From: Gemmatimonadota bacterium
Lineage (GTDB): Bacteria; Gemmatimonadota; Gemmatimonadetes; Gemmatimonadales; Gemmatimonadaceae
Length of the DNA stretch: 55,316 bases
Assembly (NCBI GenBank): GCA_021298395.1
Contig: JAJTFH010000009.1
Coordinates: forward strand, 1 to 55,316
Reading direction: 5' to 3'
The notes below the pieces were generated by a model that was not told where the DNA came from, did not search any database, and was given only the letters and a program-made list of their open reading frames with translations. The position numbers were made by a program, and so were the translations under genes. Position 1 is the first letter of the stretch; each line of letters opens with the position of its first letter. Shown one piece after another: positions 1-55,316 of this stretch.

Positions 1-38
1 GTGAAAGCCAATGGAGTGGACATGGCGCGGGAATCTAA

Positions 39-2188
39 TCAGCGCCTCAATGCCCTTCCCACCTCGAGCCCCACATAGAAGTTCTTCCTTGGCGCCGGTT
101 CCACCACACGACCGAAGGCCCCGTTGAGCGTGACCGCCCCGATCAACGGCTGGTCGAGGAGGTTCTGCACCGCCACGAAGGGCTCGACCTCCTGCGCCCC
201 GATCCACCCGCGCCACGAGGCCCTGAGCTGCAGGAGACCGCGGCCCCACCCTGGTACGCGCACGGTGTTCGCATCATTCCCCCAGAGCGCCGACTGGAGC
301 GTATGATCGGCATCGAGCGCGAAGCCCCCGTGCGTGAGGCGCGCGCCGAGACGCACCGAGGTGCGCGGCACACCAGCGAGTCGGTTCCCATCGAGCGTGT
401 CGAGCGCCGGCGCCGGGCGCGTGGCGGAGGGAATGCGATAGGTCGCGAAGGTGTACTCGGCGCGGGTCCACGCGGTGCGGAGCTCAACGGCCGGGTGCAC
501 CGCCGCCGTCACTCCCACCTCAGCCCCGCGACTTCGTGTGCGTCCCGCATTGCGAAAGAAGGCGCGGCCATCGGTCTCCAGGTACTGGACGATCGCGTCG
601 CGTGCGCGCGCATCGAAGAGCGCGACCTCATACCGCAGGCGCGATCCCCCGACGGCGCCACGCACCCCGACCTCGACGGTCGCGGTCTGCTGTGGCCCAA
701 GCTCGGGGTTGAATCCCCCGAGTCCATCGGGCCGCGCATTGAGCTCGGTGGTGGTCGGCGTCTCGAAGGCGGTCGACCAGTTGAGATAGGGCGAGACCAC
801 AGGATGCGGACGGACCACGACACCCAGATGCCCACTCCACGCCTGCAACGCGCGCGTGCCCGAATCACCATCACCGTCGCCGGCGAAGCGATCGTCCACG
901 GCGAAGGTGAGATGATCGAGTCGCCCTCCGGCGCTCACCGTCATCCACGCCCGTGGGTCGACGAGCCACTGCACGAAGGGCCCGACACTCGTGACGATCT
1001 CGCGCTGCTCGAGGAGGAGCGTGTCCGTTGGAAGGTCACGCGCTCCTGCCGTGGAGCGCCAGTTGCGCCGCCAATCGCGCGAGCGCTGCACGTCCAATCC
1101 GCCCGTGAGGTGACCGAGCAATGCCCCCTCCCCGAGCGCGTGCGTGACCTCGCCTCGTGCACCAGTGACGACGCGATCGATCGTCGAGTAGATCCCGTTC
1201 GTCGGTCCCGCGGGCGCAGGTGGCGGCGTCGCGAGTGGATTGTCCACGGTGCGCCCCTGTCCGTACAGACTCACACTCCACGATCGCCGCGTGTCCCCGC
1301 CACGGAGTCGCGCCGAGAGGTGCCGCTGCGAAATCGCCCGTCGCGCGCCTCGTCGCACGTTCGCGAGGGCCGCGGTGTCGGGATTGAGCGCGTACTCTGC
1401 AACCGTCAGCGCACCGGGATTGAAGGCCGTCGGCGTCTCGGCGAGTCCCGCGCGGAGCTCAAGGACACGTTCTCCTCCGAAGGACCGATCGAGCGCGAGC
1501 GAGAGCTGGTCCGTCACGAAGGCGCTGTGCTGCCGGAACCCATCGGACGAGGTCCGCGAGAGGGAAAGCGCCCCGAGGCTCGCACCGCCACGCCCACTCA
1601 GGCGCAGCTGTGATTTGCGCAGCCCGAACGAGCCCTGCAACAGTCGGGCCGTCACCCCGAGGGGATCAGGCGCGGAGAGATCGGTGGTGAAGCTGAGCAC
1701 GCCCCCCGATCCATTGCCGTACAGCGCCGAGGCCGACCCGCGGAGGACCTCCACGCGAGCGATCGCGGCGAGATCGATGTTCGTGAGCTGACTCTGCCCA
1801 TCGGGAAGGGACTGCGGGATCCCGTCGAGGAGGACCTTCACCCCACGCACGCCGAAGTTCGCGCGGCTCCCCGCCCCGCGGATCGAGAGGCGTTGATCGA
1901 CGGCGGCGTTGTAGCGATTGGCGATCACGACGCCGGGGATGTTGGCGAGCGCCTCATCGATGCCGATCGTCGCCTGCCCGCGGCGGAGGTCGCGGAGCGT
2001 CTGCGTCCCCACGGCCCACGGGACGCGGGGGAGCGCCTGCGCCCGCCCCGTCACCGTGACCTGCACCGGCGCGATGACCTGCGCGCGAACCGAATCGCGT
2101 CGCGTGGAATCAACCTGCGCCCCCACGGGCATCACGCCGACGATCAGTGCGCTCACCGCACCGATCCCCCACCATCCGACCCGATGCA

Positions 2189-2189
<1 letters not shown>
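39..2189 (-). CDS. TonB-dependent outer-membrane receptor
   Basis: Predicted outer-membrane beta-barrel receptor of 716 residues that would import a ligand (siderophore, metal complex or organic nutrient; not identifiable) using TonB energy. The start was placed at ATG 2189 because it opens a clear signal peptide (MHRVGWWGIG..., cleavage near PVGAQ). The plug domain follows, with IDEALANIPGV, RGAGSRANFGVRG and VEVLRGSASALYGNGSGGV, which are typical TonB-plug motifs. The rest is beta-strand rich and ends in an aromatic/basic tail (NFYVGLEVGRALRR). The start codon overlaps the stop of the upstream kinase gene by one base (TGATG), so translation is probably coupled to it. The frame remains open upstream of this ATG, but that part has no signal peptide and lies inside the kinase gene. 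Confidence 0.92.
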
Positions 2190-3929
<1,740 letters not shown>

Positions 3930-3943
<14 letters not shown>

Positions 3944-6900
3944 CGGGCGCGAAAGATATCTCGTGGTCCATCGGCGCCGCGGCGAGCCGCACCGTCAGCG
4001 TCGTCCCGCGTCCGGCCTCGCTCACGGCCGTGATCGTACCGCCCCACCGCTCCACCAACCGACGACTCACCGCGAGGCCCAGCCCGCTTCCGCTGGTGCG
4101 CGTGGAGAAGTGCGGCTCGAAGATCCGCTGGAGCATCGCCGCGTCGATGCCCTGGCCGTCGTCGGTCACGGTCACGGTGGCCCCGCCCTCCGACGCGGCG
4201 GTGATGACGAGTCGCACGGTGCGCGCCTGCGCCAAGCGCGCGTTCTCGAGCAGGTTCATCAGCACGTCGCGCAGTGCCCGCTCCTGCGCCGCCACCAAGA
4301 TCGTCTGCTCGGGGATCTCACCCTGCCACACGACCTCACTGGCCCCGAGCCGCTCGAGCACCAGGAGATCCCGTGCGACCGCCGCGACATCCACCGCCAC
4401 CGGCGCGGCATCCTCGAGCGGCGCGAGCCCATAGCGACTGAAGGCGCGCGCGATCTCGTCGAGTCGGTCGATCTCCGCGAGGATCCGCGCGGTGTTGGTC
4501 TCGAGCACCGCATCGAAGTCCACCCGACCATCCTGCCGCGCGCGGCGCAGATGCTGCACGCCCAGGCGGATCGGGGTGAGGGGGTTCTTGATCTCGTGCG
4601 CCACCTGCCGCGCCATCTCGCCCCACGCGAGCACGCGCTCCGCACGTACCAGCTCGCGCCGACTCTCGGCGAGCTCCACCGTCATGCGGTCGAAGGCGCG
4701 GAAGACCGGCACGAACTCCGAGGGCGGGGTCTCGATGGGTGCGGGGGCGCCCTCGCCGCGCGCGAGGGTCAGCGCACGTTGCCGCAACGCACGGATAGGA
4801 CGCGAGAGCTGCCGAGCCCCGACCCCGCTCGCCGCCAACGCGATCAACCCCCCGAGGCTCAGCGCGAAGAGGAGGAAGATCGTGAGATCGTCACGTTGCC
4901 GATCGACGAGCCGATCATCGAGCCGGGCCGGCGCGGCGAGGACGAGGGCGGTCCCATCGGGGGAGAGCGCGGCGCGATAGCCGAGGCGGACCACCTCCCC
5001 ACCCACCGAGGTGAGCGCGCCCGCCGAGGGTTCCTCTCCCTGGGCGAGGGTCAGGGCCACCTCCGCCGGCAACAATCGCCCCAGCGGGGCAAGCGCATCG
5101 AGGAGCGGATCGCTCGTGGAGGCGAGGATCCCGTCGGCGTAGAGGAAGAGGGGGGTCTCGAAGCGGGTCGCCGCGGCCGAGAGCTCGTCGGCGGAGGCGG
5201 CGGCCGCGATCCCGCGCAACGTCTCGCGCACGACGAGGTCGCGTCGCTGCGCATCCTCCACCTGGAGGCGTTGGAACGACCACCACCCGAAGAGCGCCGA
5301 GGGAATCACGAAGGCCGCGAAGAGCGCGCCAGAGAGTCGGAAGCGGAAACTTCGCAGCAGCTCGGGGCGCCGCTGGCGCCACCAGCGCGGGAGCAGCCCA
5401 TCGGCGACGAGCACGAGGATCCAGAGCGTCCCGAGGATCGCGAGGTCGAGGAAGACGAGGAGGGTGCCGCGCATCACGAGCGCATCGAGCGATCGCAGCT
5501 CCACGGTCGCATGGATGCGCCGCGTCTGCGTCTCACCCGCCGGGAGATACCAATCACCGTGCAGCTCGGTCCCGTCGCGCTCCCAGCGCTGGGAGATCGC
5601 GGCGGGGACCGGGAGTCGTGGGGTCTGGCCGAGGCTCAAACGATACGGGTGATCGATGGTGGGCGGGGTCGAGAATCCGAGGAGCGCCCCGAAGGCGTCG
5701 GGGCGCACGAGCGAGCTCGCGGGCGCGAGGACCACGGTGGTCACCGTGCCGTCGGCATGCGGCACGGCGAGGACCAGATGGCGCCCCGGTTCGCCTTCGA
5801 CCTCGCGGATGAAGGCGGCCCCGGTCTCACGCGCCTCGTCGGCGAATCGCTCGACCCCCGCGGTGATCCCCGGGGCACGGCGCACCCGCAGCTCCGCGAG
5901 CAGTCCCCCGCTGGGATCCCACGACGCGACCTCCGCTGGGCGCGACGCGGCGGCGAGATCGGTGGGGGTGTACGCCTCCAACAACTCGACGCGCGTCCGT
6001 GCCGCTCCCCGCGGATCGAGCCGCTGCGCATAGCGCTCCAAGAGCGTGATCCCCGTCGGATCGCTCGCGGTGAGGCTCCGGATATCCGCGGCGGCGAGCG
6101 TCACACGGTCGCGCACGGTGGCGACCCAGATGGTCGCCACCGATCCGCAGGCGGCGACGATCGCCACCGGGAGCACCAGGGTACGACGCCGCTTGGTGAG
6201 GGCCAGCGCGACGGTCGCGGCGATCCAGAGCAGGGGGAAAGTGGCGGGGAGTCGACCCGGCCCCGTGAGGACGAGCGGCGTGAGGATCGCGGCGACGATG
6301 GCGATCGCGGGCGCGACCCATCGGGGCATACCGATCCAGTCGCGCACGATCGGCCGACCGGCCGCCACCCCGGCGAGGAGCACCGTCACCGCGGCGAGGA
6401 AGATCGGGACCTGCCAGGCGACCCAGAGGGAGAGGGGGATCCCCGTGGCCGGCACCTGGATCCCCCGCGCGAGCTCCCGAAGGACGAAGGGACCGATCCC
6501 CGCGACCAGGAGGACGAGCCCCAAAGCCATTCGGCGGCTCCGCGGACGGATCCCCTTGCGTCTGATGGTCAGCAGCCCGAGCAGGGCGAGGGCGCTCCCG
6601 ATCGCGAGCGCCGCCGCCGTCCCGGTGAACGGCCCACCGAAGGCCGTGAAGTAGACGACCGGATCGAACCAGACCGAGCGGTTCGAGAAGGTGTTGAACG
6701 GGGTGAGGAGTACCATGCCGACCAGGACCCCGAGGGTCGCGACGCGTGGGCCCACCCCACGACCGCGGTGCCAGACCTTCGCGATGGCCACGAGCGCGAG
6801 GAGGGCAAGCAACACCACCACATTCCAGCGTACCCGCTCCATGGTCGTGAGCTCTCGGGCATCGCGCGAGGCCATCGCCCCACGCGCGGCGAGGATCGGG

Positions 6901-7616
6901 CGCCTCGCCACCTCGAGCACGACCGCCCCTGGCACCCCCGCCGCCGCCGCGACCTCCCCGTACACGAAGTCTTCGGCGTCTACCGAGGTCAGGGTCCGGT
7001 CGAGCGGGCGACTCAACCCGAGGGCGGGCGCGGCGCCGTGCAGGAGTGTCGTCGCCACCCCGAGGCGGTCCCCATCGAGATGCGCGGCATACAGCACCAC
7101 ATAGAACGGCGTGACGATCGCCCCCACCGGGCCCCGCAAGGAATCGAGCGAGACCACCAGGCGACCGCTCCAGGCGAAGGGTCGCCCCGCCTGTGCGACG
7201 ATGACGGCCCGATCGACCGCCGAGGGGAGGAGTCCGCCGATCTCCTCAAACGCCGTCGCCCGATCCCGCGAGAGTTGCGTGGCGCGACGCGCCGCCGCCA
7301 CCAGACGCTCCCCCTCGGCGGCGACCTCGACGCGCAACGCCTCCGCCGGCCCCGAGGGCGCCACCATGTCAGGGCTCGCGCGCTCCGTCGACAGCCGATG
7401 GTGGCGCAGCTCGTGCTGCGCCGTCAGCACGACGAGCGCCCATCCCAGCAGTGCCGCGATCGTGCGACGCCGACGCGTCACCGCCCCCCGGCGCAGCTCC
7501 CACGAGAGCACCAGCACCGCACCCGTGAGCGCACCGACCGCGAGGAGCGAGGGGGTGCGGACCCAGAGCGCGCCGGAGAGGAGGATGATCCAGATCGCGA
7601 GGAGCGAGGGCGTCAC
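3930..7616 (-). CDS. Large multi-TM sensor histidine kinase (NtrY-like)
   Basis: Very large (1228 aa) membrane sensor kinase. The N-terminal half has many hydrophobic segments (about 5-30, 50-70, then a block of roughly eight between 255 and 545), followed by an extracytoplasmic stretch, two more TM helices around 715-780, a second extracytoplasmic loop and a final TM. A HAMP-like linker (LSRPIRALRQRALTLARGEG) leads to the kinase core. HisKA H-box is MARQVAHEIKNPLTPIRLG with the phospho-acceptor at about H1007; the ATPase has N box (LMNLLENAR), DDGQGI and GSGLGLAVSRR. The H-box and HAMP layout resemble NtrY. GTG 7616 lies 6 bases after TATCTT, supporting this start. No response regulator is adjacent; the next genes encode a Ser/Thr kinase and a TonB receptor. 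The ligand is unknown. Confidence 0.9.
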
Positions 7617-7622
7617 GCGAGG

Positions 7623-7628
7623 AAGATA
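7623..7628 (-). promoter_or_regulatory. -10-like hexamer TATCTT, leaderless start of histidine kinase
   Basis: TATCTT followed by exactly six bases and then GTG 7616. At usual -10 geometry transcription would begin on the start codon. No good -35 is visible. The divergent gene at 7695 has the mirror arrangement. Confidence 0.6.
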
Positions 7629-7682
7629 CCCCGCCCCTCATCGAAGGGCTCCCGCCCCCCGGTCGGTCGCCTGCCCCTCAGC

Positions 7683-7688
7683 TAGATT
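7683..7688 (+). promoter_or_regulatory. -10-like hexamer TAGATT
   Basis: TAGATT, six bases, then ATG 7695. It forms a divergent promoter pair with TATCTT at 7623-7628 in a 78-base intergenic region. Confidence 0.6.
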
Positions 7689-7694
7689 TGCCGG

Positions 7695-8375
7695 ATGGTC
7701 CGGCGCATCTCGCTCCTCATCCTCGCACTCCTGCTCCCGCTGGTGGCGGAGGGCCAGGTCACCGTGGTGGAAGAGGGGACCTTCTCCCTCCTCCAGCGGG
7801 GGGTGCGTGTCGGACGCGAGGATTTCAGCATCCGACGCGTCCAGAGCTCCTCGGGGACGACGATGATCGCACAGGCGAACGTCACCACCGGGGAGGTGCG
7901 GCGCACCGTCGTCCTGAGCGTCGACTCCGCCGGCTTTCCGCTGCGGTATTCCCACGAGACCTTCCAGGCTGGCCGCTCCGCCGAGAGCGCCACCGGGGAG
8001 TCCCGAGGGAGCCTCTGGTCGGGACGTACCGTGAGCCTCTTGGGCGAATCGGCGCGCGAGTTCCGCCTCCCGCCAGGCACCCTCGCCGGTGACGAGGACC
8101 TCGCGCATCAGGTCTGGTTCCTGCTCCGCTTCCGCACCGAGGGACCGATGGGGCGGTTGGCCCCGCGGGCCTTCGCGCTGCACGAGGTGATCCTCGCCCC
8201 CTCGGGGAGCGAGCTCCTCCGATTCGGCACCGTCGATGTGGCGGCCCAACACTGGGTCATTCGCTCGGGCGACCAGGTGGTCCAAGAGCTCTGGACCGAT
8301 TCGCGAGGCCGCCTGCTCCGCGTGCGCCTCCCCGCCATCGACCTCGACGCGGTGCGCGACGACTTCCCCCGGTGA
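7695..8375 (+). CDS. Secreted hypothetical protein (DUF3108/DUF6134-like)
   Basis: A 226-residue exported protein. Residues 1-20 form a signal peptide (RRISLLILALLLPLVAEGQ). The mature part has the alternating pattern of a beta-sandwich or small-barrel periplasmic protein, with the opening EEGTFSLLQRGVRVGREDF and a later GDQVVQELWTDSRGRLLRVRLP. That last motif resembles the lipid- or heme-binding-like DUF3108/DUF6134 proteins, which often end with a line about residual substrate slope or colour. I cannot name a function. It is divergent from the histidine-kinase operon and 74 bases upstream of the exporter's TolC gene, which has its own hexamer, so it is probably a single-gene unit. The family assignment is tentative; export is well supported. 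Confidence 0.75.
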   Translation: MVRRISLLILALLLPLVAEGQVTVVEEGTFSLLQRGVRVGREDFSIRRVQSSSGTTMIAQANVTTGEVRRTVVLSVDSAGFPLRYSHETFQAGRSAESATGESRGSLWSGRTVSLLGESAREFRLPPGTLAGDEDLAHQVWFLLRFRTEGPMGRLAPRAFALHEVILAPSGSELLRFGTVDVAAQHWVIRSGDQVVQELWTDSRGRLLRVRLPAIDLDAVRDDFPR

Positions 8376-8437
8376 AACACTGGGCGGGACCCGTGCGTAT
8401 GACTCTGCGGGGTCAGCCCCATTCTTTCTCACGAGCC

Positions 8438-8443
8438 TAGGTA
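8438..8443 (+). promoter_or_regulatory. -10-like hexamer TAGGTA before TolC-family gene
   Basis: TAGGTA, six bases, then TTG 8450. It deviates from the TAnnTT pattern at the last base, but the spacing matches and supports the unusual TTG start that opens a good signal peptide. Confidence 0.45.
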
Positions 8444-8449
8444 CCTGCG

Positions 8450-9937
8450 TTGACTCGATCGATTCGTCATCTGTTCGTCGCCCTCTGCCTCACGACCCCG
8501 CTCACGACCCCGCTCGCGGCACAGAGCACGCGGACGACCCTGTCCCTCGCCGAGGCGCTGGACCTCGCCAAGCGGAACAATCCCGCCTACCTGCAGTCGA
8601 TCACCGGGCGGACCCGGGCGAGTGCGGCCCTCCGCTCCGCCTACGGCGCGTTATTGCCGAGCGCCGATGCCTCGATCGGTTCGAGCTTCCGTGAAGGGCG
8701 CCCGCAGTTCTTCGGCGGCCTCGCCTTCGGTGCCACCTCCGACATCGTCTCCTCGAGCTGGGGCGTGGGGGCGAACACGCAGCTGAGCCTCAACACCATC
8801 ACCACCATCCGGCGCGCGAACGCCGCCCTCGATGCCGCCGAGGCGCAGGTCGATGCGGCGCTGTTCAACCTCCGCTCGGGGGTGACGGCGCAGTTCATCG
8901 GGGCGCTGCAGGCGCAGGCCCGCGCCGCGCTGCAGGACTCGCTCGTGGTGCAGCAACAACTCCTCCTCGACCTCGCGAAGGCCCGGGCGGGGGTCGGCCA
9001 GCTCACCTCGCTCGACGTGAAGCGCGCCGAGGTGGGACGGGGGACGCAGCAGGTGGCGGCGCTCCGCGCGCGCAACGCCGCCGCCGTGGCGCGGCTCCAG
9101 CTCTTCCAGCAGATCGGCGTCGCGATGCCCGCCGGTGTCGCCCTCGTCGCCGATCTCCCCGTCGATGCGCCTCGCTTCGTCCTGGATGACCTGCTCAGCA
9201 CCGCCCGCTCAGCGAACCCGACGCTCCGGGCGCTGCAGGCACAGGAGCGGGTCGCCGCCGCCGGCGTGAGTGCCGCGCGCGGGGCCTACACCCCCACCCT
9301 CTCGCTCTCGGCGAATGTCGGCGGGGTGGCCCAGCGCCAGACCGATCTCGCCCCCGCCCTCGCCCAGGGCGCCGCGCAGGCCGCGGCGCAGCGCGCCAGC
9401 TGCCTCACGACTGATTCGGTCCGGGTGGGCGCTGGCCTCCGCTCGATCGGCGCGCAGTGTGCCGCCATCTCGTTCGGACCCGCGCAGGAGGCGGCGATCC
9501 GCGCCGGCAATGCGAGTTCGCCGTTCGACTTCACGCGGAACCCCTACACCCTCTCCATGGGGCTCTCCCTCCCTCTCTTCGACGGCTTCGGGCGCGAGCA
9601 ACGGTTGCAGGAGGCGAACGCCTCCCGGACCGACGCGCGCTACGCGGTCCGACGGCAGGAGCTCGCCCTCACCGCCGAGGTCACCTCGGCCTTCGTGACG
9701 CTGGAGGCGGCGTACGAGACGGTGCAACTCCAGTCCCGCAATGCGGGGACGGCGCGTGAGGCGCTGACCCTCGCCGAACAGCGCTACCGGGTCGGCAGCA
9801 CCACCTTCGTCGACCTCACCACCTCGCGCGCCGAGTATGAACGCGCCGAGACCGATCGCATCGATGCGGTCTATGAATTCCACCGGGCGTTCGCGGCACT
9901 CGAGGCCGCCGCGGGACGCACCCTCCGCCCCAACTGA
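8450..9937 (+). CDS. TolC-family outer-membrane efflux protein
   Basis: 495-residue outer-membrane channel component. It has a signal peptide (residues 1-24, ending PLAAQ) and then two similar long alpha-helical halves of the OEP family. These contain SLAEALDLAKRNNPAYLQSI at the start of the first repeat, a second copy around TARSANPTLRALQAQERVAAAG, and the usual ALTLAEQRYRVGSTTFVDL element near the C-terminus. The start is TTG 8450, because it sits six bases after a -10-like hexamer and opens the signal peptide. It is followed after seven bases by the membrane-fusion gene, so TolC, adaptor and ABC parts form one operon encoding a trans-envelope exporter. The substrate is not predictable from sequence. 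Confidence 0.93.
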   Translation: MTRSIRHLFVALCLTTPLTTPLAAQSTRTTLSLAEALDLAKRNNPAYLQSITGRTRASAALRSAYGALLPSADASIGSSFREGRPQFFGGLAFGATSDIVSSSWGVGANTQLSLNTITTIRRANAALDAAEAQVDAALFNLRSGVTAQFIGALQAQARAALQDSLVVQQQLLLDLAKARAGVGQLTSLDVKRAEVGRGTQQVAALRARNAAAVARLQLFQQIGVAMPAGVALVADLPVDAPRFVLDDLLSTARSANPTLRALQAQERVAAAGVSAARGAYTPTLSLSANVGGVAQRQTDLAPALAQGAAQAAAQRASCLTTDSVRVGAGLRSIGAQCAAISFGPAQEAAIRAGNASSPFDFTRNPYTLSMGLSLPLFDGFGREQRLQEANASRTDARYAVRRQELALTAEVTSAFVTLEAAYETVQLQSRNAGTAREALTLAEQRYRVGSTTFVDLTTSRAEYERAETDRIDAVYEFHRAFAALEAAAGRTLRPN

Positions 9938-9944
9938 GACCGTT

Positions 9945-11234
9945 GTGACCAAGCGAACCAAGATCATCCTCGGCGCCCTCGGCGTCCTCCTCGTGGGGGG
10001 CACCGTCGCCCAGTCCATCGCCAAGAACCGCGCCAAGGCCACCGAGGTGCGCATCGAGGCCGCGGGACTCCAGGACCTGGTGGCCTCCGTGACCGCGAGC
10101 GGGCAGGTCCGCCCCCGCACCAAGGTCGACATCTCCTCCGACATCACCGGTCGTATCACGCGGCTCGCGGTGAAGGACGGCGATACGGTGAAGGAGGGGC
10201 AGTTCCTCCTCCAGATCGACCCCACGCAGTTCGAGGCGCAGGTGCAGCGCGCGGAGGCGGCGCTGGCGAACGCGCGTGCGAGCGCGGCGCAGGCTCGGGC
10301 CAACCTCCTGCAGGCCCGGCGTGACCTCGAGCGGCAGCAGCAGATCCTGAAGACGAACGCCGAGCTCGTCTCCACGCAGGAGATCGAGCGGCTCGAGACG
10401 CAGCTCGAGGTGAACGAGGCGCTCGTGGAGGCAGCGAGCGAGAACGTCAAGCAGGCCGAGGCCTCGCTCAAGGACGCGCGCTTCCAGCTCTCGCGCACGA
10501 CGATCTACGCCCCGATGACGGGGCGCGTCACGCGCCTCAACGTCGAGGTCGGTGAGACGGCGATCATGGGCACGCTGAACAAGGATGCGGCGACCCTCCT
10601 CACGATCTCCGACATGAGCATCCTCGAGACCAAGGTGAAGGTCGACGAGACCGACGTGAGCCGGATCGGCGTCGGCGACACCGCCCTGGTGCAGATCGAT
10701 GCCTTCCCCGACACCACCTTCCGGGGTGAGGTGGTCGAGATCTCGAACAGTTCGGTCCGCGCGGCCGGGGCCGCCGCCGCCTCGACCGATCAGGCGATCG
10801 ACTACGAGGTCACGGTGCGGATCCTGAATCCCCCGCCCTCCACGCGCCCTGACTTCTCGTCGACGGCGAAGATCATCACCGACACGCGCACCCAGGTGCT
10901 CGCGATCCCGATCATCGCCCTCACCGTCCGTGAGGATGCGGCGCAGGCCCAGCAGGACTCCGCCGCGGGGCCGCGACAGACGGGACCCGCCGTGCAGGTC
11001 GGGAAGCGGGACGTGGAAGGGGTCTTCGTCGTGAACACCGACAACACCGTGACCTTCCGCCCCGTCAAGGTGGGGATCGCCGGCGAGAAGCACTTCGAGG
11101 TGATCCGCGGGCTCGAGCCGGGGGAGCGGATCGTCGCCGGGACGTATCAGGCGATCCGCGAGCTCAAGGACGGCCAGCTCGTGAAGGAACAAGAGCAGAC
11201 GACGCCCACCGTGGCGAAGGAGAAGAAGGAATGA
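9945..11234 (+). CDS. Membrane-fusion (HlyD/MacA-type) periplasmic adaptor
   Basis: 429-residue adaptor linking the inner-membrane ABC parts to the TolC channel. GTG 9945, seven bases after the TolC stop, was chosen over an in-frame ATG at 9837 that lies inside the TolC gene. An N-terminal TM anchor (about 6-22, [15 protein letters not shown]) is followed by the first half of the lipoyl-like domain ([20 protein letters not shown]), a long coiled coil (about 75-175) and the second lipoyl half with [16 protein letters not shown]. The beta-barrel ([19 protein letters not shown]) and membrane-proximal domains come last. A short polar insertion ([17 protein letters not shown]) interrupts the C-terminal domain. 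The stop overlaps the ATPase start by four bases (ATGA), which indicates tight coupling. Confidence 0.93.
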
Positions 11235-12040
11235 GTCCGGATCTGATGGACGCCCCGGCGGGGACGACCCCCGAGCGGCAGGTGGTGATGGCCGCGGTCG
11301 GCCAGGCGCCGAGCGCCGAGTGGGTGATCGTCACCCGCGGCCTCACGCGCGAGTATGACATGGGAGGGGAGATCGTGCGTGCCCTCCGTGGCGTGGACCT
11401 CGCTGTCAAGCGCAACGAATACGTCGCGATCATGGGCCCCTCGGGCTCGGGGAAGTCGACCCTCATGAACATCGTCGGGTGCCTCGACACCCCGAATGAG
11501 GGGGAGTACTGGCTCAACGGCCAGCTCGTGTCGACGATGCAGGACGACGCCCTCGCGCGCGTCCGGAACAAGGAGATCGGCTTCGTCTTCCAGACCTTCA
11601 ACCTCCTCCCCCGCGCCTCGGCGCTTGCCAACGTCGAGCTCCCGCTGGTCTATGCGGGGGTGCCGGCGGCGGAGCGGAAGCGTCGGGCCATGGAGGCGCT
11701 GGAGAAGGTGCAGCTCGGCCAGCGTGTGCATCACCGGCCCAACGAGCTCTCCGGCGGCCAGCGGCAGCGCGTCGCCATCGCACGGGCCCTCGTGAACGAC
11801 CCGTCGATCCTCCTCGCCGACGAGCCGACGGGGAACCTCGACTCGAACACCTCCGAGGAGATCATGAAGGTGTTCGAGCACCTCGCCGACTCCGGACAGA
11901 CGGTGATCATGGTGACGCACGAGCCCGACATCGCCTCGCATGCGCGGCGCGTGGTCGTGCTCCGGGACGGTCGGATCGCGAGCGACGAGACCAAGGCCCA
12001 GTTCGCCGCGCGCATCGGCGCGGGACCGACGGCGCACTAG
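11231..12040 (+). CDS. MacB/LolD-type ABC transporter ATPase
   Basis: 269-residue nucleotide-binding subunit. Walker [10 protein letters not shown] (69-77), Q loop in [11 protein letters not shown], signature LSGGQRQR, Walker B/D loop [13 protein letters not shown] and H-loop VMVTHEP are all intact. The family is the MacB/LolD/FtsE group, which powers FtsX-fold permeases that act as mechanotransmitters. Unlike E. coli MacB, the ATPase is a separate protein here. It is the only ATPase in the cluster, yet four permease genes follow, so it probably serves all of them. About 30 residues precede the usual ATPase start; a later start is possible, but ATG 11231 gives the ATGA overlap with the adaptor gene. 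Confidence 0.94.
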
Positions 12041-12049
12041 CGCTCGCAC

Positions 12050-13288
12050 GTGCCCCTCTTCGAGGCCGTCCGGCTCGCCCTGCAGACCATCCGCGTGCAG
12101 AAGCTCAAGAGCTTCTTCACGCTCTTGGGTGTGATGATCGGGGTGATGTTCCTCATCGCCGTCGTCTCGATCGTCGAGGGGATGAGCGATTACGTCGAGA
12201 ATGACTTCGCGGCGAAGATCATCGGGACGAACACCTTCGACGTGTCGCGCACCCCGAGCTTCGTCACCGATGCCGACGACGAGCAGTGGCGCGCCTGGCA
12301 GCGGCGCCCGCGCCTCTTCGACCCCGAGGCGGAGGCGGTGCGGAACGCCCTGCCCGGGGATTTCCGGATCGCACGGGTGAACCAGAGCTTCCTCCCGGCC
12401 ACGGTGCCGGGGCTCCGCCCCCGGTCGGTGCAGGCGGTGGCCACCGACGCGACCTACTTCGACATCAAGAAGTTCGCCCTGACCGCCGGGCGCGCCTTCA
12501 CCCAGCAGGAGGTCGCGACGGGGGCACGTGTCGTGGTGATCGGGAGCGAGGTCGCCTCCTATTATTACGAAGGGCTCGATCCGGTCGGGCGTGAGCTCCG
12601 CGTCGCGGGGCTCCCCTACACCATCATCGGGGTGATCGAGGAGCAGGGGTCGGTCTTTGGCTTCTCGATGGATCGGCTCGCGATCGCCCCCGTCACCACC
12701 CCCCTCACCCGCGCGATCAATCCGCGCGGGGACATCGATGCGATCACGGTGCAGGCGGGGAACCGTGAGCTGATCACCGAGGGGATGGAGCTCTCGCGCG
12801 AGGCGCTCCGCGGCTTCCGGGGCCTGGGCCCGAGCGAGGAGGATGACTTCGCCCTCACCACCTCCTCGGCGGCCCTCTCCTTCTTCGATGGCCTCAAGAG
12901 CAAGCTCGTCCTCTTCGGCACGGCGCTCCCAGCGATCGGCCTCGTCGTCGGGGCCCTCGTGATCATGAACATCATGCTCGTCGCCGTCTCCGAGCGGACG
13001 CGCGAGATCGGGGTGCGCAAGGCACTCGGCGCGCGCCGCCGCGACATCATCGCGCAGTTCCTCGTGGAGGCGTCGACCCTCTCGATCATCGGGGCGATGA
13101 TCGGGGCGGCCTGCGGGGTCGGACTCGCCAAACTCATCGCCGCGGTGACGCCGTTGCCTGCCTCCGTCGCCCCCTGGTCGCTCGTCGCCGCGCTGATCGT
13201 CGGCGCGGGGGTCGGGATCACCGCCGGGATCTATCCCGCGAGTCGCGCGGCGCGCCTCGATCCGATCGCCGCCCTGCGGCAGGAATAG
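12050..13288 (+). CDS. MacB-type ABC permease, copy A1
   Basis: 412-residue FtsX-fold permease. One N-terminal TM (KSFFTLLGVMIGVMFLIAVVSIVEGM) is followed by a MacB periplasmic core domain (about 50-270) and three C-terminal TMs with the family hallmark SERTREIGVRKALGARRRDI. Its start region and core (DDEQWRAWQRRPRLFDP) closely resemble the third permease (14570-15811) and differ from the second and fourth, so I call it type A. The start is GTG 12050, nine bases after the ATPase stop. A weak TAGCGC at 12038-12043 (overlapping that stop) has the six-base promoter spacing but a poor match. Confidence 0.92.
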   Translation: MPLFEAVRLALQTIRVQKLKSFFTLLGVMIGVMFLIAVVSIVEGMSDYVENDFAAKIIGTNTFDVSRTPSFVTDADDEQWRAWQRRPRLFDPEAEAVRNALPGDFRIARVNQSFLPATVPGLRPRSVQAVATDATYFDIKKFALTAGRAFTQQEVATGARVVVIGSEVASYYYEGLDPVGRELRVAGLPYTIIGVIEEQGSVFGFSMDRLAIAPVTTPLTRAINPRGDIDAITVQAGNRELITEGMELSREALRGFRGLGPSEEDDFALTTSSAALSFFDGLKSKLVLFGTALPAIGLVVGALVIMNIMLVAVSERTREIGVRKALGARRRDIIAQFLVEASTLSIIGAMIGAACGVGLAKLIAAVTPLPASVAPWSLVAALIVGAGVGITAGIYPASRAARLDPIAALRQE

Positions 13289-13291
13289 CCG

Positions 13292-14557
13292 ATGCGCCTG
13301 CGTGATCGGATCCTGATGAGCCTCGAGGGGGTGACCATCGCCCTCGATTCGCTCCGCGCGAACAAGGTGCGCGCCGCCCTCACCATCTCCGGGGTCGCCA
13401 TCGGCGTCTTCGTGGTGGTGGCGATGGCGGCGACGGTGCACGGGATCCGGCAGTCGTTCGCGCAGGACATGGAGGAGTTCGGGGCCACCACCTTCCAGGT
13501 GCGACGCACCAATCCCGGCTTCAACAACTGCAACCCGACCAACGAGAACTGCCCGGAGCGGCGCTACCCGGCAGTCTCCCTCACCGAGTGGCGCACGATC
13601 CAGCAGCTCCCGGAGGTGCACCGCGCGATGGCCTGGCTCCCGGGGAGCGGGACCGTCACCTATCGCGATCGCCAGGTGAAGAACGTCGGGTACGACGCCC
13701 AGAGCACCGAGTGGATCGAGACCGATGTCGCCGACGTCGCGCCGGGCCGGACCTTCTCGGAGTCGGAGCACGATGCCGCCGCCCCCGTCGCCCTGGTGAA
13801 CGACACCTTGGCCGCGACCCTCTTCGGTGACTCCGACCCCATCGGGAAGGAGATCGAGCTCGACGGCCTCCGCCTCACCGTGATCGGGGTCTTCCAGACG
13901 AAGGCGGGATTCCTCAAGTCGCTCGATGGCCGCGGCCCCGACACGCCGCGGATCATCCTCCCGATGCTTACCGCCTATCAGCGACTGAACGCCTGGCGTC
14001 GGGCGCTCCTCCTCCTGGTGCGCCCCCGCGCCGACATCTCCCGGGACGAGGCGATGGACGTGGTGACGGCGACGTTGCGCGGGATGCGCGGCCTCCGCCC
14101 CACCGAACCCAACACCTTCTTCCTCGTCGGGCAGGATAAGATCCTCGAGACCTTCAACTCCCTCTTCGGGGCGATCTTCCTCGTCGGGATCGGGCTCTCG
14201 GCGGTCGGCTTACTCGTGGGAGGCGTGGGGGTGGTCGCCATCATGATGATCTCGGTCACCGAGCGCACCCGGGAGATCGGGGTCCGCAAGGCGCTCGGCG
14301 CCACCCGCGCGACGATCCTCTGGCAGTTCCTGGTCGAAGCGGCGACCCTGACCTCGCTCGGTGCCGGGCTCGGACTGATCCTGGGCGGCGGGCTCGCCTG
14401 GGTGATCCGCGCCAACAGTTCGATCCCCGCCTCCGTCCCCCCCGCCGCGATCGTCGCCTCGCTCGCCGCGGCCGCCCTCACCGGGGTCGCCTTCGGGATG
14501 CTCCCCGCCACGCGCGCCTCCAAGCTCGATCCCGTCGAGGCGCTCCGGCACGAGTAG
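13292..14557 (+). CDS. MacB-type ABC permease, copy B1
   Basis: 421-residue FtsX-fold permease. The N-terminal TM is around NKVRAALTISGVAIGVFVVVAMA. The periplasmic core includes an apparent disulfide-capable insert (FNNCNPTNENCPERRYPA). Three C-terminal TMs follow, with VTERTREIGVRKALGATRATI. It belongs to type B, like the fourth permease (15815-17074): both begin with an extra amphipathic stretch before the SL/ETLR...K(V/L)R segment and carry GVGVVAIMMISVTERTREIG-like endings. It starts three bases after A1 and probably forms an A1-B1 heterodimer. The gene ends just before an internal promoter-like hexamer at 14558. Confidence 0.92.
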   Translation: MRLRDRILMSLEGVTIALDSLRANKVRAALTISGVAIGVFVVVAMAATVHGIRQSFAQDMEEFGATTFQVRRTNPGFNNCNPTNENCPERRYPAVSLTEWRTIQQLPEVHRAMAWLPGSGTVTYRDRQVKNVGYDAQSTEWIETDVADVAPGRTFSESEHDAAAPVALVNDTLAATLFGDSDPIGKEIELDGLRLTVIGVFQTKAGFLKSLDGRGPDTPRIILPMLTAYQRLNAWRRALLLLVRPRADISRDEAMDVVTATLRGMRGLRPTEPNTFFLVGQDKILETFNSLFGAIFLVGIGLSAVGLLVGGVGVVAIMMISVTERTREIGVRKALGATRATILWQFLVEAATLTSLGAGLGLILGGGLAWVIRANSSIPASVPPAAIVASLAAAALTGVAFGMLPATRASKLDPVEALRHE

Positions 14558-14563
14558 TAGCTT
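14558..14563 (+). promoter_or_regulatory. Internal -10-like hexamer TAGCTT between permease pairs
   Basis: TAGCTT starts directly after the B1 stop codon and lies six bases before GTG 14570. The same sequence and spacing occur before the helicase gene at 17159. It would allow the A2-B2 pair to be transcribed separately from the rest of the exporter. Confidence 0.6.
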
Positions 14564-14569
14564 TCACGG

Positions 14570-15811
14570 GTGCGCCGGTCCGACGTCATCGGCCTCGCGG
14601 CAGAACAGATCCGCGTGAATCCCCTGCGCAGCGCCTTCACGCTGCTCGGGATCATCGTCTCGGTCGCCTTCCTCGTCGCCGTCGTCGCGATCATCCAGGG
14701 GATGAACGCCTTCGTCCGCGAGAACATCGCGGACGCCATGATCGGGAACAACACCTTCCAGGTGCGCCGCTCGCCGGTGACGGTGGGACGCGTGAGCGAC
14801 GACGACTGGCTCCGTATCCAGCGCCGCCCGATGATCACGGAGGCCGATGCAGCGACCGTCCGCGCCATCTTCCCTGATGCGCAGGCGGTCTCGATGCAAT
14901 CGGGGTGGCCCACCCCACGGGCCGATGCGATCTGGCGCGGCCGCACCGTCGGCGACCTCCTCGTCTTCGGGATCACCCCCGAATTCCAACTCGTCCAGGG
15001 CTATACCATCATCAAAGGGCGCGCCCTGAGCGTGGTCGACGTCTCGCAGCGGATGCCCGTCGTGGTGATCGGTCAGGAAGTGGCGGAGAAGCTCTTCGAG
15101 GACGTCGATCCGATCGGTCAGGAGATCCGCCTCGCCGGGGCACCCTACACCGTGATCGGGGTGAACGCCTCCAAGGGACGGGTCCTCGGCCAGTCCTTCG
15201 ACGCCTACACCCTGATCCCGATCTCGCGGTTCGAGATGCGGTACGGCCGGCGCCTCACCACCACGATCTCGGTGAAGATGCCAGATGCGGTGCAGCTCCC
15301 CGCCGCGATGCAGCGCGCCGAGGAGGCGATGCGGGTGGCGCACGAACTGCGCCCGGGGGAGGAGAACGACTTCTCGATCGAGACCGCCGACGCGCTCGTG
15401 AAGTTCTGGACCGACCTCACCCGCGTCCTCTTCGCCGTCATCCCAGCCGTGGTGGCGATCGGAATCGTCGTCGGGGGGATCGTGATCATGAACATCATGT
15501 TGATGGCGGTGAGCGAGCGCACGCGCGAGATCGGGATCCGGAAGGCGGTGGGCGCCACCGCGCGCGACATCGAGCAGCAGTTCCTCGCCGAGACGATCGC
15601 CCTTGCGATGCTCGGCGGGGTGATCGGTGTGCTCGCGGGGTGGGCCTTCGCGGGGCTCGTGGCGGCGCTCTCCCCCCTCCCCGCTCGCATCACCTGGTGG
15701 TCGGTCGCCCTGGCGCTCGCTCTCGGCGCGGGGATCGGCGTGCTGTTCGGCGTCTATCCCGCGCGACGCGCGGCGCGGCTCGATCCGATCGCCGCGATGC
15801 GGGAGGAGTAG
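14570..15811 (+). CDS. MacB-type ABC permease, copy A2
   Basis: 413-residue FtsX-fold permease, type A. The N-terminal TM is in RSAFTLLGIIVSVAFLVAVV, the periplasmic core contains SDDDWLRIQRRPMITEA (parallel to A1's WRAWQRRPRLFDP), and the C-terminal TMs include SERTREIGIRKAVGATARDI. It has its own promoter-like hexamer with leaderless spacing to GTG 14570. It most likely pairs with the next gene to form a second heterodimer. The substrate is unknown. Resemblance to A1 over the whole length suggests a tandem duplication of an ancestral A-B pair. Confidence 0.92.
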   Translation: MRRSDVIGLAAEQIRVNPLRSAFTLLGIIVSVAFLVAVVAIIQGMNAFVRENIADAMIGNNTFQVRRSPVTVGRVSDDDWLRIQRRPMITEADAATVRAIFPDAQAVSMQSGWPTPRADAIWRGRTVGDLLVFGITPEFQLVQGYTIIKGRALSVVDVSQRMPVVVIGQEVAEKLFEDVDPIGQEIRLAGAPYTVIGVNASKGRVLGQSFDAYTLIPISRFEMRYGRRLTTTISVKMPDAVQLPAAMQRAEEAMRVAHELRPGEENDFSIETADALVKFWTDLTRVLFAVIPAVVAIGIVVGGIVIMNIMLMAVSERTREIGIRKAVGATARDIEQQFLAETIALAMLGGVIGVLAGWAFAGLVAALSPLPARITWWSVALALALGAGIGVLFGVYPARRAARLDPIAAMREE

Positions 15812-15814
15812 CGG

Positions 15815-17074
15815 ATGCGGTGGCTCCAGCGCCTCCGGCTCGATCAGTATCAGGAGAACCTCGCGATCGCGATGGAGACGTTGCGTGTCGCCAAGCTGCG
15901 CTCGGGGCTCACCATCCTCGGCGTCGTCATCGGGGTCGCGACGGTGATGACGATGGCGTCGTTGGTCGAGGGGTTGCGGAGCCAGATCATCCGCAGCGTC
16001 GAGGTGGCGGGGCCAACGACCTTCTATGTGCTCAAGGCGTATGCGAGCACGCCGGTGAACCCAGACAACCCACCGGCGTACATCCGGATCCGCCCCGACC
16101 TCGCGCCCGAGGAGGCGGAGCGGATCCGTCGCCTCCCGGAGATCGCCTACGCCGCGCTCTGGGGGCAGACGGTCGCACGGCTCTCGTATCGCGGCGAACG
16201 GACGCAGCCGATCGCCCTCTTCGGGGCTGATGCCGGTTTCCCCGAGGTGCAGGGCGGCACCCTCGCTGCGGGGCGCTGGTTCAGTCGCAACGAGGTCATG
16301 GGGGGTGCCACCGTCGTCGTGGTGAACGAGGCGATGGCGCGGCAGCTCTTCGGTCGCGAGAACCCGATCGGCAAGACGATCAGCGTGGGGGGGCGACCGG
16401 CGGAGGTGATCGGGCTCTATCTCCCCCCCGAGAACATCTTCGCGCCGCAGGGGGCGGAGACGGGGGCGATCATTCCCTTCCGCATGCTCGACGCGCAGTA
16501 CACGATCGACAAGACCAACGCCCTCTGGATCCCGGTGAAGCCACGCGACGGCGTGACGGTGGCGGACGCGCAGGAGGCGGTCACGATCGCGATGCGCGAG
16601 CAACGCCGACTCCGGCCCGCTCAGCGCAACAGCTTCGACCTCGTCACCGCCGACCAGATCCTCGACGTCTTCAATCAACTCACGGGGGTCTTCTTCCTCG
16701 TGATGATCGTGCTGGCTTCGGTCGCACTCCTCGTCGGCGGGATCGGCGTGATGGCGATCATGATGGTCTCGGTCACCGACCGCACCCGCGAGATCGGGGT
16801 GCGGAAGGCGCTCGGCGCCACGCGCGGCGACATCGCGGTGCAATTCCTGATCGAGGCCTCCACGCTCACCGGGATCGGCGGGGTGATCGGGATCCTCGTT
16901 GGGCTCGGTGCGGGGGCCGTGGTGAATGCCGCCCTCGGGATCTCGGCGGGCCCGCCCCTCACCCTCACCCTCATCGCCGTCCTCGTCTCGGTGGGGATCG
17001 GGATCGTCTTCGGCGTGATCCCCGCGCAGCGTGCGGCCCGGCTCGATCCGATCGAGGCGCTGCGACACGAATAG
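15815..17074 (+). CDS. MacB-type ABC permease, copy B2
   Basis: 419-residue FtsX-fold permease, type B. The N-terminal TM is in RSGLTILGVVIGVATVMTMASL, a periplasmic core follows, and the three C-terminal TMs include VTDRTREIGVRKALGATRGDI. Compared with B1 the core lacks the double-cysteine insert. It starts three bases after A2. This is the last gene of the exporter cluster; the next gene, an RNA helicase, has its own promoter-like hexamer 73 bases downstream. Confidence 0.92.
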   Translation: MRWLQRLRLDQYQENLAIAMETLRVAKLRSGLTILGVVIGVATVMTMASLVEGLRSQIIRSVEVAGPTTFYVLKAYASTPVNPDNPPAYIRIRPDLAPEEAERIRRLPEIAYAALWGQTVARLSYRGERTQPIALFGADAGFPEVQGGTLAAGRWFSRNEVMGGATVVVVNEAMARQLFGRENPIGKTISVGGRPAEVIGLYLPPENIFAPQGAETGAIIPFRMLDAQYTIDKTNALWIPVKPRDGVTVADAQEAVTIAMREQRRLRPAQRNSFDLVTADQILDVFNQLTGVFFLVMIVLASVALLVGGIGVMAIMMVSVTDRTREIGVRKALGATRGDIAVQFLIEASTLTGIGGVIGILVGLGAGAVVNAALGISAGPPLTLTLIAVLVSVGIGIVFGVIPAQRAARLDPIEALRHE

Positions 17075-17146
17075 CGCGTCCCGCGCGACGACCGCGCGAC
17101 ACCGCCGCATCAGCCGCGCATCCTGTGAGCGGAGCGTCCCACCCGA

Positions 17147-17152
17147 TAGCTT
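17147..17152 (+). promoter_or_regulatory. -10-like hexamer TAGCTT before RNA helicase
   Basis: TAGCTT, six bases, then GTG 17159. This spacing favours GTG 17159 over the in-frame ATG at 17183 as the true start. Confidence 0.6.
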
Positions 17153-17158
17153 TCCTAG

Positions 17159-18583
17159 GTGCGTTCGCCCTCATCCCACGACATGACCTTCGACTCCCTC
17201 GGACTCGCACCCGAACTGGTGCGGGCCACGACCGACCTCGGCTGGGCCAAGCCCACGCCGATCCAGCTCGACGCCGTCCCCCCCGCTCGCGAGGGGCGCG
17301 ACCTCCTCGCCTGCGCCATGACGGGGAGCGGGAAGACCGCCGCCTTCCTGCTGCCGGTGATGCACCGGCTCCTCCAGCAGCCGACGCGTGCCACCCGCGC
17401 CCTCGTCCTCGCGCCGACGCGCGAGCTCGCCGCGCAGGTCCATGCCGACTTCACCGAGCTCGCCAAGTTCACCACCCTTCGCAGCGCGGCGATCTTCGGC
17501 GGCGTCGGGATGGGACCGCAGGAATCCGCCTTCCGGCAGCGGGTCGACGTGATTATCGCGACCCCGGGGCGGCTCCTCGATCACCTCGGCCAGCCGGGGA
17601 AGTACGTCGACTTCAGCACCCTCGAGGTGTTGATCCTCGACGAGGCGGACCGCATGCTCGACATGGGCTTCCTCCCCGACATCAAGCGCGTCCTCCATCA
17701 TCTCCCGAAGCAGCGACAGACCCTCTTCTTCTCGGCGACGATGCCCGCACCGATCGTCGCACTCTCGCGCGAGATGCTGCACGACCCGGTGCGTCTCAAC
17801 GTCGAGCGGGTCGCCGCGCCAGCCTCCAAGATCGAGCAGGCGCTCTGGCCCGTGGCCGAGTCGCTCAAGGCCGACCTCTTCATCGCGCTGCTCCGGCAGG
17901 ACGTGGTCGGGAACGTGATCTGCTTCACCCGTACCAAGCACCGGAGCAATCGCCTGTCCGACGTGCTCACCCATGCGGGGATCCCCAACGCGCGCATCCA
18001 CGGGAACCGCAGCCAGAACCAGCGCACCGAGGCGCTCGCCGACTTCAAGTCGGGGAAGGTCCGTGTGCTCGTCGCGACCGACATCGTCGCGCGCGGGATC
18101 GACGTCGAGGCGCTCGAGCATGTGGTGAACTTCGACGTCCCGCACATGGCGGAGGATTACATCCATCGGGTGGGCCGCACGGCGCGCGCTGATGCGACCG
18201 GCGAGGCCTTCACCCTGGTCTCACCCGAGGAAGAGGTGGATCTGCGCGCCATCGAGAAGGCGATCGGTCGGAAGCTCCCGCGTCGGACCCTCCCGGGCTT
18301 CGATTACGCCCACAAGCCGGTCGAACGCTTCGAGGTCCCGCTCGCCGAGCGCATCGCCGCCATCCGCGCCCGCAAGGCGGAGGATCGCAAGCGCGCCAAG
18401 GAGAAGCAGGCGCGACGCGAGGCGCATGTGAAATCGGAAGCGGAGCGCTCCACCAAGCGGCAAGAACCGCGGCGGCCCGATGCCACGCGCCACGATCCGA
18501 ACCGCCCCGAATCCCACCGGCCGGGTTCCCCGGCGGGGGGTGGACGACGCGGTGGGGGCGGCCGCCGTCGGGGCGGGCGGTGA
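17159..18583 (+). CDS. DEAD-box ATP-dependent RNA helicase (RhlE-like)
   Basis: 474-residue RNA helicase. It has a Q motif (FDSLGL...GWAKPTPIQ), motif I TGSGKT (55-60), Ia (LAPTRELAAQ), motif II in LILDEADRMLDMGF, motif III SAT, and motifs IV-VI in the second RecA domain (HRVGRTARA). The ~110-residue tail is rich in Lys, Arg and Gly (ending RRGGGGRRRGGR), which is typical of RhlE proteins and probably binds RNA non-specifically. Likely roles are ribosome assembly or mRNA turnover. The start codon GTG 17159 is six bases from a promoter-like hexamer; ATG 17183 would shorten the protein by eight residues. Confidence 0.93.
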   Translation: MRSPSSHDMTFDSLGLAPELVRATTDLGWAKPTPIQLDAVPPAREGRDLLACAMTGSGKTAAFLLPVMHRLLQQPTRATRALVLAPTRELAAQVHADFTELAKFTTLRSAAIFGGVGMGPQESAFRQRVDVIIATPGRLLDHLGQPGKYVDFSTLEVLILDEADRMLDMGFLPDIKRVLHHLPKQRQTLFFSATMPAPIVALSREMLHDPVRLNVERVAAPASKIEQALWPVAESLKADLFIALLRQDVVGNVICFTRTKHRSNRLSDVLTHAGIPNARIHGNRSQNQRTEALADFKSGKVRVLVATDIVARGIDVEALEHVVNFDVPHMAEDYIHRVGRTARADATGEAFTLVSPEEEVDLRAIEKAIGRKLPRRTLPGFDYAHKPVERFEVPLAERIAAIRARKAEDRKRAKEKQARREAHVKSEAERSTKRQEPRRPDATRHDPNRPESHRPGSPAGGGRRGGGGRRRGGR

Positions 18584-18615
18584 ACGAAATCCGGGGTCGC
18601 GACGTCAAACAGGAT

Positions 18616-18640
18616 GTCCGACCCCGTCTCGCGGTCGGAC
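18616..18640 (+). repeat. Perfect 8-bp inverted repeat in leader of Spy-like gene
   Basis: GTCCGACC (18616-18623) and GGTCGGAC (18633-18640) are separated by nine bases and lie 20 bases before ATG 18661. There is no T-rich tail. It could be a hairpin that stabilises or attenuates the mRNA, or a regulator site. Confidence 0.5.
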
Positions 18641-18660
18641 CTCACTCTCGGGAGGATCGG

Positions 18661-19107
18661 ATGCGATTCGGACGTGGACTCGCGATGGCGATGTTGGTCG
18701 TGGTCGCCTCGGTGGCGCAGGCGCAGGGAGGCGGCATGGGTGGGGGGCGCCCCGGCGGCATGGGCGGGGGCCGACCCGGCGGGATGGGCCAGGGTGGCCA
18801 GGGCCAGGGCGGGATGGCCCGTCAGAACGAGATGCTGTACAAGGGGATCACCCTCACCTCGGCGCAGCAGGCCAAGATCGACTCGATCCAGGCCGCTGGG
18901 CGCGCCACCATGCAGGGGATGATGCAGTCCGGCGCCGACATGGCGACGATGCGTGAGCAGATGATGGCGATGCGTCAGGCGCAGAACACCGCCATCCGCA
19001 CCGTGCTCACCGCCGAGCAACAGACGCAGTTCGACAAGAACCTCGCCGAGATGCCGCAGGGCCCGGGTGGGATGGGGGGCGGCCGCCGTCCCCCGCCCCG
19101 ACGCTGA
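18661..19107 (+). CDS. Spy/CpxP-like periplasmic protein with Gly-Met repeats
   Basis: 148-residue exported protein. The signal peptide is at 1-21 (LAMAMLVVVASVAQAQ). The N-terminus of the mature part is a low-complexity Gly/Met/Arg region with two copies of GGMGGGRP, and the C-terminus carries a related GGMGGGRRP. In between is a helical segment with two LTxxQQ-type motifs (LTSAQQAKIDSIQ and LTAEQQTQFDKNL), the hallmark of Spy/CpxP periplasmic chaperones and metal-stress proteins. It is shorter than E. coli Spy, so the assignment rests on these motifs. ATG 18661 was chosen because it opens the signal peptide and has GGGAGG about six bases upstream, an unusually clear ribosome-binding site for this window. 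Confidence 0.75.
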   Translation: MRFGRGLAMAMLVVVASVAQAQGGGMGGGRPGGMGGGRPGGMGQGGQGQGGMARQNEMLYKGITLTSAQQAKIDSIQAAGRATMQGMMQSGADMATMREQMMAMRQAQNTAIRTVLTAEQQTQFDKNLAEMPQGPGGMGGGRRPPPRR

Positions 19108-19668
19108 TCAGCGCGCGTCGGTGACCACCCGAGCATAGAGCCGAACGTCGCGGGGCGCATGCTCCTTCCAGCGTGCGCCCCGCAGCGTTCCCTCCGGGCG
19201 GAACCCACACTTCTCGAGCACACGCGCCGACGCCGGATTGTCGAGGAAGACCCGCGCTTCGATCCGATGCAGGGCCAGTACCCCGGTGGCGTACGCGCAC
19301 ACCGCACCGATCGCCTCGGTCATGAATCCCTGCCCCCACGCCGGCACCGCGAGCCAGTAGCCGAGGTCACCGGTCCGGTGGGCCCGCACCATCCGGACGG
19401 CGATCGCCCCGATCAGCACCGCGTCATCCCGCCGCGTGATCGCCCAGGTCACGGCCTTCCCCGCCTCCCACTCCATGGCGCAGCGCCCGATGAAGGCCTC
19501 GGCGGCGTTCACGGGATAGGGGTGCGGGAGGAGGGTCTGGTCCGCCACTCGCGGGTCGGCGACCTCCCGCGTCACCGCCGGCGCATCCTCGTGACGGAAG
19601 GGCCGGAGGAGGAGCCGGGGGGTGGCGAGCGTGGGCTGGCCAGCAGCCGCGGGAGGGTGCGACACCAT
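19108..19668 (-). CDS. GNAT-family N-acetyltransferase (RimJ/RimL-like)
   Basis: 186-residue acetyltransferase. It contains the RimJ/RimL-type opening TPRLLLRPFRHEDAPAV, the central beta-strands GAIAVRMVRAHRTGDLGYWL, the acetyl-CoA loop PAWGQGFMTEAIGAVCAYA, and the C-terminal DNPASARVLEKCGFRPEGTLR. The likely reaction is N-acetylation of a protein N-terminus or a small amine. Its stop codon abuts the stop of the convergent Spy-like gene. ATG 19668 is six bases from TATCTT (19675-19680), which overlaps the divergent bshB1 hexamer. Confidence 0.88.
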   Translation of the reverse strand: MVSHPPAAAGQPTLATPRLLLRPFRHEDAPAVTREVADPRVADQTLLPHPYPVNAAEAFIGRCAMEWEAGKAVTWAITRRDDAVLIGAIAVRMVRAHRTGDLGYWLAVPAWGQGFMTEAIGAVCAYATGVLALHRIEARVFLDNPASARVLEKCGFRPEGTLRGARWKEHAPRDVRLYARVVTDAR

Positions 19669-19674
19669 CTCAGG

Positions 19675-19684
19675 AAGATAGATT
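19675..19684. promoter_or_regulatory. Overlapping divergent -10-like hexamers
   Basis: TATCTT on the minus strand (19675-19680) and TAGATT on the plus strand (19679-19684) share two bases. The minus one is six bases from ATG 19668 and the plus one seven bases from ATG 19692. The two start codons are only 23 bases apart, so both genes would be leaderless and unlikely to be transcribed simultaneously. Confidence 0.6.
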
Positions 19685-19691
19685 CCCTCCT

Positions 19692-20414
19692 ATGGCGCTC
19701 CCACTCGACCTCCTCGCGATCGGCCCCCACCGGGACGACGTCGAGCTCCTGGCCGGGGGGACGATCGCCCGGCAGGTCCGCCTCGGGCTCCGCGTCGGGA
19801 TCCTCGACCTCACCCAGGGCGAGATGGGGACGCGGGGCTCGGCCGAGCTCCGGGCGCAGGAGGCGGAACGGGCCGCCGCGGTGCTGGGGGTGGCGGAGCG
19901 CCGGAACCTCGGCCTCCCCGATGCCGGGATCACCAACACCGACGAGACGCGCCGACAGCTGGCGCGCGTCCTCCGCGAGTTGCGGCCGCGGATCGTGATC
20001 GCCCCGGCGCCGCAGGGCCGGCATCCCGACCATCGCGTGGCGAGCGAGTTGATCCGCGACGCGAGCTTCCTCGCGGGGCTCGCCAAGTTCGACCCCGCCA
20101 CCCCACCGCATCGGCCGCTCAAGGTCCTCTACGCGATCGCCTTCCGCGAGGACCAGATCAAACCGACCTTCGTCGTCGATGTCTCCGAGACCTTCGAGAC
20201 CAAGCTCGAGGCGCTCCGTTGCTACGCCTCGCAGTTCGAGGGCGCCATGCAGGCGGGGGAGGTCTTCCCCACCGGCGAGCCCCTCTTCGACGTGGTGCGG
20301 CACCACGCCGCGCACGACGGCTCGCTGATCCGCTGCCGCTACGGCGAACCCTTCCTGACGCACGAGACGATGCGCGTCGACGACTTCCGCACCCTCGAGG
20401 TATCGACCTTTTGA
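19692..20414 (+). CDS. bshB1: Bacillithiol-type N-acetylglucosaminyl-malate deacetylase (PIG-L/BshB1)
   Basis: 240-residue zinc deacetylase of the PIG-L family. BshB1 hydrolyses GlcNAc-malate to GlcN-malate, the second step of bacillithiol synthesis. Matching motifs are LDLLAIGPHRDDVELLAGGT, the BshB1-style GILDLTQGEMGTRGSAE, NLGLPDAGITN and the C-terminal zinc motif GRHPDHRVA. One oddity is that the usual AHPDD is PHRDD here: the His and Asp ligands are kept but the Pro is Arg. The genes for the other two steps (bshA, bshC) are not in the window, so this could also be a related deacetylase. The last four bases overlap the next gene's TTG start, and the gene heads a four-gene coupled operon. 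Confidence 0.82.
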   Translation: MALPLDLLAIGPHRDDVELLAGGTIARQVRLGLRVGILDLTQGEMGTRGSAELRAQEAERAAAVLGVAERRNLGLPDAGITNTDETRRQLARVLRELRPRIVIAPAPQGRHPDHRVASELIRDASFLAGLAKFDPATPPHRPLKVLYAIAFREDQIKPTFVVDVSETFETKLEALRCYASQFEGAMQAGEVFPTGEPLFDVVRHHAAHDGSLIRCRYGEPFLTHETMRVDDFRTLEVSTF

Positions 20415-21151
20415 GCACCGACGAGATCTCCTACCCGACCTATCTGCACCTCGACGCACTGCTCGAGCTGCAGCGGCCCCAGAGCACCCCGGAGCACCCG
20501 GACGAACTGCTCTTCATCGTCGTGCATCAGGCGAGCGAGCTCTGGTTCAAGGTGCTCCTGCACGAGTTCGATCAGCTGATCGCGCACCTCGAGCGGGATG
20601 ACGCGCAGGCCGCGGTCTTCAGCATGCAGCGGATCAACTCGCTCGTCGGCCTCGTCTCGCATGAGCTCCGCGCCCTCGATACGCTCCCACCCCAGCGCTT
20701 CAAGCAGTTCCGCGGGTATCTCGGGAGCTCGAGCGGCTCGCAGAGCGCGCAGTTCCGCGCGATCGAGGCGACGAGCGGGCTGCGCGAGACCCACTTCATG
20801 GCGGCGCTACAGGAGCATGGCGAGATCCCCGCGGTCGTCCAGCGGGCCCTCGCGCGCCCCACCCTGCAAGCCCTCTTCCTCGAGATGCTCGCGCGCCGGG
20901 GCGTCACGCTCGAGGCGCTCTACACCGAATCACAGCACGGACTCCTATTGATGCTCGCCGAGGCCTTCCTCGAGTACGAACAGGGGTTCGCGCAGTGGCG
21001 CTTCCTGCATGTGCAACTGGTGGAGCGGATCATCGGCCCGATGACGGGGGGCACCGGCGGCACCTTGGGGGCGAAGTACCTCAACAAGACGATCCAACAG
21101 CGCTTCTTCCCCGAACTCTGGGCGGTCCGCGCCCGCCTCTACGCTGGGTGA
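20411..21151 (+). CDS. kynA: Tryptophan 2,3-dioxygenase
   Basis: 246-residue heme dioxygenase that opens the indole ring of tryptophan to N-formylkynurenine. Diagnostic motifs are SYPTYLHLDALLELQ, FIVVHQASELWFKVLLHE (distal His at about H39), SQSAQFR, FRAIEATSGL and the C-terminal QWRFLHVQLVERIIG (heme ligand about H200) with GTGGTLGAKYL. The start is TTG 20411, overlapping the bshB1 stop; no better start exists before the conserved SYPTY. The protein is slightly short but complete in motifs. The next gene, starting after one base, encodes the second step of the pathway. No kynureninase gene is present, so the pathway's fate is not visible here. Confidence 0.93.
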   Translation: MSTDEISYPTYLHLDALLELQRPQSTPEHPDELLFIVVHQASELWFKVLLHEFDQLIAHLERDDAQAAVFSMQRINSLVGLVSHELRALDTLPPQRFKQFRGYLGSSSGSQSAQFRAIEATSGLRETHFMAALQEHGEIPAVVQRALARPTLQALFLEMLARRGVTLEALYTESQHGLLLMLAEAFLEYEQGFAQWRFLHVQLVERIIGPMTGGTGGTLGAKYLNKTIQQRFFPELWAVRARLYAG

Positions 21152-21152
21152 G

Positions 21153-21785
21153 ATGACGCGCCCCATCCACGACATCTCGATCGCCTTCGCCCCCGGCACA
21201 CCGGAGTGGCCCGGGGACACCCCCTGCTCCTGCGGCTGGAGCTGGGCGATCGCCCAGGGCGCGAGCGTGAACGTGTCGCGGATGGAGACGAGCCCGCATG
21301 TGGGGACGCATGCCGATGCGCCGCTCCATGTCGGCCTCGATGCCCCAGGGGCGAACCAACTCCCCCTCGACGCCTTCATCGGACTGAGCCGGGTGATCGA
21401 TGTGCGGCACCTCGAAGGTGAGCTCACGATCAGCCAACTCGAGGCCGCGGGGTATCTCTCGGGGACGGTGCGACTCCTGCTGCATACCGGACGGACCATC
21501 GCGAACGGGACATTTCCCGATGGCTGGCCCGTGCTCGCCCCAGCCGCCGCCCGCGCCCTCCTCGCCGACGGCCTCCGCCTCCTCGGCGTCGATTGCCCGA
21601 GTGTCGATGCCCGTGAGAGCAAGACGCTCGAGGTGCATCGGATCCTCTTCGATGGGGGCGCCAACGTCCTCGAGAACCTCGACCTCCGATCGATCCGCCC
21701 AGGCCCATACGAACTCCTCGCCCCTCCCCTCGCCGTCGGCGCGATCGATGCCGCGCCGGTGCGTGCCCTCCTGAGACCGCTATGA
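21153..21785 (+). CDS. kynB: Kynurenine formamidase (cyclase family)
   Basis: 210-residue metal-dependent hydrolase that converts N-formylkynurenine to kynurenine plus formate. It has the KynB/cyclase motif SPHVGTHADAPLH (metal ligands about H49, H53, D55, with H59), a GLSRVIDV segment and GVDCPSVDARESKTLEVH near the C-terminus. The gene starts one base after the kynA stop and overlaps the M28 peptidase start by four bases (ATGA). Its position directly after kynA makes the function assignment strong. Confidence 0.93.
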   Translation: MTRPIHDISIAFAPGTPEWPGDTPCSCGWSWAIAQGASVNVSRMETSPHVGTHADAPLHVGLDAPGANQLPLDAFIGLSRVIDVRHLEGELTISQLEAAGYLSGTVRLLLHTGRTIANGTFPDGWPVLAPAAARALLADGLRLLGVDCPSVDARESKTLEVHRILFDGGANVLENLDLRSIRPGPYELLAPPLAVGAIDAAPVRALLRPL

Positions 21786-23635
21786 CCCGTCACGCCGTCA
21801 CGCGCCTCGCCGCGCTCTGCCTCACCATCACCTCGACCGCGGTCGCGCAGTCTCGCGCCTCGCACCAACCGGTCTGGCCCGATGAGGGGCCGATGACCTG
21901 GCCCCCGCGCCCGACCGAGTCGGCGATCACCGCGAACGATCTGCGCACGCGCCTCTATCAGATCGCCGACGACTCGATGCAGGGCCGTCGCATCGGCGAG
22001 ACGGGGAACGCGAAGGTCACCGACTACATCGCGCGCGAGTTCGCGCGCCTCGGGCTCCGTCCAGCCGGTGAGAACGGGACCTGGTTCCAGTCGCTCCCGT
22101 ATGGCGCCTTCGGGGTCGACGCCGCCTCGGCTCGCCTTGCCATCGGTGGGAGCGCGCTCGATCTCCGCCGCGATTGGCTCCCGACCGCTCCGTCAGCGAT
22201 CAATGGCGTCACCGCACGCGCCGATCTGCGTGACATCCCCGTCATCTTCGCGGGCCGGTGGGAGGACACCCTCCCGCTCTCTACTGAGGTGAAGGGGCGC
22301 ATCGCGATCTTCCTGAGCGATGCCGCCGGCACGGCTGGGGCGCGCGCCGTCCCGCCGAGCTTCGTGAGCTGCGCCGACCTCCCTGACAAATTCGGGGCCG
22401 ACGCGGTGATCGCCTTCGAGGCGGCGCAGCGCGCGCAGGCGCAGAACCGGCCGCCCGCGCCGCGCCCGGCGCTCCCAATCAACCGCTTCAAGCGCGCCAT
22501 CGACGCCGGCGCCGTCGGCGTCCTCGTCGTCGCCCTCGACGGGATGAGCGAGACCGCCCGCACCGGCGCCCTCACCCCCACGCGGATGATGCAGCCCGCG
22601 CGGATGCCCGGCGCCGATGGGACCCTCGCCGCCGCGACCATCTCGGAGGCCGCCGCGACCCGCCTCTTCCCTGGACGTGCGCTCACCTCCCTCACGCCGG
22701 GTACCACCGGCGCGCGGCTCACGGCGCGTTGGGACTACGCCTTCACCCGCGCCGCCGCCGCGAACGCCCGCAACGTGATCGCCATGCTCCCCGGCGCCGA
22801 TCCCACGCTCGCGAGTGAGTACGTCCTCGTCGGGGCGCACAACGACCATGTGGGGGTCAACACCACCCCGGTCGATCACGACTCCCTCCGCGCGGTGAAC
22901 ACGATCACGCGGCGGCAGGGGGCGAATGACCCTGCCTGCGTCCCGACCCCGGCACAGCAGCGCGCGATCGACTCCCTCATCGCCCGGGCCCGCGCCATCC
23001 GCCCGGCGCGCCTCGACTCGATCAGCAATGGCGCCGATGATGACGGCTCCGGGACCGTCGTGCTCCTCGAGATCGCCGAGCGCTTCGCCAAGGAGCGGCC
23101 GGCGCGGTCGATCCTCTTCATCTCGCATCAGGGGGAGGAGGCCGGCCTCCTCGGCTCGCGCTGGTTCGTCGATCACCCCACCGTCGACCTCACCAAGATC
23201 GTCGCGGCGCACAACATGGATATGCTCGGGAAGGGCCGTGCCGATCAGGTGAAGTACGGTGGCCCCAACTCGGTCCAGATGCTCGGTGCGCGCCGCCTCT
23301 CACGTGAGTTCGGCGATGTCATCGATTCCGTGAACGCCAACTCCCGGGAGCCGATGGCGATCGATCGAAGCTGGGACGTGACGCAGAATCCGCTCAATCG
23401 GTTCTGTCGCAGCGACCAGGTGAGCTATGTCTCCAAGGAGATCCCCGTCACCTACTTCTCCCTGGGCTACGCGCAGGATTACCACCAGGTGACCGACGAG
23501 CCGCAGTACATCGAATACGACCACTCGGCTCGGCTCGGGCGATTCATCTACGACGTGATGTCCGCGATCGCCGCCCGGCCGACCCGGCTCACGATCACCG
23601 GGCCCGACCCGAGCTATCCGAGCTGCAACCGCTGA
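21782..23635 (+). CDS. Secreted M28-family metallopeptidase
   Basis: 617-residue exported zinc peptidase. It has a signal peptide (residues 1-23, CLTITSTAVAQ), a PA-like insertion (about 130-310) and the M28 catalytic domain. Zinc-site motifs appear in order: VGAHNDHVGV, NGADDDGSGT, HQGEEAGLLGS, HNMDMLG and DYHQVTDEP. It probably releases amino acids from peptides outside the cytoplasm. A Cys-containing loop (NDPACVPTPAQQ) lies between the first two zinc motifs. ATGA overlap with kynB suggests co-expression, so peptide-derived tryptophan may feed the kynurenine branch; this link is inferred. Confidence 0.9.
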   Translation: MTRHAVTRLAALCLTITSTAVAQSRASHQPVWPDEGPMTWPPRPTESAITANDLRTRLYQIADDSMQGRRIGETGNAKVTDYIAREFARLGLRPAGENGTWFQSLPYGAFGVDAASARLAIGGSALDLRRDWLPTAPSAINGVTARADLRDIPVIFAGRWEDTLPLSTEVKGRIAIFLSDAAGTAGARAVPPSFVSCADLPDKFGADAVIAFEAAQRAQAQNRPPAPRPALPINRFKRAIDAGAVGVLVVALDGMSETARTGALTPTRMMQPARMPGADGTLAAATISEAAATRLFPGRALTSLTPGTTGARLTARWDYAFTRAAAANARNVIAMLPGADPTLASEYVLVGAHNDHVGVNTTPVDHDSLRAVNTITRRQGANDPACVPTPAQQRAIDSLIARARAIRPARLDSISNGADDDGSGTVVLLEIAERFAKERPARSILFISHQGEEAGLLGSRWFVDHPTVDLTKIVAAHNMDMLGKGRADQVKYGGPNSVQMLGARRLSREFGDVIDSVNANSREPMAIDRSWDVTQNPLNRFCRSDQVSYVSKEIPVTYFSLGYAQDYHQVTDEPQYIEYDHSARLGRFIYDVMSAIAARPTRLTITGPDPSYPSCNR

Positions 23636-23640
23636 CCGGG

Positions 23641-23646
23641 TATATT
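23641..23646 (+). promoter_or_regulatory. -10-like hexamer TATATT before cysteine desulfurase
   Basis: TATATT lies nine bases before ATG 23656, a spacing three bases longer than most others in the window, giving a very short leader. Confidence 0.5.
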
Positions 23647-23655
23647 CCGACGCGT

Positions 23656-24822
23656 ATGCCCCCCGCCCCGATCTACCTCGACCACGCCGCCACGACCCCG
23701 GTCCGCCCGGAGGTCCTCGAGGCGATGACGCCGTTCTTCGGCCCCCGCTTCGGGAACCCGAGCTCCACGCACCGGTGGGGCCGTGAGGCCCGGGCGGCGC
23801 TCGACGAGGCGCGCGAGCGGGTCGCCCAGTGCCTCCACGCCGCCCCCGACGAGGTCTGCTTCACCTCCGGCGGGACCGAGTCCGACAACCTCGCCGTCCT
23901 CGGGGCGTGGCGGAGTCTCAAGGCGCACGGGAAGCGTGCGGTGGTGACCTCCCCTACCGAGCACAAGGCGGTCCTCGTCGCCGCGCATCAGGCGGCCAAG
24001 GAGGGGGCGGAGGAGCGGATCCTCGCCGTCGTCGCGAGCGGGGCCGTCGATCTGGCCGATGCCGAGGCGAAGCTCGCCCCCGGTGACGTCGCCATCGCCT
24101 CGGTGATGTGGGTGAACAACGAGACGGGGATCGTGCAGCCGATCGCCGAGCTGACCGCGCTCGCGAAGGCCCATGGCGCCCTCTTCCACACCGACGCCGT
24201 GCAGGCCTTCGGGAAGGTCGAGGTCGATGCGACGCGGATCCCCTTCGACTTCGCCTCGGTGAGCGGGCACAAGCTCGGGGCGCCGAAGGGGATCGGCTGC
24301 TTCTATATCCGGCGCGGCACCTCGCTCGAGCCCCTCTTCTTCGGTGGGTCGCAGGATCGGGGGCGTCGCCCCGGCACCGAGAACGTCGCGATGGCGGTCG
24401 GACTGGCGCGGGCGATGGAGCTCGCGATCGCCGAGCGCGAGGCGCATTGGCGCGAGCTCGAGGCGATGCGGGATGCGTTGGAGGCGGCGCTCCGCGAGCG
24501 CGTCCCTGGCCTCGTCGTGCACAGCGCCGGTGCGGCGCGCGCGCCGCACATCCTCAACGTCTCCGTCCCCGGCACCGACTCCGAGTCACTCCTCATGGCG
24601 CTCGATCTGCAGGGGGTCGCCGCCTCGAGTGGCTCCGCCTGTCAGAGCGGGAGCGTCACCCCATCGCATGTGCTCTCCGCGATGGGGATCCCGGCTGACG
24701 TCGCCAACGCCGCCGTGCGGATGAGCTTCGGCTCGCTCTCCACCCCCGCCGATGTCACGCGCGTGGCGGAGCTCTTCCCCGCCCTCGTCGCCAAGGCTCG
24801 GGGGCTCGCAGGGATCGCCTGA
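23656..24822 (+). CDS. Cysteine desulfurase (NifS/IscS family)
   Basis: 388-residue PLP enzyme that removes sulfur from cysteine as a persulfide. It has YLDHAATTPVRPEVLEAM, the PLP-lysine motif SVSGHKLGAPKG, NNETGIVQP, RRPGTENVA and the catalytic Cys loop SSGSACQSGS. The active-site loop matches group I enzymes. Its stop overlaps the start of mnmA by one base, so the main job is probably to supply sulfur for tRNA 2-thiouridine synthesis; it may also supply Fe-S assembly, as no isc or suf genes are in view. GC3 is about 98% in the first 60 codons by hand count. Confidence 0.93.
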   Translation: MPPAPIYLDHAATTPVRPEVLEAMTPFFGPRFGNPSSTHRWGREARAALDEARERVAQCLHAAPDEVCFTSGGTESDNLAVLGAWRSLKAHGKRAVVTSPTEHKAVLVAAHQAAKEGAEERILAVVASGAVDLADAEAKLAPGDVAIASVMWVNNETGIVQPIAELTALAKAHGALFHTDAVQAFGKVEVDATRIPFDFASVSGHKLGAPKGIGCFYIRRGTSLEPLFFGGSQDRGRRPGTENVAMAVGLARAMELAIAEREAHWRELEAMRDALEAALRERVPGLVVHSAGAARAPHILNVSVPGTDSESLLMALDLQGVAASSGSACQSGSVTPSHVLSAMGIPADVANAAVRMSFGSLSTPADVTRVAELFPALVAKARGLAGIA

Positions 24823-25919
24823 TGGCCACGCGGGAGCGGGTCCTCGTCGCGATGTCGGGGGGCGTCGACTCGTCGGTGGCCGCCGCGCTGCTCGTGCGCC
24901 AGGGCTACGATGTCATCGGCGTGACGATGAAGCTCTTCCACGACGGCGGCGACATCCCCGATCGCCCCTGTTGCTCGCTCGACAGCGTGAACGATGCGCG
25001 CCGTCTGGCCGAGGGACTCGGGATCCCGCACTACGTGCTCAACCTGCAGGACCAGTTCGGGCACGACGTGCTCCAACAGTTCGTCGCCGAATATGCCGCG
25101 GGGCGCACCCCGATCCCCTGCGTGCGCTGCAACACCTTCACCAAGTTCCGCGATCTCGTCGTCAAGGCCGATCAGATCGATGCCCGGTGGGTCGCCACCG
25201 GGCATTACGCACGCATCGCCGACGGCCAGCTCCTGCGCGGACGCGACGCCGACAAGGATCAGACCTACTTCCTCTGGGGGATCGAGCGCGGGGTGCTCTC
25301 GCGCCTGATGATGCCGGTCGGATCGCTCACCAAGGCGGAGACGCGCGCCGTCGCGCGGGAGCTCGGCCTCCTCACGGCGGAGAAGCCGGAGAGCCAGGAG
25401 ATCTGCTTCGTCCCCGATGGCGACTACGTGAAGGTCTTGGAGCGTGAGCTCCCCGCCGATGCCCCGGCGCTACAGCCTGGCCCCATCATGAAGAGTGACG
25501 GCACGGTGATCGGCGAGCACGCAGGCTTCGCGCGCTACACCATCGGGCAGCGTCGTGGGCTGCCGGGCGGCGGGAGCGAACCGATCTTCGTCGTGGCGCT
25601 CAGGCCGGAGACGCGCGCCGTGATCGTGGGCCCGCGTGAGGAGCTCCTGGGCCGTGGGCTCATCGCCGATGAGGTGAACTGGCTCGTCGACCCCGCGCCA
25701 CGCACCGGCGACGCCGTGCAGGTGCGCATCCGCCACCGCGCGACCCCCGTCCCGGGGACGATCGTACGGCTCGACGGGGGCGAGATCGAGATCGTGCTCG
25801 AGGAGCCGGTCTACGCGATCTCCCCGGGCCAATCTGTGGTCTTCTACGCCGACGATGTGACGCTCGGCGGTGGGGTCATCGCGCGCAGCAGGCGCGCGCT
25901 GCCGGTGCGCGCGGCGTAA
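24822..25919 (+). CDS. mnmA: tRNA-specific 2-thiouridylase MnmA
   Basis: 365-residue enzyme that thiolates U34 of tRNA-Lys, -Glu and -Gln using ATP and a persulfide sulfur. The PP-loop SGGVDSS (12-18), IPCVRCN with the catalytic Cys (C103), HYARI, KDQTYFL and PESQEICFVPDGDY with the second catalytic Cys (C195) are present, followed by the C-terminal beta-barrel with IGQRRGL. The TGATG overlap with the desulfurase gene shows coupled synthesis of the sulfur donor and acceptor. Confidence 0.96.
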   Translation: MATRERVLVAMSGGVDSSVAAALLVRQGYDVIGVTMKLFHDGGDIPDRPCCSLDSVNDARRLAEGLGIPHYVLNLQDQFGHDVLQQFVAEYAAGRTPIPCVRCNTFTKFRDLVVKADQIDARWVATGHYARIADGQLLRGRDADKDQTYFLWGIERGVLSRLMMPVGSLTKAETRAVARELGLLTAEKPESQEICFVPDGDYVKVLERELPADAPALQPGPIMKSDGTVIGEHAGFARYTIGQRRGLPGGGSEPIFVVALRPETRAVIVGPREELLGRGLIADEVNWLVDPAPRTGDAVQVRIRHRATPVPGTIVRLDGGEIEIVLEEPVYAISPGQSVVFYADDVTLGGGVIARSRRALPVRAA

Positions 25920-25962
25920 CCTCGGCGGTGACCGACCGCGCGTCGTGCACGGTCGATGCGAG

Positions 25963-26895
25963 TCAGCGCTCCAGCCCAGCTCCCTCGGCGAACGCGATCA
26001 ACAGCTGCTCCTGCGCCTCGGTCAGCGACTCGGGCGCCACGATCCGAAGCTCGACGAGGAGATCTCCGGTCTTCCCGCCCTGCGTCACGCCCTGCCCGCG
26101 CACGCGGAGCCGCTTCCCACTCGCCGTCCCCTTCGGCACGGAGAGGGTCACCGTCTTCTCGTCGATCGTGCGCACCGAGAGCTTCGTCCCGAGCGTGGCC
26201 TGCACGATGTTGAGCGGGAGCTGCACGATGAGGTCGCGCCCCTCACGCGTGAACACCGGATCGGGCGCGACCTCAAGGGTGATGTAGAGGTCCCCCGCCG
26301 GCCCGCCGCGCACCCCGGGCCCACCCTGCCGCGAGAGCTTGATGCGCGAGCCAGGCTCACTCCCCTGCGCCACGGTGATGCGCACCGACGTGCTCACGCC
26401 ATCGATGGTGAAGTCGAGGGGGACCTTGCCGCCGAGCACCGCGGTGCGAAACGGGATCGTGAGCGTGGTCTCCACGTTCTGTCCCTTCTCCGGCCCCGCC
26501 GGTCGTCGAGTGCCCCCACCACCGAACATCGAGCCGAAGAGGTCGCCGAACCCTCCGATCCCGGAGATGTCGAACTCCTCCATGCGGGGCCCGCCCGTGG
26601 GCCCACCGGTGGGCCCACGCCCACCGCGCCGCGCGCCGCCACCCGGGAAGCCGCCACCGGGATAGCCACCAAAGGCCCCGAGCCGACGCATCTCGTCGTA
26701 CTCACGCCGCTTCTCGGCATCCCCCAGCGTGTTGTACGCCTCCGAGATCTCCTTGAAGCGCTCCGCCGCCTTCGCATCCCCCGTGTTGGTATCAGGGTGG
26801 AACTGCTTCGCGAGCTTGCGATAGACGCGCTTGATCTCGTCCGCGGTCGCGGACGCCTTCACCCCGAGGACGGCGTAGAAGTCCTTCTGACTCAT
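25963..26895 (-). CDS. DnaJ-type co-chaperone without zinc finger (CbpA-like)
   Basis: 310-residue J-domain protein. The J domain (1-70) has the HPD motif in KQFHPDTNTG. A Gly/Phe-rich linker (GGYPGGGFPGGGARRGG...) follows, then the two C-terminal beta domains (VETTLTIPFRTAVLGGKVPLDF, GDLYITLEV, LTLSVP-like strands). The CxxCxGxG zinc-finger repeats of DnaJ type I are absent, so this is a type II protein (CbpA-like). ATG 26895 was chosen since it gives an ATGA overlap with grpE; an ATG at 26904 would add three residues. No dnaK is in the window. Confidence 0.92.
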   Translation of the reverse strand: MSQKDFYAVLGVKASATADEIKRVYRKLAKQFHPDTNTGDAKAAERFKEISEAYNTLGDAEKRREYDEMRRLGAFGGYPGGGFPGGGARRGGRGPTGGPTGGPRMEEFDISGIGGFGDLFGSMFGGGGTRRPAGPEKGQNVETTLTIPFRTAVLGGKVPLDFTIDGVSTSVRITVAQGSEPGSRIKLSRQGGPGVRGGPAGDLYITLEVAPDPVFTREGRDLIVQLPLNIVQATLGTKLSVRTIDEKTVTLSVPKGTASGKRLRVRGQGVTQGGKTGDLLVELRIVAPESLTEAQEQLLIAFAEGAGLER

Positions 26896-27467
26896 CCGTT
26901 CCACTGCTGCACGACGACCCGCGCCGGACGCAGCAGGGTGCCGTTCAGGAGATAGCCCACCTGATAGACCTGGGCGACGAGACCGTCCTCGTCCTTGGAG
27001 GCCGCCGAGGCGGTGGTCAGCGCCTCATGCACCGCGGGATCGAAGGGCTTGCCCATGGGATCGACCACCTCGAGCCCATGCCCCGCGAGCGACTTCATCA
27101 CATTGCGATGGACGAGCCCGACCCCATCGACGACGGTCTTCGCATCGGTCGTCGCGGGATCGACCGTCGCGAAGCGCGAGAGGTCATCGAGGGAGTCGAG
27201 CACTCCGCGCAGCAGATGCTGCATCCCGCGGAGCTCGGCCTCCTGACGGTCGCGCACGGCGCGCCGCTTGAAGTTCTCGAACTCGGCGTACAGGCGGAGG
27301 TACTTGTCCTTCTGCTCGGCGAGTTCCTGGGCCACCGGATCGGCGGCGGGGGCCCCAGGGTCGGACGCGGCGTCAGCGCCGATCGGCGCCCCGTCGGTCA
27401 CGGAAGCGTCACCGGCCGATCCGGTCGCGGGGACATCGGGGGATTCGTTGGTATGCAAGTCGGTCAT
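26892..27467 (-). CDS. grpE: GrpE nucleotide exchange factor
   Basis: 191-residue GrpE, which releases ADP from DnaK. An acidic, low-complexity N-terminus leads into the long coiled coil (AEFENFKRRAVRDRQEAELRG) and the C-terminal beta domain with VDPMGKPFDPAVHEAL and QVGYLLNGTLLRPARVVV. The start was set at ATG 27467, which has GAACTT six bases upstream (weak -10 match); an in-frame ATG at 27503 would add 12 residues. It is 47 bases after the cinA stop and overlaps dnaJ by four bases. Confidence 0.93.
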   Translation of the reverse strand: MTDLHTNESPDVPATGSAGDASVTDGAPIGADAASDPGAPAADPVAQELAEQKDKYLRLYAEFENFKRRAVRDRQEAELRGMQHLLRGVLDSLDDLSRFATVDPATTDAKTVVDGVGLVHRNVMKSLAGHGLEVVDPMGKPFDPAVHEALTTASAASKDEDGLVAQVYQVGYLLNGTLLRPARVVVQQWNG

Positions 27468-27514
27468 CGGCGTAAGTTCGCGGGTTGCCGATAGATGAAG
27501 CAACGCCCGTGCCG

Positions 27515-28786
27515 CTACCCCGCTGCCGAATCGGCAGTTCCGAGCCCCCGAAGGAGCTTGGCGAGCGCCGCCTGGGCACTCCGCTGCCGGATCTCATGCC
27601 GGTCCCCGATGGTCACGATCCGCTGGGCCGAGACCGACCCGCCAACGTCGAGTCCGATGCAGACCGTACCGACCGGCTTCTCGGGGGTCCCCCCACCGGG
27701 ACCCGCGATCCCGGTGATGCTCACCCCCACGTCGACCCCGAAGCGCGTCCGGATCCCCGCGGCCATCTCGCGGGCGGTCTCGACGCTCACGGCCCCATGC
27801 TCGGCGAGCGTCGATTCGCGCACCCCGAGCTCACGGACCTTCACCGCATTGTCGTAGGCGATCACCCCGCCCATCACCGCATGACTCGCCCCCGCCATCG
27901 CCGTGAGGCGCATCCCGAGCATCCCCCCCGTGCAGCTCTCCGCCACCGCGATCGTGCGCCCTGACTCGCGTAGCGCCCGCACCACCACCTCGGCGAGATC
28001 GTCATCCCCCTCGCCGTAGATCCACTCGGCGAGCGGGGCGCGCACCTGCGCGGCGGCGGCATCGAGCCGCGCGTCGGCCTCCTCAGGGGAGGCGTTCCGC
28101 ACGGTGAGACGGAGATCGACCCCTTCCCACCCGGGGAGATAGGCGAGCGAGGCTCGGAGCGCCGACCGATCGATCCCCTGCAGGAGATCGGCGACCGCCG
28201 ACTCGGCGATCCCCGTCGTGCGCAGGGTGCGCGAGCGGACCACGCGCAGACCAGCCTCGCCCCCCATGCGCTCGATCATCGTCGGGAGGAGGACATCGGC
28301 GAGCATCCCGCGGAACTCGCGTGGCACCCCGGGGAGCATCGCTACCCAGCGCCCCTGCGCATCCTCGAGCCAGATGCCGGGAGCCGAGCCATGGCCGTTG
28401 GGGAGGATCGCGGCGCCTTCGGGGATCATCGCCTGCGCGCGGTTCGCCTCCGGGAGCTCGCGCGACCATCGCGCCTTCCACCGCGCGCGCAGCGACTCGA
28501 GGATCCCCTCGTCGAGGGTCATCCCTCGGCCAAAGAGCGCGGCGATGGAGGCCTTGGTGAGATCGTCGGCGGTGGGTCCGAGCCCGCCGCTCGTGATGAC
28601 CGCCCCGGTGCGCTCGATCCCTGCTCGCACCGCGGCGGCGATCTCCTCCGCGCCGTCGCCGACGGTAGCGCGCCGCACGACACGGATCCCGACCGCCGCC
28701 GCCTGCCGCGCGAAGGTCGCCGCGTTGGTATCGATGGTGAACCCCAAGAGGAGCTCATCACCGATCGAGACGAGTTCGACGTCCAT
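27515..28786 (-). CDS. cinA: CinA-family nicotinamide-nucleotide amidohydrolase
   Basis: 423-residue two-domain protein. The N-terminal MoCF/COG1058 domain (about 1-170) has VSIGDELLLGFTIDTNAA and TSGGLGPTADDLTK; the C-terminal PncC-like domain (about 260-420) has VAVAESCTGGMLGMRLT, GGVIAYDNAVK and ITGIAGPGGGTPEKPVG. Such proteins deamidate nicotinamide mononucleotide, and the N-terminal domain may hydrolyse ADP-ribose. The start ATG 28786 fits family alignments; the frame extends further upstream into pgsA. It follows pgsA by 20 bases in the dnaX operon. Despite the name, a role in competence is not implied. Confidence 0.94.
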   Translation of the reverse strand: MDVELVSIGDELLLGFTIDTNAATFARQAAAVGIRVVRRATVGDGAEEIAAAVRAGIERTGAVITSGGLGPTADDLTKASIAALFGRGMTLDEGILESLRARWKARWSRELPEANRAQAMIPEGAAILPNGHGSAPGIWLEDAQGRWVAMLPGVPREFRGMLADVLLPTMIERMGGEAGLRVVRSRTLRTTGIAESAVADLLQGIDRSALRASLAYLPGWEGVDLRLTVRNASPEEADARLDAAAAQVRAPLAEWIYGEGDDDLAEVVVRALRESGRTIAVAESCTGGMLGMRLTAMAGASHAVMGGVIAYDNAVKVRELGVRESTLAEHGAVSVETAREMAAGIRTRFGVDVGVSITGIAGPGGGTPEKPVGTVCIGLDVGGSVSAQRIVTIGDRHEIRQRSAQAALAKLLRGLGTADSAAG

Positions 28787-28806
28787 GGGCGATCCCTCGC
28801 GAGCGC

Positions 28807-29493
28807 TCAGCGCACGCGGGGACGTCCGAAGACCTCCCCGTGCCGCGAGAGGTAGTCGACGAGCGACCAGAGCGTGAGGAGCGTCGCCACCACCATCGTC
28901 ACCCCACCGATGAGCCCGATCCCCTGGGCGATCGCCATCGCGGCCCCGCCATGCCACTGCTGTTCATCGAGCAGGAGCTTCACGGCGAACCAGAGATAGG
29001 AGGCGCCCATCCAGGTGTATTGGAACCCCGCCTTCCACTTCCCGAGTCGCTGCGCGGCGATCACGACCCCGCGCGCCTGCGCGTACCCACGGAACCAGGT
29101 CATGAAGGCCTCGCGCCCGAGGATCACGACCAGTACCCACCAGGGGAACCAGATCGCCTCGACTCCCCAGGTGGTGAAGGCATAGGCACTACGCTCGGTG
29201 AAGGCGGGGAGCCGGCCGAGCAACGCATCGTCTGGCGCCCCCTGCAACAGGAACATCGGGATGAAGGTGCCCAGCAGGAGCAGTTTGTCGGCGAGGGGAT
29301 CGAGGATCTTCCCGAGATCGGTGATGAGCCCGCGCTCGCGCGCGAACTTCCCATCGTAGTGATCGGAGATCGCGGTCACGAGATAGAGCACGAAGGCGAA
29401 CACCCGCACCCCGACCGACGGGAGGAAGGGCAACGCCGCGACGATCGGGGCGGCGACGATGCGCGCCGCGGAGATGGTGTTCGGCAGATTCAT
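28807..29493 (-). CDS. pgsA: CDP-diacylglycerol-glycerol-3-phosphate phosphatidyltransferase
   Basis: 228-residue integral membrane enzyme of the CDP-alcohol phosphatidyltransferase family; it makes phosphatidylglycerol phosphate. The signature D-G-x2-A-R-x8-G-x3-D-x3-D is present as DGKFARERGLITDLGKILD and the following PLAD. It begins NLPNTISAARIVAAP, as PgsA proteins do. It is about 35-40 residues longer than usual, with an extended loop (APDDALLGRLPAFTERSAY) after the third helix. It overlaps mglA by four bases (ATGA). The substrate could be another alcohol in this family, but the N-terminus favours PgsA. Confidence 0.9.
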   Translation of the reverse strand: MNLPNTISAARIVAAPIVAALPFLPSVGVRVFAFVLYLVTAISDHYDGKFARERGLITDLGKILDPLADKLLLLGTFIPMFLLQGAPDDALLGRLPAFTERSAYAFTTWGVEAIWFPWWVLVVILGREAFMTWFRGYAQARGVVIAAQRLGKWKAGFQYTWMGASYLWFAVKLLLDEQQWHGGAAMAIAQGIGLIGGVTMVVATLLTLWSLVDYLSRHGEVFGRPRVR

Positions 29494-30095
29494 GGCACGA
29501 GCTCCCGTACGAGGCGTTCTCCCACGACGGTGAGCGTCTCGAAGACCCCGACGCCGGTGAGCGCGACCGCCTCCTGAGACGGCGCACGGATCGCGCCTCC
29601 GGCCGACTCGACCAGCGGATTCAGTGCCGCCTCCAGCTCGGCGATCGGCAGGGCGCGCGGCAGGTCCCGTTTGTTATACTGGATCACGTAGGGGAGCTGC
29701 GCGAGCTCGAGTCCGTGCGCCGCCAGATTGTCATGCAGGTTCTGCATCGACGCGATGTTCGCGTCCATCCGCTCCCGATCGGAATCCGCGACGAAGACGA
29801 TCGCATCGACCCCCGTGAGGATCAGCCGACGGGTCGTATCGTGTACCACCTGCCCCGGCACCGTGTAGAGGTGGAATCGGGTCTGGAACCCGCGCACCTC
29901 GCCGACATCCACCGGAAGGAAATCGAAGAAGAGGGTCCGCTCCTGCGGGGTGGCCAACGACACGAGCTGGCCTCGCGACGCTGGGACGGTGCGACGATGG
30001 ATCACCTCGAGATTCGTCGTCTTCCCCCCGAGCCCAGGGCCGTAGTAGACGATCTTGCAGTGGATCTCACACGCGGCGTAGTTCGTGGAGGGCAT
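29490..30095 (-). CDS. mglA: MglA-type small Ras-like GTPase
   Basis: 201-residue Ras-like GTPase. The P-loop is GPGLGGKTTNLE, switch regions are in VSLATPQERTLFFDFLPVD and YTVPGQVVHD, and the guanine-specificity motif is NKRD (QYNKRDLPRAL). MglA controls cell polarity and gliding in Myxococcus, and homologues are spread among many phyla, often without gliding. No MglB (its GAP) is nearby. The gene overlaps recR by one base and pgsA by four, so it is embedded in a replication/repair and lipid operon. Confidence 0.92.
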   Translation of the reverse strand: MPSTNYAACEIHCKIVYYGPGLGGKTTNLEVIHRRTVPASRGQLVSLATPQERTLFFDFLPVDVGEVRGFQTRFHLYTVPGQVVHDTTRRLILTGVDAIVFVADSDRERMDANIASMQNLHDNLAAHGLELAQLPYVIQYNKRDLPRALPIAELEAALNPLVESAGGAIRAPSQEAVALTGVGVFETLTVVGERLVRELVP

Positions 30096-30682
30096 CAGAT
30101 CGCGCGCCGTGCGGCGAGCGCCTGCACGATCGTCCCCCCATCGGCGTACTCGAGGTCACCTCCCATTGGGAGCCCACGCGCGAGGCGACTCACCGTCGCC
30201 CCGGAGGCGCGAAGCTGTTCGGAGAGATAGAGTGCCGTCGCATCGCCCTCGAGGGTCGGATTGGTCGCGACGATCACCTCGCGCGCCCCCGCCTGCATGA
30301 CCCGCGAGACGAGCGGGACGATGGTGAGGTGCGAGGGCCCGATGCCATCGAGCGGGGCGAGACGCCCCCCGAGCACATGGTAGACCCCGCGATACTCCCC
30401 CGTTCGCTCGATCGACGCGATGTCGGACGCCTCTTCCACCACACAGATCACCTGGCGATCGCGGCGCGCATCGACACAGATCGCACACTGCGCGGCTTCC
30501 GTGAGGTTGAAGCAGGTATCACACGGGCGCACCCGCTCGACGAGGGCGACCAACGCCTCCGCCAACTTGCGGCTCTGCGCCGCCGGCTGCCGAAGCAGGT
30601 GGTAGGTGAGCCGCATCGCCGACTTCCGACCGATGGTCGGGAGCCGCGAGAGTTCGGTGATCAGCTCGTCGATCGCCGACAC
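30095..30682 (-). CDS. recR: Recombination mediator RecR
   Basis: 195-residue RecR, which with RecO/RecF loads RecA on gapped DNA. It has an N-terminal helix-hairpin-helix (LSRLPTIGRKSAMRLTYHLL), a C4 zinc motif (CDTCFNLTEAAQCAIC), and a Toprim domain (VVEEASDIASIERTGEY, then HVLGGRLAPLDGIGP). GTG 30682 is the start that matches the family, four bases after the ybaB stop. It sits in the classic dnaX-ybaB-recR order. Confidence 0.95.
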   Translation of the reverse strand: MSAIDELITELSRLPTIGRKSAMRLTYHLLRQPAAQSRKLAEALVALVERVRPCDTCFNLTEAAQCAICVDARRDRQVICVVEEASDIASIERTGEYRGVYHVLGGRLAPLDGIGPSHLTIVPLVSRVMQAGAREVIVATNPTLEGDATALYLSEQLRASGATVSRLARGLPMGGDLEYADGGTIVQALAARRAI

Positions 30683-30686
30683 GCGA

Positions 30687-31010
30687 TCAGAATGGGAGCT
30701 TGAAGGGGAGACCACCCACGCCGAGCCCCCCCGCCACCTTCTGCATCTCCTGCTCGGCGAGCTCACGGGCCTTTCGCTGCGCCTCCTGCGTGGCGACGGC
30801 GACGAGATCCTCGAGCATCTCCACGTCGGCGGGATTCACCACCGTCGGATCGATCGAGACCCGTTTCACGGTGCCACGACCATCGGTCTCCACCGTGACG
30901 AGGCCACCCCCCGCGCTCCCCGTCACCGAGAGCCGCTGGAGTGCCTCCTGCGTCTCCTGCACCTTCCCCATCATCTCCTTGGCCTGCGACATCATCTTCA
31001 GGAAATCCAT
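30687..31010 (-). CDS. ybaB: YbaB/EbfC nucleoid-associated protein
   Basis: 107-residue small DNA-binding protein of the YbaB/EbfC family (KMMSQAKEMMGKVQETQEAL, then the SAGGGLVTVETDG strand region and VNPADVEMLEDLVAVATQEA). Usually a dimer that coats the chromosome. It lies seven bases after the dnaX stop and before recR, as in most bacteria. Confidence 0.94.
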   Translation of the reverse strand: MDFLKMMSQAKEMMGKVQETQEALQRLSVTGSAGGGLVTVETDGRGTVKRVSIDPTVVNPADVEMLEDLVAVATQEAQRKARELAEQEMQKVAGGLGVGGLPFKLPF

Positions 31011-31017
31011 CGGTCGC

Positions 31018-32697
31018 TCAATCGAGGAGTTCGAGGTCGAGGGCCTCGACGGCAGCGTCGAGGAGCGGGGACTGCTTGCGGAGCATCGCCATGCGATCGG
31101 CCTTCACCGCCCCTTCGTTCAAGCGGCGCGGCGCGCGATCCGCCTCCGGTGCCTCCACGCGGACGGCGACCGTCTGTACCCCATCGAACCGCTGACGGAT
31201 CGCCGCGAGCACGGTGGCCGTCCCACCCGAGATCAGCTCGGCATGCGCCTCGGAGGTCACGGTGAGGGTCACCGTCCCGCTGGCGGTCACCGCCGAGGGG
31301 GTCGCATGCGCGAGGGTGCTCGAGAGCATCAACGCTCCATGCTCCCCATGCACCGCATCGGTGATCGATTCCCAGCGCTCGACGAGGCGATTCAGGTCGA
31401 GCGGGATCCGCGGACCAGGCGTGGCCTCCGCACGGTCCGCGACCACCGGGATCGGGGTGGTAGCAGGGGCCGAGGCGCGCAGTGCCGTGGTCGATGACGG
31501 AGGCGCCGCCCGCCGCGAGGCGGGAGCCGCCGGAGCCGCCGCCGCGCGCGGCGCCCCACCACTCTCGCTCACCCCGCGCAACACCTGCTCGAGATCGAGC
31601 GTGCGATCCAACAACGCGCACCGCACCAACAACGTCTCGAAGAGGAGCTGCTGCTGTCCGCTCCGGCGCATGTGCGGCTCGAGCTCGGAGACCAGATGGA
31701 GCATCCGGAGCAGGTCACCGGCGGAGAAATCCCCGGTCCGTGCGGCCAACGCATCGCGCACACGCTCCGAGAGATCGGGGAGGGTGCCCCCGAGCACCAC
31801 CGCCAACTGCGCCCGCAGGATGTTCGCGAAGTCGGTGAGGAGGATGCTGAAATCCACGCCATGATCGGCGAGCCGCGCCACCGCCGAGAAGACCTCCCCC
31901 GCCTGCCGCTGGGCGACGAGCGCGAGGAGCCGGAGATGTTCCTCTTCGTGGACCAGCCCGAGCGACTCGCGCACACGCTCCGCCGTCAGCGTGTCCCCGC
32001 CGAGCGAGAGCGCCTGGTCGGTCAGCGAGAGCGCATCGCGCATCGAGCCGTCCGCGGCGCGCGCGAGCATCGCCAGCGCCTCGGGCTCCGCCGTGATCCC
32101 CTCCGCCGCGAGCACGGTACGCAGACGCTCCCGCACCTCGGCGGGCCCGATGCGACGCAGGTCGAAGCGCTGCACGCGCGAGAGCACCGGCGCCGCCGCC
32201 TGCTGGATCTTCTGCGGATCGGTCGTCGCGAAGACGAAGATCACCCGCGGTGGTGGCTCCTCGAGCACCTTGAGCAGGGTGTTCCACGCCTCACGCGTGA
32301 GCATGTGCGCCTCATCGAGGATGTAGATCTTGTGGCGATCGTCGCCTGAGGGGGCGTACATCGCGCGCTCGCGGAGCTCGCGTGCATCGTCCACGCCACG
32401 ATTCGACGCGGCATCCATCTCGATCACATCCAGCGAGGCCCCGCCGCTCCAGATCCGCTGACAGGACGGGCACTCCCCGCACGGCTCATGATCGGGGCGC
32501 TTCTGCTCGCAGTTGAGCGCCATCGCCAGCACACGCGCAAGCGTCGTCTTCCCCGTCCCGCGGGGCCCACAGAAGAGGTAGGCGTGCCCCAGACGATCGG
32601 AGCCGATCGCGTTCCGCAGGGTCGTCGCCACGTGCGACTGGACCGCGACATCGGCGAACCGACGGGGGCGGTATTTCCGGGCGAGCGCGAGGGACAT
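31018..32697 (-). CDS. dnaX: DNA polymerase III subunit gamma/tau
   Basis: 559-residue clamp-loader ATPase. It has Walker A GPRGTGKTTLARVLA, a Cys-rich zinc motif (CEQKRPDHEPCGECPSC), DEAH box in LDEAHMLTREAWNTLLK, VIFVFATTDPQKI and sensor 2 region, then the collar domain. The C-terminal part is Pro/Ala-rich and ends in a short tau-like domain. ATG 32697 is six bases from TATCTT (32704-32709). It is preceded by the SRP RNA, giving the ffs-dnaX-ybaB-recR order seen widely, and followed by ybaB. Confidence 0.95.
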   Translation of the reverse strand: MSLALARKYRPRRFADVAVQSHVATTLRNAIGSDRLGHAYLFCGPRGTGKTTLARVLAMALNCEQKRPDHEPCGECPSCQRIWSGGASLDVIEMDAASNRGVDDARELRERAMYAPSGDDRHKIYILDEAHMLTREAWNTLLKVLEEPPPRVIFVFATTDPQKIQQAAAPVLSRVQRFDLRRIGPAEVRERLRTVLAAEGITAEPEALAMLARAADGSMRDALSLTDQALSLGGDTLTAERVRESLGLVHEEEHLRLLALVAQRQAGEVFSAVARLADHGVDFSILLTDFANILRAQLAVVLGGTLPDLSERVRDALAARTGDFSAGDLLRMLHLVSELEPHMRRSGQQQLLFETLLVRCALLDRTLDLEQVLRGVSESGGAPRAAAAPAAPASRRAAPPSSTTALRASAPATTPIPVVADRAEATPGPRIPLDLNRLVERWESITDAVHGEHGALMLSSTLAHATPSAVTASGTVTLTVTSEAHAELISGGTATVLAAIRQRFDGVQTVAVRVEAPEADRAPRRLNEGAVKADRMAMLRKQSPLLDAAVEALDLELLD

Positions 32698-32703
32698 ACC
32701 CGA

Positions 32704-32709
32704 AAGATA
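32704..32709 (-). promoter_or_regulatory. -10-like hexamer TATCTT before dnaX
   Basis: TATCTT, six bases, then ATG 32697, so dnaX transcription would begin at its start codon and be separate from the SRP RNA upstream. Confidence 0.6.
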
Positions 32710-32770
32710 GCGCCCGGAAACAGGCTCGCGCGGGGAGCGTTCCGGACGAACCGGCTGCTCTCCCGCGCGA

Positions 32771-32868
32771 GTGCCCCAGGCCTGACGGAGCGACGACCGT
32801 CACACGTACCGTTGCTGCCTTTCGGCCCTGGCGGGATTGATGGACTGACGCCCCCCGGGACCTGGGAC
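32771..32868 (-). ncRNA. ffs: Signal recognition particle RNA (bacterial small SRP RNA)
   Basis: About 98-nt SRP RNA, which together with Ffh targets membrane and secreted proteins. The apical domain reads CAGGGCCGAAAGGCAGCAAC, matching the universal CAGGnCCGnAAGGnAGCAnC with a GAAA tetraloop. Flanking segments CCCAGG (32861-32866) and CCTGGG (32775-32780) pair perfectly to close the long hairpin. The 5' end at G32868 is predicted from TAACTT (32875-32880) plus six bases; the 3' end is approximate. It lies immediately upstream of dnaX, a common location. Confidence 0.92.
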
Positions 32869-32889
32869 GACCGGAAGTTAACCGGTCGT
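32867..32889 (-). promoter_or_regulatory. SRP RNA promoter within an inverted repeat
   Basis: TAACTT (32875-32880) forms the centre of a perfect 8-bp inverted repeat: ACGACCGG at 32882-32889 and CCGGTCGT at 32867-32874. The second arm includes the predicted start site. TAA of the upstream interrupted reading frame (32878-32880) is part of the hexamer. The repeat may be an operator or an upstream terminator stem without a T tract. Confidence 0.5.
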
Positions 32890-33057
32890 GGGGCCCCGGG
32901 GCACCCGTCCCGAGGTGACATGCCGGAGGGCCTGCGGGAAGACCAACTGCCCCGCCATCACCTGCCCGATCGCCGAGAGGGTCTGCTACGGGGAGGCGGT
33001 CTTGAGCGCGAGCCGGTCCGCGACCTGCACCTTGGTGAGCCCCTCGGCGGTCGTCAC
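32878..33057 (-). pseudogene. Small reading frame (58 codons) interrupted by an in-frame TAG
   Basis: A frame starting at GTG 33057 (GTGA overlap with the threonine aldolase stop) runs 23 codons ([20 protein letters not shown]...), meets TAG at 32986-32988 and continues in the same frame for 35 codons (QTLSAIGQVMAGQLVFPQAL...) to TAA at 32878-32880. On both sides of the TAG nearly all third positions are G or C (only three of 58 sense codons are not), as in real genes here. The product is not recognised. Options are a recent nonsense mutation, stop readthrough, an assembly error, or a chance frame. This fills most of the 356-base gap between dnaX and the aldolase, together with the SRP RNA. 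Confidence 0.4.
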
Positions 33058-34082
33058 GCCGCCATGACCTCGGCGAGCACCGTGGAAGCGCGCGCCAGCG
33101 CCACATCGTCGATGTCGAGATGCAGCACGCACCGCACGCGCGTCTGGTGCCACGCGGTGACGAGCACATCCGCGGCCTTGGCCCGCGCGACGACCTCCGG
33201 TGCGGTGAGTCCGCCAATGAGGTCGCACATCACGATGTTCGTATCCGGCGAGACGACCTCGACCCCGGGCACCGCGGCGAGCGCGGCGGCCAAGCGACGC
33301 GCCCGCGCATGATCCTCCCCGAGCCGTGGCAGGTGCTGCTCGATCCCATGGAGCGCCGCCGCCGCGAGGATCCCCGACTGACGCATCCCGCCCCCAAACC
33401 GCTTCCGCACCTCCCAGGCGCGACGCATCGGCTCGGCATCACCGGCGAGACAGGCGCCGACCGGCGCCCCGAGCCCTTTGGAGAAGGAGACCATCACCGT
33501 CGACGCGCAGGCGGCGAAGTCGGCGAGCGGTGTGCCGGTCGCCACATGGGCGTTCCAGAGCCGCGCCCCGTCGAGATGCACGGGGAGCCCCTGCTCCGCC
33601 GCGGTCGCCTGGATCGCCTGCAGATGCGCAAGTGGCGTGACCATCCCGCCCGCCCCGTTGTGCGTGTTCTCCGCACAGACCAGCGAGGCGCGAGGGGCAT
33701 GGATCGAGGCGGGCCGGAAGGCGGCGCGCAGCGCATCGGCCTCGAGCACCGGCGCGCCCCGCACCACGCGCACCTGGAGACCGACGAGTCCGGCGGTGCC
33801 GGCGATCTCCCAATTCACGATGTGGGAGTCCTCGTGCGCAAAGAGCTCGGTCCCCGGCTCACCAAGCAACCAGAGTGCGGCCTGATTCGCCATCGTCCCC
33901 GAGGGGAAGAAGAGCGCGCTCGGCTTCCCGAGCAGCGCGGCGACGCGCGACTCGAGGGCACGGACCGTCGGATCGCCATCCAGCACATCGTCCCCGACCT
34001 CGGCCTCCGCCATCGCCCGCCGCATGGCGGCGGAGGGACGCGTGACGGTGTCGCTCCGCAGATCGATCGGGTTGGGACTCAT
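33054..34082 (-). CDS. ltaE: Low-specificity L-threonine aldolase
   Basis: 342-residue PLP enzyme that cleaves threonine or allo-threonine to glycine and acetaldehyde. Family motifs are [58 protein letters not shown] and the PLP lysine motif [17 protein letters not shown] 34082 overlaps the YihY gene stop by four bases. It is the last clear gene of the central-carbon run. The name is based on motifs; related beta-eliminating lyases share them. Confidence 0.92.
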
Positions 34083-35098
34083 CGACGGATCGCGTCGGAG
34101 CGGCGCTGTCGGGTCTGCTCCATGATCTCCGAGAGGTTCATCTCGAGCGTGGTGGAGCGATCGATCAGGAGCTCGGTGCGCGGTGGGAGCTTCCCCGCCT
34201 CGATGAGGCGGAGTTCGGTCACATGCGCGACCTCGGCGCCGACGATGAAGATCAGCGCGGCGTAGTAGGTCCAGAAGATCACGGTGAAGATCGCGCCGAG
34301 CGTCCCCGTGTAGAGCGAGGCGGGCGCCGACTGCAGGAAGAACGCCGCGAAGAGCGCGCGCGCCACCTCGAACATGACCGTCGCCGTCGCACTGCCGGCA
34401 ATGATTGGCTGCCACGGAATGGCGCGCAGCGGCAGGAACCGATAGAGGGCAGCGAATATCCCAAACACCACCGCGAGCGAGAGCACCCGCCCCGCGGCGT
34501 AGACCAGCGTGGACGTCGTCCCCTGGAGCACCCCCTGCCCCGCGAGCGTCGCCCCGACCTGGCCCGAGGTGACCGCCAGCCAGGTGTTGGTCGAGACCCA
34601 GAGCACCACGAGCAGGAGGGAGAAGAGCACGAGGTTGATGTCAATCAACTTCCCGTGCACGAAGCTCCGCTCCTTGCCATGCATGAAGACGAAGGCGAGC
34701 ACATTGCGGAGCGTCCCGAAGAGCTGCGAGGCGAACCAGGCGAAGCTGAGCGCCCCCCCCGCGCCGATCGCGGCCCGCGTGCGGACGATCTCCGCGAGGA
34801 CGGGATCGAGGATCGACCCGCCCCCGGCGGATGTCGACGGGAAGAGATTGGCGAGCACCCCCTGCACCGCGGGGGCGACGGTGTCCGGGGACCGACGGAG
34901 TAGGAACCCGAGCCCCGCTGCGAGGAGGAGGACGAAGGGGATCCCAGCGAGGAGCACATTGAAGGCGACCCCGCCTGCGAGGAAAGTTGCGTCGTCCACC
35001 TGAAAGCGCCGCAGCACCGCCCGGACGAACATCACGGCCGTGCGGATCGGCCCGTCCGAGGTCCCCGCCGGCGCCCTACTCACCGGCGTCCGCGTCAT
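34079..35098 (-). CDS. YihY/BrkB-family inner-membrane protein
   Basis: 339-residue polytopic membrane protein (about six TM helices; e.g. [82 protein letters not shown]). The [17 protein letters not shown] and YRFLPLR motifs are typical of the YihY/BrkB (formerly 'RNase BN') family. Its biochemical role is unknown; some members are suggested transporters. It overlaps the aldolase gene by 23 bases if ATG 35098 is used; GTG 35083 would reduce the overlap to 8. It is translationally coupled to ltaE by an ATGA overlap. Confidence 0.88.
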
Positions 35099-36494
35099 CC
35101 GGCGCGGCCTCGACGACCGCCGCCATCCCCGGCGCCTGGCGCACCACCGCGGGCTCCGTCACGAAGCGCTGCACCCCCGCCTTCGTCCCGCGCACCGCGA
35201 GCTGATCGAAGAGGAAGGCGAACTTCGCGTCGTACGCCTTCGCCAGCGCCGTCTTCACCTCGGCCGGGAGATCCCAGAGCTGCCGCTTGAACGGACCGAG
35301 CGCCTTCTTGCGCGTCTTGTAGAAGAACTGCTCGTCGGAGTCGCCCGCCTTCCGCTCCTCCGCCGCATTGGTGCGAAGCCAGGTGTAGATCGCCTCGCGC
35401 AACGCAGCTGGGAGATGATCGTACAACATGTTCTGGAACCCCGTCGCGAGATGGATCTCCGAGGTCTCGGTCCGAGGGAAGTGGTTGAAGGCGCCATCGG
35501 GCAGGGTCGAGGCCCCATGCTGCACCGCCCCGGAGAGCCCGTACTGCTGCCGCGCGACGCGCGAGAGATCCTCGAGCGTCTGGAAGTCGAGCGCGACATC
35601 GGCGATCGACCCATCGGCGAGCACCACGCCCCCATGCGAGGTCCCCGACTGCACCGAGATCTTCGAGAGCCCCACCATCCCCGGCGCCTGCGCGGCCAAG
35701 GTGCGATTGTAGCCGTCCATGAACGCCTCGAGCTCTGGCACGGTCGAGTTCTCCGTCCCCACCTCGCCGATCTCCCCGCCGAGCGAGACGGTGATCCCCT
35801 TCGGCTCGAGGGCGCGTGCGAAGCGCGTGAGCTCCACCCCGAGCTCGTAGTTCAACTGTTGCTGCGCATCGAGCGTCGGATGCGCGAGATCGACCAGGGT
35901 CGAGGTGTCGAGGTCGATGTTGTAGAAGCCGGCGGCGATCCCCTCGCGCACGAGCTGCTTCACCGCATCGAGCTCGGCGGTCGGGTCGGCCTTGTACTTC
36001 TTGGCATTCACCTGGAAGTGATCGCCTTGGATGAAGACGGGGCCACGGAACCCCTCGCGCAGCGCCGCCGCGAGCGCGACGCTCACATACTCGTCCGGGC
36101 GCTGTTCCGTGTAGGCGATCTCGGAGCGCGCGATCTCGAGGATGAAGGCGCCGCCATCCATCGCGATCGAGGTCCGGAAGATGGAGCGCATGGTGTCATA
36201 CGACGCACCACGGATGTTCATCGCGGGCACCGTCACCGGGGGGACATCCCCGCGACCGCGCGCCATGTAGAAGCCATGGATCGACGCCGGATAGATCCCG
36301 ACGGCGCGTGCCGCCTCCCAGATGATCCAGCGCGCCCACGCGCGCTCGTCCTCGGCGCCGAAGACGGCGTGGCGGGCGAGCGTGTCCATCATCGGACCAG
36401 CGAGCGCCGCCGGATCGGTGACGGAGAGCTGGCCACCGGAGACGACGATGGCTGGGGCGATGGTCTGCTGCACGGAGGGAGGAAGCGTCGACAT
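35076..36494 (-). CDS. Class II fructose-bisphosphate aldolase family (long form)
   Basis: 472-residue zinc aldolase, longer than E. coli FbaA (~360). It carries four potential metal-site motifs of the class II fold: IQGDHFQVN (H159), GGEIGEVGTEN (E241), GTSHGG (H287) and VQHGAST (H326). The extra C-terminal ~110 residues are helical and charged. In the glycolytic run (pgi just upstream, pyk and tal further up), fructose-bisphosphate cleavage or synthesis is the most likely reaction, but tagatose-bisphosphate or a related ketose substrate cannot be excluded. ATG 36494 has CAGATT seven bases upstream, so it might be transcribed independently; 40 bases separate it from pgi. Confidence 0.85.
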   Translation of the reverse strand: MSTLPPSVQQTIAPAIVVSGGQLSVTDPAALAGPMMDTLARHAVFGAEDERAWARWIIWEAARAVGIYPASIHGFYMARGRGDVPPVTVPAMNIRGASYDTMRSIFRTSIAMDGGAFILEIARSEIAYTEQRPDEYVSVALAAALREGFRGPVFIQGDHFQVNAKKYKADPTAELDAVKQLVREGIAAGFYNIDLDTSTLVDLAHPTLDAQQQLNYELGVELTRFARALEPKGITVSLGGEIGEVGTENSTVPELEAFMDGYNRTLAAQAPGMVGLSKISVQSGTSHGGVVLADGSIADVALDFQTLEDLSRVARQQYGLSGAVQHGASTLPDGAFNHFPRTETSEIHLATGFQNMLYDHLPAALREAIYTWLRTNAAEERKAGDSDEQFFYKTRKKALGPFKRQLWDLPAEVKTALAKAYDAKFAFLFDQLAVRGTKAGVQRFVTEPAVVRQAPGMAAVVEAAPDDADAGE

Positions 36495-36534
36495 CCCGGG
36501 AAATCTGCCGGCCCCCCTCCCGCGGAGCAACGCG

Positions 36535-37914
36535 CTATAACACCCAGTCGGGGTCGGAGGCGGGGAGCGCCTCCCAGACCGACCGCATGGTCGACCACCC
36601 CGGATGCCCGAACTGGTAGTACGTGAGCTGCTTCCCCAGCTCCACCCCGGGCTGGTCCAAGGGATCGATCCCGTAGAGCTGCCCGGCGTAGATCGTCGCC
36701 AGTTCGAAGAACATGAAGAGCCCGCCGAGGTGCCAGGGATCGGCCCGGGTGACGCGAAGCGTCATCGTCGGGCGCCCCTGCGTCGCGAGCGCCCCCGCCG
36801 TGGCGCGGCACTCGGCTCGGAGGAGCTCATGGAAGCCATGTCCCCCGAGGTAGGCGAGCTCCGCCGGCCCCTGGCCGGGGATCGTGAGCTCCCCCCCCTC
36901 GGGCTCCTCGACATCGAGGAAGGTGACCGTCTTGTCGATCGGCCCCTCCATGAAGAGCTGGACCTGCGCATGCTGGTCGGTCGCCCCGACGGCGACGATC
37001 GGGGTGGGCCCCACCGGGTCCCCACCGGGCGTACGCTTCCCGAGGCTCTCCGCCCAGAGCTGCACGAACCAGGGGGCGAGGTCGCGATAGGCGTCGGAGT
37101 AGGGCATCAGCACATGCATCCCCTGCCCCGCCTCCTGATGTGCACGCCACTGCAGGAGGGCGAAGGCGAGCGCGGGGTTCTCGCGGATCGCCCCGGTGGC
37201 GCAGCGATCGCGCATCGCGACGGCGCCCGCGACGAGCGCATCGACATCGAGCCCCAAGAGCGCCGCCGGCAGGGTCCCGACGGGCGAGAGCACGGAGAAA
37301 CGCCCGCCGACGTTCGGCGGGACCTCGAACATCGTGATCCCCTCAGCGGCGCCGACGTCGCGAAGGACCCCCTTGTCCGGGTCGGTGACGAAGACCATCC
37401 CCTGCCTGGCGGGGACCCCCGCGGCCGCGAGCCGTTCCCGCACCAGGAGATACTGCGCCATCGTCTCCGCCGTGCTCCCGGACTTGGAGACCACCAGGAA
37501 GAGGGTGCGGTCGAGCGCGACCTGCTCGAGCACCCCGCGCACCGAGCGCGGGTCGACGTTGTCGAGGATGTGAAGGCGCGGCCGTCCTCCCCGCTGCACC
37601 GACGGACGCGCGTTCCAATCGCGCGGGAGGAGCGCGGTGCGGAGCGCGAGGGCGCCGAGGGCGGAGCCCCCGATCCCGAGGACGACGAGATCGTCGTAGC
37701 GGCCGGCGCGCGCACGCGCCCACGCGATCACCCGCGCGCGCTCCGCGCCCTGCGCCTCGAGCTCGCGGAACCCCAACCGCCCGCGGCCGGCCTCGGCGAG
37801 CAGCCCCGCATGGGCCTCCGCGGCGCGCGGCGCGAGGGAGGCGAATCGCTCCGCCGTCACCCCACTTGGCACGGCACGCCGGGTCATCCCGGTGCAATCG
37901 AGGTGGATCGTCAT
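36535..37914 (-). CDS. pgi: Glucose-6-phosphate isomerase
   Basis: 459-residue phosphoglucose isomerase, interconverting glucose-6-P and fructose-6-P. Motifs are LVVLGIGGSALGALAL, VVSKSGSTAETMAQYL, VPPNVGGRFSVLSPVG and GHGFHELLRAE. It is of the shorter bacterial type. The start overlaps the end of the truncated metallo-beta-lactamase gene by four bases (ATGA). Confidence 0.94.
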   Translation of the reverse strand: MTIHLDCTGMTRRAVPSGVTAERFASLAPRAAEAHAGLLAEAGRGRLGFRELEAQGAERARVIAWARARAGRYDDLVVLGIGGSALGALALRTALLPRDWNARPSVQRGGRPRLHILDNVDPRSVRGVLEQVALDRTLFLVVSKSGSTAETMAQYLLVRERLAAAGVPARQGMVFVTDPDKGVLRDVGAAEGITMFEVPPNVGGRFSVLSPVGTLPAALLGLDVDALVAGAVAMRDRCATGAIRENPALAFALLQWRAHQEAGQGMHVLMPYSDAYRDLAPWFVQLWAESLGKRTPGGDPVGPTPIVAVGATDQHAQVQLFMEGPIDKTVTFLDVEEPEGGELTIPGQGPAELAYLGGHGFHELLRAECRATAGALATQGRPTMTLRVTRADPWHLGGLFMFFELATIYAGQLYGIDPLDQPGVELGKQLTYYQFGHPGWSTMRSVWEALPASDPDWVL

Positions 37915-38498
37915 GCGTCGGGGATCTCCACGGTGAGACCGTCGTAGGCGGGCTGGATGTCGGCGGGGAGCTCCGCCGTGACATACGCCAACGGCCCGAT
38001 CCGATACCCGAAGACCCGCGACCGCCCATGCGGGACCTCGACCGGGATCACGGTGAAGCCCCCGATCCGCGCGGGGACGCCCGGCGAGAGCACATGCCCT
38101 GCCGCCTCGGGCTTCGAGGTGCCCGGCAGCGGACGCATCGTCTCATCGAACACGTAGGTGAACTTCTCGCGCAGCGCCGCGATCGTCTCGGCCGGCCCGT
38201 AGATCGGGATCCCCCCGCTCCGCCGGATGGAGATCGCGCGGATGTCGTCGATCCCATGCGTGTGGTCCGCGTGGTCATGCGTGTAGACCACCGCGTCCAC
38301 GTGGTGGATCCCCGTGGCGATGAGCTGGAGCCGCAACTCCGGTGGGGTATCGAGGAGGAGGCGCTCACCGCCCTGCTCCACCACGGCGCCGACCCGGGTC
38401 CGCTTATCACGCGGATCCTCCGAGCGACAGACGGCACAGTCACACCCGATCTGCGGTACCCCGAAGCTCGTCCCTGTGCCGAGGAACGTCAGCCTCAC
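37911..38498 (-). CDS. Truncated PhnP-like metallo-beta-lactamase-fold protein
   Basis: 195-residue protein of the PhnP/YycJ-like MBL group, which are phosphodiesterases about 250 residues long. The start MRLTFLGTGTSFGVPQIGCDCAVCRS with the paired Cys and the HxHxDH motif THDHADHTHG are intact, as is VEVPHGRSRVFGYR. After AYVTAELPADI the protein ends abruptly: the bridging Asp of the usual YxTD motif is Ala here, and the last ~60 residues with the final His (HPTH-like) are missing. The protein is therefore unlikely to have full two-metal catalysis. Its stop overlaps pgi by four bases and its start overlaps pyk by four, so the truncated form is fixed in the operon layout. Confidence 0.85.
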   Translation of the reverse strand: MRLTFLGTGTSFGVPQIGCDCAVCRSEDPRDKRTRVGAVVEQGGERLLLDTPPELRLQLIATGIHHVDAVVYTHDHADHTHGIDDIRAISIRRSGGIPIYGPAETIAALREKFTYVFDETMRPLPGTSKPEAAGHVLSPGVPARIGGFTVIPVEVPHGRSRVFGYRIGPLAYVTAELPADIQPAYDGLTVEIPDA

Positions 38499-39931
38499 AC
38501 CGTCTCCACCTTGAGCAGATTGGTCGTCCCGGGGATGTTGAACGGGACCCCGGCGGTCACGAGGATGCGCTCCCCCGCCTCGGCGAAGCCGTGCCGCAGC
38601 AAGAGTCCGCGCGCGATCGTGAGCATGTCCTGATAGGTCTCCGCTGGCGCGACGAGAAAGGGGATGACGCCCCAGACCAACGCGAGCTGGCGGTAGGTGC
38701 GCGGCTGGTCGGTGAGCACCACGATGCGCACCCCTGGACGGCGCGCCGCCATCACCCGCGCGGAGAATCCGCTCTTGGTGAAGACGACGAGGGAGTGCGC
38801 GCCCATCATGCGCGCCGCGGTCACCACCGCCGCCGCGATCGTCTCCTCCGTGGTCGCGGAGCCCGGCGCCACGCGATCGAGCCCTTGGCCACGCGTCACC
38901 TCGGCCTGCTCCGCGGCCCCCGCGATCCGACGCATCGCCTCGACCGCCAGCACGGGATATCGTCCCGCCGCGGTCTCCGCCGAGAGCATCACCGCATCGG
39001 TCCCGTCGAGGATGGCATTCGCGATATCGCTCGCCTCGGCGCGCGTCGGCCGAGGATGTTCGATCATCGACTCGAGCATCTGTGTGGCGGTGATCACCGG
39101 ACGCCCATAGCGCGCGGCGAGGGCGATGATCCGCTTCTGTTGCAGGGGGACAGACTCGAACGGCAACTCGACGCCGAGATCCCCGCGCGCGACCATCACC
39201 GCGTCGGTCGCTTGGAGGATCTCCTCGATGCGCTCGAGGGCGGAATCCTTCTCGATCTTGGCGACGATGAGCATCCCCGCCGGGAGCAGCGTGCGGAGCT
39301 GCGCGATATCCTCGGGACGTCGCACGAAGCTGAGCGCGAGGTAATCGAGGTCCTGCGCGACCGCGAAGGTGATGTCGGCGCGATCCTTCTCGGTCAGCGA
39401 GGGAGCGGAGACCTCGATCCCCGGAAGGTTCATCCCCTTATTCGAGGAGAGGAGCCCCCCGACGCGGACGGTGCAGTGCACCCGCGCCCCCTCGATCCGG
39501 TCGACCTGCAGGTCGAGCAGCCCGTCGTTCACGAGGATCGTCGCGCCGGGCCGGACATCCTCGGCGATGTGATCGTAGGTGACGGGGATCTCCCCCGCTT
39601 CCGCCTGAGACTCATGGACGAGGGTGAGCTGCTGTCCCTGATGGAGGTGCAGCGGCTCGGGGAGGACCCCGATCCGGATACGCGGCCCCTGCAGGTCCCC
39701 GAGGATCGCGATCGGGAGCCGCAGCTCGTCCGCGAGCGCGCGCACCGCCTGGATCACCTGGGCGTGCTTGTCGTGCGTCCCGTGCGAGAAGTTGATGCGC
39801 ACGACGTTGACGCCGGCCTGCAGGAGCTGACGGATGACGCCGGCGTCCGTCGACGACGGGCCCAGGGTCGCGACGATCTTCGTGACGTCGTGACGCGTCG
39901 GACCGGGTGCGGCAGCTCGGACCGTCATCAC
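38495..39931 (-). CDS. pyk: Pyruvate kinase
   Basis: 478-residue glycolytic kinase. It has TKIVATLGPSS, VNVVRINFSHG, SLTEKDRADITFAV, IVAKIEKDSALE with the catalytic Lys/Glu, VMVARGDLGVELP, ATQMLESMIEHPRPTRAEASDIANAI and the C-terminal regulatory domain (FTKSGFSARVMAARRPG). GTG 39931 or ATG 39928 are both possible starts. Five bases after the transaldolase stop, it overlaps the MBL gene by four bases. Allosteric control cannot be read directly. Confidence 0.96.
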   Translation of the reverse strand: MMTVRAAAPGPTRHDVTKIVATLGPSSTDAGVIRQLLQAGVNVVRINFSHGTHDKHAQVIQAVRALADELRLPIAILGDLQGPRIRIGVLPEPLHLHQGQQLTLVHESQAEAGEIPVTYDHIAEDVRPGATILVNDGLLDLQVDRIEGARVHCTVRVGGLLSSNKGMNLPGIEVSAPSLTEKDRADITFAVAQDLDYLALSFVRRPEDIAQLRTLLPAGMLIVAKIEKDSALERIEEILQATDAVMVARGDLGVELPFESVPLQQKRIIALAARYGRPVITATQMLESMIEHPRPTRAEASDIANAILDGTDAVMLSAETAAGRYPVLAVEAMRRIAGAAEQAEVTRGQGLDRVAPGSATTEETIAAAVVTAARMMGAHSLVVFTKSGFSARVMAARRPGVRIVVLTDQPRTYRQLALVWGVIPFLVAPAETYQDMLTIARGLLLRHGFAEAGERILVTAGVPFNIPGTTNLLKVETV

Positions 39932-39936
39932 GTCGC

Positions 39937-41067
39937 TCAGTGCCCGCGGAGTGTCGCGGTCTTCGCCTCGATCCCCGCGATCAGCGTGTCGAACGACTTC
40001 TGGAAGCTCGCGAGGCCCTCGACGAGGAGCCGATCGGTGACGGCATCGAGATCGATCCCGAGGGCCGCGAGATCGGCGAGCCCCTGGTCGGCCGCGGCGA
40101 GGTCGGCGTCGACCGTGCGCCGCGTGATCCCATGGTCGCGGAATGCCTCGAGCGTCGCGGGGGGCATCGTGTTCACCGTATCAGGACCGACGAGCTCCTC
40201 GACGTAGAGGACGTCACGATACGCCGGGTTCTTGGTGCTCGTGCTCGCCCAGAGCGGCCGCTGCACCTGCGCCCCCTTGGCGACGAGCGCCGCCCAGCGC
40301 GGGCCGGCGAACCGCTCCTGGAAGAGCCGATACGCCCGCTTGGCGTTGGCGATCGCGGCCTTCCCCTGCAGCGCCTGCGCCCGCTCGGCGGCGAGGGTCC
40401 CCGCCGCGACCAATGCGTCGAGGCGTGGGTCGATCGCGCCATCGACGCGACTCACGAAGAAAGAGGCGACGGAGGCCACGTGCGAGAGGTCCCCGCCCTT
40501 CGCCGCCCGGTCCTCGAGCCCGGCGAGATAGGCCTCGATCACCCGCGCATGCGCCGCGACCGAGAAGAGGAGCGTGACGTTGACGTTGAGCCCATCCGCG
40601 ATCAGCTGCCGGAGCGCGAGGCATCCCTCGGCCGTGCCCGGCACCTTGATCATCACATTCGGACGATCGACGGTCGTCCAGAGGCGATGGGCCTCGGTGA
40701 TCGTCGCGGCGGCGTCATGCGCCGACCCCGGCGAGACCTCGATGGAGACGTAGCCATCCTGGCCCTTCGTCTGCCGATAGACCTCCGCGAAGGCATCGCA
40801 GGCGACGCGCACATCATCCGTCTCGACGAGCTCGAAGAGCCCCCAGGCGTCGAGCCCCTGGGCCGCCCCATCGCGGAGCTGCCCATCATACGCCGACCCC
40901 GTCGCGAGCGCCTTCTCGAAGATCGTGGGGTTCGAGGTCATCCCAGTGAGCGCCTCCTCCCGGATGCGGCGGGTCAGGTCACCCGACCGGAGGATCGCGC
41001 GATCGATGAAGTCGAGCCAGATCGACTGACCAGCGGCGTGGAGCGTGTGAAGCGGGGTCGGCGACAT
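39937..41067 (-). CDS. tal: Transaldolase
   Basis: 376-residue transaldolase of the longer (type 2) class, transferring dihydroxyacetone in the pentose-phosphate pathway. It has WLDFIDRAILRSGDL, GMTSNPTIFEKAL, the Schiff-base lysine in NVMIKVPGT (K141), NVTLLFS and AKRAYRLFQERF. ATG 41067 was selected; a TTG at 41097 would add ten residues. A TAACTT hexamer at 41097-41102 predicts a transcript beginning at 41090 with a 23-base leader. It probably heads the central-carbon operon. Confidence 0.94.
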   Translation of the reverse strand: MSPTPLHTLHAAGQSIWLDFIDRAILRSGDLTRRIREEALTGMTSNPTIFEKALATGSAYDGQLRDGAAQGLDAWGLFELVETDDVRVACDAFAEVYRQTKGQDGYVSIEVSPGSAHDAAATITEAHRLWTTVDRPNVMIKVPGTAEGCLALRQLIADGLNVNVTLLFSVAAHARVIEAYLAGLEDRAAKGGDLSHVASVASFFVSRVDGAIDPRLDALVAAGTLAAERAQALQGKAAIANAKRAYRLFQERFAGPRWAALVAKGAQVQRPLWASTSTKNPAYRDVLYVEELVGPDTVNTMPPATLEAFRDHGITRRTVDADLAAADQGLADLAALGIDLDAVTDRLLVEGLASFQKSFDTLIAGIEAKTATLRGH

Positions 41068-41096
41068 ACGTTGGGAGGGGTCGAAGGTCCACCCCA

Positions 41097-41102
41097 AAGT
41101 TA
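41097..41102 (-). promoter_or_regulatory. -10-like hexamer TAACTT before tal, overlapping a stop codon
   Basis: TAACTT includes the TAA stop of the upstream glycosyltransferase (41100-41102). Six bases later, a start at G41090 would give a 23-base leader. The same hexamer is used for the SRP RNA. Confidence 0.5.
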
Positions 41103-42539
41103 GCGGGAGGTGGAGGCGTCCGCGTCACCCGATGACTGGCCCATCCCCTGTCGGACCATCCGACCCCACCCCGTGTGCCCGCGGAGATACTGCCAGAGCC
41201 CCTGCAGTCGGAATCCTAATGTCACGAGTCGGAAGACCGTCCCCTCGACTACTGCAAATCCCAGCAACCGGAGGAAGTCTCCGCGCGCCGAATACCGCCG
41301 GAAGCTCACCTCCTCCATGATGAGTGCCAACCAGGTCAGGGTGAGCATGTAGCCATACCCGACGACCAGGAAGAGGAGCGCGTAGTCCCGCACGTCGCCG
41401 CCGAGGAACAGACCAAGGGCCAGAAAACCCCACCCAAGCAATTCCACCACCGGGGCGAGCATCTCCCCGAACAGGTAATAGGGCATCACCAACGTGCCGA
41501 TCCGTCCATAGCGCGGATTGAACAGCATGTCGCGGTGTTCGATCAGACTCGCGATCAGGCCGCGATGCCACCGCTGCCGCTGCTGCGCCAGCACCCGGAG
41601 CGTCGAGGGGACCTCGGTCCACGCCACCGGATCCGGGATGAAGGGCAGCGTCGCCGCGATCCCCTGCTCCGCGAGGTACCGGTGCAACCGGATGACGAGC
41701 TCCATGTCCTCGGTGATGTTCCCAGCTCTGTAGCCCCCGATCGCTTGCAGGTACTCCTTGCGGAAGAGCCCGAATGCCCCGGAGATGATGAGGTTGCCGC
41801 CGAGGCGGTTCCATCCCATCCGTCCAAAGAGGAAGGCACGGAGATATTCCACGACCTGCGCCCCGACGAGCCAATCGGAGGCGACGCGTGCCGTGATGAC
41901 GCGACCGAACCGCACGGTGCATCCGTTGACCACGCGGACCGTTCCCCCGACGGCGGCGATGTTGTGCTCGAGGAGGAAGGGACGGGCGAGACGCAACAGG
42001 GCATCGGGCTCGAGCACCGTATCGGCATCAACGGCGACCACGAAGGGATGCCGGGCCGCGTTCATGGCCGCGTTCAGGGAGTCGGCCTTCCCTCCGTTGA
42101 CCTTATTCAGCACCAGGAGACGGGAGTACCGACGCGACCGGTAGTACGCGCGCACCGGTTGGCTCGGGACCCGGAGCGTGGATGCAGGTGGCACCTCGTA
42201 GAGATCGAACGCCTGGATCAGCTGTGCCATCGTCCGATCCGACGACCCGTCGTTCACCACCACGACCTCGAGCGCAGGATACTCGAGGGTGAGGAGGGAG
42301 AGGACGTTGGCCACGATCGTCACCTCCTCGTTGTGCGCGGGCATGAGGAGGGAGAGCGGGGGCAGCGCCTCGGAGGCGAGGAGCCGCTGCAAATGCTCGT
42401 CCGCCGCCATGCGCCAGTGCTGCCAGAGCTCCGGGACGGCGAACATCAGCAGCACGGCATGGAAGCTCGAGAAGACGAGGAGGTAGTAGAGCGCGGCCTG
42501 GGTGGCGAAGCCGAGGATGGGAGCGAGGACGGTGATCAA
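41100..42539 (-). CDS. Processive family 2 glycosyltransferase (PgaC/BcsA-like)
   Basis: 479-residue membrane glycosyltransferase. It has two N-terminal TM helices (LGFATQAALYYLLVFSS, HAVLLMFAVPEL), the GT-A domain with MPAHNEEVTIV, NDGSSD, DAD (171-173), TED (276-278) and QRQRW (320-324), and then about four TMs. These motifs identify a processive beta-glycosyltransferase that builds a polysaccharide and moves it across the inner membrane, as in PgaC or BcsA. There is no PilZ domain. TTG 42539, nine bases after the HEAT gene stop, is the start. The sugar is not predictable. The gene is the third of the RR-HEAT-GT transcript. Confidence 0.9.
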   Translation of the reverse strand: MITVLAPILGFATQAALYYLLVFSSFHAVLLMFAVPELWQHWRMAADEHLQRLLASEALPPLSLLMPAHNEEVTIVANVLSLLTLEYPALEVVVVNDGSSDRTMAQLIQAFDLYEVPPASTLRVPSQPVRAYYRSRRYSRLLVLNKVNGGKADSLNAAMNAARHPFVVAVDADTVLEPDALLRLARPFLLEHNIAAVGGTVRVVNGCTVRFGRVITARVASDWLVGAQVVEYLRAFLFGRMGWNRLGGNLIISGAFGLFRKEYLQAIGGYRAGNITEDMELVIRLHRYLAEQGIAATLPFIPDPVAWTEVPSTLRVLAQQRQRWHRGLIASLIEHRDMLFNPRYGRIGTLVMPYYLFGEMLAPVVELLGWGFLALGLFLGGDVRDYALLFLVVGYGYMLTLTWLALIMEEVSFRRYSARGDFLRLLGFAVVEGTVFRLVTLGFRLQGLWQYLRGHTGWGRMVRQGMGQSSGDADASTSR

Positions 42540-42548
42540 CGGCGCGCC

Positions 42549-43619
42549 TCACGCGTGCTCGAGGTCGATGAGTGCCCCGTCGGAGAGCCCGTCGACCATG
42601 GTGGCGGTCTCGCGCGCATACCGATACCCGCTGTCACGGGCCCGTCGAAGCGCCGCGCGCCCTGGGGCACCTGTCTGCGCCAGCGCGACGGCACTGCGCA
42701 ACCGGACCAGCCACACCGGATCGCTCAAGGCGATGGTGAGCGCGGGGATCGCCGTCCGTGCGGCGAGGTGCCCGAGCGTCCTGGCCGCGGCGGATCGAAC
42801 CGAGGAATCGGGGTCCGCCAGCAACAGGATCGCAGCGTCCGCCGCCTCGGGACTCGGGTCTCGGCGCAGTGCGCGGGCCACCGTCCGGCGAACCGGGACG
42901 GCCGGATGCGCAGCCAGCCGACGCGCCGCACGGATCGCGCCCGGATGATCGATCGCGTCCGCGAGCTCGATGCAGGACGCGAGCTCGGCGACCCGCTGTC
43001 CCGCATTGAGGCGCATCACCAGCAACGGACCGACCTCGCGGGCGCACGAACGCAGGACGATGGTCACGAATTGCCGGACCACCTTGGGGACCACGTCGAT
43101 TCGATCGAGCACGCGGATGACCACCGCATCATCGATCACGAGCGGGAGGGCCGAGGCCGCCGCCACCTGTACACCGGGATGCTCGTCCTCAAACAACGCA
43201 AGCACCATCGCACGGTCGGCCGGCGAGGCCGTCAGCGAGAGCGCCCGCGCGGCCTCCAAGCGCCTCCACCACCGTCGGTGGGACCAGTTGCCGAGCGCCA
43301 CGCGCACCCAGTCCTCCTCGCGCAGCGCACGCCGGAGCTCGTCGCGGAAGGCGGGCGGAATCGTCAGGCGCGCCAAGAGCGCGATGCGGCCGACCGCCGC
43401 CTCGCGAGGCATCGCCCGCAATCGTCCCATGAGCGCCTGTGCGGTCCCTCCTTCCAAGAGCCACTCTCGTAAAGGCCCCTGCAAATCGTTCTCCGCGAGA
43501 GCGGTCACCGCGCGGATGCGCGCGTTATCGCTCCGTCGCAACCAGAGGAATGCCAAGAGGAGGATCCCGAGGATGGCCTGCGCGACGGCGATGACCCCAA
43601 GGGCAGCAGGGAGCGTCAT
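42549..43619 (-). CDS. Membrane-anchored HEAT-repeat protein
   Basis: 356-residue protein with a single TM helix at 5-28 (AALGVIAVAQAILGILLLAFLWL) and a cytoplasmic alpha-solenoid. HEAT/Armadillo-like repeats are clear in RRLEAARALSLTASP, GVQVAAASALPLVID, RRTVARALRRDPSPEAADAA, SVRSAAARTLGHLAA and LVRLRSAVALAQTGAP. It probably acts as a scaffold between the signalling protein and the glycosyltransferase. It overlaps the upstream Hpt-REC gene by four bases (ATGA). GC3 (hand-count about 47 of 60 in the first codons) is lower than in most genes of the window. Confidence 0.85.
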   Translation of the reverse strand: MTLPAALGVIAVAQAILGILLLAFLWLRRSDNARIRAVTALAENDLQGPLREWLLEGGTAQALMGRLRAMPREAAVGRIALLARLTIPPAFRDELRRALREEDWVRVALGNWSHRRWWRRLEAARALSLTASPADRAMVLALFEDEHPGVQVAAASALPLVIDDAVVIRVLDRIDVVPKVVRQFVTIVLRSCAREVGPLLVMRLNAGQRVAELASCIELADAIDHPGAIRAARRLAAHPAVPVRRTVARALRRDPSPEAADAAILLLADPDSSVRSAAARTLGHLAARTAIPALTIALSDPVWLVRLRSAVALAQTGAPGRAALRRARDSGYRYARETATMVDGLSDGALIDLEHA

Positions 43620-45604
43620 TCGGGGGCGTCCTGACTCCGCCAGACGGCGATCTTCGCCAAGAGGACCCGAAGACTCACGGGCTTGGGCAGATAATCGAGG
43701 GCCCCCGCCCGTAGCGCACGGAGTTGGTCGGCCTCACTCCCGCGCACCGACATGAAGACGACCTTGTAGCGGCCGGGACGCTCCACGCGTAACCGATCGA
43801 AGAGGGAAAAGCCATCGAGCCCCGGCAGATTGACGTCGACGATGAGGATCGGCTGCCGACGATGGCACCGGAGACGCACCAGCGCCGCCAGCGCCGCTGG
43901 CCCGTCCTGAAATCGCCGATGGGTGAGCCCCCGCGCGGAGAGCGCGTACATCACGAGCTCGGCGAGCGCGGTGTCATCCTCGACCAGGATCACATCGGGC
44001 GCGACCGTGACATCGGACGGGTCCCACCGCCGGACCAATTCCCCATGGTCGCGCGCGACGAGCCAGGCCTCCTCCGCCGCGTGGAGCAGCTCCGGGAAGA
44101 CCGCCTCGGCACCGGGCACCTGCTCGACGACACCGGCGGCCCAGGCCACAGGGTGTTCGGAGGCGACCTTCGCGAACGGCGTCAGTCGGGCCATCGCCTC
44201 CTCGGCGTTCATCGGCAGGAGGATCCCGAGCGCCGTGTCATCGAGGAAGCCGCTCGCAGCCGCATCCTGGGTGAGCGTTCTCGCGACCATCGCACATTCA
44301 CGCTGCCACTGCGTGGCCCGCTGGGGTCCGTCCGGTGGCACCAGCGGGCGCATGATCACGAGCGAGGTCACGCGCGTGCGCTCCGTCGCCTCACGTAGCA
44401 CCTCGTCGAAATCCCGTCGGGTCCGCTCGGGTAGGGTCAAGGCGGTCTCCGGATGGATCGACCGCGCGGTCAGTCGCAGCCGGCGGACCTCGATCAGATG
44501 AGCCACCCGCCGAGCCAGCTCGACCTCGACCACCGGAGTCGGCTGCAGGTCATCGGCCCCGGCCTCGACGAGCGCCGTGCGCGTTTCCTGATCGAGCGGC
44601 GAGCCGAGAACCAACAGGGGGAGTTCCGCATAGCGACGGTCCGCCCGAAGGTACCGCAACGTGGCCACGGTATCGCGTCCCGGCCATGCGCTCGACCCAC
44701 CGCCACCGGGTCCTCGGGTCCCCATCGGCGCCAAAACCTCTCGGGCACGCCACGGGATGACCACGAGCACCGGGCGTAGCTCCTGCAACGCCACGTTGGG
44801 ATCCGAATCCCACGGCCGGGACACCACATGGGTCCCCTCGCGTGCGGTCACCCGCTGCATGATCTCCAGGGTACCTCCCGCATCATCGAGCACCAGCACC
44901 GTCGCCCCCGCTCCCGATGAGCGCGCCACGTGGGCCTCTATCATTTGGAGGATCTCAGTAGGAGGGGTACCGAGCTCGACCACCTGGCCATTCGCCCCGT
45001 GCGGGACGAGCGCTCCCTCCCTGTCCCGGAGCAAGATGTGAGCGGATGGGTCCGGAACGGTCAGTGGGACATGCGCCGGCGCGATCACCGCCCCGAATGG
45101 CCGCGCATCGATGGCGGGCTGTGCCACGACCGCAGGGAGGCGCTGGACGAAATGCCCACGCGCCAACGCTTCGACGATGAGCCCCGTCGCCTCGCCATCC
45201 GGCACATCGACGAGGAGAATCGGCGCGGAGCGCTCATCGACCGCTGGAGCGGATCCCTCATCGAAGGCCGCCGCGAGGATGCGGGCAAATTGCCGCACCA
45301 CGGCACTCCGACGAGACCGGTCGAGGGTGAGGTCCCCCACCCATCGGGCGACCACCTGATCGAACGCGTCAGCCAAGCGACCGACGTCCAAAAATCCGTA
45401 GCTCCCAGCGGTCCCGCGGATGCGATGCAGCTCTCGAGACAGGGCATCCAACACCTCAGGGGCGGCCGGAGCACGGTGGAGCTGATCAGCGAGCTGTCGA
45501 AACGCCTCGACCGTGTTCCCGACGTTCAACATGAACCGCTCGTGGAGCTGACCGAGCATCGTCGAGGCATCGGGCGGTGGGACGAGTCCGTCGGATTCGA
45601 TCAT
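43616..45604 (-). CDS. Hpt - degenerate REC x2 - degenerate GGDEF - REC signalling protein
   Basis: 662-residue cytoplasmic protein. An Hpt domain (about 15-115) has HRIRGTAGSYGF with the phospho-accepting H60. Residues 128-225 resemble a receiver but lack the acidic pair and Asp. Residues 234-372 are a second receiver with the acidic pair (D240, D241), but VLVVIPWRARE replaces the phospho-Asp. Residues 380-525 follow the GGDEF fold, starting HPETALTLPERTRRDFDEVL, but the GGDEF signature is replaced by GFLDDTALG, so diguanylate cyclase activity is unlikely. The C-terminal REC (535-655) is intact: E542-D543-D544, D590, K641. ATG 45604 was chosen; the frame extends 37 codons upstream past the predicted transcription start. 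First gene of an operon with the HEAT and GT2 genes. Confidence 0.85.
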   Translation of the reverse strand: MIESDGLVPPPDASTMLGQLHERFMLNVGNTVEAFRQLADQLHRAPAAPEVLDALSRELHRIRGTAGSYGFLDVGRLADAFDQVVARWVGDLTLDRSRRSAVVRQFARILAAAFDEGSAPAVDERSAPILLVDVPDGEATGLIVEALARGHFVQRLPAVVAQPAIDARPFGAVIAPAHVPLTVPDPSAHILLRDREGALVPHGANGQVVELGTPPTEILQMIEAHVARSSGAGATVLVLDDAGGTLEIMQRVTAREGTHVVSRPWDSDPNVALQELRPVLVVIPWRAREVLAPMGTRGPGGGGSSAWPGRDTVATLRYLRADRRYAELPLLVLGSPLDQETRTALVEAGADDLQPTPVVEVELARRVAHLIEVRRLRLTARSIHPETALTLPERTRRDFDEVLREATERTRVTSLVIMRPLVPPDGPQRATQWQRECAMVARTLTQDAAASGFLDDTALGILLPMNAEEAMARLTPFAKVASEHPVAWAAGVVEQVPGAEAVFPELLHAAEEAWLVARDHGELVRRWDPSDVTVAPDVILVEDDTALAELVMYALSARGLTHRRFQDGPAALAALVRLRCHRRQPILIVDVNLPGLDGFSLFDRLRVERPGRYKVVFMSVRGSEADQLRALRAGALDYLPKPVSLRVLLAKIAVWRSQDAPE

Positions 45605-45665
45605 TCCACAGGGAGGGAGGAGGAACGTCACACCGATGCCGAGACTCGGTCGGGACCATCGCAGA

Positions 45666-45694
45666 TAGCTAGAACAGTGGGACGGCACCGTCAA
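45666..45694 (-). promoter_or_regulatory. Promoter of the Hpt-REC / HEAT / GT operon
   Basis: TTGACG (45689-45694) and TAGCTA (45666-45671) are separated by 17 bases, one of the few recognisable -35/-10 pairs in the window. Predicted start is A45659, giving a 55-base leader. Confidence 0.6.
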
Positions 45695-45702
45695 TTCACC
45701 GT
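45686..45702 (+). repeat. CACCGT direct repeats in the divergent promoter region
   Basis: CACCGT at 45686-45691 and again at 45697-45702, eleven bases apart, so on the same face of the helix. The first overlaps the -35 region of the operon's promoter. Such spacing is typical of sites for dimeric response regulators. Confidence 0.4.
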
Positions 45703-45765
45703 TACTGGACGACATCTGGCGACCGACCTAGGAGAACGCGCGTTGCGCCCCCTATTTCCTGCCGT

Positions 45766-45771
45766 CAGCTT
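45766..45771 (+). promoter_or_regulatory. -10-like hexamer CAGCTT before receiver gene
   Basis: CAGCTT, six bases, then GTG 45778. It has one mismatch from TAGCTT used at 14558 and 17147, with the same spacing. Confidence 0.5.
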
Positions 45772-45777
45772 TCCCAC

Positions 45778-46146
45778 GTGCTTCACCTCTTGTGTGCGGA
45801 CGATGACCCCGACATGCGGGTGATCCTCGAGGCCGCCCTTCGACTCGACCCGGCAATCGAGCCAGAGATCTTCCCGAGTGGGACCGCCCTTCTGGAGCGA
45901 GCCCGCCATGGGGACGCGCACGTCATCCTGCTCGACGCGATGATGCCCGCCCCCGATGGATACGCGACCTGTCGAGCACTCAAGTCCGATCCGATCACCG
46001 CCCCGATTCCCGTGGTCTTCCTGACTGCCGCGGCGGAACGATCCGCCCGCGACGCAGCACTGGCCGCCGGGGCCATCGCCTGTCTCCCGAAACCGTTCGA
46101 TCCACGGACGCTGGCCGCAGCGCTGCATCGCGTCATCCAACGCTGA
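45778..46146 (+). CDS. Single-domain receiver (CheY-like response regulator)
   Basis: 122-residue stand-alone receiver domain. The acidic pocket D8-D9-D10, phospho-acceptor D53 (VILLDAMMP), Thr in VVFLTA and Lys in CLPKPFD are all conserved, so it should be phosphorylated. No output domain exists, so it may shuttle phosphate to or from the Hpt domain of the divergent 662-residue protein; this is inferred from position. It is followed after 33 bases by the outer-membrane TPR protein. Confidence 0.9.
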   Translation: MLHLLCADDDPDMRVILEAALRLDPAIEPEIFPSGTALLERARHGDAHVILLDAMMPAPDGYATCRALKSDPITAPIPVVFLTAAAERSARDAALAAGAIACLPKPFDPRTLAAALHRVIQR

Positions 46147-46179
46147 CCGATCCTGCGTCCCTCCTCTCTCCCCCACGCT

Positions 46180-47763
46180 GTGCGCCCCCTCCTCCGTGGC
46201 GTCATCGGATTGACCCTGGTGACCTCCGTGCTCGCTGGGCAGCAGTCCGCCGCCGACTCCCTCTGGCGTGCGGGGCGGACCGCCGATGCCGTTCAGGAAT
46301 ACCGTCGGCGCGTCGCCGCCCGTCCCGGGGATATCCAGGCGAATTTCCGTCTCGCCCAGTCGTTCGCATGGCAGGGACAGATCGATTCGGCCCTCGTCCA
46401 CATCCGCATCGCCCGTCGGACCGACCCAAGAGACCCCGACCTCCTGGAGGCGGAAGCCACCTTCCTCTCCTGGGGCCGTCAGTGGCGCGCAGCATTGGTG
46501 CGATTCGATTCACTGATCGCCACCGCATCCCATCCTGCGGACCTTCGCTATCGGAACGGACGCGCGCGAACGCTCGCCTTCCAAGGCGACTTCGCCGCTG
46601 CGCACGCCGTCTATCGAGGCATTCTCCGTTCCGACCCCAGCAATCGAGAGGCGGCATTCGGTCTCGCGCAACTCACGGCGTGGAGCGGACGTCTGGACGA
46701 GGCGGCCTGGCACCTGCGCACCCTCGACGCGGTCCAGCCTGGAGAGACACGGGTCCTCGTCCTCTTGTCCCAGATCGAGGTCTGGCAGGGCCGCGTCACC
46801 GCAGCCGAACGCACCGCCTCGCGGGTCACCCCGGGCGATTCCAGCACTGCCGACGTGCGCGCGCATCGCGAGGGGCTGCTCAGACAGCGCGCCAGCACGG
46901 TGGAGGCCGCGTCGTGGGTGAGTCGTGACTCCGAGGGGAATGCGAACCGCTGGACCAGCTTCAGCGCTCGCGCCCTCGCCCGCGGTGACTGGCACCTCGG
47001 CGTCTCGGCTGGATTGTTGGTCGCCTCGGACGCGTTCCGCACCGGGTCACGTGAACAGGTGGAAGCCACGGTCGCGCATCCCCTCGCGAATGGCACCGTG
47101 TCCGGAGGACTGGGCCTGCGTTCCATCACACCCGCACCGCTCGATCCTGGAGAACCGCCACCCGCGGATCGGCAGCGGGTGACAGGGCAGTTGGGCATCA
47201 CACAGCGTCTCGGTGGCGGCGTCATCGTGCGAGCGGGGGCGTCGCGCTCGGTCTTCGACGAGGTCGCCTCGCTGACCCCCCTGCAACTCGATCTCTCACA
47301 GCGCGAGGCGTCACTGGAATGGGTCGGTGACGGGACCACGAGCCTCCTCGGCGGTGCCTCGATCCTCGAGCTCCGCGATGGGAATCGTCGGTGGCGCTGG
47401 AATGCTCGGGTGAGCCGGCGCGTGGATCCCTCCCTCGTCCTGGGCATCGGGGCGGCGACCTTCGGCTTCGAGTCCCGTGGATTCCGGTATTTCTCTCCGA
47501 ATCGGTTCTCCATCAGAGAGATCACCGCCGACTGGTCGATCGACCGCGGCCCGTGGGTGGCCGCGGCCGGCGCTGGTGCCGGAACCCAGCAGATCGGGAC
47601 CGGCGTCGTCCAGGACCTCTGGCGCGGCGAGCTCCGCGTGGTGCGCCGACTCGGTCGGACCGAGGTGGAAGGTGCGATGCTCCACGCGAACAGCGCCGCC
47701 GCCTCGCTCGTCGGCGCGTATGCCTACACAGCAGGCGGCCTCACGATTCGACGGCGCTTCTGA
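46180..47763 (+). CDS. TPR-containing outer-membrane beta-barrel protein (YaiO-like)
   Basis: 527-residue exported protein. It has a signal peptide (about 1-19, VIGLTLVTSVLAG), an N-terminal TPR solenoid (about 22-215: AADSLWRAGRTADAVQEYRR, FRLAQSFAWQGQIDSAL, GRARTLAFQGDFAAAHAVYR, FGLAQLTAWSGRLDEAAWHLR) and a C-terminal beta-barrel of repeated amphipathic strands ending with TAGGLTIRRRF, a typical terminal aromatic. The layout matches YaiO-family proteins, and PgaA and BcsC combine similar parts: the TPRs bind the growing polysaccharide and the barrel exports it. GTG 46180 is the start. Hand-counted GC3 is about 76% in the first 62 codons. Confidence 0.82.
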   Translation: MRPLLRGVIGLTLVTSVLAGQQSAADSLWRAGRTADAVQEYRRRVAARPGDIQANFRLAQSFAWQGQIDSALVHIRIARRTDPRDPDLLEAEATFLSWGRQWRAALVRFDSLIATASHPADLRYRNGRARTLAFQGDFAAAHAVYRGILRSDPSNREAAFGLAQLTAWSGRLDEAAWHLRTLDAVQPGETRVLVLLSQIEVWQGRVTAAERTASRVTPGDSSTADVRAHREGLLRQRASTVEAASWVSRDSEGNANRWTSFSARALARGDWHLGVSAGLLVASDAFRTGSREQVEATVAHPLANGTVSGGLGLRSITPAPLDPGEPPPADRQRVTGQLGITQRLGGGVIVRAGASRSVFDEVASLTPLQLDLSQREASLEWVGDGTTSLLGGASILELRDGNRRWRWNARVSRRVDPSLVLGIGAATFGFESRGFRYFSPNRFSIREITADWSIDRGPWVAAAGAGAGTQQIGTGVVQDLWRGELRVVRRLGRTEVEGAMLHANSAAASLVGAYAYTAGGLTIRRRF

Positions 47764-47820
47764 ATCGGCTGCGGGTGACGTGGTGCGTGGTCAGCACACC
47801 GCGCCACCTGCGTCGGTGGC

Positions 47821-48411
47821 TTACCGCACCACCCACTCCGCCGCGAGCGCCATCGTCCCCCAGGCGATCGTCAGGATCCCACGCGCCGCACTGTTCGGCA
47901 TCGTCGGCGCCGGGACGAGGGCGATCTGGAGCGACTCGAGCGACTCCGCCGCGGTCCGCGAGGTCAACGGCACGCGCACCAGGTCCTTCGAACCGTCATA
48001 CTCCGTCCCCCACTGCCCGGTGTTCTTGTTGATGATGAGGAGCGTCTTCCCCCCCTCGCGCACCGCGTAGAGCGAGTAGGCACCCTTCGGGACCTCGGCC
48101 CCACCGATGGTGAGATCGACCTCCGTGGTCAGCGTGGTCGCGGCATTCGCCCCGACGCGCCAGACCGTCCCATCCTTCGCGAGCTCGGTCGGGAGCCCCG
48201 CGCGCCCACGCACATGGGGCTGGCCGTACTCCACCTTGATGGTGAGCGGGGTCGGTGCCGGCTGCCCCTGCACCCGTGGGGTGGAGAGGGAGACGACTGT
48301 GGTCGCCCGCGTGCTGGCAGCCGCGGTCAGGCGGCTGCCCTGCGCCGCGACCGACGAGGAGGCGGCACTACCAAGGAGGGCGAGGGAGAGGATGATCCGG
48401 AAACGACGCAT
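47821..48411 (-). CDS. Secreted DUF2911 protein
   Basis: 196-residue exported protein. The signal peptide is at about 1-23 (RRFRIILSLALLGSAASSSVAAQ). The DUF2911 core is recognisable as IKVEYGQPHVRGRAG, VWRVGANAATTLTTEVDLTIGG, VPKGAYSLYAV and LLIINKNTGQWGTEYD. The family is common in Gemmatimonadota and Bacteroidota and its function is unknown. ATG 48411 opens the signal peptide, with GGAG about nine bases upstream. It is divergent from the photoreceptor-like regulator gene. Confidence 0.88.
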   Translation of the reverse strand: MRRFRIILSLALLGSAASSSVAAQGSRLTAAASTRATTVVSLSTPRVQGQPAPTPLTIKVEYGQPHVRGRAGLPTELAKDGTVWRVGANAATTLTTEVDLTIGGAEVPKGAYSLYAVREGGKTLLIINKNTGQWGTEYDGSKDLVRVPLTSRTAAESLESLQIALVPAPTMPNSAARGILTIAWGTMALAAEWVVR

Positions 48412-48471
48412 GGGATGCTCCGATTGAGAGTGGTGATTCGTACAGGAAATCACTGAACGGTTCCTAGGAAT

Positions 48472-48513
48472 TATCTTGACAGGAGGACCGTTTGTCCAGT
48501 TTATTTCTGGACA
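48472..48513 (+). promoter_or_regulatory. Promoter/operator region of the MerR-B12 regulator
   Basis: TATCTT (48472-48477) and TTGACA (48476-48481) precede a perfect 7-bp inverted repeat, TGTCCAG (48493-48499) and CTGGACA (48507-48513), with seven T/A bases between them. Using TTGACA as a -35, TTATTT in the spacer (48501-48506) would be a -10 after 19 bases, MerR-like. AGGAGG at 48481-48486 is five bases from TTG 48492. The repeat is a candidate autoregulatory operator. Confidence 0.5.
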
Positions 48514-49469
48514 TGGCTGAGCCTGACGGCGCCCCCTTCCTCCACCCGATGCGCATCGTCGCACAACGGACCGGGCTCACCCCGGACCTGCTGCGCGCAT
48601 GGGAAAAGCGCTATGGCGCCATTCGGCCGGTCCGAAGTGCCGGTGGTCAGCGGCACTACACCGATGCGGATATCGATCGCCTGCGGTTGCTCGTCCGGCT
48701 CACCCGCCTCGGTCGGCAGATCGGCCAGGTGGCGACCCTGCCGAACGACGAGCTCCAGAAGCTCATCCTCGCCGAGGAGCGGGCCGCCGAACTCAACCGG
48801 GCCCCCTCCGGCGACGGCCCCGCGATCGAGAGCTTCCTCTCCTCCGCACTCATCGCCGTCGAGACCTTCGACGGCCATGCCTTGGAGATGACCCTTCGCA
48901 CCGCCGCCCTCCGGCTCCCCGCCGACGAGGTCATCGATCAGGTGATCGGTCCGATGCTTTTCACCATCGGGTCGCTCTGGCACCAGGGGCTCCTCCTCCC
49001 CGCCAACGAACATCTCGCGACGGCGACCATCCGACGCGTCCTCACCTGGATGGGAGAGAGCTCGGCCCCCCCGCAGGGGGCACCGGTCGTCGTGGTCGGG
49101 ACACCCGCGGGTCAGCTCCACGAGCTCGGCGCGATGCTCGCCGCGACGAGCGCCGGCGGCCATGGCTGGCGGGTGATCTACCTCGGTCCGAATCTTCCGG
49201 CCGAGGAATTGGCGCGCGCCGCGCAGATCGCCAAGGCCGATGCCGTCGCGCTCTCCATCGTCTACCCGACCGACGACCCCCGCATCACCCGCGAGCTCCG
49301 CACGCTGCGATCCCTGTTGCCGCCGCGCGTCGGGCTGGTGATCGGTGGGAGCGGCGCGGCGGCGTATGGCGAGGTCGTCTCGGAGATCGGCGCCGATGCG
49401 CTCACCTCGGTGACGGATCTCCGGCGCTGGCTGCGTGCGCGCGCCACGACCGTGTTCGCGCGCGCCTGA
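48492..49469 (+). CDS. CarH/LitR-like MerR-family regulator with B12-binding photoreceptor domain
   Basis: 325-residue transcription factor. The MerR HTH (about 17-85) has TGLTPDLLRAWEKRYGAIRP and AGGQRHYTDADIDRL. The four-helix B12-capping domain (about 115-195) contains LWHQGLLLPANEHL: W163, H164, then E173-H174, the W-H-x8-E-H signature of CarH/LitR proteins that hold 5'-deoxyadenosylcobalamin and respond to light. The Rossmann domain (about 197-310) has QLHELG with H210 as probable lower cobalt ligand, plus VIYLGPNLPAEEL and GGSGAAAYG. The dark tetramer of such proteins represses target genes. TTG 48492 has AGGAGG five bases upstream; ATG 48513 is the alternative. Targets are unknown: no carotenoid or photolyase genes are nearby. 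Confidence 0.88.
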   Translation: MSSLFLDMAEPDGAPFLHPMRIVAQRTGLTPDLLRAWEKRYGAIRPVRSAGGQRHYTDADIDRLRLLVRLTRLGRQIGQVATLPNDELQKLILAEERAAELNRAPSGDGPAIESFLSSALIAVETFDGHALEMTLRTAALRLPADEVIDQVIGPMLFTIGSLWHQGLLLPANEHLATATIRRVLTWMGESSAPPQGAPVVVVGTPAGQLHELGAMLAATSAGGHGWRVIYLGPNLPAEELARAAQIAKADAVALSIVYPTDDPRITRELRTLRSLLPPRVGLVIGGSGAAAYGEVVSEIGADALTSVTDLRRWLRARATTVFARA

Positions 49470-49476
49470 TCCTCGC

Positions 49477-49501
49477 GGGGCCCTCGCCACGCGAGGGCCC
49501 C
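49477..49501. terminator. Hairpin between convergent genes
   Basis: An 11-bp perfect stem (GGGGCCCTCGC at 49477-49487 with GCGAGGGCCCC at 49491-49501) and a three-base loop sit between the stop codons of the regulator and the dipeptidase. There is no T tract, so it may be a bidirectional or factor-assisted terminator. Confidence 0.6.
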
Positions 49502-49508
49502 GAAGGAC

Positions 49509-50738
49509 CTACCGCCGCACGCCATCCATCTCCGCGATCGTCTTCGTGCTCGGCGCTCGCGTGGCGCGGAGTCGCACCGCCACCCGCTCCGCCTGGGCGA
49601 AGACGCGGAGGATGTTCTCCCCGGCGAGCTTCCGCAGATCGGCCTCGCTCCACCCGCGACGGGAGAGCTCGGCGAAGAGCGCAGGATAGGTCGAGACATC
49701 CTCGAGCCCTTCGACCACGTCGCTGATCCCATCGAAGTCCCCCCCGATCCCCACATGATCGCTCCCGGCGACCTTCCGGATCTGCTCGATGTGATCGGCG
49801 ACCTGCGCGAGCGTGGCGCGCGGCGCACTCGCCGGCCGCTGCGCCGCTGGCGTCCGATTCCACTCCACCACCGCCTGTGAGGTGAATCCGGGGACGAAGG
49901 TCACCATCACCAGGCCCCCGTTCTTCGGCATCCGTCGGAGGATCGAGTCCGGAACGTTGCGGGGATGATCGGCGAGTGCCCGCGCGTTCGAATGCGAGAA
50001 GATCACCGGCGCCTCGCTCACATCGAGCGCCTGGCTCATCACGGACGGTGCGACGTGCGAGAGGTCGACGAGCATCCCGAGCCGATTCATCTCCCGCACG
50101 ACCTCCTTCCCGAAGGCCGTGAGTCCGCCATGGCGCTGCACCCCCGTCGCGGCATCGGCCCACTCGAGGGTCTGATTGTGCGTGAGCGTCATATACCGAG
50201 CGCCGAGGTCATAGAACGCGCGCAGGGCGCCGAGCGAGTTCTCGATCGCATGCCCGCCCTCCATCCCCAGCACCCCACCGATGCGGCCACGCTGGAAGGC
50301 CGCTCGGAGTTCGGCCGCACTGCTCGCAGAGGCGAGCTGTTCCGGGTACTTCGCCATCACACGGCGCGCGATATCGATCTGCTCGAGCTGCACCTTGGCG
50401 TACCCCTGCCGCGCGATGCTCGTGTCCCCGGGGATGTAGACCGACCAGAACTGTCCACCGAGTCGGCCGGCAGCGAGACGCGCGAGATCGGTGTGTCCCA
50501 CGGTGCGCTGCCGAAGGTCGTACGCCTCCACATCACTCGGCGCCGTCTTGCTCTCGCGGATCGCCCACGGGAGATCGTTGTGCCCGTCGATGAGTGGCGT
50601 CGAGGTCAGGACCTTGAGCGCCTTCGCGAGATGCGGATCCTGCGTGGGCGTGGCGGCTCGTTGAGCCGTCGCGGGGATGGTACGACCCACAAGGAGCAGG
50701 CCGGCGACGAGAGCGTGACGAATGCAGCGCGGTGACAT
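49509..50738 (-). CDS. Secreted M19-family (renal-type) dipeptidase
   Basis: 409-residue zinc dipeptidase. It has a signal peptide (about 1-26, ALVAGLLLVGRTIPATAQ), the metal-binding LIDGHNDLPWAI, the catalytic region GVLGMEGGHAIEN, RYMTLTHNQTLEWADAATG, LVDLSHVAPSVMSQAL, IFSHSNARALADHPRN and the terminal VGIGGDFDGI. Such enzymes hydrolyse L-D or L-L dipeptides, including cell-wall fragments. Its upstream neighbour is a D-aminoacylase, so the pair may use D-amino-acid compounds. ATG 50738 opens the signal peptide. A TACCTT hexamer at 50770-50775 could start a transcript about 25 bases ahead. Confidence 0.92.
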   Translation of the reverse strand: MSPRCIRHALVAGLLLVGRTIPATAQRAATPTQDPHLAKALKVLTSTPLIDGHNDLPWAIRESKTAPSDVEAYDLRQRTVGHTDLARLAAGRLGGQFWSVYIPGDTSIARQGYAKVQLEQIDIARRVMAKYPEQLASASSAAELRAAFQRGRIGGVLGMEGGHAIENSLGALRAFYDLGARYMTLTHNQTLEWADAATGVQRHGGLTAFGKEVVREMNRLGMLVDLSHVAPSVMSQALDVSEAPVIFSHSNARALADHPRNVPDSILRRMPKNGGLVMVTFVPGFTSQAVVEWNRTPAAQRPASAPRATLAQVADHIEQIRKVAGSDHVGIGGDFDGISDVVEGLEDVSTYPALFAELSRRGWSEADLRKLAGENILRVFAQAERVAVRLRATRAPSTKTIAEMDGVRR

Positions 50739-50769
50739 CGGTGAGCCTCGAGGAGGGAGACCCCCGGAA

Positions 50770-50775
50770 GGTAAC
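50770..50775 (-). promoter_or_regulatory. Candidate -10-like hexamer TACCTT before dipeptidase
   Basis: TACCTT, six bases, then predicted G50763, which would give a 25-base leader to ATG 50738. It is a weaker match than the other sites and may be chance. Confidence 0.35.
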
Positions 50776-50785
50776 CCGTCCCGCC

Positions 50786-52411
50786 CTAGCCGCGGAGCGC
50801 GCGCCCCGTCCGGAGCCCACGCCCGCCATCGACGAAGGTGAGCCCACCATTCACGATCGTCGCGGTGATCCCCTCGGCGTACTGGAAGGGATCGCGAAAG
50901 TCGGCACGATCGCTGACCCGGTCCGCGTCGAAGACGACTACGTCGGCATACGTACCGATGGCGAGCCGCCCGCGCGAGGTGATCCCGACCCGTGACGCCG
51001 GGAGCGCGGTCATCTTCTGCAACGCCTGCTCGAGGGTCAGGGTCTTCCGCTCGCGCACATAGCGGCCGAGGACGCGGGCGAAGCTCCCCGCCCCGCGCGG
51101 ATGCGGGGAGCCGCGGCGCGCGGGCCCACTGACCGCGTACGCCGTCCCGTCGGAGGCGACCATCCCCTGCGGATGCGCGAGGATCCGCTCGAGGTTTGCC
51201 TCGCTCATCGCGAAGCCGATCATGCTCACGGAGCCGTCGTTGCGCCGGAGGAGCCCCACCGCCACATCGTAGGGATCGAGCGAGAGCTGCTGCGCGAAGC
51301 TCCCGAGCCGCTGCCCCACCACCACCTCGTCCTCGGCGACGGCGACGCGCGAGATCTGGACGTTCTCCCACCCGCCGATCAGCGCCGCCTTCTCGTTCGC
51401 CTCCGCCCGGATGCGATCCGCCGTCGCACGGTCCTCGATCCGCTCGAAGAAGCGCGCCATCCCGCCATCACGCGTCCACGCCGGGAAGAGGTTCGTGAGC
51501 CCGGTGTGGTAGGCGAGATAGGGATAGCGATCGAAGGCGACGTCGAGGCCGGTGGCGCGCGCCGTACCGATCCGCTCGAAGACGGTGTCGAGCTTGGTCC
51601 AATTCCGCGGGCCCTGCGTCTTGAGATGGGCGATCTGCAACCCGCACGTCGCCCCACGGGCCACGGCGATCGCCTCCTCCACCGCCTCGACCAACGCATC
51701 ATCCTCGTTGCGCAGGTGGGTGTGATACGCGAGCCCACGCTCGGCGAGCGGCGCGCAGAGGGCGATCAGTTCCTCGAGGGAGGCGAAGGCACCGGGGGTG
51801 TACTCGAGCCCGGTCGACGTCCCGAGTGCGCCATCAGCGAGGGCGCGCTCGACGAGCGTCACCATCCGGCGGAGCTCGGCCGGCGTCGCCGGACGATCCG
51901 CCTCCCCCACCACGAGCGCCCGCACGCTCCCGAGGCCGACGAGGGTCCCGATGTTGGTCGAGGGTCCGACGCGATCGAAGCGCTCGAGCACCGCGGCGAT
52001 CGTCAGCGGCGCATCACCATCCGGATCCATCGCCGGTGCGCGCGAGCTCCCGTCGGCCCCGACGATGATCGTCGTCACCCCCTGCCGGATGAGCGACTCC
52101 TGCATCGGGTCGTCGACGACCGTGCCATCGCCATGCGAGTGCACATCGACGAATCCCGGGGCCACGATCCGGTCACGACAGTCGAGCTCGACCGCACCCT
52201 GCTCCCGGAGCTTGCGCCCGATGGCCGTGATGCGGTCGCCGGTGATCGCGAGGTCGGCCTGGAAGCGTGGGCGACCGAGCCCGTCGATGATCACCCCGCC
52301 CCGCAGGATGAGATCGGGGGCCTCGCGGGCGCTGCGCAGGATCGTCGGGGCGCCCAGCACGCCCCCGACCGCCACGGTCATCTGCCCCAGGAAATGCCGA
52401 CGCGTCGTCAC
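50786..52411 (-). CDS. Tat-exported N-acyl-D-amino-acid deacylase family protein
   Basis: 541-residue amidohydrolase of the D-aminoacylase type. The N-terminus has a twin-arginine signal (TTRRHFLGQMTVAVGGVLGAP), which implies folding and metal loading before export. The metal-site motifs FVDVHSHGDG and LQIAHLKTQG, plus GALGTSTGLEYTPGAF and YHTHLRNE, match this family, as does the C-terminal small beta domain (YADVVVFDAD). The substrate may be N-acyl-D-amino acids or D-amino dipeptides. GTG 52411 was chosen because it places the RR motif near the N-terminus. It is followed after 47 bases by the M19 dipeptidase gene. Confidence 0.9.
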   Translation of the reverse strand: MTTRRHFLGQMTVAVGGVLGAPTILRSAREAPDLILRGGVIIDGLGRPRFQADLAITGDRITAIGRKLREQGAVELDCRDRIVAPGFVDVHSHGDGTVVDDPMQESLIRQGVTTIIVGADGSSRAPAMDPDGDAPLTIAAVLERFDRVGPSTNIGTLVGLGSVRALVVGEADRPATPAELRRMVTLVERALADGALGTSTGLEYTPGAFASLEELIALCAPLAERGLAYHTHLRNEDDALVEAVEEAIAVARGATCGLQIAHLKTQGPRNWTKLDTVFERIGTARATGLDVAFDRYPYLAYHTGLTNLFPAWTRDGGMARFFERIEDRATADRIRAEANEKAALIGGWENVQISRVAVAEDEVVVGQRLGSFAQQLSLDPYDVAVGLLRRNDGSVSMIGFAMSEANLERILAHPQGMVASDGTAYAVSGPARRGSPHPRGAGSFARVLGRYVRERKTLTLEQALQKMTALPASRVGITSRGRLAIGTYADVVVFDADRVSDRADFRDPFQYAEGITATIVNGGLTFVDGGRGLRTGRALRG

Positions 52412-52445
52412 TCCTGAAGGATGCCCTCGCCGACGGGAAAGCGAA

Positions 52446-52477
52446 ACGGGCGTGGGACCTCGCGGTCCCACGCCCGT
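52446..52477 (-). terminator. Rho-independent-like terminator of ahcY
   Basis: A perfect 14-bp stem closed by a GCGA tetraloop (on the minus strand), directly after the ahcY stop, followed on that strand by TTCGCTTTC, a weak T-rich run. It separates ahcY from the D-aminoacylase gene. Confidence 0.8.
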
Positions 52478-52498
52478 CCGCATCGCCCTACCGCGCGA

Positions 52499-54016
<1,518 letters not shown>

Positions 54017-54044
54017 GCGAGTCTCAGGTGACAGGTGAAAGGGA

Positions 54045-54983
54045 TCAGGTAGAAAGGACAGCGGTGAACAGCGTGGGACCCTTCGCCAACGGCGCGGCGG
54101 GCAGGGCGTGATGGCGAATGGAACGGAAACCGGCCTGCAGCGCCCAGTCGCGGAGCTGCGTGGGATCGAAACCAAGCCAGACATGCCCCATCGTCTGCCG
54201 GTACTCGGCGTGATCGTGTGGGAGCATGTCGACGAGGAGGAGGCGCCCCCCGGTCGGGCGCAGCGTGCGACGGATCTCGGCGAGCACCGCCCCCGGATCG
54301 GCCACGTAGTGGAGCACGAGGGAGACCACGGCGAGATCGAGCGCCCCATCCTCGATCGGGAGGGTCTCGAGCGAGCCCTCACGGAGCTCCACGTTGTCGA
54401 GCGCCGCGAGTCGAGCGCGCGCCGCCTTGAGCATCGCCGCCGACTCGTCCACCGCGATGACGCGCGAGACGAACGGCGCCATCACCTCGGCGAGCTGGCC
54501 GGTGCCGCAGCCGAGGTCGCCGACCTGCGCGCGCTCATCGAGAAGACCGACGAGGGCGAAGAGTTCGGTACGGACCCCGAAGAGTTCGCCGCGCAGCTTG
54601 TCCCACTGCGCGGCGGAGGAGGCGAAGAAGGCCTGCGAGCGGGTGTGGCGATCGGCGAGGACCCCGACGACACGCTCGGCGTCCCGGCGCGCGGCGGGGA
54701 GCTGTTCGGCCTCCGCGCGGACCGCGCTCCAGAGCCGCTTGGTCCCGGCGTCGAGCCCCTTGGTGTCGAGGCGATAGCGATTGGAGGTCCCGTCCTCGCG
54801 CGAGCCGATCCAGGCCGCATCGGCGAGCACCTTGAGGTGCCGGCTGACCGTCGACTGCGGGAGCTGCAGCACCGTCCGGAGTTCGGAGACGGTGAGCTCG
54901 TGCCGCTCCAGCACCAGCAGGACGCGGGTGCGGATCGGGTCGGCGAGGGCCGAGAGGCGGTCGTGGAGGAGGGTCTTCTTCAT
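54045..54983 (-). CDS. ArsR-family regulator fused to SAM-methyltransferase domain
   Basis: 312-residue two-domain protein. The ArsR winged helix (about 1-90) has [26 protein letters not shown] and [16 protein letters not shown]; no obvious Cys metal site is seen. The class I methyltransferase domain (about 140-300) has [15 protein letters not shown] (motif I), [24 protein letters not shown] and GGRLLLVDM. Similar fusions, such as SahR-type regulators, accompany methionine-cycle genes, and its neighbour is ahcY. The likely role is sensing SAM or SAH and repressing its own operon; real methyl transfer is not excluded. The start codon lies in a perfect palindrome (54979-55000). Confidence 0.88.
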
Positions 54984-55000
54984 CCGTATATCCGGATGAA
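54979..55000. promoter_or_regulatory. Palindromic operator over the ArsR-methyltransferase start codon
   Basis: TTCATCCG (54979-54986) and CGGATGAA (54993-55000) form a perfect 8-bp inverted repeat with a six-base TA-rich centre. The start codon (54981-54983) is inside one arm. It is a candidate ArsR-dimer site controlling the regulator-ahcY operon. A TAACCT hexamer at 55001-55006 lies beside it. Confidence 0.65.
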
Positions 55001-55069
55001 AGGTTAACTAGGGGCGCCCCCCGGTCAAGGGTGGGTGCGAGCACTCAAGACGGGGGGGGTAGCGCGTGC

Positions 55070-55315
55070 CTACGGGTGCCCGCGCTCGAGGGCTGCCGTC
55101 CGCCCCGCCAGCTCGCGGCCGACATAGCAGTGCATCCCGATCGCCTGCAGCCCGGCCCGCCGGACGTGCCGCCGGTACTGCTCCGCACTCCGATGGTGCC
55201 AATCGGCGTGGTCCCCCTCGATCGCATCCTCGGTCGCGTAGGCCTCGAGGTAGACCACCCCACCGAGCCGATCGGCGATCGCGGACAGCCCGGTGTTGAG
55301 CTCGCGGTCGGGCAC
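55070..55315 (-). CDS. Partial hypothetical protein at window edge
   Basis: At least 81 residues are visible, ending with ERGHP. The gene may begin beyond the window: a GTG codon at 55315 is the first possible start seen but may be internal. The sequence includes VVYLEAYATEDAIEGDHADWHHRSAEQY and GLQAIGMHCYVGREL as separate stretches, with many His, Asp and Trp residues. I do not recognise the family; it could be a small cupin- or monooxygenase-like enzyme, but that is a guess. It is 86 bases upstream of the ArsR-type gene on the same strand. Confidence 0.5.
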   Translation of the reverse strand: MPDRELNTGLSAIADRLGGVVYLEAYATEDAIEGDHADWHHRSAEQYRRHVRRAGLQAIGMHCYVGRELAGRTAALERGHP

Positions 55316-55316
55316 A

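Follow-up and report, generated by a model that had tools for sequence, protein, structure and literature searches.

A conserved regulator, HEAT-repeat protein and family 2 glycosyltransferase core in a probable exopolysaccharide secretion locus of Gemmatimonadota

Synthase-dependent exopolysaccharide systems are mostly controlled by c-di-GMP through PilZ-type receptors, and a periplasmic hydrolase or modifying enzyme is the usual, although not universal, partner in their loci. Three described systems stand close to the Gemmatimonadota locus analysed here. The Pga/Ica system for PNAG resembles it in that our family 2 glycosyltransferase (GT2) is related to PgaC, and PgaA is the best structural match of our porin, which combines TPRs with 16 strands. 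Relatives of the cassette also hold a secreted glycosidase-fold protein, as Pga holds the PgaB hydrolase/deacetylase. However, our GT2 lies far under the PgaC cut-off, and it is accompanied by a HEAT-repeat protein and a phosphorelay regulator, while no PgaD or deacetylase is seen. The Bcs cellulose complex (BcsA, BcsC, BcsZ) shares the processive-type GT2, the BcsC-like TPR-barrel porin and, in the cassette's relatives, the hydrolase, but our locus has no PilZ domain and no BcsB is seen. The YaiP-YaiX-YaiO locus of Escherichia coli likewise combines a GT2 with an outer-membrane barrel, and YaiO-domain barrels partner this cassette in Stutzerimonas and Neomarinimicrobiota. In contrast, the K-12 locus has no HEAT or regulator gene, and our barrel is unmatched to YaiO. 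We rejected YaiP and YaiO as direct homologues: YaiP is no more than 26% identical over 227 aa, and our barrel shows neither YaiO similarity nor a profile match to the YaiO family (TIGR04390 / PF19413).

A further precedent is the NELoc-2 locus of Clostridium perfringens, which lists a HEAT protein, a "chitin synthase" and a 685-aa unknown protein, with no function assigned (PMC2879425). The trio, CP4_0466-0468 (the 685-aa unknown, a HEAT protein of 377 aa and a GT2 of 466 aa), resembles a Clostridium locus of our set (L137) in order and sizes, a likeness drawn by description only (PMC2879425). It differs from our locus in belonging to an organism with no outer membrane, and in having VTC/CotH/FtsZ-like neighbours instead of a phosphorelay (PMC2879425). 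Beyond this listing, a full-text search of the open-licence literature returned no description of a HEAT-GT2 system. The lipocone paper's mention of HEAT concerns Wnt/beta-catenin, and was discarded as a prior description. The original prediction, that the combination is not a described system, therefore stands for the open-licence literature, with the qualification that the HEAT and "chitin synthase" pair had already been listed (PMC2879425).

The window, the whole stretch of 55,316 nucleotides that we analysed, belongs to a draft genome of 1.82 Mb; the congener genomes span about 3.1-4.1 Mb, and the named loci among the close relatives are those of Gemmatimonadota. The ORF listing of the window contains all five predicted genes at about the expected positions, as follows.

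41100..42539, minus strand: GT2 glycosyltransferase, predicted processive polysaccharide synthase/translocase, 479 aa
42549..43619, minus strand: HEAT-repeat protein, proposed adaptor, 356 aa
43616..45715, minus strand: Hpt-REC(pseudo)-GGDEF(relic)-REC response regulator; likely start 45604, giving 662 aa
45320..45505, minus strand, within the regulator: Hpt domain with an intact His motif (ELHRIRGTAGSYGF); Pfam Hpt E=2.6e-6 and regulator alignment
44480..44908 (approximate boundaries), minus strand, within the regulator: first receiver (REC1), degenerate, with a 23-aa insertion; regulator alignment
44003..44479, minus strand, within the regulator: relic GGDEF domain, without the GG(D/E)EF motif and the RxxD I-site; hhalign
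43649..43993, minus strand, within the regulator: second receiver (REC2), intact (DD, D, K); Pfam Response_reg E=5.9e-20, invariant D580, D581 and K678
45778..46146, plus strand: stand-alone receiver, divergent from the regulator; Pfam Response_reg E=2.8e-21
46180..47763, plus strand: TPR and 16-stranded outer-membrane barrel, proposed polysaccharide export porin, 527 aa

The minus-strand genes run from the regulator through HEAT to GT2 and are tightly packed: the regulator and HEAT genes overlap by 4 nt (ATGA), and the HEAT-GT2 gap is 9 nt. The receiver and TPR/barrel genes diverge from this run, and the receiver gene adjoins the regulator in the congeners too. The predicted divergent five-gene locus is thus real, and its genes carry the domains that had been named; the prediction had overlooked a degenerate GGDEF domain inside its Hpt/REC protein. 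It had also passed over the genes on the 3' side of GT2: a transaldolase, a pyruvate kinase and an MBL-fold gene, all on the GT2 strand and separated by short gaps or none.

The GT2 protein (Pfam Glyco_tranf_2_3, E=8e-25) has the features of an inner-membrane synthase. An alignment of its homologues shows conservation of the D,D,D motifs (DGS, DAD and ED) and of QxxRW (QRQRW), and hydropathy gives N-terminal TM segments and three others close to the C-terminus. The domain, the QxxRW motif and the C-terminal helices support the predicted processive family 2 enzyme. Its best NCBIfam match is the PgaC/IcaA PNAG synthase model (TIGR03937), an identity that we rejected at 130.9 bits against an equivalog cut-off of 422.3; judged by its sequence, the enzyme is distant from every named synthase.

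Pfam matches in the divergent 527-aa protein are limited to TPR (TPR_19, E=6e-17), and leave its barrel invisible. In the AlphaFold model (pLDDT 85.1, pTM 0.66), a TPR solenoid (aa 24-237) precedes 16 strands (aa 240-526), and the top Foldseek matches are BcsC, PelB and PgaA. A second structural aligner gave Z=27.1 over 272 residues at 2.2 A for PgaA (4y25), Z=25.7 for PelB (9h80) and Z=24.3 for BcsC (6tzk), as compared to about 20 for TPR-only matches and lower values still for unrelated barrels. The model and these matches support the fold of a polysaccharide export porin, with the TPR and outer-membrane beta-barrel parts of such an exporter. Both the predicted TPR outer-membrane barrel and, together with the GT2 motifs, the predicted pairing of a synthase with a porin for polysaccharide gain support at the level of this model.

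The HEAT protein (Pfam HEAT_2, E=6e-16) had been proposed to be membrane-tethered, and an N-terminal hydrophobic segment is indeed present in all 108 of 108 homologues. In 100 of these 108, the positive charge is higher after the segment than before it. This bias most likely places the HEAT solenoid, anchored by one predicted N-terminal TM helix, in the cytosol, the compartment that also contains the regulator and the catalytic domain of GT2. A PDB sequence search was uninformative about function, its matches being limited to generic HEAT and designed alphaRep proteins.

How widely is this arrangement conserved? The GT2 subfamily is strong (E < 1e-80) in 37 of 150 genomes of the phylum, and the HEAT gene is adjacent wherever the neighbourhood is readable. 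With the GT2 alignment as the only query, GTDB genomes yielded 80 loci from many phyla, including one archaeal MAG, and the neighbourhoods of the relatives were read by six-frame profile searches. The gene immediately 5' of GT2 is HEAT in 74 of the 76 loci that were chosen by GT2 alone and have upstream DNA, and in 112/115 of all loci read that have room for it. The pair occurs in at least Gemmatimonadota, Actinobacteriota, Bacillota, Bacteroidota, Ignavibacteria, Neomarinimicrobiota, Stutzerimonas, Acidobacteria and Elusimicrobia. This co-occurrence is far beyond chance, and the pair is an ancient unit. For 109 pairs, the GT2 and HEAT distance matrices correlate with r=0.85, against at most 0.09 after permutation, as expected for a co-inherited pair; an operon passed on vertically as one block would produce such correlated trees and adjacency as well. 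A regulator or receiver is next upstream of HEAT in 92 of 106 loci; some of the missing cases, such as Stutzerimonas, have a YaiO-type barrel between the receiver and HEAT.

The barrel behaves differently from this core. A TPR/barrel gene lies nearby in 17/21 diderm loci outside Gemmatimonadota and in 0/28 monoderm loci (p=9e-10), where the groups were taken from record titles, some genera occur more than once (four times in the case of the Stutzerimonas/Pseudomonas group), and the weak barrel matches rest partly on TPRs, with the barrel domain itself checked in four. Among these partners, the YaiO barrel domain is confirmed in Stutzerimonas, Neomarinimicrobiota and Balneolaceae, and stands at the cut-off in Elusimicrobia. 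Most other Gemmatimonadota loci have no barrel within the stretch examined. The regulator, HEAT and GT2 genes are accordingly the conserved core, while the barrel is a conditional partner, restricted to diderms and, in Gemmatimonadota, to some loci. Co-occurrence of the five families in other genomes, by which the original prediction was to be judged, therefore holds for HEAT-GT2 and the regulator or receiver, and only conditionally for the barrel. HEAT is the new element of the system, and its linkage to the synthase is tighter than that of the porin.

The regulator is more elaborate than the predicted Hpt/REC signalling protein: the Hpt domain and receivers are present, but the full architecture is Hpt-REC-GGDEF-REC. 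The phosphorelay residues are intact in Hpt, REC2 and the stand-alone receiver. In REC1, the phospho-acceptor Asp and the Lys are replaced (VVIPWRAR and TP), while the congeners keep LLLLDINLPG and KP. A Pfam search detects no GGDEF in the regulators of the window clade, and SGFLDDTAL occupies the columns of the GG(D/E)EF motif in the window regulator. Remote homology nevertheless recovers the domain: when the middle regions of the window clade were compared with GGDEF domains that are still intact in this gene, hhalign aligned 144 of about 159 columns at E=1.7e-5 and a probability of 78.5. The motif is intact (GGDEF or GGEEF) in regulators of Bacilli, Neomarinimicrobiota and one genome of the same class (locus L066). 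GGDEF is still recognised by score in 11 of 24 Gemmatimonadota regulators; few keep the motif, and the domain is missing from some. Since many relatives outside the phylum carry the intact motif, ancestral control probably included c-di-GMP.

In the window genome, profile searches found no PilZ in the locus or elsewhere, and no known c-di-GMP motif was found in HEAT or GT2; one other GGDEF-family protein is encoded, on a different contig (C63). Control by c-di-GMP through PilZ or a GGDEF I-site, which is usual but not universal, was thus not detected here. The prediction of no PilZ domain or c-di-GMP site is consequently true of this genome and untrue of the system, because the regulator holds a relic diguanylate-cyclase domain and its relatives an intact GGEEF. 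With the c-di-GMP branch decayed in this lineage, control would have to run via the remaining Hpt and REC2, or via another protein.

Other partners are missing as well. In the congeners and other relatives, a secreted TPR protein of about 900 aa adjoins the barrel or the cassette, and its homologues in Bacilli, Clostridium, Desulfosporosinus and Actinobacteria have no TPR match. The predicted structure of this protein shows a TIM barrel of the glycoside-hydrolase type (GH157 at Z=27.6, then GH2 and GH5), and its alignment contains invariant Glu336 and Glu507. A genome search, run without a positive control, did not find this protein in the window genome, and the window locus holds no periplasmic hydrolase or modifying enzyme. 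Membrane hybrid kinases adjoin the cassette in the congeners and other relatives; in the congeners, a CHASE3 hybrid kinase lies between GT2 and the transaldolase. The window locus has no cognate kinase, at that position or at any other in the locus, and the genome has nine HATPase_c matches above cut-off. Given the GGDEF relic, a REC1 without its acceptor, no PilZ, and the loss of the kinase and glycosidase from the locus, the cassette in the window is a reduced version of a widespread system with an ancestral c-di-GMP link.

The porin-like barrel, the conservation of HEAT-GT2, the diderm-linked occurrence of the barrel, and the glycosidase-fold proteins and membrane hybrid kinases beside the cassette in relatives support synthase-dependent exopolysaccharide secretion built on the regulator-HEAT-GT2 core, a reading to which, with the following steps, we assign a probability of about 0.72. 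A sensor kinase would hand phosphate to the stand-alone receiver and the Hpt/REC protein. The latter would then act on the HEAT solenoid, held by its single helix at the cytosolic face of the inner membrane beside the synthase. HEAT would bind and gate GT2, which would polymerise sugar from a nucleotide donor and thread the chain across the inner membrane, and the exporter, with its TPR domain in the periplasm and its 16-stranded barrel, would take the chain outward. In the simplest model, HEAT is an adaptor that relays the state of the regulator to the synthase. While gene content, motif state, conservation and adjacency are read from the sequences, we infer the polymer synthesis, the HEAT-GT2 contact, the phosphate flow and the gating.

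A reading in which c-di-GMP still acts locally throughout the family, made by the regulator GGDEF and received by HEAT or GT2, with the signal here coming from the remaining GGDEF protein elsewhere, fits the intact motifs in Bacilli, Neomarinimicrobiota and the same-class L066 regulator as well as the protein on contig C63. We nevertheless regard it as unlikely: nearly all Gemmatimonadota regulators have lost the motif and some the domain, no PilZ was found, and HEAT and GT2 showed no known c-di-GMP motif. The decay of the c-di-GMP parts while the regulator, HEAT and GT2 stayed suggests instead that protein contact, rather than a second messenger, is the conserved output.

It is improbable that GT2 decorates a lipid or surface glycan, with the barrel an unrelated neighbour. 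Non-processive enzymes share the GT2 fold and many Gemmatimonadota loci lack the barrel, but the QxxRW motif and C-terminal TM helices, the tracking of the outer membrane by the barrel across phyla, the specific match of the porin model to exopolysaccharide exporters, and the glycosidase neighbours in relatives all speak for a polymer. Could the window copy be a decaying remnant that no longer works? The losses of the REC1 residues kept in congeners, of the GGDEF function and of the kinase and glycosidase genes, together with the small genome, point that way, and a locus without the congeners' kinase and glycosidase genes could be partly non-functional. Full decay, however, is the least probable alternative, and we give it little credence: the five ORFs are open, the GT2 motifs, Hpt His and REC2 are intact, the tight operon spacing is kept, and loss of the GGDEF motif is common to a clade in which HEAT-GT2 is still intact.

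Extending the favoured secretion reading, we tentatively propose, as a possibility somewhat short of even odds, that HEAT is a general regulatory subunit of unrecognised, phylum-spanning GT2 synthases, in which contact replaces PilZ and c-di-GMP, and that in Gemmatimonadota the cyclase decayed to a scaffold, leaving phosphorylation alone to gate the enzyme. The occurrence of HEAT-GT2 across phyla, with the porin only where an outer membrane exists, suggests a large and so far unexamined class of polymers, for biofilms or capsules, under another mode of control. Moreover, a regulator family whose GGDEF domains range from intact to dead is a natural experiment in the passage from a c-di-GMP enzyme to a scaffold.

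In the window, the first receiver of the regulator (the Hpt-REC-GGDEF(relic)-REC protein) departs from those of its congeners:

44480-44908, first receiver, with a 23-aa insertion and the phospho-acceptor gone

The phospho-acceptor is kept in the congeners but lost here, and these changes may be a sequence error in the metagenome-assembled genome (MAG). Among the cassette loci of other genomes (L-numbers), the cassette-adjoining regulator of L071 (9202-11226) is a MarR-REC-GGDEF-REC protein, carrying an N-terminal MarR domain where Hpt is expected.

The HEAT-GT2 cassette also occurs in a MAG record titled Klebsiella pneumoniae (L102), probably a mislabelled or contaminated bin. Receiver-HEAT-GT2 lies on a contig of a Methanomicrobia MAG (L136), through either mis-binning or lateral transfer.

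In many phyla, the cassette is accompanied by a large secreted protein with a glycoside-hydrolase TIM-barrel fold:

L038, 10237-12993
L066, 14460-17189
L119, 11359-14592
L155, 11442-13598

No Pfam family except TPR matched this protein, which possibly represents a new glycoside hydrolase family; its TPR part is present in Gemmatimonadota.

Beside the barrel, a DUF2911 gene and a MerR/B12-binding (CarH-like) regulator (47821-49469) are retained in the congeners L036-L037. At the other end, the polysaccharide synthase GT2 is followed, at near-zero spacing, by a same-strand run:

37911-41102 (-), transaldolase, pyruvate kinase, MBL-fold hydrolase

L043, L047 and L048 have the same GT2-transaldolase-pyruvate kinase order. 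This tight same-strand spacing and recurring order suggest that the exopolysaccharide cassette may share a transcript with central carbon genes.
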